A DNA stretch of 64,000 nt, taken from NCBI GenBank assembly GCA_017622295.1, contig JAGARK010000052.1:1-64000 (forward strand), written 5' to 3'. The DNA is from Oscillospiraceae bacterium. Its GTDB lineage: Bacteria; Bacillota; Clostridia; Oscillospirales; Oscillospiraceae. The position numbers were made by a program, and so were the translations under genes. Shown here in pieces: positions 1 to 64,000 of this stretch (position 1 is the first letter of the stretch; every line of letters begins with the position of its first letter). Under the pieces are notes generated by a model. The model was not told the DNA's origin and searched no databases. It worked only from the letters and a program-made list of their open reading frames with translations.

Positions 1-1
1 C

Positions 2-160
2 TTCCAGAATACATATAAGGCCGGTATTTCCCATGTAGGCATCTACGTCGGTGACGGAAAGTTTATCCACTCTCCCAGCACCGGCTCCTATGTCTCCTAT
101 GCGGATCTGTACTCCGACTACTACACCAGCCACTACTACGGCGCCTGCCGCGTTTACTGA
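2..160 (+). CDS. NlpC/P60-family cell-wall hydrolase, C-terminal end only
   Basis: The window opens inside a gene; 52 codons remain before the stop. The residues SHVGIYVGDGKFIHSP match the second half of the NlpC/P60 cysteine peptidase fold: the His of SHVGIYVG is the expected catalytic His and the FIHSP stretch is the typical strand after it. Enzymes of this family cut D-Glu-diaminopimelate bonds in peptidoglycan stems, usually outside the membrane. The catalytic Cys and any targeting domains lie upstream of the window, so the substrate and whether this is a spore or vegetative hydrolase cannot be told. A terminator follows directly. Confidence 0.85.
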   Translation, partial: FQNTYKAGISHVGIYVGDGKFIHSPSTGSYVSYADLYSDYYTSHYYGACRVY

Positions 161-173
161 TTCTTCAAATATC

Positions 174-211
174 AAAAGCTCCAACACCCAAGCGGTGTCG
201 GAGCTTTTTTA
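174..211 (+). terminator. Intrinsic terminator after the NlpC/P60 gene
   Basis: A stem of AAAGCTCCAACACC against GGTGTCGGAGCTTT (one mismatch) with a CAAGC loop is followed by a T run. It ends the plus-strand NlpC/P60 gene and abuts the 3' end of the convergent GNAT gene. Confidence 0.85.
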
Positions 212-691
212 TTATATCCGGTCAAAAGCGATTCGGGGAGATCCGTTGTCCGTATAGATGATTCCGCAGCGGCAGAAGCCATTCTTGGTGACTACATGCT
301 GCATGACCTTGTTGTTCTCGTGGGTATCGATCCGCAGATAAGCGCATTTTCCCAGGCAGAATTCCAGACAGGCACTGAACACACCGCCGGCACCGTCGGA
401 GGCGATTCGGTGGATTGTACCGTACTTGGCGTCAGAATGCCAGGCACCGTCCTCGATGATGCTATAGGTGGGGTCAGGACCCACCAGGAAGGAAAACACA
501 CCCCGCACCCGATCTCCATCGGTAATCACAAAAAGATGCTCCCCTTCCATATCCTCTTTCAAAAGCTCCGGGTCCGGATAATGGCTTCCCCACTGGGTGG
601 GGTTTCCGGTTTCCGCCATAAACCGGCGGGCCCGGTCATAAATCTTCAAAATTGTATCAAAATCCCGCATTTCGGCCAGTCGAACTGTCAT
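212..691 (-). CDS. GNAT-family N-acetyltransferase
   Basis: A 159-residue protein with a GNAT layout: N-terminal MTVRLAEMRDFDTILKIYDR, a middle stretch (HRIASDGAGGVFSACLEFCLG) in the acetyl-CoA loop position, and a C-terminal NKVMQHVVTKNGFCRCGIIY that fits the last helix and strand ('N..A..l..k.GF...G'). It probably moves an acetyl group from acetyl-CoA to a small molecule or protein; the acceptor cannot be read. An upstream ATG at 700 is possible, but the AAGGATG ribosome binding site is placed about 8 nt from the ATG at 691, so I chose that. Convergent with the NlpC/P60 gene and divergent from spoVAD. Confidence 0.8.
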   Translation of the reverse strand: MTVRLAEMRDFDTILKIYDRARRFMAETGNPTQWGSHYPDPELLKEDMEGEHLFVITDGDRVRGVFSFLVGPDPTYSIIEDGAWHSDAKYGTIHRIASDGAGGVFSACLEFCLGKCAYLRIDTHENNKVMQHVVTKNGFCRCGIIYTDNGSPRIAFDRI

Positions 692-727
692 CGTTTTCAT
701 CCTTCTTTCTGTGTTTTTTACAGTATA

Positions 728-756
728 TCATAACTCGTCTCATTTTGCACATAATA
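728..756 (+). promoter_or_regulatory. Possible sigma-G-type promoter of spoVAD
   Basis: TCATA at 728-732 and CATAATA at 750-756 are 17 nt apart. This fits the forespore sigma-G pattern (GHATR, 17-18 nt, CATNNTA) except for the first base of the -35. The spoVA operon is sigma-G-controlled in Bacillus, which makes the match sensible, but a single site like this can arise by chance. Confidence 0.45.
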
Positions 757-785
757 GTGGAAAATAAAACGAAGAAGGTGTTCAT

Positions 786-1805
786 TTGTCAGTCAACAAA
801 CGAGGTCGGCAGAGCTTTATTCTGCCCCAACTACCGGTGATCTGCCATTGGGCCAGCGTAGCCGGAAAAAAGGAATCGGAAGGTCCTCTTGCCCATACCT
901 TTGACATCACTTCCCAGGACACCTATTTCGGCCAGAAAACCTGGGAACAGGCGGAAAAACACCTGCAGCAGATGGCATTGGAAAAGCTGGCGGAAAAAGC
1001 AGGCATGAAGCAGGCGGACTTTGATCTGGTGTTGTCAGGGGATCTGCTGAACCAGTGCATCGGTTCCTCCTTCAGTCTTCGAAATACCAATATTCCCCAC
1101 CTCGGTCTTTATGGCGCCTGCTCTACCATGGCAGAGAGCCTGCTGGCGGCCTCCATGGTAGTGGGCGGTGGTTTTGCAGATAAGGTGGTGGCCATGACCT
1201 CCTCCCATTTTGCTTCCTCAGAGCGGCAGTACCGGTTCCCTCTTGGCTATGGCGGCCAACGGACGCCCACCGCCCAGTGGACCGTCACCGGTTCCGGTGC
1301 GGCGCTGGTGTGTTCTTCCGGTACCGGACCCAGGATCGAGTGCTGCACCATCGGCACCGTGACGGACCTGGGCATCACCGATGCCAACAACATGGGCGCC
1401 GCCATGGCCCCGGCAGCTTTCCAGACCATTCAGGCCCATATGAGGGATCTGAACCGGACGCCGGATGACTTCGATCTCATCGTCACCGGGGATCTGGGCC
1501 AGCTGGGCAAGGATCTGCTGCTGGAGCTTGGCAAACGGGAGGGACTGCCTCTGGGCGGAAAGCTGACGGACTGCGGCACGCTGGTCTTCGATCAGATCGC
1601 CCAGGACGTCCACTCCGGGGGCTCCGGCTGCGGCTGCAGCGCCATTACGCTGTGCGGGTATCTGCTGGGCCAGCTGAACAGCGGCAAGCTGAAGCGTATC
1701 CTCTTCTGCGGCACCGGGGCGCTGCTCTCCCCCACCTCCACCCAGCAGGGGCTGCCCATCCCCGGGGTCTGTCACGCCGTTTCCATCATCACCGGGAGGG
1801 ATTGA
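786..1805 (+). CDS. spoVAD: Stage V sporulation protein AD
   Basis: A 339-residue protein with the thiolase-like fold of SpoVAD: TASV-like 'WASVAGKKESEGPLAHTFD', 'YFGQKTWEQAEKHL', 'LGLYGACSTMAESLLAASM' (the Cys position of the thiolase fold) and 'GGSGCGCSAITLCGYLL' near the end. SpoVAD is part of the inner spore membrane SpoVA channel that moves Ca-dipicolinate into the forespore and out at germination. The start is TTG at 786, 5 nt after a GAAGAAGGTG ribosome binding site. spoVAE follows after 1 nt. spoVAC, which normally precedes spoVAD, is absent: the upstream neighbour is a divergent GNAT gene. Confidence 0.93.
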   Translation: MSVNKRGRQSFILPQLPVICHWASVAGKKESEGPLAHTFDITSQDTYFGQKTWEQAEKHLQQMALEKLAEKAGMKQADFDLVLSGDLLNQCIGSSFSLRNTNIPHLGLYGACSTMAESLLAASMVVGGGFADKVVAMTSSHFASSERQYRFPLGYGGQRTPTAQWTVTGSGAALVCSSGTGPRIECCTIGTVTDLGITDANNMGAAMAPAAFQTIQAHMRDLNRTPDDFDLIVTGDLGQLGKDLLLELGKREGLPLGGKLTDCGTLVFDQIAQDVHSGGSGCGCSAITLCGYLLGQLNSGKLKRILFCGTGALLSPTSTQQGLPIPGVCHAVSIITGRD

Positions 1806-1806
1806 C

Positions 1807-2163
1807 ATGGATTATATCAAAGCATTCATTGTGGGAGGACTGTTCTGCCTGATCGGTCAGATCCTCATCGACAAGACGAAGCTGACTCCGGCCCGAATTC
1901 TGGTCAGCTATGTGGTCATCGGCGTCTTTCTGGGGGCCATTGGGGTCTACAAGCCCATCGCGGAATTTGCCGGAGCGGGAGCCACCGTGCCCCTGACAGG
2001 CTTTGGATACAACCTTGCCAAAGGCGTGAAAGAGGCTGTCCAGTCCGAGGGATTTCTTGGCATCTTTACCGGGGGACTGAAATCCGCCGCCGGGGGCATC
2101 ACCGCAGCCATATTCGCAGGACTGATCATGAGTCTGATTTTCAAGCCCAAGGATAAAGCCTGA
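1807..2163 (+). CDS. spoVAE: Stage V sporulation protein AE
   Basis: A 118-residue hydrophobic protein beginning MDYIKAFIVGGLFCLIGQIL, with 'LTPARILVSYVVIGVFLGAIGVY', 'GAGATVPLTGFGYNLAKGVKEA' and 'GIFTGGLKSAAGGITAAIFAGLIMSLIF', the standard SpoVAE (SpoVAEb) pattern of about four membrane segments. It should sit in the spore inner membrane with SpoVAC and SpoVAD as part of the Ca-dipicolinate channel. It starts 1 nt after the spoVAD stop, so the two are cotranscribed and probably translationally coupled. Length is usual for the family. Confidence 0.95.
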   Translation: MDYIKAFIVGGLFCLIGQILIDKTKLTPARILVSYVVIGVFLGAIGVYKPIAEFAGAGATVPLTGFGYNLAKGVKEAVQSEGFLGIFTGGLKSAAGGITAAIFAGLIMSLIFKPKDKA

Positions 2164-2226
2164 AAAACGGGGCAAGCTATGGCAGCGGCACAGCCGTGAG
2201 ATTAATCCAATTCGGAGGAACCAGTT

Positions 2227-2355
2227 ATGAATAACAATAAGCAGAACTATTCTCAGAACTCCCAGCAGAACAAGAACCAGAACAGCAACCAGAACCAGAA
2301 CAGCAACCAGAACCAGAATCGGAACAGCAATCAGCAGAACAAGAACTGCCGCTAA
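2227..2355 (+). CDS. 42-residue Asn/Gln-rich protein, likely spore-associated
   Basis: An ATG at 2227 is preceded at a good distance by a CGGAGGAACC ribosome binding site, and the reading frame runs 42 codons to TAA just before a strong terminator. The product is almost only Asn, Gln, Ser and Lys, built on a repeated N-Q-N-S unit, ending NKNCR with a single Cys. I do not recognise a named family. Position, 63 nt behind spoVAE with no terminator between, suggests it belongs to the spoVA transcript; low-complexity hydrophilic proteins of this size are common among small spore and coat proteins. Its function is not known to me. Confidence 0.6.
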   Translation: MNNNKQNYSQNSQQNKNQNSNQNQNSNQNQNRNSNQQNKNCR

Positions 2356-2360
2356 CCGCA

Positions 2361-2389
2361 AAAGAGGCGCTCAAAAGAGCGCCTCTTTG
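2361..2389 (+). terminator. Intrinsic terminator of the spoVAD-spoVAE-NQ operon
   Basis: AAAGAGGCGCTC pairs perfectly with GAGCGCCTCTTT across a 4-5 nt loop. It lies 5 nt after the stop of the small Asn/Gln-rich gene, supporting that gene as the last of the operon. Confidence 0.85.
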
Positions 2390-2401
2390 TAGTATTACAG
2401 A

Positions 2402-2839
2402 TTAATTCAGGGGATACTCCGTCGGGAATAGCGTATGCCACAGCAGATAGGCAACATCGAAATCGTCGATCAGATCATCCCCGGTATAATCGGCACTGCC
2501 GACGATCTCATATGCATCCGGGAACAGGGTGTACCACAGCAGCTGAGCCACATCCCCATCATCGACAAGGCTGTCGCCGTTCAGATCTCCGGGCGTGGAT
2601 GCTTCATAAGAAGTCCATGTGATACTGCCGCTATAGTTCTGCATAACCTCCGCCGTCCAGGTTGCATTGCCGGCAGGATAACAAGCGGTGGCCTCCACAT
2701 CTTCAAATGCATCGGCGCCAATCGATGTGACGCTGTCCGGAATGGTCACGCTGGTAATATCCCAGTATTGAAATACCCGGGCACCGATGTAGGTAACACC
2801 ATCCTCAATGACAACAGAAGAAATGTCACCCTCGAACAA
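2402..2839 (-). pseudogene. Fragment of a secreted leucine-rich-repeat (BspA-like) protein with a C-terminal dockerin
   Basis: The 145-codon frame begins in the middle of a BspA/LRR_5-type repeat ('SSVVIEDGVTYIGARVF', 'ITSVTIPDSVTSIGADAFEDV') and ends in two dockerin type I Ca-binding repeats ('DLNGDSLVDDGDVAQLLWYTLF' split as DLNGDSLVDDGD and ADYTGDDLIDDFD). Intact proteins of this kind are extracellular and carry a signal peptide and many repeats; here there is none, the only start is a TTG with no clear ribosome binding site, and the upstream side runs into the 3' end of addA after 57 nt. I read it as the surviving 3' end of a larger surface protein gene. Expression is unlikely but not excluded. 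Confidence 0.7.
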
Positions 2840-2895
2840 GCGATACTCATCCGATTCGTTATCAGATATCGGAATGATTATACAACAGATTTTTA

Positions 2896-5800
2896 TTATA
2901 TGGGGAAAAATCTGTTCAGCCGGAAGAAATAGAGAAAAGTCCCCTTGATCTTCCGCCCGTAAATGCGGCTCAGGGCATGGGCATAGGTCTCCACCTGGGG
3001 ACGGTAGCGGCTGGCCACCTTTTCAAGTGTTGCCTCCGTTACATAGTCCGTCTTGAAATCGATGACCGTAATGCCGTCGTCTTCCAATAGCGCGCAGTCC
3101 ACCACGCCCTGAAGGAGCACCTCTTCCCCTTTCAGACCCTCGCCATACTGGCCCGCGTCATCGAGAATGGAGAATTTGAACTCCCGCAGATGCGACCTGC
3201 CGGAGCAGAGCTGACCGCCGATTTCAGAGGAAAAGAACTTGAAAATCCGCCCGCAATCGGCCAGCTTTCCCTGCTGCTCTGTGATAAACCGCTGCTCGAC
3301 CAGCCGCTCCACTTCCCGGCGAACGCCTTCCACAGTTGTGCAGCATTCATAGCGAATATACTGCATCACCGCATGGATTGCACTGCCGTAGGCCTTGCCC
3401 TGGATTCCCTGCTCCACGAAAGAGGGCTTGCGCCAGCTGTGGTGGAATTCCCTGGGCTCCTGGGCCTGCTCCGCCGCCTCCTGATCCTTGAAGCGGCCCT
3501 TGCGTTGGGTAGCCGTCTGCTTCGAGGGGGCCTGGGTAGCGGCAATATGACCATAGCGGAAGGAAAGTCCTGCAGCGAGCAGCCCCTCCGTTTCCGGCGG
3601 CACCGTATTATCCACAGCCGAAACAGCAGCGCCGCTTTCAGCGGATTCAGGCGCCTCTGTCACCCGAATGACCCAGGGAATATCGGAAAGCTTCGTCTGA
3701 TCGGTTCTTCCTCCCGCCTGAGCAAAAAACTCTCCCGCTTCGGTGCGCTGCATAGCCGCAAGGAGCACCCATTCGCCGGGACAAGCTGCATCCCTCGTCA
3801 GAAGCTCCGCCCCACTGATGTCCAGCCGTGCTGCGATATCCTGCAAATCGCTTTGCAGATTCTTAGCAGCATAGGTCATAATAAGGCGGTCCCTTGCCCG
3901 GGTCATGGCCACATACAGCACCCGCATTTCCTCCGACAAACTCTCAGCTGCGGATTTCTGCACGATGGCCCGCTTGGAAATGGCGGGGTAGCGGATCCGG
4001 TTCTTTGTGTCCGCCACGCTCAGACCCAGTCCCAATTCCTTGTCGCACAGAACCTGTGCCCGGAGGCTCTCCCGGTTAAATTCCCGGCTGAGGCCGCACA
4101 GGAACACCACCGGGAATTCCAGACCCTTGGACTTGTGGATACTCATGATGGTCACGCAGCCGGAGGTCCCCTCCACGGCAGTCATCAGGCCCTTTTCCTC
4201 CTGAGTCTGGAGGTAGTCCAGGAACTGATTCAGATCCCGGCGGCTGACGCTTTCATAGTCCGCCGCCAGAGCGTAGAAGGTCTGCAGATTGGCCTTTTTC
4301 GTTTCGCCGCCAACCTGGGCCGCATAGATGCTGTCCAGCCGGGTCAGGGTGAAGATTTTCTCAATCAGCTCAGCAATGGTATTCATCCGGGCGTCCTGCC
4401 GCAAAACTGCAAGGGTCCCGAGGAAACGCTTTGCCTTTGGGCTGTCGTCCAGCAGCAGCGCGTCATAGACAGTACCCTTCTTCTGTCTGATTCGGAAAGA
4501 CGCCAGATCATCGGCAGTAAACCCGAAGGCAGGACTTGCCAGCGCGCCGATCAGAGGAATATCCTGTCGGGGGTTGGAGATGGTCTGCAGGATGCTGCGC
4601 AGGGTACCGATTTCCTCGGTCTGCAGCAGATCCGTTCCGCCGCCGGTAGAGCAGCGAATCCCCTGCCGCTCCAGCGCCTGCTGGAATCTTCCGCCTACCG
4701 AACCGGGGGAACGGAGCAAAATCACAATATCCTCCGGCACGATGGGTCGCAAATGCTCACCATCCCGAACATAGTGACTGCCGTCCAGCATGGTTTTGAT
4801 CCTTTCAGCCACGAAATCAGGCTCTTCCGTATAGGTCTCCTCCCGGACCTCGATGCCATAAAGCTCCACGGCTTTTTCGAGGGCCATGTGAGGTATGCCT
4901 TCCCGGAGCTTTTCAGCCTCACCATAGACCAGACCGCCCACAGCGGGACTCATACAGGTTTCAAATACATCGTTGACGGCGGAGATCACCTCCGGGCCGG
5001 AGCGAAAATTGGCACTGAGGAGGACTTTGCGTCCCTCGCCGGAGACAGCGCCCTCGGCAGGTACATAGCTTTGATATTTTTCAAGGAAAATTCCCGGATC
5101 TGCCAGACGGAACTGATAGATGGACTGCTTGACGTCGCCCACCATGAAGCAGTTCTGCCGTTCGGCGGTGAGGGCGGAGAAAATGGCGTCCTGGACGCCG
5201 TTGGAGTCCTGATACTCGTCCACCATGATCTCCCGGAACCGCAGCCCAATCTCCCGGGCAGCAGCAGTGGGGCCGGAGCGTTTGCTGCCCAGCAGCAGAT
5301 CCAATGTCCTATGCTCCAGATCGCTGAAATCCAGACAGCGGCGGCTGTGCTTTGCCCGGTCATATTCCCGCCCAAATTGCCGCACCAGCTCCACAAGGCC
5401 CCGGGCCCCCGCGCCGGACTGGGCAAGATCCTCCAGTACCTGCTTCGAATCATCGGCAAAGCACCGCAGGTACTTTTCCAGGCCCTTCTTGCAGGCATTG
5501 CGGCAGGCTTTGATCCGTTCCGCCAGTTCCTCATCGATTCCCTTCCGGGGGAAGGTCAAGCGGCCGTAGTCAATGCTTTTCCGGGCCACGATCTCATCCC
5601 AGGCAGCACTTTCTCTCAGATGCTCCAGCTGGAAGAGGGTATCCCGCAAATTAATGGACGGTTTTTCCATATTCTCAGAGCTTTCCGCCAACTCCACACA
5701 TTTGCGCATCACGGAAATCTGGCAGTCGAGATAGGAAAAGAAGTCCTCCATCAGATACCTGCCCCAAACCGTCTGGCCCGCATCGGTCAGGCCCTCCACA

Positions 5801-6405
5801 CCGGCATCCTCCAGGCAGCCATTCAGCCACCCCTCCGGGTCCAGATGGCACCGGGCGCTGTCGTAGACCTTCAGGACAATCTCGGCCACCAGACGGTCAT
5901 CCCGCCCAAGACCCTGGGTGTCCACAAAGGCCCGGAAATCGGGATTGTCTCCCGCCTGTTCATAGGCACGGTCCAGAAGCTCCGCCAGCACACGTTCCCG
6001 GAGCTCCCGGCATTCATTTTCGTCCGCCACCCGGAAATCAGCGCTGAGGTCCAGCCGATAGGCATACTCCCGCAGCAAATCGGAGCAAAATCCGTGGACT
6101 GTGGAAATCTTCGTCAAAAACAGCCGCTGCATCTGCCGCTGAAGGTGCCGGTTTTCCGGCTCGGCGGCGATGGCCTCCGTCAGCTTCGCGGCGATTTTGC
6201 CCCGGAGCTCGGACGCAGCCGCCTTGGTATATGTAATGATCAGAAATTCGTCCAGATTGGCGGGATCATCAGGGTTTTTCAAATAGCTCAGCAGCCGGTC
6301 CACCAGCACCTTGGTCTTGCCGGAGCCGGCAGCGGCGGAAACCAGCAGCTTTCCGCCCCGGTCGCAAACCGCCTGGGCCTGTTGGGGTGTTAATTTCTCA
6401 GCCAT
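2896..6405 (-). CDS. addA: ATP-dependent helicase/nuclease subunit A
   Basis: 1169 residues. The N-terminus has the UvrD-type Walker A AAAGSGKT (residues 24-31), then 'IITYTKAAASELRGKI', the DEYQDSNGVQD motif II, 'MVGDVKQSIYQFR' motif III and 'VTIMSIHKSKGLEFPVVFLCG' motif V. The C-terminus carries the RecB-type nuclease signature 'LLQGVVDCALLEDDGITVIDFKTD'. AddA is the 3'-5' helicase and 3'-strand nuclease of the AddAB complex, which resects double-strand breaks to Chi for RecA loading. Its ATG overlaps the end of addB by 8 nt, so the pair is coupled. The tail YFFRLNRFFPI is somewhat unusual but of normal length; a broken dockerin gene follows. Confidence 0.96.
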   Translation of the reverse strand: MAEKLTPQQAQAVCDRGGKLLVSAAAGSGKTKVLVDRLLSYLKNPDDPANLDEFLIITYTKAAASELRGKIAAKLTEAIAAEPENRHLQRQMQRLFLTKISTVHGFCSDLLREYAYRLDLSADFRVADENECRELRERVLAELLDRAYEQAGDNPDFRAFVDTQGLGRDDRLVAEIVLKVYDSARCHLDPEGWLNGCLEDAGVEGLTDAGQTVWGRYLMEDFFSYLDCQISVMRKCVELAESSENMEKPSINLRDTLFQLEHLRESAAWDEIVARKSIDYGRLTFPRKGIDEELAERIKACRNACKKGLEKYLRCFADDSKQVLEDLAQSGAGARGLVELVRQFGREYDRAKHSRRCLDFSDLEHRTLDLLLGSKRSGPTAAAREIGLRFREIMVDEYQDSNGVQDAIFSALTAERQNCFMVGDVKQSIYQFRLADPGIFLEKYQSYVPAEGAVSGEGRKVLLSANFRSGPEVISAVNDVFETCMSPAVGGLVYGEAEKLREGIPHMALEKAVELYGIEVREETYTEEPDFVAERIKTMLDGSHYVRDGEHLRPIVPEDIVILLRSPGSVGGRFQQALERQGIRCSTGGGTDLLQTEEIGTLRSILQTISNPRQDIPLIGALASPAFGFTADDLASFRIRQKKGTVYDALLLDDSPKAKRFLGTLAVLRQDARMNTIAELIEKIFTLTRLDSIYAAQVGGETKKANLQTFYALAADYESVSRRDLNQFLDYLQTQEEKGLMTAVEGTSGCVTIMSIHKSKGLEFPVVFLCGLSREFNRESLRAQVLCDKELGLGLSVADTKNRIRYPAISKRAIVQKSAAESLSEEMRVLYVAMTRARDRLIMTYAAKNLQSDLQDIAARLDISGAELLTRDAACPGEWVLLAAMQRTEAGEFFAQAGGRTDQTKLSDIPWVIRVTEAPESAESGAAVSAVDNTVPPETEGLLAAGLSFRYGHIAATQAPSKQTATQRKGRFKDQEAAEQAQEPREFHHSWRKPSFVEQGIQGKAYGSAIHAVMQYIRYECCTTVEGVRREVERLVEQRFITEQQGKLADCGRIFKFFSSEIGGQLCSGRSHLREFKFSILDDAGQYGEGLKGEEVLLQGVVDCALLEDDGITVIDFKTDYVTEATLEKVASRYRPQVETYAHALSRIYGRKIKGTFLYFFRLNRFFPI

Positions 6406-9400
6406 GGCGGTTCATCTCCTTTCCGATCTCCTCCCAGAAGCGCTGGGCATTCATGGCTTTGTAATTGCGCCGCCCCTCTACGCCTGTCTCGTGGCACACC
6501 GCACCATAGGGGCAGAACGTACAGGCAGAATGAGAGGATCCTCTGGTATAAGGATTTGGCTCCACATTGCCGGAGGCAATGTCATCGACCATCTTGCCCA
6601 GCACCTTAAAAACATAAGCTTTCAGCAGCTGCAGCTGCTCCCGGTCAGCAAGGTCACCTACCATGGTGCCGTCCTTCCGGACGGTATAGCACAGCCGCTT
6701 GGGATTCTCGCTCGGCTCCATGGCCTGGAGGATCTGTTCATCCTTCAGAAGCAGGCCCTTGCGCTTGCGGTCCTTGAAGCGTTCTTTTTCCAGTTCCTCC
6801 TCGGTCAGGCGGCCATCGGAGGAAACATAGGGCACCCGGGCAGGAAAATACTGCACACCCGCCGGGATGGGACGGCTCCCCACCACCTCTTCGCCGCATT
6901 CTGCCAGCGCAAAGAGGTACAGAAGCATCTGCAGTCCCACGCCGTTATACACATCGCAGTAGTCAAAATCCTTTTTGCCGGTCTTGTAGTCCACAACCCG
7001 GTAATAGGAATTACCGCTGTTTTTCCAGGTATCCACCCGATCCACAAAGCCCCGGAGGATGGCATTCATCTTCGTTCCCGGCAGCGCAATGGCAGGAAGC
7101 CCCTCCCCCGTACCAAAGCTAACTTCAAAATCTTCCGGCTGGAACTGGGATTGCTGCAGCTCCTCCCACAGCTCCTCCACCACCATCCGAAGCTCCTGCC
7201 CGTTGCGGCGGAAGAGATACGTCAGCCGCTCCGATTCGATCTGGCTGAAATGCTCCCGGGCGTACTCGTCGGAGAATCCTTCGGCGATTTCCAGCGTCTC
7301 TTCCAGAGAGACCTTGGGAAAGCCCCCCTTCTCCTTGATGCACCGGGCGGTGTTTTCCAGCACCGCATGGACATAGGTGCCGAACTCCGCCGGGTCCACG
7401 GTGGCTTCTTTCCGCTCCTTGGCCCGCATACCGTATTTCAGGAAATAGGACAATCGGCACTCCGCCTGACGGTCCACCTGAGAGGCGGACAGATTCAGCG
7501 TTTTGCCATAGAGTTTGTCAATTTGCTGACGCTGGACCATGCCCAGTTCATAGTTGCGGCGCTGTTTTACTTCGTCGTAAGTTTCCGATACGCCAATCCG
7601 CTGAGCAATAGACTCCGCATTCCAGCGGCTGAGATAGGCGCCCGCCTCAAATTTATCGGTCAGGGCGGCGCCCAGTGTGGGAGAGACCTCCTGCTCCCCT
7701 CCTGCAAGCTCCGCCAGCCGGCGGCACAGGAAGGAGGGCTGGTTTCCGGAATAATACACCGTCGCCGTCTCCATGGCGCCGCAGAAGACGCCGTAAATTT
7801 CTGCAAATTCCGCTTGGATACCCTCCAGGCTTCCGCCTGTCAGAGGCATTCCCAGCTCCCGCAGAGCCACGCGCTCCTGGTCGCTGAGAATACCGGCGGA
7901 GCCGGTATAGCCCGGCAGATTACCTTCCTGGGCGCCCAGAACGATCAGGTGTTTTTCCTGATGGAGCCGCATGGCGCTGACCGGGCCGACCTGCACCGCA
8001 TCCAACACCGGCGGAATGGTTCCCACATCATACTGGCTCAGCAGAAGCTGGAACAATCGGGCAAAGCTCTCCGTGTCCCAGTGGGTGTTGCCCAGAACAT
8101 CATGCAGCTGCTCCAGCGCACCTATCAGAATCTCCCACAGCTGACCCAGAATCTGGGCGCTGCGGTTATCTCCGTCTTCATCCAGTTCCTGAGCAAGGCT
8201 GTCCAGCCGCTGCTCCAGAGAAATCGCTTCCAGGAATTCATAAAGCGCAAGGACCTGCTCACGCACATTCTTTGCTTCCAAAAACCGTCGGCGCAGAGCA
8301 TCCAGGGGCTCCACAGCAAGCATACGGGCTTCATTCAATCGGCAAAGCAGCGCTTCCGATTCTGCATCCCAAGCCACGCTGAGTCCGTCGGGATGGTTTT
8401 TCCACACTTCCGCCCAGCGTTTGCCCCGGATGCCCCAGACCACCGCGTAGTTTTCCACCAAATCGCAGGTATCGGGATCTACAGGCGACAGCACGGAGCG
8501 CAGATAGCGCATCACATCGCTGGTCTCAAAGCCCCCCAGAGCTGCATCCATGGCGGAAACAGCAGTGGCGATGACACTCTTCTGCAGGATATCCTCGGTA
8601 CCGGACAGGTACACCGGGATTCCGCAGCGGCGAAACGCCAGATGGACCAGGGGCTTGTAGGCCACGATATCGCCGCAGACCACCGTAATGTCCCGGTACC
8701 GGCAGCCGGAGCGGACCAGCTCAAGAATCCGCTCCGCCGCGGCCAGACATTCTTCATAAGGGGATTCCCCCCGGAAGACCCGAAGGACGTCCTTCTGGGA
8801 CCCCGCCGTGATGCTGCCCTGGAACAGGTGACTTCTCATGATACTCAGAGGCGTCGGATTCTCTTTTACGATCTCGATTTGCACCTCGACCCCTGCATTC
8901 CGGGCGCAGCGAAGGATCCGTGCGGCGGTATCGCCTGGCTTCTCAAAGGCCAGCAGTGTTGAATCCACCCGGTCGCAGTTGAGACTCACCGTCACATGGG
9001 GCGAATGCTTGATCAGATGCTCCAGGATCGCCAGATGCTGGCGGGTAAAGTCCGGGAATCCATCTATGTAAAACACATGCTTTTCCGCGAAATCGCCCAG
9101 TTCCATCTGCTCCAGCAGCTGGGTCTCCTGATCTCTGGGGTCCCGCTTGCCCTGACGGCACAGGGCGTCGTAGCTTTCCAGCAGCAGCGCCAGCTCCTCC
9201 AGCTTCTGGGCCAGGCTTCCCTCGGTTCGGGTGGAAGCTGCCATCAGATCCTCGGAGGAAATGCAGCAGCGTTTGAATTCATCCACCGCATCAATGAGTC
9301 CCGTCAGAAATTCCGGCCGGGTCTCCACCGATGCATAGGCCTTCAGACGGCTGCTCAGCTGACGGGCGCCGGAGGCCATGGCCACCACCCGGCCGCCATT

Positions 9401-9655
9401 GTCGAGGCATTCCTCCGCTGCACTGCCCAGCTGATCGGCAACCCGCCTGGCAAGGCGGGTAAAGGACAGCACTTCCGCAAATCGGCTGGCTGTATCCCCC
9501 GCTGCGGCACAAAGCCGCCGCTCCGTCTCGTGGCTGATCAGCTCCGGTACCATCAGGATCCGTCCGCCCTTTTCTTCTTTTACATCCCGGCTGATGCGGC
9601 CCAGGATCTCATCCCGGCAGGCCGTCCAGTCGGTTCCCAGCAGCAAATGCAGCAT
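6398..9655 (-). CDS. addB: ATP-dependent nuclease subunit B
   Basis: 1085 residues from the ATG at 9655, chosen because an AAAGGCGGTGA ribosome binding site precedes it and the upstream extension reads as noncoding. The C-terminal nuclease has 'YYRVVDYKTGKKDF', and the iron-sulfur pattern is present: one Cys in 'QAECRLSYFLKYG' and CTFCPYGAVC at the end. AddB pairs with AddA; its nuclease cuts the 5' strand and its inactivated helicase region reads Chi. The N-terminus is MLHLLLGTDWTACRDEIL, where other AddB proteins have a GxxGxGKT Walker A; that motif is missing here. Confidence 0.93.
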   Translation of the reverse strand: MLHLLLGTDWTACRDEILGRISRDVKEEKGGRILMVPELISHETERRLCAAAGDTASRFAEVLSFTRLARRVADQLGSAAEECLDNGGRVVAMASGARQLSSRLKAYASVETRPEFLTGLIDAVDEFKRCCISSEDLMAASTRTEGSLAQKLEELALLLESYDALCRQGKRDPRDQETQLLEQMELGDFAEKHVFYIDGFPDFTRQHLAILEHLIKHSPHVTVSLNCDRVDSTLLAFEKPGDTAARILRCARNAGVEVQIEIVKENPTPLSIMRSHLFQGSITAGSQKDVLRVFRGESPYEECLAAAERILELVRSGCRYRDITVVCGDIVAYKPLVHLAFRRCGIPVYLSGTEDILQKSVIATAVSAMDAALGGFETSDVMRYLRSVLSPVDPDTCDLVENYAVVWGIRGKRWAEVWKNHPDGLSVAWDAESEALLCRLNEARMLAVEPLDALRRRFLEAKNVREQVLALYEFLEAISLEQRLDSLAQELDEDGDNRSAQILGQLWEILIGALEQLHDVLGNTHWDTESFARLFQLLLSQYDVGTIPPVLDAVQVGPVSAMRLHQEKHLIVLGAQEGNLPGYTGSAGILSDQERVALRELGMPLTGGSLEGIQAEFAEIYGVFCGAMETATVYYSGNQPSFLCRRLAELAGGEQEVSPTLGAALTDKFEAGAYLSRWNAESIAQRIGVSETYDEVKQRRNYELGMVQRQQIDKLYGKTLNLSASQVDRQAECRLSYFLKYGMRAKERKEATVDPAEFGTYVHAVLENTARCIKEKGGFPKVSLEETLEIAEGFSDEYAREHFSQIESERLTYLFRRNGQELRMVVEELWEELQQSQFQPEDFEVSFGTGEGLPAIALPGTKMNAILRGFVDRVDTWKNSGNSYYRVVDYKTGKKDFDYCDVYNGVGLQMLLYLFALAECGEEVVGSRPIPAGVQYFPARVPYVSSDGRLTEEELEKERFKDRKRKGLLLKDEQILQAMEPSENPKRLCYTVRKDGTMVGDLADREQLQLLKAYVFKVLGKMVDDIASGNVEPNPYTRGSSHSACTFCPYGAVCHETGVEGRRNYKAMNAQRFWEEIGKEMNRHG

Positions 9656-9722
9656 CGGCTCACCGCCTTTCTCTCGTTTATCTACATGATACCACAGATC
9701 CGGTCCAAAAAACAGCCTCCAA

Positions 9723-10334
9723 TTATCCCCTGTGGAGCAAATTTTCCACGTTCCCCAGCACGTCCAGCAAATAAAAACGCACTTCATATTCTTCATCGCC
9801 CGTCAGCGCCCCTGTCAGAGAATCTGAAAAACCTGCGCCAGCAGCGGTATCCTCAAAGCCATCACTGGTTGCGGGTACGCACAGAGTCGGAAATACCACG
9901 CACCACCAGTTCTGTCCCGCCCCCTCGCCGATGACGATGCGAAGGGATTCATAGATCCCCGCCGGAAGCGTAAAGGTATCATAAACTCTCGTACCGAATT
10001 CCTCCAGCGCAAGACTCACCTGCACAGAATCTTCGCAGCCCAGCTCCCGCAGCACATGTTCGGCCAAAAGCTGGATCTGGGGCAGCTGCTGGCGTAAGTA
10101 AGCCTTTGCCGCTTCTGGGTCTGTCAGCTCTGCCATGGCACTCTGAAGGCTTTCCACAACTGCATCGCGAACCAGCAGCTTCAGACTCTGATCCTCCTGA
10201 GAGTCGGAAGCCGCCACCACATGCAGCCGGATCAGCTCTTCCCGCAGGGTGGTCCGATCTGCAATCAGACCGCCGCACCACACAAGGCACACAACCAGCA
10301 GACAAATCATGATCCTTTTCAAACATTTCCACAT
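9723..10334 (-). CDS. spoIIR: Stage II sporulation protein R
   Basis: 203 residues: a hydrophobic N-terminal segment (ICLLVVCLVWCGGLI), then 'LIRLHVVAASDSQEDQSLKLLVRDAVVESL' and 'GAGQNWWCVVFPTLC', both signature stretches of SpoIIR. SpoIIR is made in the forespore under sigma-F, is secreted into the intermembrane space, and triggers SpoIIGA to cleave pro-sigma-E in the mother cell. The start is placed at the ATG at 10334, whose GGACGGTG ribosome binding site lies in the arm of a terminator hairpin; an ATG at 10310 is the alternative. Downstream is addBA after a 67-nt gap. Confidence 0.93.
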   Translation of the reverse strand: MWKCLKRIMICLLVVCLVWCGGLIADRTTLREELIRLHVVAASDSQEDQSLKLLVRDAVVESLQSAMAELTDPEAAKAYLRQQLPQIQLLAEHVLRELGCEDSVQVSLALEEFGTRVYDTFTLPAGIYESLRIVIGEGAGQNWWCVVFPTLCVPATSDGFEDTAAGAGFSDSLTGALTGDEEYEVRFYLLDVLGNVENLLHRG

Positions 10335-10376
10335 AAAAAACACCGTCCATACTTGAATACAACAAGTATGGACGGT
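10335..10376 (-). terminator. Terminator hairpin between ispE and spoIIR, overlapping the spoIIR ribosome binding site
   Basis: A 14-bp perfect stem (ACCGTCCATACTTG with CAAGTATGGACGGT) and a 7-nt loop is followed on the minus strand by a run of six T ending exactly at the spoIIR ATG. It is a textbook terminator for ispE, yet it leaves no space for a separate spoIIR leader and includes the sequence GGACGGTG that would serve as the spoIIR ribosome binding site. Confidence 0.85.
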
Positions 10377-10393
10377 AATTTCCAAAATTATAC
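10364..10393 (-). promoter_or_regulatory. Possible sigma-F promoter of spoIIR
   Basis: On the minus strand GTATA (10393-10389, overlapping the ispE stop) is followed 15 nt later by GTCCATACTT (10373-10364), close to the sigma-F pattern GYATA then GGNNANANTR. The -10 lies inside the first arm of the terminator stem. The match is imperfect (second G and last base differ), so this is a guess guided by the known sigma-F control of spoIIR. Confidence 0.35.
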
Positions 10394-11245
10394 GGGTTTG
10401 CAGATATAGACTTCAGGATAATGATCCTTCAGCATACTGCAGATAACAGCCGCCACCTCAAACTCGGACACAACAGCGAAGCATGCAGAGCCGGAGCCAG
10501 TCATCTGATAGCCCACAGCACCGTACTGATGGAACAGCGATTTAATGTAGTTCAGCTCCAGATGGTCAGCGGTGACCACGGGGTCGAATACGTTGCACAG
10601 ATTGTGGGCAACCTTCTCCAGATCGCCGGCCAGCAGGGCACTTTCCATGGCCTTGTTATCCGGCCGCCTGGCAATAGCCACCTCATCGATCTTTTGGTAC
10701 AGCTCCGGGGTGGAGACAGAAAATGCGGGCTTGCAGACCACGATGATGCAGTCGGGCATGTCGGGAAGCTTTCTCAGCTTTTCGCCCCGTCCTTCGCACA
10801 TGAAGGTGCCGCAGACCACGCAGAAAGGCACATCGCTGCCGATCTTTGCGCCCAACTCCGCCAGAGCCATGATGGACAGAGGCTCGCCGTAGTGACGGTT
10901 CAGGGCTCTGAGAACTGCCGCAGCGTCGGCGCTGCCGCCGCCCATGCCCGCCTGACTGGGGATCCGCTTGGTGATGCGGATCTCAATGCCATCGGGGTCC
11001 TTGCCCATGGTATCACAGTAGAGCTTGGCTGCCTTCCAGGCCAGATTACGCTCATCGGTGGGAATATCCTCCCGGTCGCACTTCAGGCACCAGGGCTTTC
11101 CGGTACCCACATCGATTTCAATATCGTCGCGGATGGATACCGTCTGCATCACACTTCTCAGATCATGGTAGCCGTCTTCCCGCTTGCCGAGGACATCCAG
11201 TGTCAGATTCAACTTGGCAAACGCGCCTTCATAAAGAGTCGTCAT
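10388..11245 (-). CDS. ispE: 4-diphosphocytidyl-2-C-methyl-D-erythritol kinase
   Basis: 285 residues of a GHMP kinase: 'GAFAKLNLTLDVLGKREDGYHDLRSVMQTV' at the N-terminus, the glycine-rich ATP loop 'PSQAGMGGGSADAAAVLRALN', and a late 'GYQMTGSGSACFAVV'. IspE phosphorylates CDP-methylerythritol at the 2-hydroxyl in the MEP route to isopentenyl diphosphate, in the cytosol. Its presence shows that isoprenoids are made by the MEP pathway here, which matters for reading the aconitase X genes at 17.3-19.1 kb. The start has a GGAAGGATG ribosome binding site 8-9 nt upstream. A strong terminator follows. Confidence 0.95.
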   Translation of the reverse strand: MTTLYEGAFAKLNLTLDVLGKREDGYHDLRSVMQTVSIRDDIEIDVGTGKPWCLKCDREDIPTDERNLAWKAAKLYCDTMGKDPDGIEIRITKRIPSQAGMGGGSADAAAVLRALNRHYGEPLSIMALAELGAKIGSDVPFCVVCGTFMCEGRGEKLRKLPDMPDCIIVVCKPAFSVSTPELYQKIDEVAIARRPDNKAMESALLAGDLEKVAHNLCNVFDPVVTADHLELNYIKSLFHQYGAVGYQMTGSGSACFAVVSEFEVAAVICSMLKDHYPEVYICKPV

Positions 11246-11382
11246 ATGTGTTCATCCTTCCAGTTTTCTATTATCTTTCGCTATTATATCGGACGGCGGG
11301 ACTTTTTTCAATTCCTATCTGTATATTTTTATTCCTTCGGGGCATCATATCACCATCCCAAGGCAGAAACGGAGGTAACAGT

Positions 11383-11586
11383 ATGGACACATTGGCATTG
11401 ATCCTGTCCATCGTCGGCAGCCTGAACTGGGGCCTGATGGGCATTTTCAAGTTCGATCTGGTGGCATGGCTCTTTGGCGGATCCGCCACGCTGCTCAGCC
11501 GGATCGTCTATACAATCATTGGGCTCGCGGGACTGTGGTGTATTTCCTTCCTGTTTCGCAAAGACTCCATTGTCGACGGAGAATAA
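11383..11586 (+). CDS. DUF378 small membrane protein
   Basis: 67 residues starting at an ATG 5-6 nt after CGGAGGTAAC. 'LALILSIVGSLNWGLMGIFKFDLVAWLFG' and 'LSRIVYTIIGLAGLWCISFLF' are two membrane segments with the NWG and YxxIGxAGL positions typical of DUF378 (YuzA-like) proteins. No function is established for the family. It stands alone, divergent from ispE, and shares a terminator with the convergent gene at 11635. Confidence 0.85.
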   Translation: MDTLALILSIVGSLNWGLMGIFKFDLVAWLFGGSATLLSRIVYTIIGLAGLWCISFLFRKDSIVDGE

Positions 11587-11590
11587 CAAA

Positions 11591-11625
11591 CAACGGCAGT
11601 TCCGCAAAAGGAACTGCCGTTGCAC
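11591..11625. terminator. Bidirectional terminator
   Basis: CAACGGCAGTTCC pairs perfectly with GGAACTGCCGTTG around a GCAAAA loop. It lies between the convergent DUF378 gene and the zinc-ribbon/Ig-like gene and can serve both, though its U tracts are short. Confidence 0.75.
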
Positions 11626-11634
11626 TTTCTTCAT

Positions 11635-12726
11635 TTACTTGTTTCTGCAGCGGACAACAATCACGATCTCCTGATCACCGTACTTGACGGTGATGTTTGC
11701 AGTGCCCTTACCCACACGGGTAACGGTGCCGTTTTCAACAGTACAGACGCTCTCATCGTCGGAAGTCCAGGTGACTTCCTCATTACTCAGCTCCTTGAGC
11801 TTGAAGGTGAACTGCTGACCATGACCGGTCAGGGTGATGTCGGTGTAGTTGACCTCCAGCTTCACATCCTTCAAGGGTGCGGTGGGCTCGGTAGCCTCAG
11901 TTGCTTCGGTAGCTTCCGTTGCGTCAGTGGTTTCGTCAGTGGACCCGGTCTCTTCGGGCAGAGTCTCTTCCACGAAGGAGCAGGTGACCTCACACTGCAG
12001 CTGCACCTCGCCGCAGCTGACCACAACAATTGCCTCGCCCTCACCCACAGCGGTCAGGCAGCCGTCATCATCAACAGTGACAACGGACTCGTCGCTGGAG
12101 TAATAGCTGATGGTATCGGTGGTATCGCCGGGGGTAACTGTGAAGTTCAGCAGCCAGGAATTGCCTTCAGCCTCCAGGGTAACCTTTTCAGCGCCGGATT
12201 CGGTCCACTCCAGGCCGGTGCAGGGGATGGTGGGCTCCTCCGTCTCCTCGGGCTCCGTGGGGGGCTCGGTCTGCATCACGCTGGGCTCCGTAGCGGGCAG
12301 GCTTTCTTCAGCCAGGAAACCTGGCAGGAAATACTGGGTAAAGATGTAGGCGCTGACACACAGCAGGGCCAGGATCACGATGACCAGAAGCACATTCAGG
12401 ACCGTATTGGTTGCCTGCTTGCGGGGCTTCTCGTTGAAATCGTATGCTTCCTCGGGCTCCTCGGGAACGGGACGGGGACGGGGGCGGGGTGCTTCTTCCT
12501 CTCCCTCGTAATCCATCACACCGCGGTTGCGCTTGCGCACATTGGACTTGGAGAATCTGCCGCCGCGGACAGAAGAACTGCTTCTGGTGACGGTCTCAGT
12601 TTCTTCCATAACGATATCGTCGGCCACGGTCTTGGTGCCGCCGACACGGACACAGCCGCAGATGGGGCACTGGTCAGCGCTCTCCGGATACCGTGTTCCG
12701 CATACATCGCAAATTATCTTGCTCAT
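11635..12726 (-). CDS. Membrane protein with N-terminal zinc ribbon and C-terminal Ig-like (BIG2-type) domains
   Basis: 363 residues. Residues 6-24 hold CDVCGTRYPESADQCPICG, a CxxC-CxxC zinc ribbon. A charged linker (RPRPRPVPEEPEE) leads to one transmembrane segment (VLNVLLVIVILALLCVSAYIF, about 110-130). The outside part has a Thr/Glu/Pro-rich spacer, one Ig-like unit ending 'SVVTVDDDGCLTAVGEGEAIVVV', an acidic TEATEATEATE repeat, and a second ending 'SVCTVENGTVTRVGKGTANITV', both BIG2-like. The gene is divergent from the kinase gene at 12865 with back-to-back promoters. A cytoplasmic ribbon joined to extracellular Ig domains suggests a sensor or wall-anchored scaffold; the actual job is unknown. 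Confidence 0.75.
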   Translation of the reverse strand: MSKIICDVCGTRYPESADQCPICGCVRVGGTKTVADDIVMEETETVTRSSSSVRGGRFSKSNVRKRNRGVMDYEGEEEAPRPRPRPVPEEPEEAYDFNEKPRKQATNTVLNVLLVIVILALLCVSAYIFTQYFLPGFLAEESLPATEPSVMQTEPPTEPEETEEPTIPCTGLEWTESGAEKVTLEAEGNSWLLNFTVTPGDTTDTISYYSSDESVVTVDDDGCLTAVGEGEAIVVVSCGEVQLQCEVTCSFVEETLPEETGSTDETTDATEATEATEATEPTAPLKDVKLEVNYTDITLTGHGQQFTFKLKELSNEEVTWTSDDESVCTVENGTVTRVGKGTANITVKYGDQEIVIVVRCRNK

Positions 12727-12770
12727 ATTAAACCTCCTGTAGGATCGTATAGAATACCATTCTGTTCGAC

Positions 12771-12799
12771 ATTATAACACTAATTCCCAAAGAAAACAA
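12771..12799 (-). promoter_or_regulatory. Sigma-A promoter of the zinc-ribbon gene
   Basis: On the minus strand TTGTTT (12799-12794) and TATAAT (12776-12771) are 17 nt apart. The gene starts 45 nt downstream behind an AGGAGG site. Confidence 0.65.
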
Positions 12800-12810
12800 C
12801 TACAAAACAG

Positions 12811-12839
12811 TTGCATTTTTTGTATTTTTATTTTATGAT
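12811..12839 (+). promoter_or_regulatory. Sigma-A promoter of the kinase gene
   Basis: TTGCAT (12811-12816) and TATGAT (12834-12839) are 17 nt apart. It lies back to back with the minus-strand promoter: the two -35 boxes are only 11 nt apart, so one regulator could act on both genes. Confidence 0.6.
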
Positions 12840-12864
12840 ATAGAAGTAAAAGGAGGCGATTTCA

Positions 12865-15800
12865 TTGTCTGATTTTAAATTGGTTTCTCCTCTGCTGGAT
12901 GGCTATGTCATGGGCGATCCCATGAGCAGTCACGACGGCGTGTACTGCTGCCCGGCAATGAAGGAAAATTCTGATGAAAAATATATCGTAAAGATCATCT
13001 CCGTGCCTGCATCCCAGAAACAGCTGGATGCACTGCTGCTGACCGGCGCTTTCTCCGATGCCGGCGCGGCCATGGAGTATTTTAAAGAACTGACCAACGG
13101 CATCGTCAAAGAAGCTGAAACCCTGCAGCAGCTTTCCAAGCTGGAAGGCTTCCTTCCCTATGACGGCTGGCAGGTGGTTCCCATGGTAAATGGCGAACTG
13201 GGTTACAATGTCTACCTGGTGGGTTCCTACAAGCGCTCTCTGGAAAAGCACCTCAGACGCAATCCCATGACCCATCTGGGGGCTGTGAACCTGGGTCTGG
13301 ATCTGTGCGCCGCCCTGGCGATCTGCCGCCGGGCAGGCTATATGTTCATTGACCTGAAGCCTTCCAACATCTACCTCACCGGCGACCGGGAATACCGCAT
13401 CGGTGATCTGGGCTTTGTGAATCTGCAGTCGCTGAAGTACACAAGCATGCCCAGCAAGTACCGCAGTCCCTACACCGCGCCGGAGCTGCATGATGCCCTG
13501 GCAACCCTGAACCCCACTGCTGACGTTTATTCCCTGGGCATGATCCTGTATCAGCTCTATAACAATGGTCAGCTGCCTTTCCAGGACCGCGCACCCAAGG
13601 AAGAGCTCCCCGCTCCCCTGAACGCCGATTACGAAATGGCCGAGATCATCATGAAGGCCATCACCCCCGATCCCAGAAGCCGCTGGCAGAATCCCATTGA
13701 GATGGGCAAGGCCCTGGTTGGCTATATGCAGCGCAACACCGTCAACGACAATCCCATTGTTCCCCCCAAGGTGGAGCAGTCCGCTCCCATTACTTACGAA
13801 GAGCCTGAGATCGAAGAAGCTGAGGATCTGCTGACTGGCAATCCTGCCGCTGTTTTCGAAGAGATAGCTTCTCCCGAGCCCATCGCCGAGGAAGCGGGAC
13901 TCATAGCGGAAGACCCCCTCCCTGCAGAGGAGGAAGATCTCCCAGCAGAGCCTGAGGAAGAGGTGTATGATCCTCCCTACGAATTCCGGGATGACGATTT
14001 TATCCCCGATGATGACGACATTCCCGAAGTGGATCCCACCGACGAAGCAGCCGAAGAAGGCGAGGAAAACACGGATTCTGCCGATGAGGTTCCGGAATAT
14101 TCCTATACTGCGGAGCTGGACTTCCTGAAGGATATGGTTTCCGACGAGACTGCCCCCGATGTGGAGGCCGGCGACGATCTGTCTGACGCAGAGATGACCG
14201 ACGAGGTCAACTCCATGCTCTCCCAGGCCGATGATCTGCTGTCCCAGGATGTTCCCGGCGGCGTTGTGATTCCGGATCCCATTGAGATCACCATCCCCGT
14301 GGACTTTGACGAGGAAAAAACCGCCATCGCTGAAGAGCCTGAGGACGATGAGGATGAGGAATTCCACTTCCGCACCGCAGATGTGGATGACGATGACGCC
14401 GAGGACCGCGAAGAGAACCGGAACAAAACTGACGCTGACGGCGATCATGAAATCGAAGTGCTCTATACCCGTCCCAGGAAGAAGGGCGGTCGTTCCTGGC
14501 TGGCTGTCATCGCAATTGTTCTTGTTCTGGCGCTGGCCGGCTTTGGCGGCTTCTACTTCTATACCAACTACTACCTGCTGACCATTGACAAAATGACCAT
14601 CGACGAAGTGGATGACACCCTGACTGTTCAGGTCGTCACCGATGTGGACGAGGCTCTGCTGACCGCCGTCTGTACCGACACCTACGGCAACACCTTCTCC
14701 GTTCCCGTCATCGGCGGCAAGGCTGTGTTCACCGAGCTGAACGCATCCACTACTTATAAGATCACTCTGGAAGCTTCCGGCTTCCATGCCCTGTCCGGCT
14801 CCTACACCGGCAGCTACACCACCAAGGAAGAGACCAACATCGTCAGCTTCACTGCCATCACCGGCGCCGATGACGGCACCGTGATCCTGAACTTCACCGT
14901 CGAAGGCCGTGATACCCAGGAGTGGATCGTCGAATACTCCGCCGAAGGTGAGGAGCCTCGCTCCGAGTCCTTCACCGGACACATGGTCACCATCAATGGT
15001 CTGAGCGTAGGTAAGACCTACACCTTCACCCTGGTGTCCCCCGAAGAATCCGGCCTCTACATCACCGGAAGCTCCACCCTGGAGTTCACCGCTTCCAGAA
15101 TCATCACCGCTGAGAATCTGAGCATCGTCTCCTGTGAGGACGGCGTACTGACTGCCCAGTGGGATGCCCCCAGCGATGCTGCGGTGGAAAGCTGGACTGT
15201 CCGCTGCTACTCCGACGACGGCTATGACGAAACCGTCACCGTGTCCGAAACCACCGCCCAGTTTACCGACATCAGCGCGGATACCGCCTACACCCTGGAA
15301 GTCACCGCCGCAGGCATGGCCCAGAGTGCCCGGGCTTACGTCACCGCCAACCCCACCACCGTCTCCAACCTGGGAGTCAAGTCCGATGGCCTCGACCTGA
15401 ACGTCACCTGGGAGCACGCCGGGGAAGCTCCCGAGGGCGGCTGGCTGCTGATGTACCGCATCGACGGCAGCGATCATCAGGAAGTGGTCACCACCACCTC
15501 CAATTCCGCTGTCATCAGCCGGTTTGTCCCGGGTGCCGCTTACAGCATCGTCCTGAAGGCCGCTGACGGCTCCACCGTCTTCGGCGGTGAGCTGGAATAT
15601 GCTGCTGAAGAGGCCGGCGAATTTGACGACCACTCCCTGAAGGCCTCCGAGATTCAGGTGAGCCTATGCCGCACCCCCGATGTGGACGACTGGACCCACG
15701 AGACCCTGGACAGCGATACCGACTACACCACTAAGTTTACCTCCACCCAGAGTGCCTCTCTGGTGCTGTACGCCACCAAGAATCCAGGCAACTCCAAAGA

Positions 15801-16014
15801 GGAAACCGTGGTCATGTTCGTTCTCCGTGACGCCGATGGCAATGTCATCGGTGAGTTGGTCAACACCGAAACCTATGAATGGGCCTCCATGTGGAAAGAC
15901 CGCTATGCCTATCTGACCATCCCCGAGCTGCCCGCTGAGCTTGGCAGCTACACCGTCGAAGTTTACTTCAACAACGCCCTTGTGGTCAACAAGACCCTGA
16001 ACATCACCGGTTAA
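12865..16014 (+). CDS. Membrane Ser/Thr protein kinase-like receptor with acidic linker and extracellular FN3-like repeats
   Basis: 1049 residues from a TTG with AAAGGAGGCG upstream. Residues about 10-290 form a kinase fold: K43 in YIVKI (VAIK lysine), D163-L-K-P-S-N168 (catalytic loop), D181-L-G (DFG position), and APELHD. The usual HRD is Phe-Ile-Asp, and the glycine-rich loop is weak, so activity is uncertain. Residues about 300-540 are a long Glu/Asp/Pro-rich linker, then a transmembrane helix near 543-565 (WLAVIAIVLVLALAGFGGF). The outside has several fibronectin-III-like units ('VESWTVRCYSDDGYDETVTVSE...TAYTLEVTAAG'). It could phosphorylate cytoplasmic targets in response to a wall ligand; it lacks PASTA domains. 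Confidence 0.8.
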   Translation: MSDFKLVSPLLDGYVMGDPMSSHDGVYCCPAMKENSDEKYIVKIISVPASQKQLDALLLTGAFSDAGAAMEYFKELTNGIVKEAETLQQLSKLEGFLPYDGWQVVPMVNGELGYNVYLVGSYKRSLEKHLRRNPMTHLGAVNLGLDLCAALAICRRAGYMFIDLKPSNIYLTGDREYRIGDLGFVNLQSLKYTSMPSKYRSPYTAPELHDALATLNPTADVYSLGMILYQLYNNGQLPFQDRAPKEELPAPLNADYEMAEIIMKAITPDPRSRWQNPIEMGKALVGYMQRNTVNDNPIVPPKVEQSAPITYEEPEIEEAEDLLTGNPAAVFEEIASPEPIAEEAGLIAEDPLPAEEEDLPAEPEEEVYDPPYEFRDDDFIPDDDDIPEVDPTDEAAEEGEENTDSADEVPEYSYTAELDFLKDMVSDETAPDVEAGDDLSDAEMTDEVNSMLSQADDLLSQDVPGGVVIPDPIEITIPVDFDEEKTAIAEEPEDDEDEEFHFRTADVDDDDAEDREENRNKTDADGDHEIEVLYTRPRKKGGRSWLAVIAIVLVLALAGFGGFYFYTNYYLLTIDKMTIDEVDDTLTVQVVTDVDEALLTAVCTDTYGNTFSVPVIGGKAVFTELNASTTYKITLEASGFHALSGSYTGSYTTKEETNIVSFTAITGADDGTVILNFTVEGRDTQEWIVEYSAEGEEPRSESFTGHMVTINGLSVGKTYTFTLVSPEESGLYITGSSTLEFTASRIITAENLSIVSCEDGVLTAQWDAPSDAAVESWTVRCYSDDGYDETVTVSETTAQFTDISADTAYTLEVTAAGMAQSARAYVTANPTTVSNLGVKSDGLDLNVTWEHAGEAPEGGWLLMYRIDGSDHQEVVTTTSNSAVISRFVPGAAYSIVLKAADGSTVFGGELEYAAEEAGEFDDHSLKASEIQVSLCRTPDVDDWTHETLDSDTDYTTKFTSTQSASLVLYATKNPGNSKEETVVMFVLRDADGNVIGELVNTETYEWASMWKDRYAYLTIPELPAELGSYTVEVYFNNALVVNKTLNITG

Positions 16015-16020
16015 GCATTT

Positions 16021-16052
16021 GGCAGCCGCACATTTGTGTGGCTGCCTTTTAT
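16021..16052 (+). terminator. Intrinsic terminator of the kinase gene
   Basis: GGCAGCCGCAC and GTGTGGCTGCC form a stem (one mismatch) around ATTT, followed by TTTTAT, directly after the kinase stop. Confidence 0.8.
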
Positions 16053-16161
16053 AATGCCCAGCAGTTTCCAGCGACCCTTTTCCAAAAAACCACCCGCTTG
16101 TTCACACATTTTTCTCCCAATATGCTATCATAATGAAAACCCATTGAACAGGAGTGAATCC

Positions 16162-16704
16162 ATGCGCGGCAAATCCCATCAGCTTTTGGGCCGTTATCTG
16201 GCAGACCGTTATATGTCCACCCTTCCCAAACGTTACGTCAAAGCCTTTCTGATCGGCTGCATCGAGCCGGACCGAAATCCCGCCACCTACCTCAAGGGCT
16301 CCCTGCATCAACAGTGGCTTCGGGGCCACAACTGGGGCAATTCCCGCAAATACATGCAGCGCACCTATCGCAAACTCGAACATCGCAAAAAACTGAAGCT
16401 GCTGGACTACTACCTTCTCGGAAGACTCATCCACTACACCACCGACGCCTTTACATCCGCCCACAACGAAGAATTCGGCTCCAGTCTCGTCGATCACCGG
16501 GAATATGAAGTTGCCTTACAGGACCATTTTCTGGAATACCTGTCCGAAAATCCGGAATTCTGGACCGATGCCAAGCGCCCGGTGATGGATACCATCCAGT
16601 CCTATCACCGCGACTACATCCGCCGCCCCGCAAGCATCCATACGGACACCCGCTTCGCGATCATCGTCTGCTGCATGGTCCTGACGCGGCTCTTCGCCCA
16701 TTGA
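16162..16704 (+). CDS. Zinc-dependent phospholipase C-like protein
   Basis: 180 residues from an ATG behind ACAGGAGTGAA. 'KSHQLLGRYLAD', 'IGCIEPDRNP', 'LRGHNWGNSRKYM', 'GRLIHYTTDAFTSAHNEEF' and 'VDHREYEVALQDHF' supply the spaced His, Asp and Glu ligands of the zinc-dependent phospholipase C/P1-nuclease fold. There is no signal peptide, so it is probably cytosolic, unlike secreted toxins of this fold; many Clostridia carry such short versions of unknown substrate. It stands alone between terminators. Confidence 0.75.
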   Translation: MRGKSHQLLGRYLADRYMSTLPKRYVKAFLIGCIEPDRNPATYLKGSLHQQWLRGHNWGNSRKYMQRTYRKLEHRKKLKLLDYYLLGRLIHYTTDAFTSAHNEEFGSSLVDHREYEVALQDHFLEYLSENPEFWTDAKRPVMDTIQSYHRDYIRRPASIHTDTRFAIIVCCMVLTRLFAH

Positions 16705-16705
16705 C

Positions 16706-16741
16706 AAAGAATCCCCCGGAAAAACTTCCGGGGGATTCTTC
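16706..16741. terminator. Bidirectional terminator
   Basis: AAGAATCCCCCGGAA pairs with TTCCGGGGGATTCTT. It ends the plus-strand phospholipase-like gene and the minus-strand ene-reductase/aconitase X/HD operon. Confidence 0.85.
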
Positions 16742-16744
16742 AGT

Positions 16745-17332
16745 TTATTCGCACAGGGCAGCCTGTTCCTTTGCGACCTGCTCTTCACAGCTGCGCATGG
16801 CAAGGATGGTCTTCTCCAGCACCTCATCCAGGGTCCAGCCCAGACGCTCAGCGCCTTCCTTGATCACATCCCGGGAGCAGCCGGCAGCGAACTTCTTGTC
16901 CTTGAACTTTTTCTTCAGACTGGAAAGCTCCATGTCCATGACGCTCCTGGAGGGGCGCATCCGGGCGGCAGCACCGATGAGGCCCGTCAGCTCATCCACA
17001 GCGAAGAGGACCTTCTCCATCTGATGGACAGGCTCCACATCGCAGCAATGGCCGTAGCCATGGGAGCAGATTCCGTGGATCAATGCCTCGGAAGCGCTGA
17101 TCTCAGACAGTAACTCGGGAGCCTTCAGGCAGTGCTCCTCGGGATACACTTCAAAGTCCACATCGTGCAACAGGCCGACAAGGCTCCAAAACTGGGCCTC
17201 ATCGCCATAGCCCAGCTCCCGGGCATACCAATTCATCACGCCCTCCACCGTCAGACCGTGGAGAATATGGAAGGGCTCCTTGTTGTATTTCTGCAGCAGG
17301 GCCAGTGCCTGCTCTCTGGTGGGATTGCTCAT
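16745..17332 (-). CDS. HD-domain protein
   Basis: 195 residues. 'HGLTVEGVMNWYAR', 'WSLVGLLHDVDFEVYPEEHCLKAPELL' and 'ALIHGICSHGYG' give the H...HD...H pattern of metal-dependent HD phosphohydrolases, and 'EKVLFAVDELTGLIGAAARMRP' matches the usual D of the last motif. Proteins of this size often act on nucleotides; the substrate is not known. It is the last gene of the operon, 14 nt behind the small aconitase X subunit. Confidence 0.8.
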   Translation of the reverse strand: MSNPTREQALALLQKYNKEPFHILHGLTVEGVMNWYARELGYGDEAQFWSLVGLLHDVDFEVYPEEHCLKAPELLSEISASEALIHGICSHGYGHCCDVEPVHQMEKVLFAVDELTGLIGAAARMRPSRSVMDMELSSLKKKFKDKKFAAGCSRDVIKEGAERLGWTLDEVLEKTILAMRSCEEQVAKEQAALCE

Positions 17333-17346
17333 ACTCGTTACCTCTT

Positions 17347-17790
17347 TTACTCGACGCAGACCGTGCCGTCTTCTTTGATGGTGATGCTCATGCCGTCCTT
17401 GACATAGTCCAGGAACTCATCGCCCAGATTGTCCACGACGGGCATCTGAGTCTCGGGGCACCAGACAGAGGCCAGGATGGAGCCCGCAGCAGCCAAACTA
17501 TCAATGGGCTTGGAGAACAGCATGCAGGCGGGCTGACGGCCCATGGCACAGGCACAGTAGATAACCAGGCCGCCGGTGGTGGAGCCGATGGTCTGAGGCA
17601 GGCACAAGGCCTTACCGGCCAGCTCCTTGCCGTGGAGATCGGGGTTGTTCTGGTCGCCGCAGGTGGCCTTCTTGTCGCCGAACTGCAGCGCGCCCTGCAA
17701 GGATGCCAGGGTGTTGAAGCCGCCGTGAGATACAACGGCCTCGGCAGTGACAGTGCCGGGGGCTACGATACGTCCCTTAAATTCCTTCAT
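17347..17790 (-). CDS. Aconitase X small (swivel) subunit, DUF126
   Basis: 147 residues: 'FKGRIVAPGTVTAEAVVSHGGFNTLASLQ', 'LAGKALCLPQTIGSTTGGLVIY' and 'SLAAAGSILASVW' match the swivel domain of aconitase X. The subunit closes over the substrate bound by the large subunit, whose gene lies 1 nt upstream. Two-subunit (type II) aconitase X enzymes dehydrate either cis-3-hydroxy-L-proline in bacteria or mevalonate 5-phosphate in archaea. As ispE shows an MEP pathway here, hydroxyproline-type dehydration is the better guess, but the substrate cannot be read from sequence alone. Confidence 0.85.
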   Translation of the reverse strand: MKEFKGRIVAPGTVTAEAVVSHGGFNTLASLQGALQFGDKKATCGDQNNPDLHGKELAGKALCLPQTIGSTTGGLVIYCACAMGRQPACMLFSKPIDSLAAAGSILASVWCPETQMPVVDNLGDEFLDYVKDGMSITIKEDGTVCVE

Positions 17791-17791
17791 A

Positions 17792-19066
17792 TCATTTGCC
17801 TCCCTTCGTGATCTTGATGAGGAGTTCCTCCTCGGTGTAGTACCGGGCGGTGGTGTAGGTACGAAGCTTATTGGAAGAAGTCATGACGGGCATGGACTTG
17901 CACAGGGGGTTATTCATGTACATCAGCGGGCAGATATAGCTGAGGATGACGCCGGTGGCCTTCAGCCGGGCAGCGTACTCGGTCTTTTCAAACTCCTTCT
18001 TGACGGCAGGAGCGGTGGTAAAGACGGTGGGGATCGCCACCTTCCTGGCGCCGCTTTCCTTCAGTCCCTTCTCGACAGCCACGGTCCAGTCCTTCAGCTG
18101 CTGCATGCTCATGTGGGGGCATCCAACGAAGCACAGCTTGGGCTCCGCATCCCGATTCTTCCACATGACGGGGTATTCCCGCTTGACCCGATCAAGTTCG
18201 GCATCGTCAATGACGTAAACCTTGGCGCCGGGCGCAACCAGACCTGCGCCCTGCTCCCTGGCCTCGGGGGTCAGATTCTCAATGTGATACAGACCCACAG
18301 CACCATTGGAGGCGGTGGCTGCGCCGAAATCCTTCAGGTAGGCACAGACTTCATCGGACAACTCAGTGCCCAGCCACTTCTCCATGCCGGTGATAAAGGG
18401 CACATCCTCCATCACCTTCATGCCGATGGCGGAGCCCAGCAGCTGAGCCTCGGGCTTTTTCTTGCAATCCACCTTGACGATCCAGGTGGCCTTACGACCC
18501 TCGTCGGTCAGCAGGCCGAAATTGGGCACGCAGCCGGCAATGGAGCCCATGATGTCCATGATGCCGGAATTGCGGTTGCAGCGGGCGCCCAGAACGGAGT
18601 TGGCATAGACAACGGCGGAGGATTCCGCCCAGCTGAGGATGTCGCCCTTCCTGGGCTTATTGCCCACCTGGTCCAGATAGCAGGCGCAGGTAAAGGCATC
18701 CTCATTCATCAGGCCCAGCTCCTTCAGCTGACCTTCATAGTAGTCCTGAGTAGAATACATGAACTTGTTGAAAACCAGTTTCTGGAGAAAATTGGCGGGC
18801 ACCTTGGAATCCACAGGCCGGGGGTCAACAGAAAACTGCTGACCGGACACAGCGCCCGCATCGATGAGCTGCTGCATCAGGTCGAAAACAGGCTTCATCA
18901 TCTTCAGGCCGAAGGAAGTGACCAGGTGGTTATATTCAGAAGTAACAGGAACCATCTTGTCAGCGCCGAAGGCGTCACCATACATGACCAGGGTCTTCAT
19001 GACCTTTGCCATGGTTTCGCCCTTGGAGCCTTCCAGAATGGCCTGCTGTTCGGGGGTTAAATACAT
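17792..19066 (-). CDS. Aconitase X catalytic subunit, DUF521
   Basis: 424 residues. 'YLTPEQQAILEGSKGETMAKVMKTLVMYGDAFGA' at the start, 'GARCNRNSGIMDIMGSIAGCVPNFG' in the middle (Fe-S cluster cysteines), and 'CFVGCPHMSMQQLKDW' with later 'PVMTSSNKLRTYT' are typical of the AcnX large subunit. The ATG at 19066 has AAAGGAG 8 nt away; an ATG 6 nt earlier is too close to that site. It dehydrates a hydroxy acid using an iron-sulfur centre together with the swivel subunit. Upstream, 19 nt away, is the ene-reductase gene, so the operon probably performs two steps of one catabolic path. Confidence 0.88.
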   Translation of the reverse strand: MYLTPEQQAILEGSKGETMAKVMKTLVMYGDAFGADKMVPVTSEYNHLVTSFGLKMMKPVFDLMQQLIDAGAVSGQQFSVDPRPVDSKVPANFLQKLVFNKFMYSTQDYYEGQLKELGLMNEDAFTCACYLDQVGNKPRKGDILSWAESSAVVYANSVLGARCNRNSGIMDIMGSIAGCVPNFGLLTDEGRKATWIVKVDCKKKPEAQLLGSAIGMKVMEDVPFITGMEKWLGTELSDEVCAYLKDFGAATASNGAVGLYHIENLTPEAREQGAGLVAPGAKVYVIDDAELDRVKREYPVMWKNRDAEPKLCFVGCPHMSMQQLKDWTVAVEKGLKESGARKVAIPTVFTTAPAVKKEFEKTEYAARLKATGVILSYICPLMYMNNPLCKSMPVMTSSNKLRTYTTARYYTEEELLIKITKGGK

Positions 19067-19085
19067 AATCATTACTCCTTTTCTC

Positions 19086-21146
19086 TTACAGCTTCATGCA
19101 GACATCCCATGCGCCCCAGATGACGGTTCGCAGGTTGCCCACCTTACTGGCATCACCCACAACGTGGATGTTCTTGCCCTTGGCTGCCAGCGCGTTGGGA
19201 CGGTAACCGGTGGAGAGAATCACGGAATCTGCGTCGATCTTGAAAGACAGTCCTTCCTTATTGCAGACCTGAACACCGTCGGCCATGACCTGGATCAGCT
19301 TGGTTTCCAGATGGACAGGGACCTTGTTTGCCTTGAAGAAATCACGCAGGAAGCTGGTGTTTGCCAGGCAGATGCCCTTGGTGGTGATCAGGTCTTCCTG
19401 CATCTCCACGATGGTGGGATTCTTGCCCTGGAGGTACAGCTCATAGGCGATCTCGCAGCCCGTCAGACCGCCGCCGATGATGACCACATTCTGGCCCACT
19501 TCCTTCTTACCCAGAAGGAAATCGATGGCCTCAATGCCCCGCTCGATGCCCTTGACGGGAATCGTGACAGGCTTGGAGCCGGTAGCCACGATGATCTCAT
19601 CCGCGCCCAGAGAATTCAAATCCTTCACTTCCGTGTTCAGCCTGACCTCGATGGGATACTTGCCAAGCTCCCGGCGGTACCAGGCGATCAGATCACGGTC
19701 TTTCTCCTTGAAGCTGGGAGCCGCAGCGGCGATGAAGACGCCGCCCAGCTGACCGGACTTCTCGTACAGCGTGACCTTGTGGCCCCGCTTGGCGCAGACC
19801 AGAGCGGACTCCATGCCGCCGATGCCGCCGCCGATAATTGCGATGTTCTTGACCTTCTTGGCAGGCTTCAGGTTGTACTTCTTGCTCTGCATAGTCTCAG
19901 GGTTCAAGGCGCAGCGGGCAAGGCCCATGGTATCGGTCAGATCCTGGGTGTTGTAATGGCCCTTGTGGGAGGAGAAATTGAAGCAGCCGGAATGGCAGCA
20001 GATACAGGGCTTGATGTCCTCCAGACGGTCTTCGATCAGCTTGGTGATCCACTGGGGATCCGTCAGGAACTGGCGGGCAACACCCACGCCGTCGATCTTA
20101 CCTTCTGCCACCGCCTGGGCGCCCACTTCGGGCTCCATACGGCCGGCGCAGACCACGGGGATGTCCACGAATTTCTTGATGTGTGCCACATCATCCAGAT
20201 TGCAGTTCTGGGGCATGTACATGGGTGGATGAGCCCAGTACCAGGAGTCGTATGTACCATTATCGGCATTGAGCATATCATAGCCCGCATCCTGCAGGAA
20301 CTTCGCAGCCCGCTCAGACTCTTCCATGCAGCGGCCCACTTCCTTTGCGTCCTCGCCGGGAACGATACCCTGCTGGAAGCCCTTCATCTTGGACTCCACG
20401 GAATAACGAAGAGAAACAGGGAAATCATCGCCGCAGCTTTTCTTGATGGCCTTGACCACTTCCGCCGCGAAGCGATAGCGGTTTTCAAAGCTGCCGCCGT
20501 ACTCATCGGTACGCTTGTTGAAGAACTCCATGGCGAACTGGTCCAGCAGATAGCCCTCGTGGACCGCATGGACCTCCACGCCGTCAACTCCGGCGTCCAT
20601 GCACAGCTTGGCGGTCTTGGCGAAGGCCTCGATGATTTCGTGGATCTGCCCTTTGGTCATTTCCGGGCAGATGATGTCCGGGGCCCAGCGGGAGGGCTGG
20701 GCGGAGGGGCTGGCCAGCTCATGGCTGGTGTCGATGATGGGCTTGATGAGGGCCCGGGTGAACTTATTCTTGTGCAGCGGGCCAACCAGCTCCGTAATGG
20801 CCCAGGAACGGCCCATGCCGGCAGTCAGCTGGACGAAAAGCTTGGCACCGGTCTTATGGATCTCGTCCATGAAGACCTTCAGCTCTTCGAACATCTTGGG
20901 ATTCTGCCACAGCCACTTGCCCCAGAAGGTATCCCGCAGAGGAGCAATGCCGGGAATGATCAGACCGACGTTGTTGTTGGCACGCTCGATAAAGAGCTTT
21001 GCAGCTTCCTTGTCAAAATGGCAGCCGCCCAGCTCGAACCAGCCGAAGAGACTGGTGCCGCCCATGGGGCACATGACGATGCGGTTCTTGATCTCCACAT
21101 TGCCGATCTTCCACGGGGTAAATAAAGCCTCGTATTTCGTATCCAT
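19086..21146 (-). CDS. NADH:flavin oxidoreductase / 2,4-dienoyl-CoA reductase family ene-reductase
   Basis: 686 residues from an ATG with AAAAGGAGTG upstream. The first ~370 residues are an Old Yellow Enzyme TIM barrel ('YEALFTPWKIGNVEIKNRIVMCPMG', 'GVDGVEVHAVHEGYLLDQF', 'EYGGSFENRYRF'). Then a CICCHSGC cluster and a later Cys bind a 4Fe-4S centre. The rest has two Rossmann motifs, IAIIGGGIGGMES for FAD and VVIIGGGLTGCE for NAD(P)H. Such three-cofactor enzymes reduce C=C bonds of enoates or dienoyl-CoA. It is the first gene of the operon with both aconitase X subunits and the HD protein. The true substrate is unknown. Confidence 0.88.
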   Translation of the reverse strand: MDTKYEALFTPWKIGNVEIKNRIVMCPMGGTSLFGWFELGGCHFDKEAAKLFIERANNNVGLIIPGIAPLRDTFWGKWLWQNPKMFEELKVFMDEIHKTGAKLFVQLTAGMGRSWAITELVGPLHKNKFTRALIKPIIDTSHELASPSAQPSRWAPDIICPEMTKGQIHEIIEAFAKTAKLCMDAGVDGVEVHAVHEGYLLDQFAMEFFNKRTDEYGGSFENRYRFAAEVVKAIKKSCGDDFPVSLRYSVESKMKGFQQGIVPGEDAKEVGRCMEESERAAKFLQDAGYDMLNADNGTYDSWYWAHPPMYMPQNCNLDDVAHIKKFVDIPVVCAGRMEPEVGAQAVAEGKIDGVGVARQFLTDPQWITKLIEDRLEDIKPCICCHSGCFNFSSHKGHYNTQDLTDTMGLARCALNPETMQSKKYNLKPAKKVKNIAIIGGGIGGMESALVCAKRGHKVTLYEKSGQLGGVFIAAAAPSFKEKDRDLIAWYRRELGKYPIEVRLNTEVKDLNSLGADEIIVATGSKPVTIPVKGIERGIEAIDFLLGKKEVGQNVVIIGGGLTGCEIAYELYLQGKNPTIVEMQEDLITTKGICLANTSFLRDFFKANKVPVHLETKLIQVMADGVQVCNKEGLSFKIDADSVILSTGYRPNALAAKGKNIHVVGDASKVGNLRTVIWGAWDVCMKL

Positions 21147-21177
21147 ACAGACACTCCTTTTTATTTCATATGTACTC

Positions 21178-21222
21178 AGTATACCCGTTGCTGCAAAAAC
21201 TGTCAATATTTGATAAAATCAA
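21178..21222 (-). promoter_or_regulatory. Sigma-A promoter and palindrome of the ene-reductase/aconitase X operon
   Basis: On the minus strand TTGACA (21206-21201) and TATACT (21183-21178) are 17 nt apart, a near-consensus promoter. Immediately upstream of the -35 is a 13-nt palindrome, TTGATTTTATCAA (21222-21210), reminiscent of CRP/FNR half-sites but with a 3-nt centre instead of 4. Its position suits an activator. Confidence 0.7.
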
Positions 21223-21235
21223 CGACTTTTGATCC

Positions 21236-22369
21236 TCAGAAATGATACAAAATCAGGTCAAATGCCGTTTTTAATCCGGGCAGCAGGCTGTCAATCTCCA
21301 CATATTCCTCCCGGGTGTGGGAGCCTCCGCCGCAGTAGCAGCCCACGCATACCGCCGGAATTCCCCGGGACAGCGGGATATTGCAATCCGTTGAGCCAGG
21401 CTCCCAGGTGATGGGTTTTCCAAAATAACGATTGGACACCTCGCTTGCCCTGTCCATCAGGGCCCGCTGTCTGGTTTCATCCACATCGCCGGAGCAAGGT
21501 CTGTCCCCCACCACATATACGGTCACGTCGATACCCTTTGCCCGGTAGAATTCAACTGCCGCCATGAAATGCCGCTCCATGATTTTAAGAGACTCCCGCT
21601 CATCGGAACGGAACTCATAGAGCATTTCGGCGTGCTGGGCAATGGTATTGACAGAGGTTCCGCCGGAGATGGTGCCCACATTGTAGGTGGTCTTCCCCTT
21701 CTCCGGGAGTTTGATGCTGTACAGCGCGTCGATCATGGAAGCCATGCAGGCAATGGCATTGCGGTTTCCGAAGGCTGTGTAGGAATGGCCGCCCTCGGTG
21801 TCGAACTCCACCCGGTAACGACGGGAGCCTACGGCCTTATTCACACCCAGGCAGTCATGGGCGTCGAAGGCGATGAATTCCCGGATGCGGCTGCCGTAGG
21901 TTTCGACAATCTTTTTCGCGCCTTTCAGGTTACCCAACCCTTCCTCACCGGAATTCACCACCAGCAAAGTGCCCCAATCGGTCGCGGTCAGCTGGTTTTC
22001 GGCTATGTACTTCGCCGCCATCAGCAGCGCCGCCACATCCGCCGAATCATCGCCGATACCGGGGCAGTAAATACGCCCATCCTCCACGCGCAGCGGCAGG
22101 GGCTCGGTATCGGGAAACACCACATCGCTGTGAGCCATGAAAACCGCAATGGGCTTCTCCCCCTCGCAGCCGATGGGCCAGACCACATTCAGCGCTTCGT
22201 CAATATATACGTCCTTTGCGCCCTGTTTTTCCAGCCATTCCAGGCAGAACCGGGCGCGCTTTTCCTCATGATTGGAGGGTGCCGGGATTTGGGCAAATTC
22301 CAGCAGCAGCTCCAGGGCCTCATGCCGATGCTCTTCGATATATTGAAGTATTCTTTCGTTCAGCGTCAT
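21236..22369 (-). CDS. M20-family metallopeptidase (ArgE/DapE type)
   Basis: 377 residues from an ATG behind AAAAGGAGTGAG. Metal-binding pieces are in order: 'FMAHSDVVFPDTEPL', 'GIGDDSADVAALLMAAKY', 'VVNSGEEGLGNLKG', 'EFIAFDAHD', and a late 'GGGSHTREEYVEIDSL'. The inserted dimerisation domain has 'RYRVEFDTEGGHSYTAFGNRNAI'. Enzymes of this type remove acyl or aminoacyl groups from amino acids and small peptides in the cytosol with two zinc ions. The reading frame continues open into the MITE-like repeat upstream, but that extension is not part of the protein. It precedes the ene-reductase operon, which has its own promoter. Confidence 0.88.
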   Translation of the reverse strand: MTLNERILQYIEEHRHEALELLLEFAQIPAPSNHEEKRARFCLEWLEKQGAKDVYIDEALNVVWPIGCEGEKPIAVFMAHSDVVFPDTEPLPLRVEDGRIYCPGIGDDSADVAALLMAAKYIAENQLTATDWGTLLVVNSGEEGLGNLKGAKKIVETYGSRIREFIAFDAHDCLGVNKAVGSRRYRVEFDTEGGHSYTAFGNRNAIACMASMIDALYSIKLPEKGKTTYNVGTISGGTSVNTIAQHAEMLYEFRSDERESLKIMERHFMAAVEFYRAKGIDVTVYVVGDRPCSGDVDETRQRALMDRASEVSNRYFGKPITWEPGSTDCNIPLSRGIPAVCVGCYCGGGSHTREEYVEIDSLLPGLKTAFDLILYHF

Positions 22370-22389
22370 TTTTCTCACTCCTTTTCTAT

Positions 22390-22553
22390 GGGGCAACTCT
22401 AAAAACTCCCCTTTTGCGATTTGAGCTAATCTTTTGCCCCATCTATGCGTTATGAAAATCCCGCAATACACAAAGTATTCCGGAATTTCCATAACTTTAT
22501 TTGGGCCAAAATCTTTAGCTCCAATCATCAAAAAAGAGTTTTTCGAGGTTGCC
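22390..22553. mobile_element. MITE-like palindromic element, about 164 bp
   Basis: The left end GGGGCAACTCTAAAAACTCC and the right end read backward (GGCAACCTCGAAAAACTC) are imperfect inverted repeats that continue for about 50 nt (both have GAGCTAA..TTTTG..CCC). The inner parts pair too (GTTATGAAAATCCCGCAATAC-like against GTTATGGAAATTCCGGAATAC-like, split around ACAAA), so the whole element can fold as one long hairpin. Flanks read CTAT on the left and TATAT on the right, a possible TA or TAT target duplication. It has no gene and would need a transposase in trans. Confidence 0.7.
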
Positions 22554-22652
22554 TATATTTTATCACTTTCTTGCCATCTGCGCAATGGCATTGCAAAGTT
22601 CTTGGAAAAATGGTACAATGAGCTCAATAGTTTATAGAAAAGAGTGATATCC

Positions 22653-23480
22653 ATGGCAACCATCATTGAAATTACGGATTTTTCTCAGCCGGAGCTGGAT
22701 GTATACGCTCGGCTCACCGAGGCCCAGCTGCGAAACCGCAAAGAGCCGGAGAAAGGGATCTTTATTGCCGAAAGCCCCAAGGTCATTGCCCGGGCCCTGG
22801 ACGCCGGCTACGAGCCCCTTTCCTTCCTGATGGAGCGCAAGCACATCGACGGTCAGGCCTCTGAAATTCTTGCCCGCTGCGGCAATCTCAAGGTCTACAC
22901 CGCCGACCGGGATATACTGTCCAGCCTCACCGGCTATGAGCTGACCCGGGGCATTCTGTGCGCCATGCGCCGCCCGAAACTTCCCACTGTGGAAGAAGTC
23001 TGCAAGGATGCCCGGCGAATTGCGGTGCTGGAGGGCATCGTGGATGCCACCAATGTGGGTGCCATCTTCCGCTCCGCCGCTGCGCTGCATATGGACGCCG
23101 TGCTGCTGACCCCCACCTGCTGCGATCCCCTGATCCGCCGGGCCGCAAGAGTCAGCATGGGCACCGTGTTCCAGATCCCCTGGACCGTCATCGGCGACTC
23201 CCCTAACCACTGGCCCCAGCCGGGAATCCAGCGGCTGCGGGAGTTGGGCTTCAAAACCGCCGCCATGGCTCTGAATCAGAATTCCGTCCCCATCGATGAT
23301 CCCCAGCTGGCCTCGGAGGAGAAGCTGGCCATCGTACTGGGCACCGAGGGTGACGGTCTATCTGCCAGCACCATTGCAGACTGCGACTACACCGTGCTGA
23401 TCCCCATGTCCCATGATGTGGACTCCCTGAACGTCGCCGCCGCCAGCGCCGTTGCCTTCTGGCAGCTGAAATCAAAATAA
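22653..23480 (+). CDS. TrmH/SpoU-family RNA 2'-O-methyltransferase
   Basis: 275 residues from the ATG at 22653 (AAAAGAGTGA upstream; a GTG at 22644 sits inside that site). The C-terminal half has the three SPOUT knot motifs: 'NVGAIFRSAAALHMDAVLL', 'LAIVLGTEGDGLS' and 'VLIPMSHDVDSLNVAAASAVAF'. The N-terminal part ('LTEAQLRNRKEPEKGIFIAESPKVIARAL') is the substrate-binding domain usual in this family. It methylates a ribose in rRNA or tRNA with S-adenosylmethionine; which nucleotide is not readable. It stands alone next to the MITE-like element and ends at a terminator shared with recQ. Confidence 0.87.
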   Translation: MATIIEITDFSQPELDVYARLTEAQLRNRKEPEKGIFIAESPKVIARALDAGYEPLSFLMERKHIDGQASEILARCGNLKVYTADRDILSSLTGYELTRGILCAMRRPKLPTVEEVCKDARRIAVLEGIVDATNVGAIFRSAAALHMDAVLLTPTCCDPLIRRAARVSMGTVFQIPWTVIGDSPNHWPQPGIQRLRELGFKTAAMALNQNSVPIDDPQLASEEKLAIVLGTEGDGLSASTIADCDYTVLIPMSHDVDSLNVAAASAVAFWQLKSK

Positions 23481-23482
23481 GC

Positions 23483-23513
23483 AAAAACGACCTGCTGAAG
23501 CAGGTCGTTTTTT
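23483..23513. terminator. Bidirectional terminator
   Basis: AAAAACGACCTGCT pairs with AGCAGGTCGTTTTT around GA. It separates the convergent methyltransferase and recQ genes. Confidence 0.88.
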
Positions 23514-25339
23514 CACTCGTTTTCGTCTATGAATTTTTGGATCCGCTTGAGGAAGGCGGTGCCGTACCAGGCGGCCTTGATCTCGCCGACGCCGGAAACC
23601 TTCCGGAATTCCCGCATGGTCTTGGGCTGTTTCTTTGCCATATCCGCAAGGGTCGCATTGGAGAAGATGACATAGGGCGGAATGCCCGCTTCCCTGGCCA
23701 GAGAATTTCGCAGTTCCTTCAGGGCATCCAGCAGCTCCGCAGCCTGTCCGGTCACTTCCACCGCTGCGGAGGTCTTCTCCTCCGGTGCCTTGCGGGTCAG
23801 GATCTCCACCTTCTCGCCGTGGTAGAGCACCTTCCCTGCCGCGGGCGTCAATTCAATAGTCTGCATTTCCTGATCCGTCTGCAGATACCCGTCCATCTCC
23901 AGATGATCCATCAGCATCCGAAGCTCTGTGGTGCCCACATCCTTCATAAGTCCATAGGTGGTCAGTTCCTGAAGGCCCTTTTCCAGAACCCGCTTGTCCT
24001 TGCGGCCCTGAAGGGTCTTCTGGATCATGGTCATGCCCACATCATATCCCAACTTGTCCCGGATCCGCTTGACGCAGGAGAGGATCATCTGAGCCTCCCG
24101 GGTGATGTCCCGGGCTTCAAAATCACCCCGGCAGCTGCCGCAATTGCCGCAAATCTCCGGGTGCTTCTGGCCGAAATACTCCAAAATGTATCCCCGCAGA
24201 CAGTAAGTCGTCTTGCAGTAGCCGGTCATGGCCTCCAGCCGGGCAAAATCCTGCTGCCGCACCAGCTCCTGCTGATCCGGGTCCATTTCCTCATTGTCCG
24301 AAGAATTATTGATCAGGAATCTTGCTGTCTGAACATCGCCATTGCTGAACAGCAGCACACAGTCCGCATCGCTGCCGTCACGGCCCGCGCGACCTGCCTC
24401 CTGATAATATGCCTCGATGCTCTTTGGCATATTGTAGTGGATCACGAAGCTGACATTGGATTTGTCGATTCCCATGCCAAAGGCGTTGGTGGCAACCATG
24501 ATCGTCTTCCGGTCGTAGAGGAAATCCTCCTGATTTTCGCTGCGTTCCTCCTCGGAAAGGCCCGCATGGTAGCGGGTGGCGGCATAGCCATGATCCTGAA
24601 GCAGCTCGCAGACACTCTCCACCTTCTTCCGGGTAGCGCAGTAGATGATGCCGCTTTTGCGATTTTTGCCAACCAGCAGCCGCAGCAGCTCGTCATCCTT
24701 CTTTTCGGGCTTCAGAACTTCAAAATACAGATTTGGCCGGTCAAAACCGGTAACCTTTCGCACCGGGTCCCGCAGGTGCAAAATCCGCTCCACATCCTCC
24801 CGAACCTGTTTGGTTGCCGTGGCCGTATAGGCGCCCAGCACCGGGCGACAGGGCAGATTCTCGATAAAATTCAGGATCCGCAGATAGCTGGGCCTGAAAT
24901 CCTGTCCCCACTGGGAAATACAATGAGCCTCATCCACCGCGACAAAGGAAATGGGGATCCGCTCCGCAATGGAGCCGAATCCGCCGTAGTCCAGCCGCTC
25001 CGGCGCAACATAAACGATCTTATACTGCCCTGCCAGGAGATTGCGGTAAACCGCCTGCATCTGGGCGGCATTGAGCGTGCTGTTGATATAGGCCGCGGGA
25101 ACTCCTGCCGCCTTCAGGGCCATGACCTGATCGCGCATCAGGGAGATCAGAGGCGAGATCACCAGCGTAATGCCCGGCAGCAGCAGCGCCGGAATCTGAT
25201 AGCACATGCTCTTTCCGCCTCCGGTAGGCATGATTCCGAAAACATCCCGGCCAGAGAGTACGCCATCGATCAGTTCCTCCTGACCGGGCCGGAATTGTGT
25301 ATAGCCAAAGATCCGTTCCAATAAAACTCTTTTATCCAT
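23513..25339 (-). CDS. recQ: ATP-dependent DNA helicase RecQ
   Basis: 608 residues from the ATG at 25339. Walker A PTGGGKS is at 38-44, then 'AVDEAHCISQWGQDFRPSY', 'GIIYCATRKKVESV', 'ATNAFGMGIDKSNVSFVIHY' and 'YYQEAGRAGRDG'. The zinc domain has 'YCKTTYC' and 'ICGNCGSC'. A winged-helix and an HRDC domain ('LRNSLAREAGIPPYVIFSNATLADMAKKQP') follow. RecQ unwinds 3'-5' in repair and recombination. The upstream in-frame extension is not supported by a ribosome binding site; even the chosen start has only a weak one (GGTGAAACG). Length is normal for a full RecQ. Confidence 0.95.
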   Translation of the reverse strand: MDKRVLLERIFGYTQFRPGQEELIDGVLSGRDVFGIMPTGGGKSMCYQIPALLLPGITLVISPLISLMRDQVMALKAAGVPAAYINSTLNAAQMQAVYRNLLAGQYKIVYVAPERLDYGGFGSIAERIPISFVAVDEAHCISQWGQDFRPSYLRILNFIENLPCRPVLGAYTATATKQVREDVERILHLRDPVRKVTGFDRPNLYFEVLKPEKKDDELLRLLVGKNRKSGIIYCATRKKVESVCELLQDHGYAATRYHAGLSEEERSENQEDFLYDRKTIMVATNAFGMGIDKSNVSFVIHYNMPKSIEAYYQEAGRAGRDGSDADCVLLFSNGDVQTARFLINNSSDNEEMDPDQQELVRQQDFARLEAMTGYCKTTYCLRGYILEYFGQKHPEICGNCGSCRGDFEARDITREAQMILSCVKRIRDKLGYDVGMTMIQKTLQGRKDKRVLEKGLQELTTYGLMKDVGTTELRMLMDHLEMDGYLQTDQEMQTIELTPAAGKVLYHGEKVEILTRKAPEEKTSAAVEVTGQAAELLDALKELRNSLAREAGIPPYVIFSNATLADMAKKQPKTMREFRKVSGVGEIKAAWYGTAFLKRIQKFIDENE

Positions 25340-25400
25340 CGTTTCACCGTTCAATTGCAATTTTGAATCATTATCGCACAATCCTGTCAAAAATGCAAGC

Positions 25401-25428
25401 AAAACCCCGGATGCTGACGCATCCGGGG
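25401..25428 (-). terminator. Terminator of the ABC transporter operon
   Basis: On the minus strand CCCCGGATGC pairs with GCATCCGGGG around a GTCA loop and is followed by TTTTGC. It lies 11 nt after the stop of the ABC ATPase gene. Confidence 0.88.
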
Positions 25429-25439
25429 CAGTTTTACAA

Positions 25440-26237
25440 TTATCTGGACAAAATGGCGCGGTCGTTGGCAAAAACCTTGCCGCTGGCCCGGACAAACATA
25501 TTCAGCAGATCCTCCACAGTCAGCATCTGCTTCTCCTCACCCTCAACATCCACCACGATGTGGCCGTCACAGAGCATGATCAGGCGGTTGCCGTAGGTAA
25601 TGGCATCCTTCATGTTGTGAGTGATCATCAGGGTGGTCAGCTTGTTTTCGGTGACGATGCGGTTGGTCAGCTCCAGAACCTTTGCAGCAGTTTTGGGGTC
25701 CAGAGCAGCGGTATGCTCATCCAACAGCAGAAGCTTTGGCCGCTTCAGCGATGCCATCAGCAAGGTCACCGCCTGACGCTGACCGCCGGACAGCAGGCCC
25801 ATCTTGGTGGTCAGCCGGTCCTCAAGGCCCAGATCCAGGGTCTTCAGCAACTGTCTGTATTCCTCACGCTCGGCCTTACGGACGCCGGGGATCAGCTTAC
25901 GCCTGGTACCACGGCGGGCAGCAATGGCCAGATTCTCCACGATTTCCATATCGGGCGCGGTACCCTTCATGGGATCCTGGAAGACTCTGCCCAGAAACTG
26001 GGCTCTCTTGTGCTCGGGCATGTGGGACACATCCACGCCGCCGATCTCGATGGTGCCGAAATCCGGCTTCCAGACGCCGCAGATGGCATTGAGCAGAGTG
26101 GATTTACCGGCGCCGTTGCCGCCGATGACGGTGACGAAATCACCGTCCTTCAGATGCAGATTCAGGCCATCCAGGGCCACCTTTTCATTGATGGTACCGG
26201 GGTTGAAGGTCTTCTGCAGATTGGTGATCTTAAGCAT
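25440..26237 (-). CDS. ABC transporter ATPase of an amino-acid uptake system (TrpXYZ-like)
   Basis: 265 residues. Walker A is GGNGAGKST, the signature LLSGGQRQAVTLLMA, Walker B LLLLDEHTAALD, and the switch His lies in 'LMITHNMKDAI'. The ATG at 26237 overlaps the permease stop by 8 nt and has GGGAGGTGA upstream. It powers the permease encoded just before it. The module (PF04392-type binding protein, single LivH-like permease, ATPase) is the one used for aromatic amino acids in many Firmicutes; see the T-box leader for the predicted ligand. Confidence 0.9.
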   Translation of the reverse strand: MLKITNLQKTFNPGTINEKVALDGLNLHLKDGDFVTVIGGNGAGKSTLLNAICGVWKPDFGTIEIGGVDVSHMPEHKRAQFLGRVFQDPMKGTAPDMEIVENLAIAARRGTRRKLIPGVRKAEREEYRQLLKTLDLGLEDRLTTKMGLLSGGQRQAVTLLMASLKRPKLLLLDEHTAALDPKTAAKVLELTNRIVTENKLTTLMITHNMKDAITYGNRLIMLCDGHIVVDVEGEEKQMLTVEDLLNMFVRASGKVFANDRAILSR

Positions 26238-27162
26238 CAGCGTCACCTCCCGCGTGATTTGCCTTAGCGGCGGAACCGTGGGCCGGCAGAGGCTTGCTGA
26301 AGTACTCGCTCTTCAGGTAGGGCACGGCCAGGAACAGCGCCACGATGATGGCTGAAAGCATCTTCAGATAATCGGTCTTCAGGCCCATCAGGATGACGAA
26401 ATTGTAGACGATATAGTACACAATGCCGCCGCCGATGACGCCGATGAGGCTCACCACGAAGTTGGGCTTGATCTTCATGGACACGGACAGGCCGATGAAA
26501 ATGGCAGCCAGGCCGATGACGATGGCACCCTTGCCGTCGTTGATGTTGGCAGAGCCCTTATACTGGGCCAGCAGGGCACCGGCCAGGGCCACGATGCCGT
26601 TGGCAATGGCCAGACCCAAAACCTTATTGAAACTCACATCCACGCCCTGAGCGCGGCTCATGTCAGGGTTATCGCCGGTGGATTTCAGGGTCAGACCTAC
26701 TTCCGTATAGAAGAAAAGCCGAAGTGCCACGATCACCACAGCCACAATGATGGTGGCCGAAAGGATGGAGCCGTTGTTGTTGCTCATATGAACCAGCAAA
26801 TCATTGGCCCTGGGGTCAATGGCCATCAGAGACTTGCCGCCGAGGATGAACAGATTGACGGAGTACAGCATCAGCTGGGTCAGGATACCCGCGAGAATCG
26901 AGGGAATGCCCAGAGCGGTATGCAAAAGTCCCGTCACAACGCCGGACAGTGCACCTGCAGCAAAGGCGATGATGATGCTCAGCCAGGCGGGAACACCCAG
27001 CGCCAGCAGCACCGCACAAATGCAGGCACCGGTACAAATGGAGCCGTCAACAGTCAGATCCGCAATATCGAGTATTTTGTAGGAGATGTAGACACCGATG
27101 GCCATCAATCCCCATATCAGGCCCTCAGCGACTGCGCCGGGCAATGCATATAAAAACGCCAT
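26230..27162 (-). CDS. ABC transporter permease of an amino-acid uptake system
   Basis: 310 residues with about eight to nine membrane segments. The N-terminus 'LPGAVAEGLIWGLMAIGVYISYKILDIADLTVDGSI' and 'VVTGLLHTALGIPSILAGILTQLMLYSVNLFILG' are typical of the LivH/RbsC-like permeases paired with PF04392 binding proteins, and 'LGLAIANGIVALAGALLAQYKGSANINDGKGAIVIGLAAIFIG' is the conserved loop that touches the ATPase. It forms the membrane pore as a homodimer. It is 20 nt behind the binding-protein gene and overlaps the ATPase gene. Confidence 0.9.
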   Translation of the reverse strand: MAFLYALPGAVAEGLIWGLMAIGVYISYKILDIADLTVDGSICTGACICAVLLALGVPAWLSIIIAFAAGALSGVVTGLLHTALGIPSILAGILTQLMLYSVNLFILGGKSLMAIDPRANDLLVHMSNNNGSILSATIIVAVVIVALRLFFYTEVGLTLKSTGDNPDMSRAQGVDVSFNKVLGLAIANGIVALAGALLAQYKGSANINDGKGAIVIGLAAIFIGLSVSMKIKPNFVVSLIGVIGGGIVYYIVYNFVILMGLKTDYLKMLSAIIVALFLAVPYLKSEYFSKPLPAHGSAAKANHAGGDADA

Positions 27163-27182
27163 AAATTACCTCAAAAGTCAGA

Positions 27183-28109
27183 TCAGTTTGCAGGAACCTC
27201 GATGCCCAGCTGAGCGCACAGCTCTTCGTTGTAAACAACGGAGGGAGTCAGGGTTGCAATTTCGATGTCAGAGGGCTTCTTACCGTTCAGCAGAATTTCA
27301 GCAGCCATCTTGCCGGTCTCATAGCCCAGGTCATAGTAGCTGATGGAGAGGCTTGCATAGCAGACAGCGCCGCCGTAGCTGGTGTAGATGGGGACGTTCT
27401 TCTCGGTGCAGATGGTACCGACAATGGCGTCATTGGATGCGACGGTGTTGTCAGAGGGAACATAAACAGCCTTGACATTGCTTGCCATAGAGGTGGTCAG
27501 AGCCTGCAGCTCGGTGGTCTCGGAGAAGGTGTAGGCTTCCACAACGATACCCTCAGCCTCAAACAGAGCCTTGACAGCCTCATACTGGATCAGAGAGTTG
27601 CTTTCGTTGGTGCAGTACAGAACACCGACCTTATCGCCTGCCGCCAGATCCAGGGTGTCGATCATCATCTGAGCCTGCTCCTCAAAAGGAACGGCATCAG
27701 AGGTACCGGAAACGTTGGCGGGGATATTGCCTGCAAAGGTATCGTCATAATCGGTGACGGAGGTACCCAGAACAGGAATCTCGGTGGTTGCGTTCGCAGC
27801 AGCCAGCAGAGCGGGAGTGGCGTTGGCCATGATCAGGTCCACCTTCTTGGCAGTGAAGGTATTGATGACGGTGGGACACAGGTTGGCATCACCGGCCACC
27901 TGGGTATCGATGTCGATTTCCTTGCCTGCGGCTTCCATTTCAGCCTTCAGGGCATCGATAAAGCCCTGGGTCGCTGCATCCAGAGAATCATGCTTCATCA
28001 GCTGGCAGATGCCGACGGTGTAGGAATTGCTGCTGCCGCAGCCGGTAACTGCGCAGCAGATGCTGGCCAGCATTGCAATAACCAAAATAACAGACAGAAT
28101 CTTTTTCAT
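27183..28109 (-). CDS. Substrate-binding lipoprotein of an ABC amino-acid transporter (PF04392, TrpX-like)
   Basis: 308 residues from an ATG behind GGAGGAAAAC. A lipoprotein signal ends at AVTGC, so the mature protein is tethered outside the membrane by its Cys. 'YTVGICQLMKHDSLDAATQGF', 'VDLIMANATPALLAAANAT', 'IPVLGTSVTDYDD', 'VGVLYCTNESNSLIQYEAVKALFE' and 'VYVPSDNTVASNDAIV' are the family's conserved blocks. TrpX members bind tryptophan, but the leader RNA here points to phenylalanine. First gene of the operon. Confidence 0.9.
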   Translation of the reverse strand: MKKILSVILVIAMLASICCAVTGCGSSNSYTVGICQLMKHDSLDAATQGFIDALKAEMEAAGKEIDIDTQVAGDANLCPTVINTFTAKKVDLIMANATPALLAAANATTEIPVLGTSVTDYDDTFAGNIPANVSGTSDAVPFEEQAQMMIDTLDLAAGDKVGVLYCTNESNSLIQYEAVKALFEAEGIVVEAYTFSETTELQALTTSMASNVKAVYVPSDNTVASNDAIVGTICTEKNVPIYTSYGGAVCYASLSISYYDLGYETGKMAAEILLNGKKPSDIEIATLTPSVVYNEELCAQLGIEVPAN

Positions 28110-28164
28110 TATGTTTTCCTCCAATTTACGTGTGTTTATTTGATCCCGTTTCCCGGGAAGAAAT

Positions 28165-28276
28165 ACAAAAATAACGCCCCTGCACCAAGGCAGGGACGTA
28201 GATTACGCGGTACCACTCTGCTTCGCACAGACCTTACAGTCTATGCCTTACAGACTCCTTGCCTGCAAAAGCGGTA
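28165..28276 (-). promoter_or_regulatory. Second antiterminator/terminator unit of the T-box leader, without its own Stem I
   Basis: On the minus strand a second T-box sequence AGAGTGGTACCGCG (28219-28206) is followed by a terminator (ACGTCCCTGC with GCAGGGGCGT, then TTATTTTTG). Only about 60 nt separate the first terminator from this box; they hold a small hairpin (AGTCT...AGACT) and two CTGTAAGG repeats but no AGTA/GAA specifier loop and no GGTTGGTG motif. So this is a duplicated decision module without a codon-reading arm. Confidence 0.8.
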
Positions 28277-28525
28277 TAAAAAAATCGTCCCTGTATCAAA
28301 ACAGGGACGATCAAAAATCGCGGTACCACTCTGCTTTTGCATCCCCCTTCCGGGCGGATGCCTCAATAGGCTAAAAAGTCTTAGCGATGTAACGGTCGCA
28401 CCCGTTGTGCCTACTGCTGTTTTCAGCACACTGCTCGCAGAATGAACTTCACATCAGACTCCGCACTGCCTCGCACCAACCGGCAGCTCTCTGGGGCGTT
28501 GTCACATGCTACTCTTTCTGCTCAG
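28277..28525 (-). promoter_or_regulatory. T-box riboswitch, predicted to read tRNA-Phe
   Basis: On the minus strand Stem I starts GAGCAGAAAGAGTAGC (loop-E AGTA), has the apical AGAGAGCTGCCGG/TTGGTGCGA motif, and closes with GTGAAG-TTC-A-TTCTGC. The three bases before the purine and the closing TTCTGC strand are TTC, a Phe codon. The same alignment in the cysS leader gives TGC for Cys. The T-box AGAGTGGTACCGCG (28332-28319) has TGGT, which pairs with a tRNA ending in A73: true for tRNA-Phe and not for bacterial tRNA-Trp. A terminator with TCGTCCCTGT and a T7 run follows. Confidence 0.88.
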
Positions 28526-28555
28526 ACGCATTTTGCTTTATCAAATTATGGATTT

Positions 28556-28584
28556 ATGGTATCAAATAATCATCCATCTGTCAA
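28556..28584 (-). promoter_or_regulatory. Sigma-A promoter of the T-box leader
   Basis: On the minus strand TTGACA (28584-28579) and TACCAT (28561-28556) are 17 nt apart, about 30 nt upstream of the T-box Stem I. Confidence 0.65.
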
Positions 28585-28627
28585 GCATTTTTGTCCGCCA
28601 CAGAAAATATTCATATATGCCTTCTGT

Positions 28628-30508
28628 TTATGCATTACCCTTCCGCTTTACCCGGCGAACCACCGCCCGGACAATCAGAAGCACCAACAAAATCAGCGCC
28701 AAAAGCACAGCCAGAACCACATAAGTGAACATATTGGCATTTCTCAGCAGGCTCACCGGATTCAGGCTTGAATAGACCACCTTGCGGCCATCAGGCTGGG
28801 CGTACTGCTCATCCATTGTTCCGCCCATCTGCTGCAGATAAGAAGCAATGGCATACCATTCCTTGACGGGGGTACCGTTTTCATCACGGACCACATAATC
28901 CGCCAGCTGGGACACCGCAATCGGATCGCCATATTCATTCCGGGGCGTGATGGACAGCAGACCCATGGAGGTTTCCTCCACGCTGCCCAGCATCTGCCCC
29001 ATGTACATGCCGCAGACCACAGGATACATACGCTTGTCCTCAATCACCGCATAGCTTCCGTCGTCATTGCGGAGCATGGCGTAGTCCACCTTGTTGAAGA
29101 TCATGCGCCCCGTATTGAAGGAGTATTCCACGCCGGACATGAACAGCTGGGCCGAATGCATCAGCGGATACACGGAGGCATCCACCTCCAGAACATTTTT
29201 CAGATCCGCGCCAGTCAGGTAAATGGCAACCAACTCACCTTCGGTACCCACGCCCAGGGACGCCGCGTTGAAGATATCGGACACCGTCACATCCCCGATG
29301 GGAACAGACTCCCGAATAACGCCGGAGGCTGTTAAAGCCACCGCCACGCTCTGGCCCAAGGCCTGCTCCGCGGCCCACTTGTAGGCGTCAGAGAACAGAT
29401 TGCCCAGGGTGGATTCATGGGCATAGTCATAGACCGCGTCCACATTGTCAAAGGTGTAGCTGTTGTTCACCAGCACCTGATCGAAGGTCAGACCGTAGGC
29501 GGAGAGGTAATTCTCCTCCACATCGGTTTTGAAGGACTCCACCAGAGCGGCAATCTCAGGATCCGCCTCTACAGTGTCATCAATGGGAATCAGCTCGTAA
29601 TCCGTCAGGGTCATTTCGCCGTTGGGCTTGTAATCCATTTGAACCACGCCCAGGTACTTGCCGTACTCACCGGCGGAAACGATCCAGGTATTTCCAACCT
29701 GAATAGGCTCCTGAAGCGTGGTGTGGGTATGACCGGAAACGATCAGGTCGATGCCCTCCACCTTCTGAGCCAGTTCGTAGTCCTCGCCTTCCCCGTTGGA
29801 AGTACCGCTGTGGGACAGAGCGATGACCAGAGGCTGACAGCCGTAGGTATCCCAGCATTCGGCGGTGGCTTCATCCACCACCCGCTGGGCAGCAGCCGCC
29901 GGATCTTCCAGGATCATGCCGGAATTGGGGGCGCAGTCGTCGGAATCATAGCCCGTCAGGCCGAAGAGCACATAGTAGATCCCGCCCCGCTCCAAAATCT
30001 GGTAGTCCTCCACACCGTAATTCTCCAGCGCAGCCCAGACATCCTCCGCACCCTCCTCGGGGGGCAAGTAGTTGGCGTCCAGAATCGCAGGAACTCTTTC
30101 GCCGCAATTCGCTGCCACATTCAGCATGGACACCAGACCCGCAGGAAGATAGTCAAACTCGTGATTGCCGAAGGTGGTAGCGTCATAGCCCATGGCACCC
30201 ATCATTCGCAACTCAATGGCCGAGGTGGCATAAGCCGTCTGGAACAGAGAACCCATGGAAAAGTCGCCGCCATCCACCAAAATGGCGTCGGGATACAATT
30301 CCTTCTGCTCCTTGATGACCGTCATCAGCCGGGCATAGCCGCCGTAGGTGCCTCCCTCCTCCGCCGCGGAGGGCAGCAGATGGGAATGGAGGTCATGGGT
30401 AAAGAGGATGGTCGCCGGGAATGTCGGCGCAGATGCCGAAACCGGCAGCGCCAGAAGCAGCATCACCGCCGCCAGCACAGCTGCGCCGATACGTGTTATA
30501 CGTTTCAT
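28628..30508 (-). CDS. Cell-surface 5'-nucleotidase / UshA-like metallophosphoesterase
   Basis: 626 residues. A signal peptide (MKRITRIGAAVLAAVMLLLALPVSA) leads to a metallophosphatase domain: 'ILFTHDLHSHLLP', 'DAILVDGGDFSMGS', 'TTFGNHEFDYLPAG', 'VIALSHSGT', and 'DLIVSGHTHT'. The 5'-nucleotidase C-terminal domain follows ('NLFSDAYKWAAEQ', 'YLTGADLKNVLEV'). A C-terminal membrane helix (YVVLAVLLALILLVLLIV) and a basic tail anchor it. It likely removes phosphate from nucleotides outside the cell. Its start overlaps the end of the MATE gene by ATGA, so the two are coupled; an export role shared with the MATE protein is possible. Confidence 0.9.
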   Translation of the reverse strand: MKRITRIGAAVLAAVMLLLALPVSASAPTFPATILFTHDLHSHLLPSAAEEGGTYGGYARLMTVIKEQKELYPDAILVDGGDFSMGSLFQTAYATSAIELRMMGAMGYDATTFGNHEFDYLPAGLVSMLNVAANCGERVPAILDANYLPPEEGAEDVWAALENYGVEDYQILERGGIYYVLFGLTGYDSDDCAPNSGMILEDPAAAAQRVVDEATAECWDTYGCQPLVIALSHSGTSNGEGEDYELAQKVEGIDLIVSGHTHTTLQEPIQVGNTWIVSAGEYGKYLGVVQMDYKPNGEMTLTDYELIPIDDTVEADPEIAALVESFKTDVEENYLSAYGLTFDQVLVNNSYTFDNVDAVYDYAHESTLGNLFSDAYKWAAEQALGQSVAVALTASGVIRESVPIGDVTVSDIFNAASLGVGTEGELVAIYLTGADLKNVLEVDASVYPLMHSAQLFMSGVEYSFNTGRMIFNKVDYAMLRNDDGSYAVIEDKRMYPVVCGMYMGQMLGSVEETSMGLLSITPRNEYGDPIAVSQLADYVVRDENGTPVKEWYAIASYLQQMGGTMDEQYAQPDGRKVVYSSLNPVSLLRNANMFTYVVLAVLLALILLVLLIVRAVVRRVKRKGNA

Positions 30509-31878
30509 CTGAGAGTCTCCTTTTGTTTTGTCATATTACGGATAACCTGGTTAAAGATCACATAGGAGATCGCCACATTGATCACATCCGCCACAAGCTG
30601 GGTCCAGACAATGCCTGTCATGCCAAACAGATGATCCATCAGGAACAGGATCGGAATATTCAGGCCCAGCTGCCGGATCATGGCCAGATACAGCGAGCAT
30701 TTGCCCCGGTCCACCGCCTGCATGAAATGAACAATATGAAAGCTCAAAAACATGAATAGCGCTGAAAAGCACCGGGCTTCCAGAAATTCTGTGCCAAAGC
30801 GCACCGTATCGGCATCAGAAATAAAGGCCCGGATCACATAGGGCGCGCCAAGACGGTAAAGCACCATGCACACCACCGAGACCACAATGCCCGCCAACCG
30901 GGCAGCCGAGAAGAATGCCTTCATCCGCTTGTAGTCCTTTCTGGCGTAATTATAGGCGATCAGGGGCATCATGCCCAGACAGATGCCGATGCAGGTATTA
31001 AGGGGAAGCCGCTCCACCTTCAGGACAATGCCCATGGCAGCCAGTTCAATATCGCCATGACCGGAGGAGAGGCGGTTGATGACCATATTGGTAAGATCAT
31101 ACAACAGCAGACTCAGCGCCGCGGGAATGCCCACAGAGAAAATGGACTTCATGGAATCAGGCCCGATCTTCTCCACCCTTCTGGGCAAAGCCAGAATGGA
31201 AATCTTTCTGACCCGGCGGTATACCAGAACAAAGTATCCAAAGGCCACACAATTCGACAGCATGGTGGCAATGGCTGCGCCCATGACTTCATACCCATCG
31301 GGCATAATCAGGAACATAAAGATGGGATCCAGAATCACATTCAGCACGCCGCCCAGACTCAGACCGAAGCCCGCCTCTTTGGAGTAGCCCACATTTCGCA
31401 GCATGGCGCTCATGGTACTGGACATCACCGTGGGCAGACCGCCGATGACCACCACAAACAAAAGATACTGCCGGGCGTAGCCGATGGTCTCATCGCTGGC
31501 GCCCAGAAGCCGCAGCAGCGGATTCATGAATACCAGACACAGCACGGAAAAGGTAATCGCCGCAGCGCCTGCCATCACAAGACTCAGCGATGCCACACGG
31601 CCTGCTTCCTCAGCTTCCTTTGTACCCAGCAGACGAACCACCAGACTGCCGCCGCCGACACCGAAAAGATTGGCTACGGCAGAAGTCATCAAAAATACCG
31701 TCAGCACCAGCGAGGAGGCAGCCACCATGTAAGGATTGTCGGTCTGTCCGATGAACCAGGTATCCGCAATGTTGTATATCAGGGTGATCAGCTGGCTCAT
31801 AATGGTCGGAACCGCCATTTTAGCCAGCGCCGCCGGTACCGGCATGGTTTCAAAAATATACGTTTTGTTATCTTTCAT
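30505..31878 (-). CDS. MATE-family efflux transporter
   Basis: 457 residues with twelve predicted membrane segments. 'MPVPAALAKMAVPTIMSQLITLIYNIADTWFIGQ' and 'FGVGGGSLVVRLLG' in the first half and the repeat 'GIPAALSLLLYDLTNMVINRL' and 'GICLGMMPLIAYNYARKDYKRM' in the second half match the MATE fold. It exports drugs or metabolites with Na+ or H+. It overlaps the downstream 5'-nucleotidase by 4 nt and begins 14 nt after the AICAR transformylase gene, so purine genes and exporter may share a transcript. Confidence 0.92.
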   Translation of the reverse strand: MKDNKTYIFETMPVPAALAKMAVPTIMSQLITLIYNIADTWFIGQTDNPYMVAASSLVLTVFLMTSAVANLFGVGGGSLVVRLLGTKEAEEAGRVASLSLVMAGAAAITFSVLCLVFMNPLLRLLGASDETIGYARQYLLFVVVIGGLPTVMSSTMSAMLRNVGYSKEAGFGLSLGGVLNVILDPIFMFLIMPDGYEVMGAAIATMLSNCVAFGYFVLVYRRVRKISILALPRRVEKIGPDSMKSIFSVGIPAALSLLLYDLTNMVINRLSSGHGDIELAAMGIVLKVERLPLNTCIGICLGMMPLIAYNYARKDYKRMKAFFSAARLAGIVVSVVCMVLYRLGAPYVIRAFISDADTVRFGTEFLEARCFSALFMFLSFHIVHFMQAVDRGKCSLYLAMIRQLGLNIPILFLMDHLFGMTGIVWTQLVADVINVAISYVIFNQVIRNMTKQKETLR

Positions 31879-31892
31879 CTTTCAATTCTTCT

Positions 31893-33077
31893 TTAGTGGT
31901 GGAACAGACGCATGCCGGTGAAGGCCATGACCATACCGCTGCGGTCGCATTCTTCGATGACCAGATCATCCCGGATGGAACCGCCGGGCTCGGCGATGTA
32001 CTTGACGCCGGAGGCCTTGGCCCGCTTGATGTTGTCAGAGAAGGGGAAAAACGCATCAGAGCCCATGGCCACACCGTCGAAGGCAGCCAGGAACGCTTTC
32101 TTTTCTTCTTCTGTCAGGCGCTCGGGCTGTTCGGTGAAATAGTTTTGCCAAATGCCGTCGGCGCAGACATCCTCTTCATTGCCGTTGATGTAGCCGTCGA
32201 TAACGTTATCCCGGTTGGGTCGGCCCAGATCAGACCGGAATGGCAGGTTCAGGGTCTTGGGATGCTGGCGCAGGAACCAGGTGTCCGCCTTGGAGCCCGC
32301 CAGACGGGTGCAGTGGATTCTGGACTGCTGACCGGCGCCGACGCCGATGGCCTGACCGTCGTAGGCAAAGCATACGGAGTTACTCTGGGTATACTTCAGG
32401 GTGATCAGAGAGATGATCAGATCGATCTTTGCAGATTCGGGTAAATCCTTATTGGCGGTGACGATGTTCTGAAGCAGATGCTCGCCGATTTTGAAATTAT
32501 TGCGTCCCTGTTCAAAGGTAATTCCATAGACCTGCTTATGCTCCTGCTCATCAGGGACAAAATTGGGATCAATGGCAACCACATTATAACCACCCTTGCG
32601 TTTGGTCCTGAGAATCGCCATTGCCTCATCGGTATACCCGGGAGCAATGACACCGTCGGAAACCTCACGGGCGATCAGCTTGGCAGTGGTCGCGTCACAT
32701 ACGTCGCTCAGAGCCACCCAATCGCCGAAGGAGCACATCCGGTCGGTGCCCCGGGCCCGGGCGTAGGCGCAGGCCAGAGGGCTCTCATCCAGCTCGGGGA
32801 TATCGTCCACGAAGCAGGCCTTCTTCAAATTCTCAGGCAGAACCTTGCCCACTGCGGCAGAGGTGGGAGAAACATGCTTAAAGGAGGTCACGGCGCACAT
32901 TCCCGTGGCTTCCTTCAGTTCCCTGACCAACTGCCAGGAATTCAGGGCATCCAGGAAATTGATGTAGCCGGGACGGCCGTTCAGAATGGTGATGGGCAGG
33001 TCGCTGCCATTATGCATGTAGATCTTTGCAGGCTTCTGATTGGGATTGCAGCCGTATTTCAGTTCAAATTCCTTCAT
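31893..33077 (-). CDS. purH: AICAR transformylase (PurH lacking the IMP cyclohydrolase domain)
   Basis: 394 residues from an ATG with GAGGAGAATTG upstream. It matches only the transformylase part of PurH: 'FELKYGCNPNQKPAKIY', 'VTSFKHVSPTSAAVG' (catalytic Lys-His), 'KYTQSNSVCFAYDGQAIGVGAGQQSR' and 'VAMGSDAFFPFSDNI'. The ~200-residue cyclohydrolase domain of bifunctional PurH (about 520 residues) is absent, and the preceding gene supplies that activity as a PurO-type protein. It transfers a formyl group from 10-formyl-THF to AICAR in the last but one step to IMP. Cytosolic. Confidence 0.9.
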   Translation of the reverse strand: MKEFELKYGCNPNQKPAKIYMHNGSDLPITILNGRPGYINFLDALNSWQLVRELKEATGMCAVTSFKHVSPTSAAVGKVLPENLKKACFVDDIPELDESPLACAYARARGTDRMCSFGDWVALSDVCDATTAKLIAREVSDGVIAPGYTDEAMAILRTKRKGGYNVVAIDPNFVPDEQEHKQVYGITFEQGRNNFKIGEHLLQNIVTANKDLPESAKIDLIISLITLKYTQSNSVCFAYDGQAIGVGAGQQSRIHCTRLAGSKADTWFLRQHPKTLNLPFRSDLGRPNRDNVIDGYINGNEEDVCADGIWQNYFTEQPERLTEEEKKAFLAAFDGVAMGSDAFFPFSDNIKRAKASGVKYIAEPGGSIRDDLVIEECDRSGMVMAFTGMRLFHH

Positions 33078-33088
33078 GGCAATTCTCC

Positions 33089-33808
33089 TCACACATTTTT
33101 GTTGATCAGGCGGCTGGTATGCTTGCCGGTTCCCAGGTCAATATAGCGGACGTACAGAGAAATCCTGTTGTTTTCATCCAGTGCGTTCCAGATTTCTCCG
33201 GTAAATGCGTCAATATCATCGGGAATGCTGATACGCCCCGGTTCTCCCCGGAAGGTGGGAATGGGATTGCCGTCGCAAACGTAGGTGTGCAGAAAATGCC
33301 CCAGCCCCGCCTTGGATGCATAGTGGAAGCCGAACCGGTTGCAGAAGGACCCCTCTGCGTCGCCGGACTTCAGGATGCTCATTTTGTAGGTAAAGTCACC
33401 CTTTTCAAAGGTCAGCATGCCGCTGATCCGGGGGGTCCAGTTGGGACCGTCGGGCTCAAACTCCCGGGTTTCCAGAGCAGCGTCGAAAGAGATTCCGGAT
33501 ACAAGACCATCATAGATGGTATCGGTCTGGTCGCCGTTGGTAATGATCAGCTTGTTTTCATACTGCCGGATGGCCCGATAAATGATCAGGCTGGGATCCT
33601 CCACCCTGGAAGTGTCAAAGGGCTCCGTAAAGAGGCTTCCCTCTTTTTCCGCCAGGATCCGGTTGCGGCTGTTGCTGCTTCTGCCCATGATGAAGTAGGC
33701 AGCCACAGCGGATTTTCCATCGGCGGATTTGCCGATGATGATGCCCCGGCCGGGATAGGTATTGCCCGCCAGGTAGGCGCCGACTTCTTTGATCTCATAA
33801 GGATTCAT
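33089..33808 (-). CDS. purO: PurO-type IMP cyclohydrolase
   Basis: 239 residues. 'YLAGNTYPGRGIIIGKSADGKSAVAAYFIMGRSSNSRNRIL', 'PSLIIYRAIRQYENKLIITNGDQTDTIY' and 'PNWTPRISGML' are the conserved blocks of the IMP cyclohydrolase-like family first known from archaeal PurO. It closes FAICAR to IMP. The AICAR transformylase gene begins 11 nt downstream, so the two single-function proteins replace bifunctional PurH. The upstream GNAT gene ends 13 nt before it in the same direction and may share the transcript. Confidence 0.9.
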   Translation of the reverse strand: MNPYEIKEVGAYLAGNTYPGRGIIIGKSADGKSAVAAYFIMGRSSNSRNRILAEKEGSLFTEPFDTSRVEDPSLIIYRAIRQYENKLIITNGDQTDTIYDGLVSGISFDAALETREFEPDGPNWTPRISGMLTFEKGDFTYKMSILKSGDAEGSFCNRFGFHYASKAGLGHFLHTYVCDGNPIPTFRGEPGRISIPDDIDAFTGEIWNALDENNRISLYVRYIDLGTGKHTSRLINKNV

Positions 33809-33821
33809 GTGTTTACCTCCT

Positions 33822-34334
33822 TCAGGGAAGATCCTTCCGGAGAATATAGCGGATGGAGCCGCCGTATTTCTCCAGCTTCTTTTCGATGGTATAGCCCTGC
33901 TTCAGGACATTTTGAACGCTGTAACGGTTATCAGGATGGATGGTGCACAGCAGGATCCTGCCGCCGATGGCCCGCAGCTCCTCCTCCGCCGCCATCATCA
34001 TCCGGTGCTGAAGGTCATGGCCCCGGAAGTCCGGATGGACCGCCGCCGTGTCCATATGGACCACGCGACTCAGCATTTCTTCGTCAAAGCCCAGGTCACA
34101 GCCGAGATTGAAGGATTTCTTACCGGGAACAATGATACTGAAAACTCCGGCGATTCGGTCCTGCATTTGCGCAAACCACAGCTGCATGCTGCCCTCTGCC
34201 ATCATCTCCCGGGTGTCCTCATCAGGATCCAGATAAAACCAGTCCCCCTGAACCATGGCATTTTTGATATCATGCAGGAATGCGAGATAACACTCTGTAT
34301 CTTCCCTTCCGGCTTTTCGGATCTTGATTTCCAT
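33822..34334 (-). CDS. GNAT-family N-acetyltransferase
   Basis: 170 residues: 'MEIKIRKAGREDTECYLAFLHDIKNAM', 'IAGVFSIIVPG', 'VVHMDTAAVHPDFRGHDLQHRMMMAAEEEL' (the acetyl-CoA loop is R-G-H-D-L-Q instead of the usual Q/RxxGxG/A), and 'NRYSVQNVLKQGYTIEKKLEKYGG'. It probably acetylates a small molecule. The start is uncertain: the ATG at 34334 has AGAAGATG before it, and 34352 is another possibility. It is the first of three genes that may be cotranscribed with purO and purH. Confidence 0.8.
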   Translation of the reverse strand: MEIKIRKAGREDTECYLAFLHDIKNAMVQGDWFYLDPDEDTREMMAEGSMQLWFAQMQDRIAGVFSIIVPGKKSFNLGCDLGFDEEMLSRVVHMDTAAVHPDFRGHDLQHRMMMAAEEELRAIGGRILLCTIHPDNRYSVQNVLKQGYTIEKKLEKYGGSIRYILRKDLP

Positions 34335-34388
34335 GCAATCATCTTCTTTCATAAACCAACTTGGCATCATTGTAGCACAAAATAAAAA

Positions 34389-34421
34389 CAACCGCAACTT
34401 CTATCGAAGCTGCGGTTGACT
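34389..34421 (-). terminator. Terminator of the gtrA-FUSC operon
   Basis: On the minus strand CAACCGCAGCTTC pairs with GAAGTTGCGGTTG (one mismatch), then TTTTTATTTT. It lies 20 nt after the GtrA-like stop. Confidence 0.85.
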
Positions 34422-34440
34422 TTCATATTCAACTGCGGGA

Positions 34441-34866
34441 TCATTCCCGGGGCTGCTTTTTGGCGGTGTCGATGCTCTTGCCGAATACAACAAAACGATC
34501 ATACAGGTATTCCGTGACGAAATTGACGATCATGGTCAGAGCCAGCACCAGATATTCGTTCCAGCCCACCTCCGGGGCCGTCAGAATTGCCGTCCACCAG
34601 GTGGACAGCGGCGTGAACACCAGATAAAACACTGCCACCTGCATCATAGCTACCGGCACATTGTTTGCCGAGCAGAAGGTGAATTTCCGGTTCAGGGTAA
34701 AGTTCCACAGAACCGAAAGAATCAGAGAAACCAGATACGAAAGCCAATGGGAGAGCTGCAGCAGCTCCTCCATCAGCGTAAAGCTCAGCACCTGGATCAC
34801 TCCGGCACTGATTGAAAACAGCACAAACTTGACGGTGCGAAGCAGTTCCTTTCGGGTATTGTTCAT
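34441..34866 (-). CDS. GtrA-family membrane protein
   Basis: 141 residues with four membrane segments: 'TVKFVLFSISAGVIQVLSFTLMEEL', 'WLSYLVSLILSVLWNFTLNRKFTF' (the WNF.LNR.FTF signature), 'AVFYLVFTPLSTWWTAIL' and 'YLVLALTMIVNFVTEYLYDRFVVFG'. GtrA proteins are thought to flip or help transfer lipid-linked sugars for wall glycosylation. Its ATG overlaps the end of the FUSC-like gene by 4 nt, so it is coupled to it. Confidence 0.9.
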   Translation of the reverse strand: MNNTRKELLRTVKFVLFSISAGVIQVLSFTLMEELLQLSHWLSYLVSLILSVLWNFTLNRKFTFCSANNVPVAMMQVAVFYLVFTPLSTWWTAILTAPEVGWNEYLVLALTMIVNFVTEYLYDRFVVFGKSIDTAKKQPRE

Positions 34867-35390
34867 TTCTTTTCTCCTTTTTTGCGGCAGATTTTGCCGA
34901 TTGCCGCAAACACATAGGTAACCAGGATTGCCACCAGCGCACCTGCCAGACCGCCCACAAGGCGTCCCATGGCATACTCAAGCCGGTCTGCCCCATGAGC
35001 CACCATCACCACCAGCAGCATCGTAATACAGCTGACCCGGCCCTGAACATAATTCAGACCAAACTGCCTGCACAGCAGCATATTCAGCACAACTCCCATG
35101 CCGCACATCAGATAAAACACATAGGTCATGCCGAGCACATTGTCGATCAACACGATGGCAATACCGGTCAAGCCGCCGCAGAGGACCCCCAGAATCCGGA
35201 CCAGGGAAGCCTTGTATGCCGCCTTTGTGCTGTCCTGCACACACATGATCGCGCCGGTGGTTACAACCAACGCCTCAATGCGGATCCCGGCCTGGTTTGC
35301 CCAATGGCAAAGCAGCATCGACAAGATAATGGTCACACCGATCTGGATGTCCACCAGATCCATTTTTCGCATATTCTTTTCTTCAGACAT
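34863..35390 (-). CDS. FUSC/aromatic acid exporter-like membrane protein
   Basis: 175 residues from the ATG at 35390 (weak GGGAG ribosome binding site; the frame stays open upstream but without a better site). 'VDIQIGVTIILSMLLCHWANQAGIRIEALVVTTGAIMCVQDSTKAAYKASLVRILGVLCGGLTGIAIVLI' and 'MGRLVGGLAGALVAILVTYVFAAIG' match the N-terminal membrane half of FUSC/ArAE-type exporters, with the R/G/G signature. The soluble half of larger members is absent, so this is the short form. Substrate unknown. First gene of a two-gene operon with gtrA. Confidence 0.75.
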   Translation of the reverse strand: MSEEKNMRKMDLVDIQIGVTIILSMLLCHWANQAGIRIEALVVTTGAIMCVQDSTKAAYKASLVRILGVLCGGLTGIAIVLIDNVLGMTYVFYLMCGMGVVLNMLLCRQFGLNYVQGRVSCITMLLVVMVAHGADRLEYAMGRLVGGLAGALVAILVTYVFAAIGKICRKKGEKK

Positions 35391-35486
35391 ATTCCCAACT
35401 CCCAAACTGTTATGATCCGCTATTATTGTATCACGACATCGCACGCCATACAAGTATTTCCGATCCTGTGATTGATTCCATTTTTT

Positions 35487-35552
35487 AATCGATAAAGGCT
35501 GCAAAATGGATGCAGACCCGGCCATTGGCCGTCCACGCAGCCTTTTATTGAT
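35487..35552. repeat. Nested hairpin of 66 nt
   Basis: ATCGATAAAGGCTGC and GCAGCCTTTTATTGAT are imperfect inverted repeats that enclose a second palindrome, CGGCCATTGGCCG. It has no clear T run in either direction that suits the neighbouring minus-strand genes, so it is probably not a simple terminator. Confidence 0.5.
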
Positions 35553-35584
35553 GTTTGTCCTTTTCATAGGGATCGCCGGGGAAA

Positions 35585-35615
35585 ACAAAACACCCAACCA
35601 GCCGTTGGGTGTTCT
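35585..35615 (-). terminator. Terminator of the CydDC-like operon
   Basis: On the minus strand AACACCCAAC pairs with GTTGGGTGTT and runs into TTGTTTT. It lies 24 nt after the last gene of the operon. Confidence 0.82.
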
Positions 35616-35636
35616 GTGCGCGCGTTTGCACCATGC

Positions 35637-35957
35637 TCAGCGCAATCTCTTGTGAAATACAAAAATATGAATTGCCAGGAAAAACACCAAGGCGATGGAA
35701 ATGCAGCGGTGGAAAATCAGAATGACGGGAAACTGATCCAGAATCATACCAAACAGGCCCGTGGCGAAGGAAAGGACAATCAGCCCCAGCAAAGCCAAAC
35801 GCTTTGCGCCTAATCCTTTGCGGCAGGCGATGGTATGGATGCCGCTCAGCAAAAGAAAAAGCAAGGATGCCAGCTTGTGGATATGGATTCCGGTCAGAGG
35901 TACCATGATGGTAACGACGAAGCTGATCAGAAGCGCAATGTTGAGTACCTTTTTCAT
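35637..35957 (-). CDS. Small four-segment membrane protein (DUF4405-like)
   Basis: 106 residues from the ATG at 35957, which overlaps the DUF454 stop by ATGA. Segments: 'VLNIALLISFVVTIMVPLTGI', 'HIHKLASLLFLLLSGIHTIAC', 'LALLGLIVLSFATGLFGMIL' and 'VILIFHRCISIALVFFLAIHIFVFH'. His residues in HIHK, SGIHT, FHR and AIHIF are placed inside or at the edges of helices as in haem-binding membrane anchors of the DUF4405/cytochrome b type. Haem binding is an inference. Last gene of the five-gene operon. Confidence 0.7.
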   Translation of the reverse strand: MKKVLNIALLISFVVTIMVPLTGIHIHKLASLLFLLLSGIHTIACRKGLGAKRLALLGLIVLSFATGLFGMILDQFPVILIFHRCISIALVFFLAIHIFVFHKRLR

Positions 35958-36355
35958 GCTTTGACAGGCTCCTTGGCGGCAGGGATCGTCTTTACACCCC
36001 AAATGAAGTAGATGATATGAAATGCCCACACACAGCCCAAAACGACGCATCCGGTGACGATGCCCTTCAGGCCCATCATAATAAAGCCAACACTCATGAA
36101 CAGCGTCACCGTGATCATGATCCGGACCTTGGTTTTGACGGTCATGCCCTTTCCGGCCACAAAGTCTTTCAGATTGTCCTTATAGAGTCTGGTGTTAATA
36201 AACCAGGTGTGCAGCTTCTCGGAAGACCGTGCAAAGCTGAAGGCAGCCAACAGCAGAAAGGGAAAGGCCGGGAGCATGGGGACAACTGCGCCCACAGCGC
36301 CAAGTCCCACGCCGATGCAGCCTAAGACGATCCAAAGTATCTTTTTAAGCTTCAT
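35954..36355 (-). CDS. DUF454 (YbaN-family) membrane protein
   Basis: 133 residues: 'ILWIVLGCIGVGLGAVGAVVPMLPAFPFLLLAAFSFARSSEKLHTWFINTRLY' followed by 'MTVKTKVRIMITVTLFMSVGFIMM' is the standard YbaN pattern of paired membrane helices with the P-L-L-P-T/A-F-P signature. No function is established. It overlaps the YgbA-type gene by 11 nt and the next small membrane protein by 4 nt. Confidence 0.9.
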   Translation of the reverse strand: MKLKKILWIVLGCIGVGLGAVGAVVPMLPAFPFLLLAAFSFARSSEKLHTWFINTRLYKDNLKDFVAGKGMTVKTKVRIMITVTLFMSVGFIMMGLKGIVTGCVVLGCVWAFHIIYFIWGVKTIPAAKEPVKA

Positions 36356-36686
36356 TGTTATTCTCCATTCGTTTTTGTTCTTTCTTCGTTTCGATCACAT
36401 GACGGATCGCCATAATGGGGTGATGGAAGAGCATCCGGGGGCCGGAGAACCGCATCACCTCCCGGATCTTTTCACGCATATCCTTTTTATAGCAATGTAC
36501 CTTGCAGTTGGAGCAAAAGGTTTTTGTCTCCATGAACGGACATTTGTCGCTGCGAAGTCTTGCATAGGCATCAAGACAAGCGCATTCCGGGCATAGCGTC
36601 CGGCCGCCGTGGTGTTTCCGGCAATAGATGGCAATCATCAAAGATACGGTTTCCTTTTCCCGCTCCCGCTTGGTTTTCACATCCAT
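36345..36686 (-). CDS. Cys-rich YgbA-type 'nitrous oxide-stimulated promoter' family protein
   Basis: 113 residues from an ATG behind GGGAGGATGAG; it overlaps the ABC stop as TGATG. 'REKETVSLMIAIYCRKHHG', 'LCPECACLDAYARLRSDKCPF' and 'TFCSNCKVHCYKKDMREKIREVMRFSGPRMLFHHPIMAIRH' match the YgbA family in full, with seven or more Cys placed for a metal or Fe-S centre. YgbA of enteric bacteria is linked to nitrosative stress and iron-sulfur damage. Its presence in this ABC operon suggests a role in iron or haem stress. Confidence 0.88.
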   Translation of the reverse strand: MDVKTKREREKETVSLMIAIYCRKHHGGRTLCPECACLDAYARLRSDKCPFMETKTFCSNCKVHCYKKDMREKIREVMRFSGPRMLFHHPIMAIRHVIETKKEQKRMENNNEA

Positions 36687-38326
36687 CAGCTCATCCTCCC
36701 GTGTTCTACGGAATAAACCGTGTCCGCAATGCCCATGGTGGACTTCCGGTGGGAGACCAGTACCACCGTCCTGTCGGCACACGCTTCGTGGAGGGATTTG
36801 AGAATCTCAGCTTCATTGAGGCTGTCCAGGTTGGAGGTGGGTTCATCCAGCAGCAGGAAGGGCGCATCGTGGAGGAATGCCCGTGCCAGACCCAGCCGTT
36901 GCCGCTCACCGCCGGAGAGGGTATCGCCCAGCTCGCCGACTTCGGTATCGTAGCCCTTGGGCAGGCTCATGATAAACTCGTGTACGGAGGCTTTTTTACA
37001 GGCGGCGATGATCTCTTCATCGGCGGCATCCAGCTTGGCAATGCGCAGATTGTTGCGGATGGAATCGTGGAACAGATGGGTTTCCTGTGTTACAAAGCTT
37101 TCCATATCGCGAAGATCTGTGGTATTGATATCATCCACATTTCTGCTGGAAATCCTGACTGCGCCTTGCTGAACCTGCCAGAAGCGCATAAAAAGCTTCA
37201 GAAGCGTGGACTTTCCGCTGCCGGAGCGGCCGTTGATGCCGATGATCCTGTTTTCAGGAATGGTGACAGAAAAATCATCCAAAATGGTTTCCTCACCATA
37301 GGCAAAGCATACATGCTCGGCGGCTGCGCCGCTGAATTGCACAGCTTCCTTGCCGGTGACTTCTTCCACCACAGGGCTTTCGTCCAGAATATCCAGCACC
37401 CGGTTGCCCGCGGCAAAGGTATTCTGCAAGGTTGCTCCCAATGCCGCCAGCGCCACCACAGGGCCAAAGGAACTCATCAGCGCCAGTGTTGCGATCAGGC
37501 AGCCCTCGAAGCCCACAAGGGCGGCAGACAGAAACAGCATTGCAAGATCGAAGATCAGGATCACCGTGTTGGTTACGGCGGTGTTCCTGCCTGCGGTGCG
37601 CTTCATGCGCTCCTCATCCCCGGAAAGGGCATCGGTCTGGGCATTCATAGCCGCCATCCGTTTTTCACCCTGTCCGTATTGCAGGGTTTCACTGAGACCT
37701 CTCAGGCTGTCAAGCACAAAGGAGGACAACGCGCCGGATTTGCTGCGGAAGCGAATACCATCATCACCGCTGAATTTGGAAGTCACGATGGGAATGATCA
37801 CACCTACGCTGATGTAAGCAGCCAGGGCAAGAATCCCCAGCGCCGCATGGTAGCTGCCAATAAAGCAGACCATGATCATGCAGAAAAGGAACGCAATGGC
37901 AATGGGCGAAATGGTGTGTGCATAGAACACTTCCAGCAATTCGATATCAGAGGTAATGATGGAGATCAGGTTTCCCTTATCCTTTCCCTCCAATTTTGCA
38001 GGACAAAGCCTGCGCAGCGCGCCAAACACCTTATCCCGGATCAATGCCAGCAGCTTGAAGGCAATGAAATGGTTGCAGGCCTGCTCAGCGTAACGCAGAA
38101 AGCCGCGGACCAGGGCAAAAACCAGAACTGCTCCAAACAGCACACCCAGATTCACAGACCATTCCGGGTGCAGCACATATATGATCGCGTAACCGCCGAA
38201 CACCGTGATAAAGGCGGCGCAGAGATGACCGATCAGACCCATGGTGATCGCCAGGAGCATGAAGCCCACAAGAGGCTTTACAAGGCCGATGAGCCGGCTC
38301 ATAATGTGAAATCCGCTTCGTGTCAA
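36686..38326 (-). CDS. ABC exporter subunit, CydC-like (membrane domain fused to ATPase)
   Basis: 546 residues from a TTG that overlaps the partner's TGA (TTGA) with GGGAGGTGA upstream. Six membrane segments occupy about the first 310 residues; the ATPase has Walker A GRSGSGKST, signature LSGGERQRLGLARAF, and Walker B FLLLDEPTSNLD. It pairs with the preceding gene as a heterodimeric type IV exporter. CydDC moves cysteine, glutathione or haem-related compounds, and IrtAB moves siderophores; which of these applies cannot be settled by eye. Downstream are YgbA-type and DUF454 genes. Confidence 0.85.
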   Translation of the reverse strand: MTRSGFHIMSRLIGLVKPLVGFMLLAITMGLIGHLCAAFITVFGGYAIIYVLHPEWSVNLGVLFGAVLVFALVRGFLRYAEQACNHFIAFKLLALIRDKVFGALRRLCPAKLEGKDKGNLISIITSDIELLEVFYAHTISPIAIAFLFCMIMVCFIGSYHAALGILALAAYISVGVIIPIVTSKFSGDDGIRFRSKSGALSSFVLDSLRGLSETLQYGQGEKRMAAMNAQTDALSGDEERMKRTAGRNTAVTNTVILIFDLAMLFLSAALVGFEGCLIATLALMSSFGPVVALAALGATLQNTFAAGNRVLDILDESPVVEEVTGKEAVQFSGAAAEHVCFAYGEETILDDFSVTIPENRIIGINGRSGSGKSTLLKLFMRFWQVQQGAVRISSRNVDDINTTDLRDMESFVTQETHLFHDSIRNNLRIAKLDAADEEIIAACKKASVHEFIMSLPKGYDTEVGELGDTLSGGERQRLGLARAFLHDAPFLLLDEPTSNLDSLNEAEILKSLHEACADRTVVLVSHRKSTMGIADTVYSVEHGRMS

Positions 38327-40068
38327 TTTACGTCACCTCCCTTGGTGTAATTCTCCAGTTCCTGCTGGGCGTTCCACAGCCTGGCGTAGGCGCCCCTGGC
38401 TGCCAGAAGCTCCCTGTGACTGCCGGATTCTGCGATGCACCCCTGATCCAGCACATAGATTTTGTCCGCACCTGCCACATTGACCAGACGGTGGGATATC
38501 AGAATAACCGTCCTGGTTTTTGCCAGGGCATGGATCTGCGCCATAATATCGTTTTCACTCTCCACATCGATGTTGGATGTAGCTTCGTCGAAAATGTACA
38601 CCGGACTGTCATGGAGCAGTGCCCGGGCTAAGGCAAGCCGCTGGCACTGACCACCGGACAGATTGCCGGCCTTCTCATTCAAAACAGTATCCAACCCCTT
38701 TTCAGCTCGAAGAAAGTCCGCCAGCTTCACCTGCTCCAGCACTTGCCAAAGGGTATCCTCCCCTGCATTGGGACACGCCATCAACAGATTCTCCCGAACG
38801 GTTCCCTTGAACAGATAGCTTTGGTGGGAAATGTAAGTGAAGTTCTCCATCAGGCTCGCTTCACTCAGCTCACAAAGAGATATGCCGCCGACGGTGATCG
38901 ACCCGGTATAGCCCTTATTTCTGCCCATCAGAAGCGCAGCAATGGTGGACTTGCCGCAGCCGGATTCACCTACAAGGGCGGTAAAGCTTCCTTTGGGGAA
39001 AGACATATCCAAGCCGTGGAGAATTTCCCGGTCGGCATCATAGGCAAAGCGCAGACCCTTGCATTCGATAGAGCAATCCTCCGGAACGGCTTCGTTCTTC
39101 TGTACCGGTTCCGTCAGATCCAGCAGGCGGAAGATCTTGTCACTTGCCGCCATACCGTTCATGGCGATGTGGAAGAAGCTGCCCAGCATCCGCATAGGCA
39201 GGAAGAAATCCGCCGCCAGCAGAATGATCAGGATACAGCCTGCCAGGTCCACACGTCCCGCCTGAAATTGAGTGGTCGCCAGAATCACGCCCAGCGCCGC
39301 TCCGCCGTAGGCGATCAGGTCCATGATGGTGATGGAGTTGAGCTGCATGGTCAGTACCTTCATGGTGATGCGCCGAAAATGCTCGCTCTGTTCGTTCATC
39401 TGCCGATGCTTGAATGCATCCGCCTGATAGATTTTCGTGGTGGTCAACCCCTGGAGATTCTCAAGGAACGTATCACCCAGTGCGGTATACTGCCACCAGT
39501 ATTTTGCCAGCAGCTTTTTGGCCCACCGCTGCACGCCTATGATCGTCACAGGAATCAGCGGCACACAAATCAGCAGTACAATGGCAGAGGGGAAATTCAC
39601 CAGGCTCAGCACACAGAACAATGTCAGCGGCGCCAGCATTGCATAGAAGAACTGAGGCAAATACGCGCCGAAATAGGTTTCCAGCTGGTCAACGCCCTCC
39701 ACTGCCACCTGCACCACTTCGGAGGTATTGACCTGCTCTTTATAAGAAGTGCCCAGCCGTAAGAGCTTGCGGAAGATCATTTCCCGCAGAGTCTTCTTGA
39801 CGGCCTTGGCTGACAAATATCCCATCCGGCTGGACATGACCGCACAAATATAGCGGATCACAACTGCGGCAGCCGCAATCACAGCTGTCACAGCGATCTG
39901 CCCTTCCTCGCTGTCGCCCACAAACAGGCTTTGCAGCATCCGGGCAATGGCCGCCATCATGGCGATATTGGCGGCCAGGGATACCCACTGGCAAATCACA
40001 TTCCCGGCAATGTACTTTTTACTTTCCTTGACTGCAGCAATCAGTCGTTTGTTGATCATCATATTCAT
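38323..40068 (-). CDS. ABC exporter subunit, CydD-like (membrane domain fused to ATPase)
   Basis: 581 residues; the ATG at 40068 has AACAGGATGG before it, and several nearby ATGs are less well placed. The membrane domain spans about residues 15-310, with 'GMAASDKIFRLLDLTEP' leading to the ATPase: Walker A GESGCGKST, signature LSGGQCQRLALARALL, Walker B VYIFDEATSNID, and 'VILISHRLVNVAGADKIYVLDQG'. First gene of the operon, right behind the palindromic operator. It resembles the subunits of CydDC and IrtAB-type systems. Confidence 0.87.
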   Translation of the reverse strand: MNMMINKRLIAAVKESKKYIAGNVICQWVSLAANIAMMAAIARMLQSLFVGDSEEGQIAVTAVIAAAAVVIRYICAVMSSRMGYLSAKAVKKTLREMIFRKLLRLGTSYKEQVNTSEVVQVAVEGVDQLETYFGAYLPQFFYAMLAPLTLFCVLSLVNFPSAIVLLICVPLIPVTIIGVQRWAKKLLAKYWWQYTALGDTFLENLQGLTTTKIYQADAFKHRQMNEQSEHFRRITMKVLTMQLNSITIMDLIAYGGAALGVILATTQFQAGRVDLAGCILIILLAADFFLPMRMLGSFFHIAMNGMAASDKIFRLLDLTEPVQKNEAVPEDCSIECKGLRFAYDADREILHGLDMSFPKGSFTALVGESGCGKSTIAALLMGRNKGYTGSITVGGISLCELSEASLMENFTYISHQSYLFKGTVRENLLMACPNAGEDTLWQVLEQVKLADFLRAEKGLDTVLNEKAGNLSGGQCQRLALARALLHDSPVYIFDEATSNIDVESENDIMAQIHALAKTRTVILISHRLVNVAGADKIYVLDQGCIAESGSHRELLAARGAYARLWNAQQELENYTKGGDVN

Positions 40069-40101
40069 AACCATCCTGTTCCGATGAATCATTCAGATGC
40101 C

Positions 40102-40118
40102 GGTTAGCCACACCTAAC
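40102..40118. promoter_or_regulatory. Second GGTTAG...CTAAC dyad in the leader of the ABC operon
   Basis: GGTTAG, six bases, CTAAC. It repeats the half-sites of the main operator about 30 nt downstream of it on the transcript, between promoter and first gene, and may be a weaker second binding site or part of an alternative RNA fold. Confidence 0.45.
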
Positions 40119-40132
40119 TCCTGCACAAAAAA

Positions 40133-40156
40133 TGCGGTTAGTTGCAACTAACCGCA
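40133..40156. promoter_or_regulatory. Perfect 24-nt palindromic operator of the CydDC-like operon
   Basis: TGCGGTTAGTTG and its exact complement CAACTAACCGCA meet with no spacer. The site begins 3 nt after the -10 box and covers the expected start of transcription, the usual place for a repressor. The GGTTAG/CTAACC half-sites resemble metal-responsive DtxR/IdeR boxes but the centre is wider. On the RNA a T run follows, so an early terminator is another reading. Confidence 0.8.
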
Positions 40157-40159
40157 TTG

Positions 40160-40188
40160 AATATACCAAATAATAAAGGATTTGTCAA
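40160..40188 (-). promoter_or_regulatory. Consensus sigma-A promoter of the CydDC-like operon
   Basis: On the minus strand TTGACA (40188-40183) and TATATT (40165-40160) are 17 nt apart. It should be a strong promoter when the overlapping palindrome is free. Confidence 0.82.
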
Positions 40189-40215
40189 AGGTATTTTTTG
40201 GGGATATCACATTGG

Positions 40216-40300
40216 CAGGGACCGTCCACATACCGAAGCCTCGCACCGTCCCTCATTGGTACTTGTAGGGACCGGCCTCCCGGACGGTCCGTCTACCCAT
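40216..40300. repeat. Degenerate GTAGGGACCGG-type palindromic repeat
   Basis: GGCAGGGACCGTCC, GCACCGTCCCTCATTGG, TTGTAGGGACCGGCC and GGACGGTCC are related pieces that can pair with one another. It belongs with the hairpin at 45647 and the element at 59735. It lies between the ABC operon promoter and the amylase stop. Confidence 0.55.
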
Positions 40301-40312
40301 GCCGCGGCTTCC

Positions 40313-42211
40313 TCAGCGCATCTGACATTCCATGAAATAAGCCTGATGTGCCTTCACAGTCAGCTCGACGGCAGCATCGTCCAGCTGCCCGTATTCCAGC
40401 TCTTTTCCGAAAATCTCGCGTCTTGGAGCTTTGGCGCCCACCGCACCCAGGGGCAGGCGGATCTTCACATCCTTGTCATCGGTGGACAGAATGCCAACAT
40501 AGACCTCGTCGCCCCAGAACCGGGCGATGGCAATCACCTGCCCCTGGGCATACAGGAACTTCATGCCGCCATGGCTCAAAGCCTTGTGTTCCGCCTTCAG
40601 CTTCGCCATGGTCTGGTTCAGCCTGTAGGCCTCACCGTTTTTGATGTCCTTGCTCCAGGGCATGGGATAGCGGCAGCCCTCATTGCTGCCCAGCACACCG
40701 TCCGCTGCTGCTTCGTCGCCATAATAGATGGATGCCGCACCGGGCAGCATGAATTGGAAGATTACTGCACCCCGGTATTCGTCAGGATGCACCTTGGGAT
40801 TGTTGTGCAGGCGGCTGACGTCATGGCTGTCGAAGAGGTTGAACTGATTCTGCTGCAGCGCATAGGGCATCTTGGCCAAATGCTCCATGACGCGGTGCTT
40901 CACATCCTGGGCCGTCATCTTGTAGGGGATGTTCCGCAAAATGGGATTTCTGGCCATGAACAGATCCGGTTCCCCCAGAAATTGACGGATCACACGGCCG
41001 CAGCCGTAGTAATTCATGGGCGCATCCCACTCGCTGCCCTGGAGGTACGCAGCGCAGTCGCCCCATTCCTCCGCCAGGATGTATGCCTGGGGATTGACCT
41101 CCCGGATGCTCCTGCGGATCTCAGGCCACAGCTCGTGGGACAGCTGCAGCTCGTCCTTACGGCCCATGATGTTGGCCACGTCAAAACGCCAGCCGTCAAT
41201 GCTGTAAGGGGGCTTCAGCCACTTCTTCAGCACCGAATCCTCGGAACGGTAGATAATTTCCCGGAGGGCGCCGGAGGTATAGTTCAGGGTAGGCAGGGTC
41301 TCTACTCCCAGCCAGCCCAGGTAGGAATTGTCCTCGCCGAAGAAATAGTAACCCCGTTCGGGAGCATCGTGATTGTTGTATGCGCCCTCACTCTTGTTGA
41401 ACCAGATACCGTCCTTATTAAACCACTTGTGGTCGATGCCGGTGTGGTTAATGGAGATATCCAGAATCAGCTTCATGCCGTTTTCATGCAGCGCCGCGCT
41501 CAATTCTGCCAACGCTTCATCGCCGCCGAAATGGGGGTCCACATGGAAATAGTCCAGGCAGTCATACTTATGTACGGAAGGGGCAGTAAAAATGGGGTTC
41601 AGGTAAACCGCTGTCACGCCCAATTCTTTCAGGTAGGGGATCTTTTCCTTAACACCCTGCAGGTCGCCGCCGTAGAAATCCAGGCAGAAGCCCTCCTGAT
41701 AAGTCAGGCAGGGATCATCCCAGCTCTTCATCCTGATGGTGGGATGACCGTCACGGGCGTATTCGCCGTCCCGGACATCGTTGCTGGGATCGCCATTGCA
41801 GAACCGCTCCGGGAAAATCTGATAGAACACCGCGTCCTTGACCCATTCTGGCTGGACGTAATCGGCCAGCAGTACAAAATCATAGGTTAAGTCCGGCACA
41901 TAGGTGGTGATGCCATTCTGGGTGTAGAAATATACCACATCCTCACAGACCAGATAGAACTGGTAGGGCATCCGGTTCTCGGAGATACGCAGAGGCGCTT
42001 CGTAATATTTCAGGCCGTGCTCAATCTTTACAACCTGCATTTCCTCGTAATGCTCCTCGCCGTTTGGGTTGGAGCGAAGAAGTACATGTTTGACTGGAGC
42101 ATCCTCGTACATCCGGATGCGCACCTGCACCATTTCAAACAGCTTGGGACTCGGATTGCTGACAAATTCCTCTGTGCCGTCGCTGTGGACACTTTCGAGC
42201 CATTGTTCCAT
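40313..42211 (-). CDS. GH13 alpha-amylase family enzyme (neopullulanase/cyclomaltodextrinase-like)
   Basis: 632 residues with no signal peptide, so cytosolic. An N-terminal beta domain of about 125 residues (CBM34/E-set-like) precedes the TIM barrel. The four GH13 regions are present: 'LILDISINHTG', 'IDGWRFDVAN' (nucleophile Asp), 'YILAEEWGD' (acid/base Glu) and 'FNLFDSHD' (transition-state Asp). 'VFYQIFPERFCNGDPSNDV' is typical of neopullulanase, cyclomaltodextrinase and maltogenic amylase. It probably hydrolyses maltodextrins, pullulan or cyclodextrins taken up by the cell. No transporter is adjacent. The aldo-keto reductase gene lies 36 nt upstream in the same direction. Confidence 0.9.
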   Translation of the reverse strand: MEQWLESVHSDGTEEFVSNPSPKLFEMVQVRIRMYEDAPVKHVLLRSNPNGEEHYEEMQVVKIEHGLKYYEAPLRISENRMPYQFYLVCEDVVYFYTQNGITTYVPDLTYDFVLLADYVQPEWVKDAVFYQIFPERFCNGDPSNDVRDGEYARDGHPTIRMKSWDDPCLTYQEGFCLDFYGGDLQGVKEKIPYLKELGVTAVYLNPIFTAPSVHKYDCLDYFHVDPHFGGDEALAELSAALHENGMKLILDISINHTGIDHKWFNKDGIWFNKSEGAYNNHDAPERGYYFFGEDNSYLGWLGVETLPTLNYTSGALREIIYRSEDSVLKKWLKPPYSIDGWRFDVANIMGRKDELQLSHELWPEIRRSIREVNPQAYILAEEWGDCAAYLQGSEWDAPMNYYGCGRVIRQFLGEPDLFMARNPILRNIPYKMTAQDVKHRVMEHLAKMPYALQQNQFNLFDSHDVSRLHNNPKVHPDEYRGAVIFQFMLPGAASIYYGDEAAADGVLGSNEGCRYPMPWSKDIKNGEAYRLNQTMAKLKAEHKALSHGGMKFLYAQGQVIAIARFWGDEVYVGILSTDDKDVKIRLPLGAVGAKAPRREIFGKELEYGQLDDAAVELTVKAHQAYFMECQMR

Positions 42212-42247
42212 AATTCTCTTTCCCCTCTCTTTTTCTGAAACTGCCCG

Positions 42248-43240
42248 TTACCCAAGGCTGATCCGGTCAATCAGCGCCAGTTCGTCAGCAGTGAACGCCG
42301 TATTCTGAGCTGCCTGGATATTATCCAGTACCTGTTCAGGTCTGGATGCACCGCCCAGCACACTGGTAACAATACCGTCTCTCAGCACCCACGCCAGTGC
42401 CATTTGTGCCAATGTCTGACCGCGCTGGGCAGCCAGGTCATTGAGCTGCCGGATCTGCTCCAGCCGCTCCGGTGTCAGGGCGGATTCCTTCAGGAAGCGG
42501 GTATCCGTCCGGATGCGGCTATCAGCAGGGATGCCGTTCAGGTAACGATCTGTCAGCATTCCCTGAGCCAAAGGAGAGAATGCAATAATACCCTTCCCCA
42601 GTTTCGCGGCAGTATCCTTCAGACCGTTGCGTTCAATGGTGCGGTCGAAGATGGAGTAGCGGTTCTGATTGATGACAAAGGGCACCCGCATCTTCGTCAG
42701 GATCGCCGCCGCCTTCTCCATCCGGGAGCCATCGTAGTTACTCAAACCCACATACAGCGCCTTGCCGGACTGGACAGCCGTTGCCAGAGCGCCCATTGTC
42801 TCCTCCAGGGGCGTATCAGGATCAGGACGGTGATGATAGAAAATGTCCACATAGTCAAGGCCCATCCGCTTCAGGCTCTGGTCCAAGCTGGAAAGCAGCT
42901 GCTTCCGGCTGCCCCACTCACCGTAGGGACCGGGCCACATCCAGTAGCCGGACTTGGTGGAGATAATCAGCTCATCCCGGTACATGCCCAGGTCTTCTTT
43001 CAGGATCCGGCCGAAATGAATCTCGGCAGCACCTTCGGGAGGACCGTAGTTATTTGCCAGGTCAAAGTGGGTGATACCGTTGTCGAAGGCGGTAAAACAC
43101 ATCTTCTTCATGTTGTCAAAACGGCCGGTGTTGCCGAAATTGTGCCACAGTCCCAGCGAAACTGCAGGCAGCTTCAAACCGCTGATACCCAGACGGTTGT
43201 AGGGCATGGTGTCATAACGATTTTCGGATGCATGATACAT
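42248..43240 (-). CDS. Aldo-keto reductase (YghZ/L-glyceraldehyde 3-phosphate reductase-like)
   Basis: 330 residues from an ATG behind GGGAGGAAACC; the longer frame upstream has no such site. The catalytic tetrad is in 'HFDLANNYGPPEG' (Asp, Tyr), 'ELIISTKSGYWMWPGPYGEWGSRKQL' (Lys) and 'VDIFYHHRPDPDTP' (His). The WPGPYGEWGS stretch and 'FSPLAQGMLTDRYL' match the YghZ group, which reduces glyceraldehyde 3-phosphate, methylglyoxal and similar aldehydes with NADPH. It stands 36 nt before the amylase gene and may be cotranscribed with it. Confidence 0.9.
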   Translation of the reverse strand: MYHASENRYDTMPYNRLGISGLKLPAVSLGLWHNFGNTGRFDNMKKMCFTAFDNGITHFDLANNYGPPEGAAEIHFGRILKEDLGMYRDELIISTKSGYWMWPGPYGEWGSRKQLLSSLDQSLKRMGLDYVDIFYHHRPDPDTPLEETMGALATAVQSGKALYVGLSNYDGSRMEKAAAILTKMRVPFVINQNRYSIFDRTIERNGLKDTAAKLGKGIIAFSPLAQGMLTDRYLNGIPADSRIRTDTRFLKESALTPERLEQIRQLNDLAAQRGQTLAQMALAWVLRDGIVTSVLGGASRPEQVLDNIQAAQNTAFTADELALIDRISLG

Positions 43241-43460
43241 ATGGTTTCCTCCCTTATAAGTTGAAGCGTTTTCCGCATTTTCATGGATGATCATTTCTTC
43301 CACTTTTCTGATTGGTACATTCCCGATAAAAGATGCCGTTCCCGTATTGGAAATAAACGCACAATCTACGCAGTGGATGATCCGATCGCCCCAAGGACCT
43401 CCACATAAAACAATTGCTTATGTGATTTATCATATCATACGATGGGGAAAGTTTCTATAA

Positions 43461-43496
43461 AAAAGAACACGCAACCAAATAGTTGCGTGTTCTTTT
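43461..43496 (-). terminator. Terminator of the tRNA-Ser gene
   Basis: On the minus strand AAGAACACGCAACT pairs with AGTTGCGTGTTCTT-type partner (one mismatch in the loop side) and ends in T6, directly after the tRNA CCA. Confidence 0.88.
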
Positions 43497-43585
43497 TGGC
43501 GGAGACGGTGGGATTCGAACCCACGTGGGCTTGCGCCCTAACTGATTTCGAGTCAGCCCCGTTATGACCGCTTCGATACGTCTCC
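43497..43585 (-). tRNA. tRNA-Ser (anticodon CGA)
   Basis: On the minus strand GGAGACG ... CGTCTCC make the 7-bp acceptor stem, followed by discriminator G and an encoded CCA. The anticodon arm is GCTGA-CTCGAAA-TCAGT, giving anticodon CGA (codon UCG). A long variable arm (GGGCGCAAGCCC) and the GTGGGTTCGAATCCCAC T arm mark a class II serine tRNA. Confidence 0.95.
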
Positions 43586-43598
43586 AGGTAACTGCTGT

Positions 43599-43627
43599 AT
43601 TATATCAGCCAACAATGGAAAAATCAA
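43599..43627 (-). promoter_or_regulatory. Sigma-A promoter of the tRNA-Ser gene
   Basis: On the minus strand TTGATT (43627-43622) and TATAAT (43604-43599) are 17 nt apart, about 14 nt before the tRNA. The -35 overlaps the last codons of the Cys-rich gene. Confidence 0.75.
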
Positions 43628-43887
43628 GGCTTTTTCGCCATTTCCATCACCAGAGCCATTTTCTCCATGACCTTATCGTAATTCTCCCGGCAGTGGGGGC
43701 GCAGACAGCCGGAGCAGTCTTTTATGCCATTTTCCAGATACCGGTAGCTGCCGCCGCACTTATCCCCAAGGGCATACAGCGGGCAATAGCAGAACAGACA
43801 GCTGAATGTTTCCGGGTCCGCCCCCGGATGACAGGGGAAGTACTCACACTCCCGATTCTGAAAAAAATCATAATGACTCACTGTCAC
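43624..43887 (-). CDS. Small Cys-rich protein (PF04071-type)
   Basis: 87 residues from a GTG with TTGGAGGTG upstream. 'ECEYFPCHPG', 'FSCLFCYCPLYALGDKCGG' and 'IKDCSGCLRPHCRENYDKVMEKM' are the conserved Cys and His blocks of the 'cysteine-rich small domain', sometimes fused to cobalamin-pathway proteins. Nine to ten Cys point to metal or Fe-S binding. No pathway neighbour is present: it sits between a tRNA and a pseudouridine synthase. Confidence 0.8.
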   Translation of the reverse strand: MTVSHYDFFQNRECEYFPCHPGADPETFSCLFCYCPLYALGDKCGGSYRYLENGIKDCSGCLRPHCRENYDKVMEKMALVMEMAKKP

Positions 43888-43933
43888 TGCACCTCCAACT
43901 CAGCCTTGCCGCTGAGAATAAAGCCTGATATAA

Positions 43934-44566
43934 TTAAACTGCCGTCCAGGGCCAGATTTCCGGCGGCTCATGGACAAACTCCATCTGCTCCCCGGTTTTG
44001 GGATGGGTAAAACCGATCCGATAAGACCAGAGAGCGATTTCGCAGGGGTCATTGCGCTCACTGTATTTCCGTTCTCCCACAAGGGGCATTCCCCTGCTGG
44101 CAAACTGGACCCGAATCTGATGAGTTCTGCCGGTATGAAGCTGAATCCGGACCCGGCTCATGGCCTCTCCCCTGGCAATGATTCTGTAATCCAGCACAGC
44201 CTCCTGAATGCCCTTGGCCATTTCTGCGGCCACATAGGTCATTTTCCGTGCCTTGTCACGGCCCAGCAGATCCCGGTAGGTTCCCATATCTGCTTCAGGT
44301 CTTCCATGAACCACAGCAACATATTCCTTATCGAATTCCCCGTCCCGGATCTGACGGGACAGCTCCGAGGCTGCTTTGGAATTTCTCGCCAGTACCATCA
44401 ATCCTGCCACCACCCGGTCCAGCCGGTGCACCGTCCGGATATCCCCATTGGGATCCCCCAAGGCTTCCCGGGCCAGCTCTGGTACGCCACCGGGTTCGTC
44501 CGTCGACAGCACTCTGGCTGGCTTCAGACAGACCAGGATATCATCATCCACATATAAAAGCTCCAT
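43934..44566 (-). CDS. RluA-family RNA pseudouridine synthase
   Basis: 210 residues, a short RluA form lacking an S4 domain. 'DDDILVCLKPARVLSTDEPGG', the catalytic 'TVHRLDRVVAGLMVLARN' (Asp after HRL), 'EYVAVVHGRPE', 'LHTGRTHQIRVQFASRGMPLVG' and 'IALWSYRIGFTHPKTGE' are all present. It isomerises uridine to pseudouridine in rRNA or tRNA. A TTGCAA/TAGGAT promoter-like pair lies upstream. It is divergent from the hydroxyacid dehydrogenase gene. Confidence 0.92.
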   Translation of the reverse strand: MELLYVDDDILVCLKPARVLSTDEPGGVPELAREALGDPNGDIRTVHRLDRVVAGLMVLARNSKAASELSRQIRDGEFDKEYVAVVHGRPEADMGTYRDLLGRDKARKMTYVAAEMAKGIQEAVLDYRIIARGEAMSRVRIQLHTGRTHQIRVQFASRGMPLVGERKYSERNDPCEIALWSYRIGFTHPKTGEQMEFVHEPPEIWPWTAV

Positions 44567-44651
44567 GCCGATCTCCTTACCACGTTTTCTCTATCCTATC
44601 AAATCAGCGGGAGCTTTGCAAGTATCCAATCCCAAAACGGAGGTGCACTCT

Positions 44652-45611
44652 ATGAAAATCGTCATTCTCGACGGCCAGGCTCTGAATCCCGGCGACCTGA
44701 GCTGGGATTGCATCGCATCCCTGGGCGAAACTACCGTGTACGATCAGACTGTGGGCGAGTCCGAGATCATCCGGCGCATCGGCGACGCGGAGATCGTGGT
44801 TCCCAACAAAACGCCTATCACGGAATCAGTGCTGGCCGCCTGTCCCAACATCAAACTCATTGCCGTCACCGCCACCGGCTACAACATCGTCGACTGCGAT
44901 GCCGCCGGTTACCGTGGAATTCCGGTGTGTAATGTCCCGGGGTACGGCACCGCCGCTGTGTCCCAGTTTACCATTGCCCTGCTGCTGGAGCTGTGCCACC
45001 GCATCGGTCACCATGACCGTGCCGTACACGAAGGGCGCTGGGAATCCTGCCCCAATTTCTGCTTCTGGGACACGCCACAGATGGAGCTGGCCGACAAGAC
45101 CATGGGCATCATCGGCTTCGGCCGCATCGGCAGGGCCACCGGCCGGATTGCCAAAGCCCTGGGCATGAGGATCATCGCCTGCAGCCGCAGCCAATGTGAC
45201 GAAGGACGTGAAATCGGCGAGTATGTGGAGCTGGACAGATTGCTTGCAGAATCCGATGTGATCTCACTCCACTGCCCTCTGTTCCCAGAGACCACAGGCA
45301 TCATCAACGAAGCCGCCATCGCCAAGATGAAGGAGGGCGTCATCATTCTCAACACCTCCCGGGGCCCGCTGATCGATGAACAGGCCCTCGCCGACGCGCT
45401 TTGCTCCGGCAAAGTCCGGGGAGCCGCTGTGGATGTGGTATCCCGTGAGCCCATCCTACCCGACAATCCCCTGCTGAGTGCCCCCAACTGCATCATAACC
45501 CCCCACATGGCCTGGGCCCAGGGGGAAGCCCGCCAGCGGATCATTGACATCACCGCCGAAAACATCGGCGCTTTTCTGGCCGGAAAGCCTCGGAATGTGG
45601 TCAATCTCTGA
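44652..45611 (+). CDS. D-2-hydroxyacid dehydrogenase (glycerate/hydroxypyruvate type)
   Basis: 319 residues from an ATG behind CGGAGGTGC. NAD-binding motif 'MGIIGFGRIGRATGRIAKALGM'; catalytic residues in 'ILNTSRGPLIDEQAL' (Arg), 'VDVVSREPI' (Glu) and 'CIITPHMAWAQGEAR' (His). 'ATGYNIVDCDAAGYRGIPVCNVPGYGTAAVSQF' is usual for the glycerate dehydrogenase/HprA group. It probably reduces hydroxypyruvate or a similar 2-keto acid with NADH. It stands alone and is followed by a perfect GTAGGG hairpin that may end the transcript. Confidence 0.88.
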   Translation: MKIVILDGQALNPGDLSWDCIASLGETTVYDQTVGESEIIRRIGDAEIVVPNKTPITESVLAACPNIKLIAVTATGYNIVDCDAAGYRGIPVCNVPGYGTAAVSQFTIALLLELCHRIGHHDRAVHEGRWESCPNFCFWDTPQMELADKTMGIIGFGRIGRATGRIAKALGMRIIACSRSQCDEGREIGEYVELDRLLAESDVISLHCPLFPETTGIINEAAIAKMKEGVIILNTSRGPLIDEQALADALCSGKVRGAAVDVVSREPILPDNPLLSAPNCIITPHMAWAQGEARQRIIDITAENIGAFLAGKPRNVVNL

Positions 45612-45646
45612 CAAATCCGGGAATGACACATAGCCGCGGTATGAGT

Positions 45647-45676
45647 GTAGGGCCCGGCCTCCCGGCCGGGCCCTAC
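45647..45676. repeat. GTAGGGCCCGGC hairpin repeat
   Basis: GTAGGGCCCGGC and GCCGGGCCCTAC pair perfectly around CTCCCG. It is the cleanest copy of the GTAGGG-type palindromes also seen near 40216 and 59735. Confidence 0.75.
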
Positions 45677-45922
45677 GAATGTCCATAATGAATGGTTTAT
45701 GGCTTTCAAAGAAGTTTTCAACAACCGATTCCTTCTTTTTTGAAAGTCGGAACCGGAATGTCATGAACTTCCTCTTATACGAAAGCAGAGAACTTTTCAT
45801 CAGCAAAAACATTGATAATCGCACATTTATTTATAGGTTTTCATACTATATCATAAAATTTCTTTTCAAAAAAGATTGCCTTTGCATTTTCATTTTCTTT
45901 GCAAAAACAAGGAGCGTCCTGA

Positions 45923-45978
45923 TTATTCACAAAAGTATTCAACACTTTCCACAGGTTTTTCCACAGCCCTTCTCCACA
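45923..45978 (+). promoter_or_regulatory. Cluster of four DnaA-box-like sites
   Basis: TTATTCACA (45923) and TTTTCCACA (45957) match the TTWTNCACA pattern exactly; CTTTCCACA (45945) and TTCTCCACA (45970) differ by one base. All face the same way, with start-to-start spacings of 22, 12 and 13 nt, inside an AT-rich stretch. Confidence 0.5.
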
Positions 45979-46100
45979 AATACAATGCCGAAATACGTCG
46001 AATTCAGGAATTTTCAACAATTCCGTAACAATTCCCAACCGGTTACAAATCGAAAACAATTTTCACATTTCCTTCATATTCATTTTGCGAATAACCATGC

Positions 46101-46132
46101 AAAAAGCGGAAGACTTTCGTCTTCCGCTTTTT
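46101..46132. terminator. Terminator of the cysS-polA-rimI-tsaD operon
   Basis: AAAAAGCGGAAGAC pairs with GTCTTCCGCTTTTT around TTTC. It is symmetric enough to work in both directions and lies 2 nt after the tsaD stop. Confidence 0.88.
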
Positions 46133-46133
46133 C

Positions 46134-47150
46134 TCACAGGGCTTCGCCCAGGATGGACTTGGTGGCATAGGCGTTGAGGCTCATGTCAGCCACATTGCCG
46201 ACCAGATATTCGTAATAGGCCTGGGAGCCGATCATGGCGCCGTTGTCACCGCAGAGCTTCAGCGGCGGCATGTAAACCTCCGCACCCAGCTTGCCCGCAG
46301 CTTCCAGAATGTCGTGACGGATTCTGGAGTTAGCGGCTACACCGCCAGCCACGGCAACCTTCTTGTACCCCGTTTCCTCCAGCGCCCGCACGACTCTGGG
46401 TACCAGCGTTTCGGAAACCGCAGCAGTAAAGGCAGCACAGAGGCTGGGAATATCCAGCTCCTCCCCCACCTGCTCGGCGTGGTGGATCAGATTCAGCGTT
46501 GCGGTCTTCAGTCCGGAGAAACTCATATTGTAAGGATTCTCACCGGGCTTGGCAACGGGCAGATGGTACCTGGTCTCATCCCCCTGCTGAGCGGCCTTGT
46601 CCAGCGCCGCGCCGCCGGGATAGGGCATGCCAAGCACACGGCCCACCTTGTCGAAGCACTCGCCTGCTGCATCATCCAGGGTGGTTCCCAGGATCTGCAT
46701 ATCGGTGTAGTCCTTGACTTCGATGATCATGGTATGACCGCCGGAGACCACCAGGCACAGAAAGGGCGGCTCCAGATCGGGATAGGCCAGATAATTGGCA
46801 GCGATATGGCCCCGGATATGGTGGACCGGGATCAGAGGCTTGTTCAGCGCCATGGCGGCAGCTTTGGCAAAGTTGACGCCCACCAGCACCGCACCAATCA
46901 GGCCGGGAGCATAGGTCACAGCCACTGCATCAATCTCATCACGGGTCAGACCGGCATTTTCCAGAGCCTGATCCGCAAGGCCGTAGATGGCTTCAATATG
47001 CTTTCGGGATGCGATCTCCGGCACCACGCCGCCGTATTCCCGGTGAAGGGCCACCTGGGAGGCAATGCAGTCAGTCAGCACTTCCCGTCCGTCCCGGACG
47101 ATGGCCACAGCAGTCTCATCGCAGGAGGATTCCACAGCTAAAATGTTCAT
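46134..47150 (-). CDS. tsaD: tRNA N6-adenosine threonylcarbamoyltransferase
   Basis: 338 residues from the ATG at 47150, preceded by CGAAAGGAG. 'ILAVESSCDETAVAIV', the metal-binding 'IPVHHIRGHIAANYL', 'PFLCLVVSGGHTMI', 'DDAAGECFDKVGRVLG', 'SFSGLKTA' and 'KKVAVAGGVAANSRIR' are the TsaD signature blocks. With TsaB, TsaC and TsaE it makes t6A37 in ANN-decoding tRNAs, an essential step. The ATG overlaps the rimI stop (ATGA), so it is last in a four-gene coupled operon. tsaB and tsaE are not next to it. Confidence 0.96.
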   Translation of the reverse strand: MNILAVESSCDETAVAIVRDGREVLTDCIASQVALHREYGGVVPEIASRKHIEAIYGLADQALENAGLTRDEIDAVAVTYAPGLIGAVLVGVNFAKAAAMALNKPLIPVHHIRGHIAANYLAYPDLEPPFLCLVVSGGHTMIIEVKDYTDMQILGTTLDDAAGECFDKVGRVLGMPYPGGAALDKAAQQGDETRYHLPVAKPGENPYNMSFSGLKTATLNLIHHAEQVGEELDIPSLCAAFTAAVSETLVPRVVRALEETGYKKVAVAGGVAANSRIRHDILEAAGKLGAEVYMPPLKLCGDNGAMIGSQAYYEYLVGNVADMSLNAYATKSILGEAL

Positions 47151-47593
47151 GCTTTCCACTCCTTTCGCAGGATCAGAGCGTCTTCTCTGGGGTTTCGGTA
47201 GTAATTCTTCCGTAGGCCCGTCTGGATAAAGCCCAGCTTTTCATACAGGCCGATGGCAGGGGCATTGGAAGCGCGGACTTCTAAAGTCAGGCTGTGACTG
47301 CCGATGGATTTCAGTTCCTCCACCAGTGCATTCACCAGTTTTTCGGCAATGCCCTGCCTGCGGAACGCAGCGGTGACCGCCACATTCATCATATCCGTTT
47401 CGTCCATTACCGTCTGGGAGCCCACATAGCCCGCCACGGTGTCGCCGTCCAGGGCAACCAGCCACAGTGCCAGCTTGTTATCCAGTTCCCCGGCAACGCT
47501 TCGGACGCTCCAGGCGTCTTTCCCGAAGCACTCCAGCTCGATTGCCGCCACAGAGGCCACATGATCGGGATTCATTCTGAAAATTTCCATCAT
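47147..47593 (-). CDS. rimI: Ribosomal protein S18-alanine N-acetyltransferase-like GNAT protein
   Basis: 148 residues: 'ELECFGKDAWSVRSVAGELDN', 'GYVGSQTVMDETDMMNVAVTAAFRRQGIAEKLVNALVEEL' (acetyl-CoA loop RRQGIA) and 'LTLEVRASNAPAIGLYEKLGFIQTGLRKNYYRNPREDALIL' are the RimI pattern. It acetylates the N-terminus of S18 or other proteins. The ATG at 47593 forms ATGA with the polA stop; the next ATG 3 nt later has slightly better spacing to GAGG. RimI and TsaD genes lie together in many Firmicutes. Confidence 0.9.
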   Translation of the reverse strand: MMEIFRMNPDHVASVAAIELECFGKDAWSVRSVAGELDNKLALWLVALDGDTVAGYVGSQTVMDETDMMNVAVTAAFRRQGIAEKLVNALVEELKSIGSHSLTLEVRASNAPAIGLYEKLGFIQTGLRKNYYRNPREDALILRKEWKA

Positions 47594-50121
47594 TTTGCCT
47601 CGTACCAGCTCTTTCCGATCTTGGCTTCCGCCGTGAGGGGGACCTTCAGCTGGGCAACATTCTCCATCTCCCGGCTGACCAGGTCGGCAACATCAGCAGC
47701 GATCTCCTCGGGGCATTCGACAATCAGCTCGTCGTGAACCTGCAGCAGCAGCTTGGCTTCGGGATAATTCTCCCGCAGCGCCTTGTCCACCCGGATCATG
47801 GCCAGCTTGATGAGGTCTGCGGCAGTACCCTGGATGGGAGTATTCAGCGTCATACGCTCTGCACCACTTCGGATGTTGAAATTGCTGCTCTTCAGCTCCG
47901 GGATATAGCGGCGGCGACCGAACATGGTCTCGGTGTAGCCCCGCTCCCGGGCTTCGGCGACCACATTCTTCATGAAGGAACGAACGCCCCGGTAGTTGGT
48001 CAGATAGTTCTCGATATAGGCCTTGGCCTCGTAGCGGCTGACGCCGATATCCTCGGACAGGGAGAATTCGGAAATGCCGTAGACGATGCCAAAATTGACA
48101 GCCTTGGCATGGCGGCGCTGGAGGGATGTGACCTCCTCAGGCGCAACACCAAACACCTGGCTTGCGGTGACGGTGTGGATATCCATACCGCCCCGGAAGG
48201 CATTGCACATATTCTCATCTTCCGCAATGTGGGCCAGGACCCGCAGCTCAATCTGGCTGTAGTCCGCATCCACCAGCACATGGCCGTCCTTGGGAATGAA
48301 CATCTTCCGGATCTCCGCGCCCAGATCAGTGCGGACGGGGATGTTCTGCAGGTTCGGCTCCGTGGAGGACAGGCGTCCGGTGGCTGTCACCAGATTCTGG
48401 AAGGTGGTGTGAATTCTGCCATCCTCACGGATTTCTTTCAGCAGTCCGTCGGCGTAGGTAGACTTCAGCTTGGTCAGCATCCGGTAGTCCATGATGGCAG
48501 GGATGATGGGGTGTTTGTTTTTCAGCTTTTCCAGCACATCCGCATTGGTGGAGAAACCGGTTTTGGTCTTCTTCACAGGAGGCAGCTCCAGCTTGACAAA
48601 CAGCAACTCCCCCAGCTGCTTGGTGGAATTGATGTTGAAGGGACCGTCGGAATAGGAATAGATCAGCTTTTCACATTCGTCGATCCGCTCCGACAGCATG
48701 GTGCCGAACTGCTCCAGCTGAGCCCGGTCAATATCGATACCCTCACGCTCCATCCGGTAGAGCACATCGCACAGGGGTAGCTCGATCTCATTGTAAAGCC
48801 GGGTCATGCCCTGCTTCTCCAGTTCACCAGTCAGAACCGGGCGCAGATGCCACAGGGCTTCAGCGCAGGCGGCTGCATCGCCATCGTCCACGGTAGTGCC
48901 AAGGAAGGTGGTCGCCAGCTTGGACACGGGATAGTCGGACTGGGAGGGGTTCAGGTCGTAAGCCGCCAGGGCGGTGTCGAAGCTGAAATTGCTGTGACAC
49001 AGTCCCAGCTCGTCCATGCGGTGCATGGTGGACTTCATATCGTGGCAGATACAGTTCATGCGGCCCAGCAGACAGTTGCAGGCCATCTGAACCTCCATGG
49101 GGGTCATGGTGCATACGCCCTTCTCCCATGCAACGCCCAGGGTGCCGTCCTCCGCGATATACACGGCGCAGGAAAGGCCCTCTTCGGGCATTTCGTCGCA
49201 GCGGGGCAGCGCGGCGATCTTGATCTCCGCCTTGGGCTTTTCCATTTCCGCACCCCGGAGGCCGTACTTGTCGATCAGCCGAACGAATTCCAGCTTCTGG
49301 AACAGGTCATACAGCGCAGGCCGGTTATAGGGCATAACGATGGCGTCCCTGGGCTCAAAATCAATGGGCGCTTCGGGAACAATGGTGGCCAGTTCGTAAG
49401 ACAGGTAAGCATTCTCCTTCCCTGCTTCCAGCTTTTCCCGGAGCTTGGGACGGATGGACTTATCTTCCAGATTCTCATAGACGCCGTCCAGCGTGCCGAA
49501 TTTTGTCAGCAGGTCGGTGGCGGTCTTGGGGCCGACACCAGCGACGCCGGGGATATTGTCGGAGGAATCGCCCATCAGGGCCTTCAGGTCGATGAGCCGC
49601 CTGGGCTCGAAGCCGTATTCCTCTTTGAATTTTTCTTCTGTATAGAGGGTCGCGTTGGTCTGACCACCCTTCGTGATGACCAGCTTGATGTGGACATTGT
49701 CATCGATCAGCTGCAGACTGTCCCGGTCACCGGTGACCACGACGCATTCCCAGCCATTATTGGAGCAGATCCTGCCCACAGTGCCGATGACGTCATCCGC
49801 TTCCCAGCCCTGGCATTCATAAATGGGAATGTTCATGGCCCGCAAAACGTCCTTCATCAGGGGCATCTGCATGGCAAGCTCCTCGGGCATACCATGGCGC
49901 GTTGCCTTGTAGCCATCATATTTCAGATGGCGGAAGGTGGGGCCGTGGAGGTCGAAGGCAACGCAGACAGCATCTGGCTGCTCTTCCTTCTCCATGCGCT
50001 CCAGAATATTCAGAAATCCGAAGATTGCATGGGTATACAGGCCCTCCCGGGTGGTCAAGGGTTTAACACCGAAATAGGCCCGATTGATGACGGAATTACC
50101 GTCAAGAATCATCAGTTTCAT
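47590..50121 (-). CDS. polA: DNA polymerase I
   Basis: 843 residues from the ATG at 50121 (GGAGAAAAG upstream; it overlaps the cysS stop as ATGA). The first ~290 residues are the 5' nuclease ('YECQGWEADDVIGT', 'VTGDRDSLQLID', 'LMGDSSDNIPGVAGVGPKTA'). The middle exonuclease domain lacks the DxE pair of proofreading enzymes, as in most Gram-positive PolA, so proofreading is probably lost. The polymerase has 'DADYSQIELRVLAHIA', 'RRHAKAVNFGIVYGIS' and 'LLLQVHDELIVE'. It fills gaps and removes RNA primers. Its placement behind cysS puts it downstream of a T-box. Confidence 0.96.
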   Translation of the reverse strand: MKLMILDGNSVINRAYFGVKPLTTREGLYTHAIFGFLNILERMEKEEQPDAVCVAFDLHGPTFRHLKYDGYKATRHGMPEELAMQMPLMKDVLRAMNIPIYECQGWEADDVIGTVGRICSNNGWECVVVTGDRDSLQLIDDNVHIKLVITKGGQTNATLYTEEKFKEEYGFEPRRLIDLKALMGDSSDNIPGVAGVGPKTATDLLTKFGTLDGVYENLEDKSIRPKLREKLEAGKENAYLSYELATIVPEAPIDFEPRDAIVMPYNRPALYDLFQKLEFVRLIDKYGLRGAEMEKPKAEIKIAALPRCDEMPEEGLSCAVYIAEDGTLGVAWEKGVCTMTPMEVQMACNCLLGRMNCICHDMKSTMHRMDELGLCHSNFSFDTALAAYDLNPSQSDYPVSKLATTFLGTTVDDGDAAACAEALWHLRPVLTGELEKQGMTRLYNEIELPLCDVLYRMEREGIDIDRAQLEQFGTMLSERIDECEKLIYSYSDGPFNINSTKQLGELLFVKLELPPVKKTKTGFSTNADVLEKLKNKHPIIPAIMDYRMLTKLKSTYADGLLKEIREDGRIHTTFQNLVTATGRLSSTEPNLQNIPVRTDLGAEIRKMFIPKDGHVLVDADYSQIELRVLAHIAEDENMCNAFRGGMDIHTVTASQVFGVAPEEVTSLQRRHAKAVNFGIVYGISEFSLSEDIGVSRYEAKAYIENYLTNYRGVRSFMKNVVAEARERGYTETMFGRRRYIPELKSSNFNIRSGAERMTLNTPIQGTAADLIKLAMIRVDKALRENYPEAKLLLQVHDELIVECPEEIAADVADLVSREMENVAQLKVPLTAEAKIGKSWYEAK

Positions 50122-51533
50122 ACTTTTCTCCACTTGGCGCCCTGGGGGGTGTCAATGATCTCGATGCCGCGCTCCTTCAGCTCGTCGCGGATGCGGTCGG
50201 CCTCAGCCCAGTTCTTGGCCTTCTTGGCCTCGGTACGAGCGGCAACCAGTGCGTCGATCTCGGGATCGGCGTTGGCGGCCTCTTCCTCTGCCTGCTTCTT
50301 GGCAAGAGCCTCGGCGGCCTCAATCAGATTCAGGGAGAGAACCTTATCGAAATCAGCCAGAGCCGCCAGCTTGGTGGCGTCGCCCACCTTGGCCTTCAGC
50401 ACGTCGTAAACAGCAGTGATGGCAAGGGAGGTATTCAGGTCGCCGTTCAGGGCGTTCAGGAACTTCTCCTGCAGCTTTGCCAGTGCTTCAGCGTCCACCT
50501 CGCCCTCATTCTTGAAGGTGGCGATCTTGGCGATCAGCTTGTCATAAGCGGTCTTGGCATTGTCCAGGTTCTCCCAGGAGAATACCAGATTCCGGCGGTA
50601 GTGGCTCTGCAGGCAGAACAGGCGGTAGACCATGGGATCATAGCCCTTGCTCTCCAGCAGGGAGACAGTCAGGAACTCGCCCTTGGACTTGGACATCTTG
50701 CCTCCCTCGGTGTTCAGATGGTGGACATGGAACCAGTAGTTGCACCACTTGTGGCCCAGGTAGCTCTCGGACTGGGCGATCTCATTGGTGTGGTGGGGGA
50801 ATGCATTGTCGATGCCGCCGGCGTGGATGTCCAGATCCTCGCCCAGATGCTTCATGGAGATGCAGGAGCACTCGATGTGCCAGCCGGGATAGCCCACGCC
50901 CCAGGGAGAATCCCACTTCAGGGCCTGATCCTCAAACTTGGACTTGGTGAACCACAGAACAAAGTCGTTCTTATTGCGCTTGTTGGTGTCCTCCTCGACG
51001 CCTTCCCGAACGCCCACGTCCAGGTCTTCCTCGTTGTGGTCGTTGAAGACGTAGTATTTTTCCAGAGTGGAGGTATCGAAGTAGACATTACCGCCGGCAA
51101 AGTAGGCGTTGCCCTTTTCCAGCAGGGTCTGAACCATGTGGATATACTCGTCGATGCAGTTGGTAGCAGGCTCGACCACATCGGGCCACTTGATATTCAG
51201 CTTTTCGCAGTCTGCCTTGAAAGCCTCGGTGTAGAACCGGGCAATGTCCATGACGGTCTTGTTCTCGCGCTTGGCGCCTTTGACCATCTTATCTTCACCG
51301 GTGTCAGCATCAGAAGCCAGATGACCCACGTCCGTGATGTTCATGACGCGCTTGACGTTGTAGCCAACATAGCGCAGGGCCTTCTCCAGCACATCCTCCA
51401 TGATGTAGGAGCGCAGGTTGCCGATGTGGGCGTAGTGGTACACCGTGGGGCCGCAGGTGTACATCTTGACAAGGTCGGGATTGTTGGGAACAAACAGCTC
51501 CTTCTTATGGGAAACAGAGTTATAAAGATACAT
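50118..51533 (-). CDS. cysS: Cysteinyl-tRNA synthetase
   Basis: 471 residues from an ATG behind TTTGGAGGAATT. The class I signatures are 'YTCGPTVYHYAHIGNLRSY' (HIGH-like HIGN with the zinc Cys) and 'GGKMSKSKGEF'; zinc ligands lie in 'GWHIECSCISMKHLG' and 'DIHAGGIDNAFPHHTNEIAQSE'. It charges tRNA-Cys. Expression is governed by the T-box leader upstream with a Cys (UGC) specifier. First gene of the operon with polA, rimI and tsaD. Confidence 0.97.
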   Translation of the reverse strand: MYLYNSVSHKKELFVPNNPDLVKMYTCGPTVYHYAHIGNLRSYIMEDVLEKALRYVGYNVKRVMNITDVGHLASDADTGEDKMVKGAKRENKTVMDIARFYTEAFKADCEKLNIKWPDVVEPATNCIDEYIHMVQTLLEKGNAYFAGGNVYFDTSTLEKYYVFNDHNEEDLDVGVREGVEEDTNKRNKNDFVLWFTKSKFEDQALKWDSPWGVGYPGWHIECSCISMKHLGEDLDIHAGGIDNAFPHHTNEIAQSESYLGHKWCNYWFHVHHLNTEGGKMSKSKGEFLTVSLLESKGYDPMVYRLFCLQSHYRRNLVFSWENLDNAKTAYDKLIAKIATFKNEGEVDAEALAKLQEKFLNALNGDLNTSLAITAVYDVLKAKVGDATKLAALADFDKVLSLNLIEAAEALAKKQAEEEAANADPEIDALVAARTEAKKAKNWAEADRIRDELKERGIEIIDTPQGAKWRKV

Positions 51534-51564
51534 ATTGAATTCCTCCAAATGTTATTTTATGAAC

Positions 51565-51756
51565 AAAAAACGCCTCTTATGCCACAGGGCATAAGAGGCG
51601 GGTAAAACATACTCGCGGTTCCACTCTCATTTATCGCTTGATATGGAATTGTCCCGCTCCCGGACGCACTTTCACGCACCGCTCCTGCCCGGGCTTTCAG
51701 CCGCTGACCCAGGCTCTCTGAAGGTTTGGATAAAACGTTACTCTTTCCGCTCAACG
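51565..51756 (-). promoter_or_regulatory. T-box riboswitch reading tRNA-Cys
   Basis: On the minus strand Stem I has GAGCGGAAAGAGTAAC (loop-E AGTA) and closes with GTGAAAG-TGC-G-TCCG, giving specifier UGC (Cys). The T-box is AGAGTGGAACCGCG (51627-51614); its TGGA pairs with U73, the discriminator of tRNA-Cys. The terminator is CGCCTCTTATGCC with GGCATAAGAGGCG and T6. Low charged tRNA-Cys would favour readthrough into cysS-polA-rimI-tsaD. Confidence 0.93.
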
Positions 51757-51773
51757 CAGGATTTTACTCATAT

Positions 51774-51803
51774 ATTTTACCATCAAGGCTCCCCTTTTGT
51801 CAA
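51774..51803 (-). promoter_or_regulatory. Sigma-A promoter of the Cys T-box leader
   Basis: On the minus strand TTGACA (51803-51798) and TAAAAT (51779-51774) are 18 nt apart, just after the terminator of the aminotransferase gene. Confidence 0.72.
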
Positions 51804-51804
51804 G

Positions 51805-51835
51805 CAAAACGCGCCGGATGGGCTGCATCCGGCGC
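51805..51835 (-). terminator. Terminator of the aminotransferase gene
   Basis: On the minus strand GCGCCGGATGC pairs with GCATCCGGCGC-type partner around AGCC and is followed by GTTTTG. It separates the aminotransferase from the cysS promoter. Confidence 0.87.
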
Positions 51836-51841
51836 TTAATT

Positions 51842-53065
51842 TTACTTGGTTTCGATGGATCCGACCTTCATGACTTCCTTCTGGTACCGGGCAATGCCCT
51901 CGGCCAGCAGCTCGATGGCCCGCTCCAGCTCCTCGCACTTCAGAACATAAGCGATTCGCACCTCCCTGACACCCTTGCCGGGAGTCTCGTAGAAGGGTGC
52001 GCCGGGGGCAAACATGACCGTCTCACCATCAACATCGAAGTTCTCCAGCAGCCAGTACTGGAACTTGTCAGCATCATCCACGGGCAGGCTGGCCATGACG
52101 TAGAAGGCGCCCATGGGCTCCTCCACCACCACGCCGGGGATCTGGCGCAGGCAGCTGACCACGGTGTCGCGGCGGAGCTTGTATTCGGCCTTGGATTCCT
52201 TGAAGAAGCTGGGGTCCACATCATACAGTGCAGCCGCACCCAGCTGATCGATGGTGGCAACGGACAGACGGGACTGGCAGAACTTAACGAGAGCCTGCTG
52301 CAGCTCCTGATTGCGGGTCACCACGCAGCCCACACGGGCGCCGCAGGCGGAGAACCGCTTGGAAACGGAGTCGATGATGACCAGATTCTCATCGATGTCA
52401 CGGTACTTTGCCATGGTTGGCACGCCGAACTTGTCGTCGTAGCAGAACTCACGGTACACCTCGTCACAGATCAGGAACAGATTATGCTTCTTGGCAATGT
52501 CCGCGATCATGCGCATCTCATCCTGGGAAAGCACAACGCCGGTGGGGTTGCCGGGGTTTGTGATCAGGATAGCACGGGTGTTGGGAGTGATCAGGCTCTC
52601 GATGCGCTCCCGGTCGGCATAGCGGTAGCCCTCCCAGGGATTGGTGGGCAGGGCGCGGATGAAGCCGCCGGCGGAGTTGACGAAGGTGGTGTAGTTGGGA
52701 TAGTAAGGCTCAGGGATGATGACCTCGGTGTAAGGATCCAGAATGCTCAGCAGCGTCAGCAGCAGAGCCTCGGAGCCGCCGGTGGTGATCAGAATATCCC
52801 GGGGATCCAGGTACACGTCCAGAGTCTGGTAATACCGGCGGATAGCGTCGATCAGCTTGGGCATACCGGGGGATGCTTCATACTCCAGGGTGGGAGCGTC
52901 AAAGCTGCGGATGGCGTCATAATATGCCTGGGGGGTGGGAAGATCGGGCTGACCGATGTTCAGATGGTAGATCTTCTTGCCCTGTCTTTTGGCCTCCTGG
53001 GCATAGGGATGGAACTTTCTCATGGGAGAAGGCTGGCAGCGGTTTGCGTTGATTGAGATTCTCAT
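51842..53065 (-). CDS. PLP-dependent class I/II aminotransferase
   Basis: 407 residues from an ATG behind CCGGAGGTAC. 'KKIYHLNIGQPDLPTP', 'LEYEASPGMPKLIDAIRRYY', 'ILITTGGSEALLLTLL', 'ILITNPGNPTGVVLSQDEM', 'DEVYREFCYD' and the PLP lysine in 'VIIDSVSKRFSACGARVG' are all typical of fold type I aspartate/aromatic-type aminotransferases. It moves amino groups between amino and keto acids; the donor is not readable. The gene is overlapped at its 5' end by the broken alanine symporter frame, so the symporter and aminotransferase were probably one operon for amino-acid use. Confidence 0.92.
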   Translation of the reverse strand: MRISINANRCQPSPMRKFHPYAQEAKRQGKKIYHLNIGQPDLPTPQAYYDAIRSFDAPTLEYEASPGMPKLIDAIRRYYQTLDVYLDPRDILITTGGSEALLLTLLSILDPYTEVIIPEPYYPNYTTFVNSAGGFIRALPTNPWEGYRYADRERIESLITPNTRAILITNPGNPTGVVLSQDEMRMIADIAKKHNLFLICDEVYREFCYDDKFGVPTMAKYRDIDENLVIIDSVSKRFSACGARVGCVVTRNQELQQALVKFCQSRLSVATIDQLGAAALYDVDPSFFKESKAEYKLRRDTVVSCLRQIPGVVVEEPMGAFYVMASLPVDDADKFQYWLLENFDVDGETVMFAPGAPFYETPGKGVREVRIAYVLKCEELERAIELLAEGIARYQKEVMKVGSIETK

Positions 53066-54439
53066 GTGTACCTCCGGCGGCCTCGGAACTGCCGCGTAAA
53101 TTGATATATTCTATGGTCAGGCGCTGCAGCTGAGGGCTGAGGACTGCCAATGCGATCAGATTTGGAATGGCCATCAGGCCGTTGACGGTCTCTGCGAAGG
53201 ACCAGATGGCGCCGGTCTCCAGCACCGCGCTGAGGAGCACCGTTAAGGTTTGGAGCAGCGCGAAAATGCCCCAGGCCTTCGGGCCGAAGAGATACTGGGC
53301 ACACCGGGCGCCGTAAAGCCCCCAGCCCAGCACCGTGGCAAAAGCAAAGCAGCACATAAATAGGGCCAGCATCACATTTACCCATCCGCCGTAAACGGAT
53401 GCAAAGGCTTCGGCAGTCAGCGTTCCCCCGGCGTCGGTTCCGTAAGGGATGGCGATGCCGCTGCAAAGGATCACCAGAGCCGTCATGGTGCAGATCACGA
53501 TAGTATCCAGGAAGACCTCCATGATACCCATCAATCCCTGCCGGACCGGATGGGGAACCTGCGCGCAGGCATGAGCAATGGACGCGGTACCCATACCGGC
53601 TTCGTTGGTAAAAACACCTCGGGATACACCGACTTTCAGAGCCTGAAAAGCGGATCCCAGCATTCCGCCGGTTACCGCCCGGGGAGAAATGCCCCCGTCA
53701 GGATGGATGTGAAGGCTCCCGCAATAGCCTCCCGCCGGAGGATCAGGACTCCAAGACACAGCAAAATGTACCCGGCAGAGGCAACCGGCACCAGCATTTC
53801 GGCAGCGGAGCCGATCCGATTCGCGCCCCCCAGGAGCATCGCTCCTATGAAAACCGCAAGAACAAAGCCGATGGCCAGGTTGCAGGTTCGACTGACGCTT
53901 CCTCCGAAATAACGGATCACCCCATTGATCCCGGTGATAACGGCGTTGATCTGGGTGGCATTGCCCACGCCGAAAGCGGCAACAAGGCCGAAAAAGCTGT
54001 AAACGCCGGCAAGCCAGTGCCACCGCTTTCCCAAAGCCCGGCGAATCATATACATAGGGCCGCCGACATACCCGCTCTTTTCCTGCACCCGGCAATGGAC
54101 CGCCAGGGTGGCCTCGGCGTATTTCGTAGCCATGCCCACAATGCCGCAGATCCACATCCAGAAAACAGCGCCGGGGCCTCCCAGGGCAATGGCTCCCGCC
54201 ACACCCACCAGATTCCCGGTGCCCACCGTGGCCGCCAGGGCGGTGCACAGTGCCTGAAGGGACGATACCCCCTTCCCCTCTCCGCTTCCGCGGAAAAGGT
54301 CAAGGAACCGGTAAGCCGCCTCCGGAAAGAGTCTTAATTGGACAAAGCCTGTCCGGATTGACAAAAACAGCCCGGTACCCAAAATCAGCACCAGCGCCGG
54401 AGCGCCCCAGACAATGCGGTTCAAACTTTCCAGTATCAC
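52917..54439 (-). pseudogene. Frameshifted sodium:alanine (AGCS) symporter
   Basis: The first part, from a GTG at 54439 with TAGGAGGG upstream, reads 'LQALCTALAATVGTGNLVGVAGAIALGGPGAVFWMW' and ends early at 'ILTGAFLPGR' with a stop at 53672. The second part, in another frame, continues 'SPRAVTGGMLGSAFQALKVGVSRGVFTNEAGMG' (AGCS signature) and 'NVMLALFMCCFAFATVLGWGLYG'. One T missing in the run at about 53687-53689 (TTT for TTTT) would join them into a normal ~450-residue protein. The second frame has also lost a stop near its natural end and runs 149 nt into the aminotransferase gene. It would import alanine or glycine with Na+. Confidence 0.85.
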
Positions 54440-54514
54440 GCCATATACCCTCCTAGCATACCACTCAATTGTCTGTTTTGCAATAAAAAGTTTCAAAGGT
54501 TTGGTCGAAAAGGC

Positions 54515-54548
54515 AAAAAAGCAGCTCCCCTTTCGGGGAACTGCTTTT
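54515..54548. terminator. Terminator of the truA operon
   Basis: AAAAAGCAGCTCCCC pairs with GGGGAACTGCTTTT (one bulge) around TTTC; on the minus strand it ends in a T run 13 nt after the Spx/ArsC-like stop. Confidence 0.83.
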
Positions 54549-54560
54549 GTAAACAGATCG

Positions 54561-54902
54561 TTATTCCCAGGTAGCCCAGATTTCAGGGCAGTAACCCACA
54601 GTAGCCTGTTTTCCGTTGCGGACCACGGGAGTCTTCATGAGGCCGGGGGCGTCAAAGACCTTGTCTTCCTTGGCGATTTTATCGTCCATGTACTTCATGT
54701 TGGTGATTTCCTGGGACTTTCCGTTCCAGTCGATCAGATTGTCGATGCCACCCACAGCCCGCAGGACACTGTCAAATTCCTTTCCGGACATGCCGAAGCG
54801 GATCAGATCGATGGACTGATATTTGATGCGGCGCTCCTTGAACCAGCGCTCCGCCTTTCTGGTGTCGAAGCATTTCGACTTTCCGAAAATCTGAATGTTC
54901 AA
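54561..54902 (-). CDS. ArsC/Spx-family thioredoxin-fold protein
   Basis: 113 residues from a TTG with AGGAGGTAGAG upstream, overlapping the truA stop as TTGA. 'IQIFGKSKCFDTRKAERWFKERRIKYQSIDL' holds one redox Cys where ArsC and Spx proteins have Cys or CxxC; 'LMKTPVVRNGKQATVGYCPEIW' gives the cis-Pro and the last Arg/Lys-type region. It may be a small reductase or a regulator of RNA polymerase like Spx; the single Cys and the lack of the CxxC switch argue against a true Spx. Confidence 0.82.
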   Translation of the reverse strand: MNIQIFGKSKCFDTRKAERWFKERRIKYQSIDLIRFGMSGKEFDSVLRAVGGIDNLIDWNGKSQEITNMKYMDDKIAKEDKVFDAPGLMKTPVVRNGKQATVGYCPEIWATWE

Positions 54903-55633
54903 TACTCTACCTCCTGTAGGCACAGGCCCTGGGGCGGCATCAGGAAACCGGCGTCAGCCCGTTTACCCTCAAAGAGCTCCGGGATGCTGTCCGCGTTCCG
55001 CTGTCCCCGGCCCACTTCCACCAGGGTGCCCACCAGGATCCGCACCATGTTGTGCAGAAATCCGTTGCCGTTGACGGTGATCCGGATCTCCTCGCCGATG
55101 CGCTCCACCTTCAGCCAGTGGATCTGGCGGATGGTGGATTTCTTCATCTTCTTATTGGTGCAGAACGCCCCGAAATCATGCTGACCCTTTAGGTGTGCCG
55201 CTGCTTTTTTCATGGCCTCCAGATCCAGCTCCTCCGGCATCACCGTCACGAACCGGCGGTCGAAGACACAAGGCATATCGCTGTTCCAGATACGGTACTG
55301 ATAGGTTTTGTTCCGGGCGTTGAGCCGGGCGTGAAAGCGCTCGGAGGCGTCTTTACAGGAGTATATGCCGATATCCTCCGGCAGATACCGCCGCAGCTCC
55401 GACAAAATCTGCCTGGCAGGCATGGTACTCTCACAGTGAAAGCTTGCCACCTGCTGCTTTGCGTGGACACCGGCGTCGGTACGGCCGGAGCCGGATATTT
55501 CGATGGGTTCCCCCAGAATCCGGGACAGGGCCGTTTCGATCTTTCCCTGAATGGTATTGTCAGCTCCCGGGAGCCGCTGCCAGCCCCGGTATCGGGTGCC
55601 GTCATAGCAGATATCAAGCCGCAGATTCCGCAT
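54899..55633 (-). CDS. truA: tRNA pseudouridine(38-40) synthase
   Basis: 244 residues from an ATG behind AATTGGAGGATT. 'MRNLRLDICYDGTRYRGWQR', the catalytic 'GSGRTDAGVHAKQQVASF' (Asp), 'RFHARLNARNKTYQYRIWN' and 'GNGFLHNMVRILVGTLVEVGRGQ' are the TruA signature blocks. It makes pseudouridine at positions 38-40 of tRNA anticodon arms. Its start lies inside the last codons of the upstream 42-residue ORF and its end overlaps the ArsC/Spx-like gene, so three genes are coupled. Confidence 0.96.
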   Translation of the reverse strand: MRNLRLDICYDGTRYRGWQRLPGADNTIQGKIETALSRILGEPIEISGSGRTDAGVHAKQQVASFHCESTMPARQILSELRRYLPEDIGIYSCKDASERFHARLNARNKTYQYRIWNSDMPCVFDRRFVTVMPEELDLEAMKKAAAHLKGQHDFGAFCTNKKMKKSTIRQIHWLKVERIGEEIRITVNGNGFLHNMVRILVGTLVEVGRGQRNADSIPELFEGKRADAGFLMPPQGLCLQEVEY

Positions 55634-55742
55634 AATCCTCCAATTCCTCTCTGGCCTCCCGCTCCGTATCCGCGGAGAACAGGAACCGGCCGTTACCATC
55701 ATACACCTGAACGTGACCTTGAATATATCTGATAGAATACAT
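55614..55742 (-). CDS. 42-residue conserved-looking small protein upstream of truA
   Basis: ATG at 55742 with AAAAGGAGCTGAG upstream; the frame runs to a TGA at 55614 and overlaps the truA start by 20 nt in another frame. The protein begins MYSIRYIQGHVQVYDGNGRF and ends in an acidic helix (ADTEREAREELEDYAESAA). Good ribosome binding site, fitting amino-acid make-up and tight coupling to truA support a real gene. I do not know a function; it could be a short beta-hairpin plus helix protein or a translational leader for truA. Confidence 0.65.
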   Translation of the reverse strand: MYSIRYIQGHVQVYDGNGRFLFSADTEREAREELEDYAESAA

Positions 55743-55814
55743 AACCCTCAGCTCCTTTTGCTTTGTGTCTGTATTCTATCAAGATATAAGTCCAATAAAT
55801 CGTACTTTTCCTTT

Positions 55815-58304
55815 TTAGCCCACAACCTCGTAGCCGGCGTCAGTGATTGCCTGCTTCAGGGCAGCCACGTCGGCCTCACCCGTGACGGTGACGTTCTTTG
55901 CCTGCAGATCCACCACAGCGTCAGCAGTACCGGGAACAGCCTTGCAGACCTTCTCGACCATGGCCTTGCAGTGGGGGCACATCATACCATTGACATAAAT
56001 AACAGTTTCCATTTTCGGTTCCTCCTTGATTTCTTCCACAACGGGAATTTCCACAGTTTCGGGAATTTGCTTTTTGATCTTGAAATAACGCAGACGCAGG
56101 GCGTTGGTCACCACAAACACGGAGCTGAAGCTCATGGCGGCTGCGCCGATCATGGGGCTCAGAGTGATGCCGATGGGAGACAGCAGGCCCGCTGCCACGG
56201 GGATGCCCAGGCAGTTGTAGAAAAATGCCCAGAACAGATTCTGCTTGATATTGCGAATCGTTGCTTTACTCAGGCACACTGCGTCGCTGACGCCGGAAAG
56301 GCTTCCGCTCATCAGCACCACGTCCGCAGACTCCATAGCGATGTCGGTGCCCGCGCCGATGGCCATGCCCACATCGGCGGTGACCAGGGCGGGGGCGTCG
56401 TTGATGCCGTCGCCCACCATCAGCACATGCTTGCCGTCTCGCTGCAATCTCTTCACCGCACCGGCCTTGTCACCGGGCAGGACGTCGGAGATCACATGGT
56501 CGATGCCCGCCTGGGCGGCAATGGCCTTGGCTACATCTTCATTATCGCCTGTCAGCATGATTACGTCAAGATGCAGTTTGTGCATTTGGGCAACCGCAGC
56601 AGCGGAATCGCTCTTGAGCACATCCGCAGCGGCAATGGCGCCAAGATAGGTACCATCCTCCGCAGCAAAATACAGAGGTGTCTTGCCCCGGGAAGCCAGA
56701 GCTGCGTAATGGGGTACGTAAATGCCGTGCTCAGCCATCAGCTTCTCATTGCCGCCGTAGTAGCGGACGCCCTCCACAACACCGCTGACGCCCCGGCCGG
56801 GGATGGTCTCAAAGTCGGAAGCATCTCCCGCGCCCAGACCCTTTGCCTTCTCCAGAATCGCCTTGGCGAAGGGATGCTCGGAGCGCTTTTCAATGGAAGC
56901 GGCGATCTTCAGCAGCTTTTCTTCGGATACGCCCACAGGGATCACATCAGTGACCTGGGGCTTGCCGACGGTCAGGGTGCCGGTCTTGTCCAGCACCACC
57001 GCATCGACCTTGTGCAGATTCTCAAGAGCCTCCGCGTTCTTAAACAGCACACCCATACCCGCGCCCCGTCCGGTGCCAACCATGATGGCAACGGGGGTGG
57101 CAAGACCCAGCGCACAGGGGCAGGAAATAACCAGCACGGAAATGGCATTGGTCAGGGAGAATTCCAGACCTGCCCCCAGCAGCATCCATACTGCGAAGGT
57201 AATAGCGGCAATGGTCATAACCACCGGCACGAAAACACCGGCAATCTTGTCCGCCAGACGGGCAATGGGAGCCTTGGAGCCGCCGGCCTCCTCCACCATG
57301 TGAATGATCTGGGAGAGGGTCGTGTCCTCGCCCACCTTCTCGGCCCGGAATTCCAGATAGCCGGACTGGTTGATGGTGGCAGCCGCCACCGTGTCGCCGA
57401 CCTTCTTTTCCACGGGAACGCTCTCACCGGTGAGGGCACTCTGATCCACGGCGGCTCTGCCCTTGGTAACGGTGCCGTCCACGGGGATGCTGCCGCCGGA
57501 GCGGACGATGATGGTGTCGCCCACCCGTACCTCTTCCACGGGGAGCTCATGCTCCATGCCATCCCGGAGCACAGAAGCAGTCTTGGGACTCAGGTCCATC
57601 AGCTTGCGGATGGCGTCGCCAGTCTTGCCCTTAGCCCGGGTCTCCAGGAATTTACCAAGGGTAATCAGGGTCAGGATCATGGCGGCGGACTCAAAATACA
57701 GATTCTCTCTGTAATGAGCCACCGTCTCCCAGTCCCCCGCACCGATGGCATCGGCCATCAGGAACATGGCCGCAATGCCGTAAATCAGCGCAGCGCCGGA
57801 ACCCACAGCGATCAGCGAATCCATATTGGGGGCCTTATGCCACAGAGATTTCAGGCCCCGGGTATAGTAGGCGCGGTTCAGATACACCGCCGGCAGCGTC
57901 AGGAAAAACTGCAGCAGCACCGCCACCATGGCGTTTTCCGTGCCGTGGTACCAGTGCGGGGCCGGAAGTCCCACCATATGTCCCATGGTAAAGTACATCA
58001 GGATCACCAGGAACACCGCAGAGCCAATGATCCGCTTCTTCATTTCCTTCAGCGCGTCATTTGGGGGCATCTGGGCTTCCTTGCTCTCCTGCTTTTTGCC
58101 GGGAACAAAGGCGCCGTAGCCGCTGTTGGTAACCGCGGTGATGATGGGCGCCACCACCGCATCGCTGGCCGCTTCCACCATCATGGTGCCGCCCAGAAGA
58201 TTCACTTCTACCTTTTCAACACCGGGGACTGCTTTCGTCACCTTTTCCACTCTGGCAGAACAGGCAGCGCAGGTCATTCCTGTTACGTTCAATTTCAGTT
58301 TCAT
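55815..58304 (-). CDS. copA: Copper-translocating P1B-type ATPase with heavy-metal domains at both ends
   Basis: 829 residues from the ATG at 58304 (GGAAGGTGATG upstream). The N-terminal HMA domain has GMTCAAC (Cys 12 and 15). Eight membrane helices include the CPC transport motif (Cys 395 and 397). The cytoplasmic part has 'DQSALTGESVPV', 'VVLDKTGTLT' (phosphorylated Asp), the nucleotide-site 'EKRSEHPFAKAILEKA' and 'VLMVGDGINDAPAL'. A second HMA domain with NGMMCPHC follows the last helix after a linker rich in Glu and Lys, as if a CopZ chaperone had been fused. It exports Cu+ . Divergent from hxlR. Confidence 0.94.
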   Translation of the reverse strand: MKLKLNVTGMTCAACSARVEKVTKAVPGVEKVEVNLLGGTMMVEAASDAVVAPIITAVTNSGYGAFVPGKKQESKEAQMPPNDALKEMKKRIIGSAVFLVILMYFTMGHMVGLPAPHWYHGTENAMVAVLLQFFLTLPAVYLNRAYYTRGLKSLWHKAPNMDSLIAVGSGAALIYGIAAMFLMADAIGAGDWETVAHYRENLYFESAAMILTLITLGKFLETRAKGKTGDAIRKLMDLSPKTASVLRDGMEHELPVEEVRVGDTIIVRSGGSIPVDGTVTKGRAAVDQSALTGESVPVEKKVGDTVAAATINQSGYLEFRAEKVGEDTTLSQIIHMVEEAGGSKAPIARLADKIAGVFVPVVMTIAAITFAVWMLLGAGLEFSLTNAISVLVISCPCALGLATPVAIMVGTGRGAGMGVLFKNAEALENLHKVDAVVLDKTGTLTVGKPQVTDVIPVGVSEEKLLKIAASIEKRSEHPFAKAILEKAKGLGAGDASDFETIPGRGVSGVVEGVRYYGGNEKLMAEHGIYVPHYAALASRGKTPLYFAAEDGTYLGAIAAADVLKSDSAAAVAQMHKLHLDVIMLTGDNEDVAKAIAAQAGIDHVISDVLPGDKAGAVKRLQRDGKHVLMVGDGINDAPALVTADVGMAIGAGTDIAMESADVVLMSGSLSGVSDAVCLSKATIRNIKQNLFWAFFYNCLGIPVAAGLLSPIGITLSPMIGAAAMSFSSVFVVTNALRLRYFKIKKQIPETVEIPVVEEIKEEPKMETVIYVNGMMCPHCKAMVEKVCKAVPGTADAVVDLQAKNVTVTGEADVAALKQAITDAGYEVVG

Positions 58305-58467
58305 AGCATCACCTTCCATATATAGTTTAACAAAACAGAAACAATATGTTTATCATTCATTGACAACATATTCACCTTGTGGTACTATTCTATCATCTGA
58401 TACCGAAAACGCAAGTATGCACTATTTTGTGCATTAGTACCTTTTTAGATATCTATAGGAGGAAATC
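58305..58467. promoter_or_regulatory. Divergent control region of copA and hxlR with two inverted repeats
   Basis: Near copA, AATATGTT and AACATATT flank a 14-nt spacer (58359-58388). Near hxlR, ATGCAC and GTGCAT flank TATTTT (58415-58434), with GTA/TAC beyond, which resembles HxlR-type GTAC...GTAC sites. For copA, TTGCGT and TAGAAT 16 nt apart on the minus strand make a plausible promoter. Confidence 0.5.
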
Positions 58468-58833
58468 ATGACAATGCATGAAAATTGCCCCGTTGCCGCC
58501 ACACTGGAGCTCATTGGCGGCAAATACAAGGCGCTGATCCTCTGGCACCTTTCCGAAAAGAAGCTCCGCTTTACAGAGCTGAAAAAGGTCATCCACGGCG
58601 CCACACCCAAAATGCTGACCCAGCAGCTGCGGGAGCTGGAGGCGGATTCCCTGATCCACCGGGAGGTTTTCCCTGTGATCCCCCCGAAGGTCGAATATTC
58701 CCTGACGGACCAGGGCCGGAGCCTGATGCCCATTCTGGTGGCCATGCGGGATTGGGGCGCCGGCTACCTGCGGGGAAAAAACCTGGAAGCCAACTGCTTT
58801 ATGATGAACAAAAGCCGCTGCTGCTGCGACTGA
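58468..58833 (+). CDS. HxlR-family winged-helix transcription regulator
   Basis: 121 residues from an ATG behind ATAGGAGGAAATC. '[79 protein letters not shown]' is a textbook HxlR domain split across blocks: Cys 7 near the N-terminus, the helix-turn-helix, and the wing. The C-terminus adds an unusual [12 protein letters not shown] cluster of Cys that could bind metal or sense redox stress. It may control itself, degV and the divergent copA. Confidence 0.9.
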
Positions 58834-58857
58834 GCAGCCATTGAAAGGAGTACATAC

Positions 58858-59700
58858 ATGAACATCAAAATCCTCTCTGACAGCACCTGCGATCTCTCTG
58901 CCCAGCTGCTGGCGGACAACAACATTACCCTCGTGCCCCTGACCGTGGTCAAGGACGGCCAGCAATACAAGGACGGCGTCACCATCACCCCCGCCGACAT
59001 TTTCGCCCATGTGGCCGCAGGCGGCGCCCTGTGCTCTACCGCCGCAAACAGCATCGGCGAATATGCTGACATGCTGGAAGCGTATGCTCCCAATTACGAC
59101 GGCGTGATCCTCATCACCATCGGATCCTCCTTCTCCACCTGCTATCAGAGCGCCTGCCTGGCAGCGGAGGATTATCCCAACGTCCGGGTCATCGACTCCA
59201 GAAACCTCTCCACCGGCCAGGGTCTGGTGGTTCTGAAGGCCTGCGAGCTGGCAAAAACCGCCACCGATCTGGATGCGCTGGCCAATGAGCTGCGCGGCTT
59301 TACCGAGAAAGTGGAAGCCAGCTTCCTGGTGGACAAGCTGGACTATCTGGCCAAGGGCGGCCGCTGCTCCGCCGTCACCGCTTTGGGCGCCAATCTGCTG
59401 AATCTGAAGCCCTGCATCGACGTCAAGGACGGTAAGATGGGCGTCACAAAGAAGTATCGCGGCAAATACGAAAAATGCCTGGCATCCTATGTAAAGGAAC
59501 GCCTGGCCGACCGGGATGATATCGACCGGAGCATCCTTTTTGTCACCAAAACCCAGGTCTCCGACGAATGCTATGCCGCCGTCATGAACGCCGTCACGGA
59601 ATACGGTCATTTTGAAAATGTCTACGAAACTCTGGCCGGCTGCACCGTCTCCTGCCACTGCGGCCCCGGCACTCTGGGCGTCCTTTTTGTCAGGAAATAA
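58858..59700 (+). CDS. DegV-family fatty-acid-binding protein
   Basis: 280 residues from an ATG behind GAAAGGAGTAC. 'ILSDSTCDLSAQLLADNNITLVPLTVV', 'ICSTA-like LCSTAANSIGEYADML', 'ILITIGSSFSTCYQSACLAAEDYPNVRVIDSRNLSTGQGLVVL' and 'DKLDYLAKGGRCSAVTALGANLLNLKPCIDVKDGKMGV' are the DegV blocks. DegV/FakB proteins hold a fatty acid for phosphorylation by FakA; many Clostridia have several copies. No fakA is adjacent. It lies 24 nt behind hxlR and is probably cotranscribed. Confidence 0.93.
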   Translation: MNIKILSDSTCDLSAQLLADNNITLVPLTVVKDGQQYKDGVTITPADIFAHVAAGGALCSTAANSIGEYADMLEAYAPNYDGVILITIGSSFSTCYQSACLAAEDYPNVRVIDSRNLSTGQGLVVLKACELAKTATDLDALANELRGFTEKVEASFLVDKLDYLAKGGRCSAVTALGANLLNLKPCIDVKDGKMGVTKKYRGKYEKCLASYVKERLADRDDIDRSILFVTKTQVSDECYAAVMNAVTEYGHFENVYETLAGCTVSCHCGPGTLGVLFVRK

Positions 59701-59734
59701 CCTCAGACCGCCGAAAAAAACTGAATTATGGAAT

Positions 59735-59847
59735 CGTAGAGGCGATGCACACCCACATCGCCCCCAATAAAACCGTACAGGTTCAAACAGTTTTCGGCGA
59801 ATTCGCAGCACTTTGCAAAGGGCAGCTGTGGGCATCGGCCCCTACGC
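59735..59847. repeat. Degenerate palindromic repeat with CGTAGAGGCGATG / CATCGGCCCCTACG ends
   Basis: The ends CGTAGAGGCGATGCACAC and GTGGGCATCGGCCCCTACG are inverted repeats with one insertion; an inner CACATCGCCCC repeats the same unit. It has no gene and shares the GTAGGG/CCCTAC ends with the repeats at 40216 and 45647. Confidence 0.6.
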
Positions 59848-59867
59848 TCGCATTTTTTGACACGCTG

Positions 59868-59900
59868 AAAAAGCGCCCTTGGCGGGCGCTTTTTTTCTTG
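59868..59900 (+). terminator. Intrinsic terminator downstream of degV
   Basis: AAAAAGCGCCC pairs with GGGCGCTTTTT around TTGGC and runs into T7. It lies upstream of the ThrE-type gene and after the palindromic repeat. Confidence 0.85.
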
Positions 59901-59959
59901 TAATTCTTCCATGATATGATATACTTATATATTATATCTTCCTGCAAATGAGGGATATT

Positions 59960-61198
59960 ATGGACTATTATCTGCTTGTGGATATGGCGACGGAGCTGGG
60001 CTATGAACTGGCAATGAGCGGCGCGGAGACCTTCCGGGTGGAGGACAGCATCTACCGGGTGCTGAAAACCTATGGAATCGAATCCGAGATCTTTGCCATC
60101 ACCAACTGCGTGACCGTCAGCATCGAGACCCCCAACGGCAAGCCACTGACCCGGATGCGCCGCATTGGCTATCACGGCAACGACATGGAGCGCGTGGAGC
60201 GCTACAATGCCCTGAGCCGCCGGATCTGCGCCGAAAAGCCCGATGCCGAAACGGCCATGCAGTGGCTCAAGGAAACCAGTGCCAACTGCCGGACCTATTC
60301 CCTCCCCGCTTTTCTGATTGCGGATTTTATCGGATCCTTTGGTTTTTCCCTGTTTTTCGGCGGCACTGTGCTGGACGGTTTCTGGGCCGGTCTTTGCGGC
60401 ATCATCATCGGCCTTGTCAGCAAGGTCATGGATGATCTGAAAGCCAATCCCTTCTTCAGTACCATCGCCTCCTCCTTCTGCATGGCGCTGGCGGCCTATG
60501 TGGTTGCAGGTTTCGGACTGACGGATAATGTGGATACCGTCATCATCGGCGCCCTGATGATCCTGGTGCCCGGTCTTCTGTTTATGAACTCCATGCGGGA
60601 CATCATCTATGGCGATACCAACTCCGGCACCAACCGGTTGGTTCAGGTTGTGCTCATCGCCGTGGCCATTGCCCTGGGCACCGCTGCCGCATGGCAGGTC
60701 ACCATTCCCATCTGGGGCCAGCCCGGCGGTGCGGAAATCGTCACATACTCCTTCTTCGTCCATATTCTCGTCAGCTTCATCGGCTGTGTGGGCTTCGCCA
60801 TCTACTGGAATGTCCACGGCATGGGTGTTCCCATTTGCGCCCTGGGCGGTATGCTCACCTGGGCGGTCTACCTGATTGCCATGAAACTGGGTTGTGGCTA
60901 CGCCAGTGCCAATTTCTGGGCTGCCGTTGCCGCTGCCGTGTACTCTGAGATCATGGCCCGAGTCCGCAAGTATCCGGCCATTACATATCTGGTGGTTTCT
61001 GCCTTCCCCCTGCTCCCCGGCGCAGGTATTTATTACACCATGAGCTATATTCTGCAAAGCAACACGGAAAAAGCCCTGCAGAAGGGCACCGAGACCGCCG
61101 TCATCGCCGGCGTCATGGCCGTGGGTATTTTGCTGGTATCTACTGTCGTGCGGTTTTACTATACTATGAAAAGCCGCAGAAAAAATCGAAAAGCATAG
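59960..61198 (+). CDS. Threonine/serine exporter family protein (ThrE, both halves in one chain)
   Basis: 412 residues from an ATG with GAGGGATATT upstream. The N-terminal part 'ATELGYELAMSGAETFRVEDSIYRVLKTYGIESEIFAITNCVTVSIETPNGKPLTRMRRI' is the cytosolic ThrE domain (PF06738), then about ten membrane segments: 'LGTAAAWQVTIPIWG' and 'YLVVSAFPLLPGAGIYYTMSYIL' belong to the second half (PF12821). Related proteins export threonine and serine by proton exchange; in many Firmicutes the halves are separate genes, here they are one. It stands alone. Confidence 0.88.
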   Translation: MDYYLLVDMATELGYELAMSGAETFRVEDSIYRVLKTYGIESEIFAITNCVTVSIETPNGKPLTRMRRIGYHGNDMERVERYNALSRRICAEKPDAETAMQWLKETSANCRTYSLPAFLIADFIGSFGFSLFFGGTVLDGFWAGLCGIIIGLVSKVMDDLKANPFFSTIASSFCMALAAYVVAGFGLTDNVDTVIIGALMILVPGLLFMNSMRDIIYGDTNSGTNRLVQVVLIAVAIALGTAAAWQVTIPIWGQPGGAEIVTYSFFVHILVSFIGCVGFAIYWNVHGMGVPICALGGMLTWAVYLIAMKLGCGYASANFWAAVAAAVYSEIMARVRKYPAITYLVVSAFPLLPGAGIYYTMSYILQSNTEKALQKGTETAVIAGVMAVGILLVSTVVRFYYTMKSRRKNRKA

Positions 61199-61202
61199 AG
61201 AA

Positions 61203-61237
61203 AACCCGGAAAGTCACAAACTTTCCGGGTTATTTTT
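61203..61237. terminator. Bidirectional terminator
   Basis: AACCCGGAAAG pairs with CTTTCCGGGTT around TCACAAA and is followed by ATTTTTA. It separates the ThrE-type gene from the convergent sirtuin gene. Confidence 0.88.
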
Positions 61238-61949
61238 ACAGCTGTGAAAAAACCGTCCCCAGGCTCTCGTGCAGCACCAGATCCGCCTGATTGTCATAGG
61301 GTGTGGCGTCCCGGTTGATCAGCACCAGACGATTGCCCCTGTAGTAGTTGATCAGCCCCGCCGCGGGATAAACCGTCAAACTGGTGCCTGCCACGATCAT
61401 CATATCCGCGCTGCGGATCGCCATGACGCTTTTTTCAATGCAGTCCTGGTCGAGTGACTCTTCGTAAAGCACCACATCCGGCTTGACCACAGCGCCGCAG
61501 GTACACTTCGGCACCCCGACCCAGTCCCGGATGAACTCCGCCGGATAGAATTTGCGGCAGCGGGTGCAGTAATTGCGCAGCACCGAGCCATGGAGCTCAT
61601 AGACCTTCCTGCTGCCCGCCTTCTGGTGGAGGCCGTCGATGTTCTGAGTCACCACGGCAGAGAGCTTTCCCTCTTCTTCCCATCTTGCCAGCACTCTGTG
61701 GGTGATATTGGGCTCGAAGCCCAGGGGCAGCATCTTCTCCCGATAGAAGCGAAAGAAATATTCTGGCTTGCGCTCATAGAAGGTATGGGAGATGATGGTC
61801 TCCGGGGGATAGTCGAATTTCTGGCTGTAGAGCCCGTCCACACTGCGGAAATCAGGGATGCCAGATTCAGTGCTCACTCCGGCACCCGTAAAGGCCACAA
61901 TGCGTTTGCTTTCACTTATCCATTGCTTAAAGATTTCTATTCTGTCCAT
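61236..61949 (-). CDS. cobB: Sir2-family NAD-dependent protein deacylase
   Basis: 237 residues from an ATG behind ACAGGAGGCGA. The NAD site is GAGVSTESGIPDFR (22-35), with 'VVTQNIDGLHQKAGS' and the catalytic His in 'VYELHGSV'. Zinc ligands are CTRC and, 20-odd residues later, CTC. 'VVKPDVVLYEE' and 'VAGTSLTVYPAAGLI' complete the fold. It removes acetyl or longer acyl groups from lysines using NAD. Divergent from the Spo0A-C gene. Confidence 0.93.
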   Translation of the reverse strand: MDRIEIFKQWISESKRIVAFTGAGVSTESGIPDFRSVDGLYSQKFDYPPETIISHTFYERKPEYFFRFYREKMLPLGFEPNITHRVLARWEEEGKLSAVVTQNIDGLHQKAGSRKVYELHGSVLRNYCTRCRKFYPAEFIRDWVGVPKCTCGAVVKPDVVLYEESLDQDCIEKSVMAIRSADMMIVAGTSLTVYPAAGLINYYRGNRLVLINRDATPYDNQADLVLHESLGTVFSQL

Positions 61950-62023
61950 ACTATCGCCTCCTGTGATTATCATACCGCAGAATGAACGAACAATCAAGAT
62001 GACAGCAGGCCCTGACTTTTAAG

Positions 62024-62067
62024 AAATTCCTCCAGCCCTGAGACAAATCTCAAAGCCGGAGGAATTT
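62024..62067. repeat. Inverted repeat in the sirtuin/Spo0A-C intergenic region
   Basis: AAATTCCTCC and GGAGGAATTT pair, with TGAGA/TCTCA pairing inside around CAAA. It looks like a terminator (TTTTGTG follows) but no plus-strand gene precedes it, so its purpose is unclear. Confidence 0.55.
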
Positions 62068-62094
62068 TGTGTATTCTCAGGTTTATTTCCATTT

Positions 62095-62111
62095 TCTCGA
62101 AAATACTCGAA
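62095..62111. promoter_or_regulatory. Two Spo0A-box-like sites exactly 10 bp apart
   Basis: TCTCGAA (62095-62101) and ACTCGAA (62105-62111) differ by one and two bases from the TGTCGAA box. They are in the same direction, one helical turn apart, the arrangement used by tandem Spo0A-C dimers, and lie about 75 nt upstream of a gene for a Spo0A-C protein. Confidence 0.4.
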
Positions 62112-62183
62112 ATTTATACGTTGTTTTCCGCCTTAACAGTATGGTATCCTTTTCTTTGGAAAAAGCAGAAAAGAGGTATTCAC

Positions 62184-62531
62184 ATGACACAATTACACAA
62201 CCAAGCCCTCCAGATCCAAAGCAGCCCTATCCGCCACGCCCTTCATGAGCTGGGAATACCCGTCCACCGCGTCGGATACAAGCATCTGTGCATCGCAATT
62301 CCGCACTTTGCCGAAGATGATATGCAGAGCCTAACCAAGGAATTGTATCCCTATATTGCAGAGTCCCTGGGCAGCAGCGACTGGCACACAATAGAACACT
62401 CGATTCGTGTCGTTATTCTTGATGCATGGGAACGCCGGGATCCTGAAATATGGGAAACGTATTTTCCCAATTCCCGGAAGACACCATCCAACAAGCTCTT
62501 TATCGCCACATTGGCTGAGCTGATCAAATAA
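62184..62531 (+). CDS. Stand-alone Spo0A C-terminal DNA-binding domain protein
   Basis: 115 residues from an ATG behind AAAAGAGGTATT. Nearly the whole protein is a Spo0A_C domain: 'PIRHALHELGIPVHRVGYKHLCIAIPHF' matches 'HEIGVPAHIKGYLYLREAI', 'LTKELYPYIAESLGSSDWHTIEHSIRVVILDAW' matches the recognition helix region ('TASRVERAIRHAIEVAW'), and 'KTPSNKLFIATLAELIK' matches 'KPTNSEFIAMVADKL'. The phosphoreceiver domain of true Spo0A is absent, so it cannot be switched by the phosphorelay directly. In the recognition helix DWHTIEHSIR differs from SRVERAIR. It may compete with Spo0A or act on its own sites. Confidence 0.87.
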   Translation: MTQLHNQALQIQSSPIRHALHELGIPVHRVGYKHLCIAIPHFAEDDMQSLTKELYPYIAESLGSSDWHTIEHSIRVVILDAWERRDPEIWETYFPNSRKTPSNKLFIATLAELIK

Positions 62532-62534
62532 AAA

Positions 62535-62561
62535 TACCCCTCCCATATAAGGAGGGGTTTA
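62535..62561 (+). terminator. Intrinsic terminator of the Spo0A-C gene
   Basis: ACCCCTCC and GGAGGGGT pair around CATATAA and are followed by TTT. It lies 4 nt after the stop. Confidence 0.75.
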
Positions 62562-62613
62562 TGATCACCAAGAGGAGTTGACACGCACTATCGATTCTGC
62601 GCCAACAATTGAG

Positions 62614-63039
62614 TTACAGCTTCATGGAAGAAGTATAACGATACCACTCACCTCTTCCGGAACTGTTTTTCGCGTAGAGCTCAATGTATGCTCTGTAATA
62701 GTAGCCTACCGTTCCTGTATATGTAATACAAGCGGCATGCATACCCGTATTCTTGCAAATCAAGTCAGAATTATCTTCTTTTGTTACCGTTTTCATCGTA
62801 GTCCAGTTTACACCATCTGAAGATCTCTGAATCTTGATTAAGGACGCGCCTAATTCATCCATAGTTCCTAACGCATCCACCTCAAACCACGCTTCAAAGG
62901 TTGTACCTGAGGTTTTATACAGATATACACTGCTAGATAAGAAAAAATTGCTGGCTCTATTATCTACCGCCAAGGCCGGAAAAGCCAGCAGCATCGAAAC
63001 CACAAGAGTTAGACAAACGCACTGAATAAATCGTTTCAT
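62614..63039 (-). CDS. Secreted protein of unknown function (DUF6147-like)
   Basis: 141 residues from an ATG with TTTGGAGGTTAAT upstream. A signal peptide (MKRFIQCVCLTLVVSMLLAFPALA) is followed by 'RASNFFLSSSVYLYKTSGTTFEAWFEVDALGTMDELGASLIKIQRSSDGVNWTTMKTVTKED', then 'YTGTVGYYYRAYIELYAKNSSGRGEWYRYTSSMKL', an all-beta pattern with regularly placed Tyr and Trp, like short secreted proteins annotated as DUF6147. Its TAATG overlap with the preceding DUF4367 gene implies coupling. Lower GC than most of the window. Confidence 0.65.
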   Translation of the reverse strand: MKRFIQCVCLTLVVSMLLAFPALAVDNRASNFFLSSSVYLYKTSGTTFEAWFEVDALGTMDELGASLIKIQRSSDGVNWTTMKTVTKEDNSDLICKNTGMHAACITYTGTVGYYYRAYIELYAKNSSGRGEWYRYTSSMKL

Positions 63040-63866
63040 TAATTAACCTCCAAAGTATAGATTGACTTAAGAATATTATACAACTCATCCTCTTGGCAAT
63101 CTATCGAAATAGAACATTCTACATTATCTTTTATCCAAATAGTAACAAATAGTCCGTTATTCCGAATAATACTGTGAGTACTTCCTCCTATTTCGACCAA
63201 TTCAACTTCCGTGTCATCTTTATGATATTCGATGGGGACGTTCACATCGTAGACACTATAGACTAAAACAGTATCATTTGAATGCGGACCAAACGATGCA
63301 TGCACTTTTGTTTTAGATGCTGTTTCTTTAATCTTTAATTCAGTTAGGCGATTTCCTTCCGGCAGCCATGTCGGCACCACCGGCTCCGTCACGCCCAATT
63401 CCACAAGGGTATCATATACCTCCTGCAGGCCGGGATGATCCGTTTCGAAGACATATTCCGCAGATTCCTTCTCCTCGCCGGGAGCAAACAGTTCAAAGAT
63501 ACTGTCCGTCCACCGCGAAATCCTGCCCCAAAAGCTCTCCGCTTCCGCTGTCTGCGAAATCGCTGCAATAAGTACAAACAAAACAGCAGCCATGGAGGCC
63601 ACCTTCAGCAAACGGCGCCCCTGCCATATCGGTTCCTTCACAGGCCTCGACGTAGATTCTTTGTACTGCTCCCAGGCTTCACACACCTCCGGAGCCATTT
63701 CCACTGGCTGGTCCGCTTCTCGCTCTTTCAGAACACTCAGGATCATCCTCACCGCAGAACCATTTACGGGATTCTTCCGCAACTCCGAATGCAGCATCTC
63801 GTCCAGCTGCTCCGTTGACATCTGCTCCAGAATTTCGCGGAGAAAGATTTCTTTATTCTCTTTCAC
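63039..63866 (-). CDS. DUF4367 membrane protein, anti-sigma-like
   Basis: 275 residues from a GTG behind GAAGGAGGCC. The first ~90 residues are cytoplasmic and helical ('LREILEQMSTEQLDEMLHSELRKN'), then one membrane helix (VASMAAVLFVLIAAISQTAEA), and an outside domain ending 'VHASFGPHSNDTVLVYSVYDVNVPIEYHKDDTEVELVEIGGSTHSIIRNNGLFVTIWIKDNVECSISIDC', typical of DUF4367. Such proteins usually follow an ECF sigma factor gene and hold it at the membrane; that neighbour would lie to the right of the window's edge. The last third is AT-richer than the first two. Confidence 0.78.
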   Translation of the reverse strand: MKENKEIFLREILEQMSTEQLDEMLHSELRKNPVNGSAVRMILSVLKEREADQPVEMAPEVCEAWEQYKESTSRPVKEPIWQGRRLLKVASMAAVLFVLIAAISQTAEAESFWGRISRWTDSIFELFAPGEEKESAEYVFETDHPGLQEVYDTLVELGVTEPVVPTWLPEGNRLTELKIKETASKTKVHASFGPHSNDTVLVYSVYDVNVPIEYHKDDTEVELVEIGGSTHSIIRNNGLFVTIWIKDNVECSISIDCQEDELYNILKSIYTLEVN

Positions 63867-64000
63867 AGCTGGCCTCCTTCCTGCAGCATCCCTGCCAAAG
63901 AATCAAAAAGTATCCGATCTGTGCAATAAACACAGCATTGGAGGGTTTCTTAAGTACACCATTCCTGCCTGCAGGAAAATAGATGCGCCATACGCTTTCA
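63867..64000. other. Right edge, no recognisable gene
   Basis: One minus-strand frame stays open to the edge, but its residues show no motif I recognise; a sigma factor gene often lies upstream of a DUF4367 gene but I cannot confirm it. A short CCTGCCTGCAGG inverted repeat lies at 63964-63975. Confidence 0.4.

Follow-up and report, generated by a model that had tools for sequence, protein, structure and literature searches.

Double and partial T-boxes are reportedly covered by the surveys of Vitreschak 2008 and Gutierrez-Preciado 2009. "Partially tandem" T-boxes, a term that we understand as a single sensor followed by repeated 3' modules, have already been described, and the available part of the source presents their way of working as an open question (PMC7583486). 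Serial terminators that answer to the same kind of ligand are also known from full tandem T-boxes and pseudo-cooperative tandem riboswitches; there, according to the accessible sections of the descriptions, each gate has a sensor of its own (PMC12452182, PMC9413887, PMC9481103), whereas in the leader described here a single sensor stands before two gates. A review of tandem riboswitches, in the portion consulted, has several sensors with one or more platforms, and no case of one sensor with several platforms was seen there (PMC9481103). As for the genes controlled, the trpXYZ operon of Streptococcus suis is likewise a TrpX-type aromatic ABC importer under T-box control, but the excerpted description gives it a Trp T-box with a UGG specifier and a UGGC T-box (PMC9382623) rather than the UUC, UGGU and two gates found here. 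A Phe T-box also controls a transporter in the B. cereus group, although that transporter belongs to a different family (the Phe row of Table 1 in the part of that paper seen lists NSS only; PMC2494555). Within the literature searched, which comprised few papers, in part only and mostly without subscription journals, we found no Phe T-box before a PF04392-type operon.

The leader analysed here lies in a 64,000-nt window (positions 1 to 64,000 of contig JAGARK010000052.1, assembly GCA_017622295.1) from an Oscillospiraceae bacterium, a gut bacterium. It is a member of the known partially tandem T-boxes, a rare and poorly understood form, and not a new kind of switch; since the layout was already known (PMC7583486, as far as that source was available), the finding is less novel than the original prediction held. 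Its features are collected in Table 1.

Table 1. Features of the two-gate leader and of the operon behind it
Feature	Position	Strand	Basis or remark
-35-like TTGACA	28579..28584	(-)	position from sequence
Putative -10 TACCAT	28561-28556	(-)	17-nt spacing from TTGACA; read by eye
Stem I with AGAGA/GNUG apical motifs	28433..28529	(-)	Rfam alignment
Specifier codon UUC (Phe)	28444..28446	(-)	place in sequence and 13/13 leaders
Stem II (AGUA / GAA, S-turn type)	28406..28431	(-)	read in sequence
Stem IIA/B pseudoknot-type element (GCGA / UCGC)	28384..28405	(-)	read in sequence
Stem III, gate 1	28339..28361	(-)	sequence and folding
Antiterminator 1, bulge UGGUACC	28301..28334	(-)	Rfam alignment and sequence
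Terminator 1	28278..28312	(-)	hairpin -17.7 kcal/mol, uninterrupted U7
Stem III', gate 2	28225..28246	(-)	9-bp hairpin, equivalent of Stem III
Antiterminator 2, bulge UGGUACC	28190..28221	(-)	sequence
Terminator 2	28167..28200	(-)	hairpin -18.2 kcal/mol; U-tract broken by A
Small hairpin 3' of terminator 2	28144..28159	(-)	sequence and folding
Substrate-binding protein, PF04392 (TrpX-like)	27183..28109	(-)	Pfam, structure relatives, NCBI model
Permease, PF02653	26230..27162	(-)	Pfam
ATPase, PF00005	25440..26246	(-)	Pfam

The T-box model of Rfam (RF00230) covers 28535-28300 on the minus strand with 117.7 bits, above its gathering score of 93 (E 2.1e-25). Read 5' to 3' on that strand, TTGACA is followed by Stem I with the UUC specifier, Stem II, the Stem IIA/B-type element, Stem III, antiterminator 1 and terminator 1, and these by Stem III', antiterminator 2, terminator 2, a small hairpin and the ribosome-binding site. 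The limits first proposed for the leader, 28165..28584, agree with the start of TTGACA (28584-28579) and the end of terminator 2 (28167). The 17-nt T-box core AGCAGAGUGGUACCGCG occurs exactly twice in the window (28335-28319 and 28222-28206, minus strand). With two mismatches allowed its chance expectation is 0.01, and two copies appeared in 0 of 100 shuffles, which rules out a chance duplication of the motif. Apart from these copies, which start 113 nt from each other, no direct-repeat family was found in 28140-28590. The gap separating the two 11-nt cores is only 102 nt (124 nt in all), so that a second Stem I cannot fit; none was found between gates 1 and 2, and RF00230 matches the leader once. 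The original prediction of a duplicated antiterminator/terminator unit lacking a second Stem I was therefore correct, the second unit (Stem III', antiterminator, terminator) occupying 28246-28167 with the core repeated exactly, but its description missed the Stem III' hairpin (28246-28225) between the gates. By sequence and folding, the antiterminator and the terminator with its U-tract are mutually exclusive in both gates, and the second U-tract is interrupted (UUAUUUUU). The leader thus combines one Stem I with two antiterminator/terminator modules. By a criterion of our own, the two modules of a partially tandem T-box should also be able to read the same tRNA, and by their sequence (UGGU in each) they are.

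The UUC specifier is kept in all 13 related leaders, and the helix around it varies on both strands; the base 3' of UUC is A in 6 of the 13 and C in 7. In the window leader UUC is followed by A and then by UUCUGC, the partner of a 5' GCAGAA in the basal Stem I helix, and the codon matches the tRNA-Phe (GAA) of the genome. By our reading, this place one base 5' of the basal helix is that of the codon in the Met (two), Ile and Thr T-boxes of the same genome. Seven other T-boxes are present in this genome: those for Met, Ile and Thr have the order codon, one purine, basal helix, the cysS leader is readable likewise, the alaS leader has no such simple order and an ilvA-like leader is ambiguous (gene names come from reading the translations). 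UUU accounts for only 1% of Phe specifiers in TBDB according to the part of its description seen (PMC7778990), so that UUC is the expected form. Two other specifiers were rejected. GUU (Val), one base earlier, had been named beforehand as the case that would speak against Phe; it is found in only 7 of the 13 leaders, the other 6 reading AUU in that frame. UCA or UCC (Ser) would leave no base between codon and helix, and G73 was read on the single Ser tRNA looked at.

Discriminators were read with ARAGORN at 30 of the 44 tRNA loci of the genome and in the window. The tRNA-Phe (GAA) ends in A-CCA (A73), as do the Val tRNAs, and tRNA-Trp ends in G-CCA (G73), as does the Ser tRNA examined; the UGGU of both gates consequently fits Phe or Val and not Trp or Ser. 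The UUC in Stem I and the UGGU of both T-boxes, proposed originally to fit an A73 tRNA-Phe and not tRNA-Trp, are thus borne out by the tRNAs of the same genome and by the codon place in its other T-boxes. Specifier and discriminator together support the assignment of the leader to tRNA-Phe.

Behind the leader, the original prediction placed a TrpX-type transporter of family PF04392. The family was right and the protein is TrpX-like, but with 186.4 bits it stays below the cut-off of 390 of the NCBI TrpX model (NF041285). Three solved relatives of the same family were found, 6hni, 3lft and 3lkv, of which 6hni, a Tyr binder, scores highest. According to the part of the source seen, these are CD0873 (6hni), which binds Tyr, SP1069 (3lft), which binds Trp, and VC_1101 (3lkv), which binds Phe, and their preference is said to depend on two residues (PMC6816091). 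Site 1 is Glu in CD0873 (Glu-263, in contact with the hydroxyl of Tyr) and Ala in SP1069 and VC_1101; site 2 is Gln in SP1069 (Gln-284) and Tyr in CD0873 and VC_1101. The window protein has Tyr-245 at site 1 and Tyr-258 at site 2, and in our alignment a loop three residues shorter than in CD0873. It therefore lacks the Trp-type Gln, site 2 being Tyr in 37/37 aligned proteins (37 of 40 loci, with L054, L056 and L059 left out), and it lacks the CD0873-type Glu, which 23 of 24 paralogues carry. Like the Phe binder VC_1101 it combines the absence of Glu at site 1 with Tyr at site 2, but its site 1 residue, Tyr, is Ala in VC_1101. Such a pocket speaks against Trp and against a site dedicated to Tyr, and fits Phe.

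Site 1 is Tyr in the 12 proteins of the T-box-led group (11 at 68-100% identity, L049 at 52%). All 13 proteins seen behind a UUC T-box are without the Tyr-type Glu, a count that reflects few evolutionary events. The coupling between pocket and leader is imperfect, since one paralogue (L051, 45% identity) has Asp at site 1 with a UUC T-box upstream, and a protein of another genus (L010, 78% identity) has Tyr at site 1 with no T-box seen upstream of its gene; a clean rule linking a Phe T-box to Tyr in the pocket is thereby ruled out. The L010 gene was perhaps transferred. Rfam was run on 13 of the 24 paralogous loci, the other 11 being scanned for motifs, and among the 13 a T-box was found at L051 alone. 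The genome's second copy of the binding protein has Glu at site 1, and no T-box core was found near it. The same genome encodes prephenate dehydratase and can thus probably make Phe. The imported substrate is probably an aromatic amino acid, with phenylalanine the likeliest, which would place a Phe-linked importer in a family usually named for tryptophan.

Close relatives show the leader in two forms. Two gates are present in 4 of the 12 leaders of the group and one gate in the other 8, and leaders with one gate (G146, G147) and with two (G000, G143, G168, G189) precede the same operon. The two forms differ above all by one module of ~113 nt, and the locus offers a natural test pair for partially tandem T-boxes. 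Among the four species with gate 2, its 17-nt core is invariant, compared with 44 of 118 fourfold sites (0.37); the corresponding chance of ~5e-8 is a rough figure, valid for a stretch chosen beforehand as T-box. Antiterminator helix A1 forms in the 16 gates, with the same single mismatch in all but one, which has none; in helix A2 pairs 1-4 form in 16/16 gates and pair 5 in 14/16, with A-U, U-A and G-C exchanges. All four gate-2 copies have the Stem III' hairpin, with interruptions in L039 and L044 and none in the other two. Outside the core, gates 1 and 2 have diverged from each other. Gate 2 thus looks to be under selection. The U-run of terminator 1 is unbroken in the four two-gate species and that of terminator 2 is interrupted in the same four, and terminator 2 may be weak.

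The junction between terminator 1 and gate 2 looks homologous in the four two-gate species, and its sequences suggest a single origin of gate 2; the best binding-protein tree has two changes, with a single origin in 24% of bootstraps. Searched as exact cores at 91-121 nt spacing, the layout occurs in 4 of 136 genus genomes, each time at this operon, and an assembly artefact is for this reason unlikely; no match of a reversed control pattern was seen in this search. An Oscillospiraceae bacterium RGIG4623 locus (L110) has gates and binding protein as in L039 and is probably from the same assembly as G189, hence no fifth case. Among 400 sampled genomes of the family and 394 of the order, which include few genus members and were searched with a slightly different pattern (exact cores in one spacing range, by which degenerate gates can be missed), only the window's own genome matched; the reversed control matched at least 2 genomes in each of these samples, compared with none for the true pattern outside the window's genome. 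With 4 of 136 genus genomes carrying the layout and only the own genome in the wider samples, any benefit would be local or small.

The two-gate layout itself recurs in distant lineages. A pattern scan of contigs of GTDB species gave at least 119 stretches whose two gates leave no room for another Stem I between them, and a terminator/CGTC filter leaves 57 matches in 56 loci among the matches listed. Titles were available for 80 of the at least 119, and the filtered matches that have them are largely from Lactobacillaceae, Alicyclobacillaceae, Veillonellaceae and Peptococcaceae/Syntrophomonadaceae, with single cases from other phyla among the matches listed. The Stem III' hairpin was not found to be general in this set, only 24 of the 57 linkers listed folding more than 1 sd better than shuffles. 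Both gates carry the same discriminator-facing letter in 45 of the 57 matches listed (shuffle mean 24.6, 0/20000 as high), and one discriminator fits both gates, with G-U allowed, in 53 of them (shuffle mean 34.8, 0/20000); both counts are inflated by the duplication itself and by kinship, and after dereplication they become 35/44 and 41/44 among the matches listed. The survey leads us to predict that the tRNA picked by Stem I is read at each of the two gates.

The four exceptions among the 57 matches listed (L094, L114, L115 and L143) are all His-type (CAC) by motif; they come from Lactobacillaceae and precede similar amino-acid ABC permeases (typed by Pfam for L143 only). Among the matches listed that are not labelled His, the letters agree in 32 of 37 and are G-U compatible in the other 5, compared with agreement in 13 of the 20 labelled His; the His and Phe labels come from motifs and miss some cases (L188 and L074, labelled other, look His-type). 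In tRNA-His alone, as far as is known, the discriminator C73 is paired with an extra G-1, so that the gate letter there has nothing to match, and the His-type exceptions fit the reading of the same tRNA by both gates rather than oppose it. Phe and His seem frequent among two-gate leaders, by raw counts from the matches listed.

A UUC context is found at 18 of the at least 119 loci before filtering and in 16 of the 57 filtered matches; of the two outside the 57 (L097, L151), L151 was judged a chance match in a high-GC genome. U, the letter for A73, stands in both gates in 15 of these 16 matches listed, the misfit being L086 with C in gate 1. One of the 16 (L110) has the same transporter as the window. 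The UUC loci typed by Pfam (L086, L096, L102, L113, L124, L169, L179, L185 and L186) have a DAHP synthase, SSS symporters, a Peripla_BP_6 protein or an AMP-binding enzyme behind the leader, and differ in this from the TrpX-type ABC operon of the window. DAHP synthase-like genes stand behind the UUC two-gate T-boxes of L086, L113, L120, L133, L141, L169, L181 and L185 (Pfam was run on L086, L113, L169 and L185).

The best explanation for the locus, to which we give a probability of roughly 0.7, is that of a transcriptional tRNA-Phe T-box whose 3' module has been duplicated in tandem, setting two terminators in series before an importer of aromatic amino acids, likely Phe. A tandem duplication of the module (Stem III plus antiterminator/terminator) would oblige RNA polymerase to pass two intrinsic terminators one after the other. 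Stem I would select tRNA-Phe via its anticodon, and the uncharged 3' end would pair with the UGGU of gate 1 and open it; beyond gate 1, the UGGU of gate 2 would then pair with a tRNA of that class, in the simplest case the very molecule that Stem I still holds, and with charged tRNA each terminator would form. The expected effect would be a lower basal leak, given by the product of the two leaks (a squared leak if the tRNA is retained), and tRNA exchange between the gates, if possible, would make the response steeper as well. More tentatively, and with odds against it, one tRNA selected once could be handed from gate 1 to gate 2 and its amino acid examined twice, which would amount to a proofreading of starvation; if so, the fact that His is the only specificity seen without a single fitting discriminator would be a footprint of this reuse.

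The original prediction left two possibilities side by side, one codon-reading arm controlling two gates in series or a second gate without a codon check, and the former is favoured. A second gate sensing uncharged tRNA by the acceptor end alone, as a general sensor or one for a different tRNA, would account for the missing second Stem I and for the four His-type leaders whose gate letters no single discriminator pairs with. The match between the discriminator letters of the gates makes it very unlikely: both gates of the window need the A73 of tRNA-Phe, most two-gate matches listed (53/57) fit one discriminator, and the exceptions are confined to a tRNA, His by motif, whose discriminator is taken up by G-1. 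Acceptor-only binding of tRNA to a T-box is, moreover, established as weak. Still less probable is that gate 2 is a recent duplicate, free of selection and on its way out. Its rarity in the genus (4/136), the 8 one-gated leaders out of 12 and the interrupted U-tract would be expected of such a copy, but an invariant core against 0.37 invariance at fourfold sites (the rough ~5e-8 above), helices that are kept and the divergence of the two gates elsewhere would not.

Closer to the series reading, and a sub-case of it with overlapping odds, is the idea that gate 2 acts mainly as a fail-safe terminator: a tRNA that opens gate 1 would nearly always open gate 2, giving less leak and no added sensing. 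A tRNA that remains on Stem I would have this effect, and the hairpin energy of terminator 2 (-18.2 kcal/mol) is that of a strong terminator, but a plain terminator needs no conserved UGGU bulge, A1/A2 helices or Stem III', and we consider this restriction rather unlikely. A further alternative concerns the substrate only and is compatible with gating in series, namely a transporter for tyrosine or tryptophan whose Phe T-box serves as a proxy for aromatic shortage. The nearest solved relatives, which bind Tyr, Trp and Phe with the Tyr binder scoring highest, lend it some weight; the absence of both the Trp-type Gln and the Tyr-type Glu, together with the TrpX model score of less than half the cut-off, leaves it unlikely, at about one chance in four, and phenylalanine the preferred substrate.

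Two smaller elements of the window deserve mention. A second T-box, which has UGGA and probably a UGC specifier, lies at 51591-51763 ahead of a cysS-like gene; its score of 60.7 bits is below the Rfam cut-off. The hairpin at 28144-28159, between the last terminator and the ribosome-binding site of the two-gate leader, appears in the folds of 10 of the 12 group leaders (in L042 by eye only; it is absent in L047) with differing sequences, as if it were kept for its structure.
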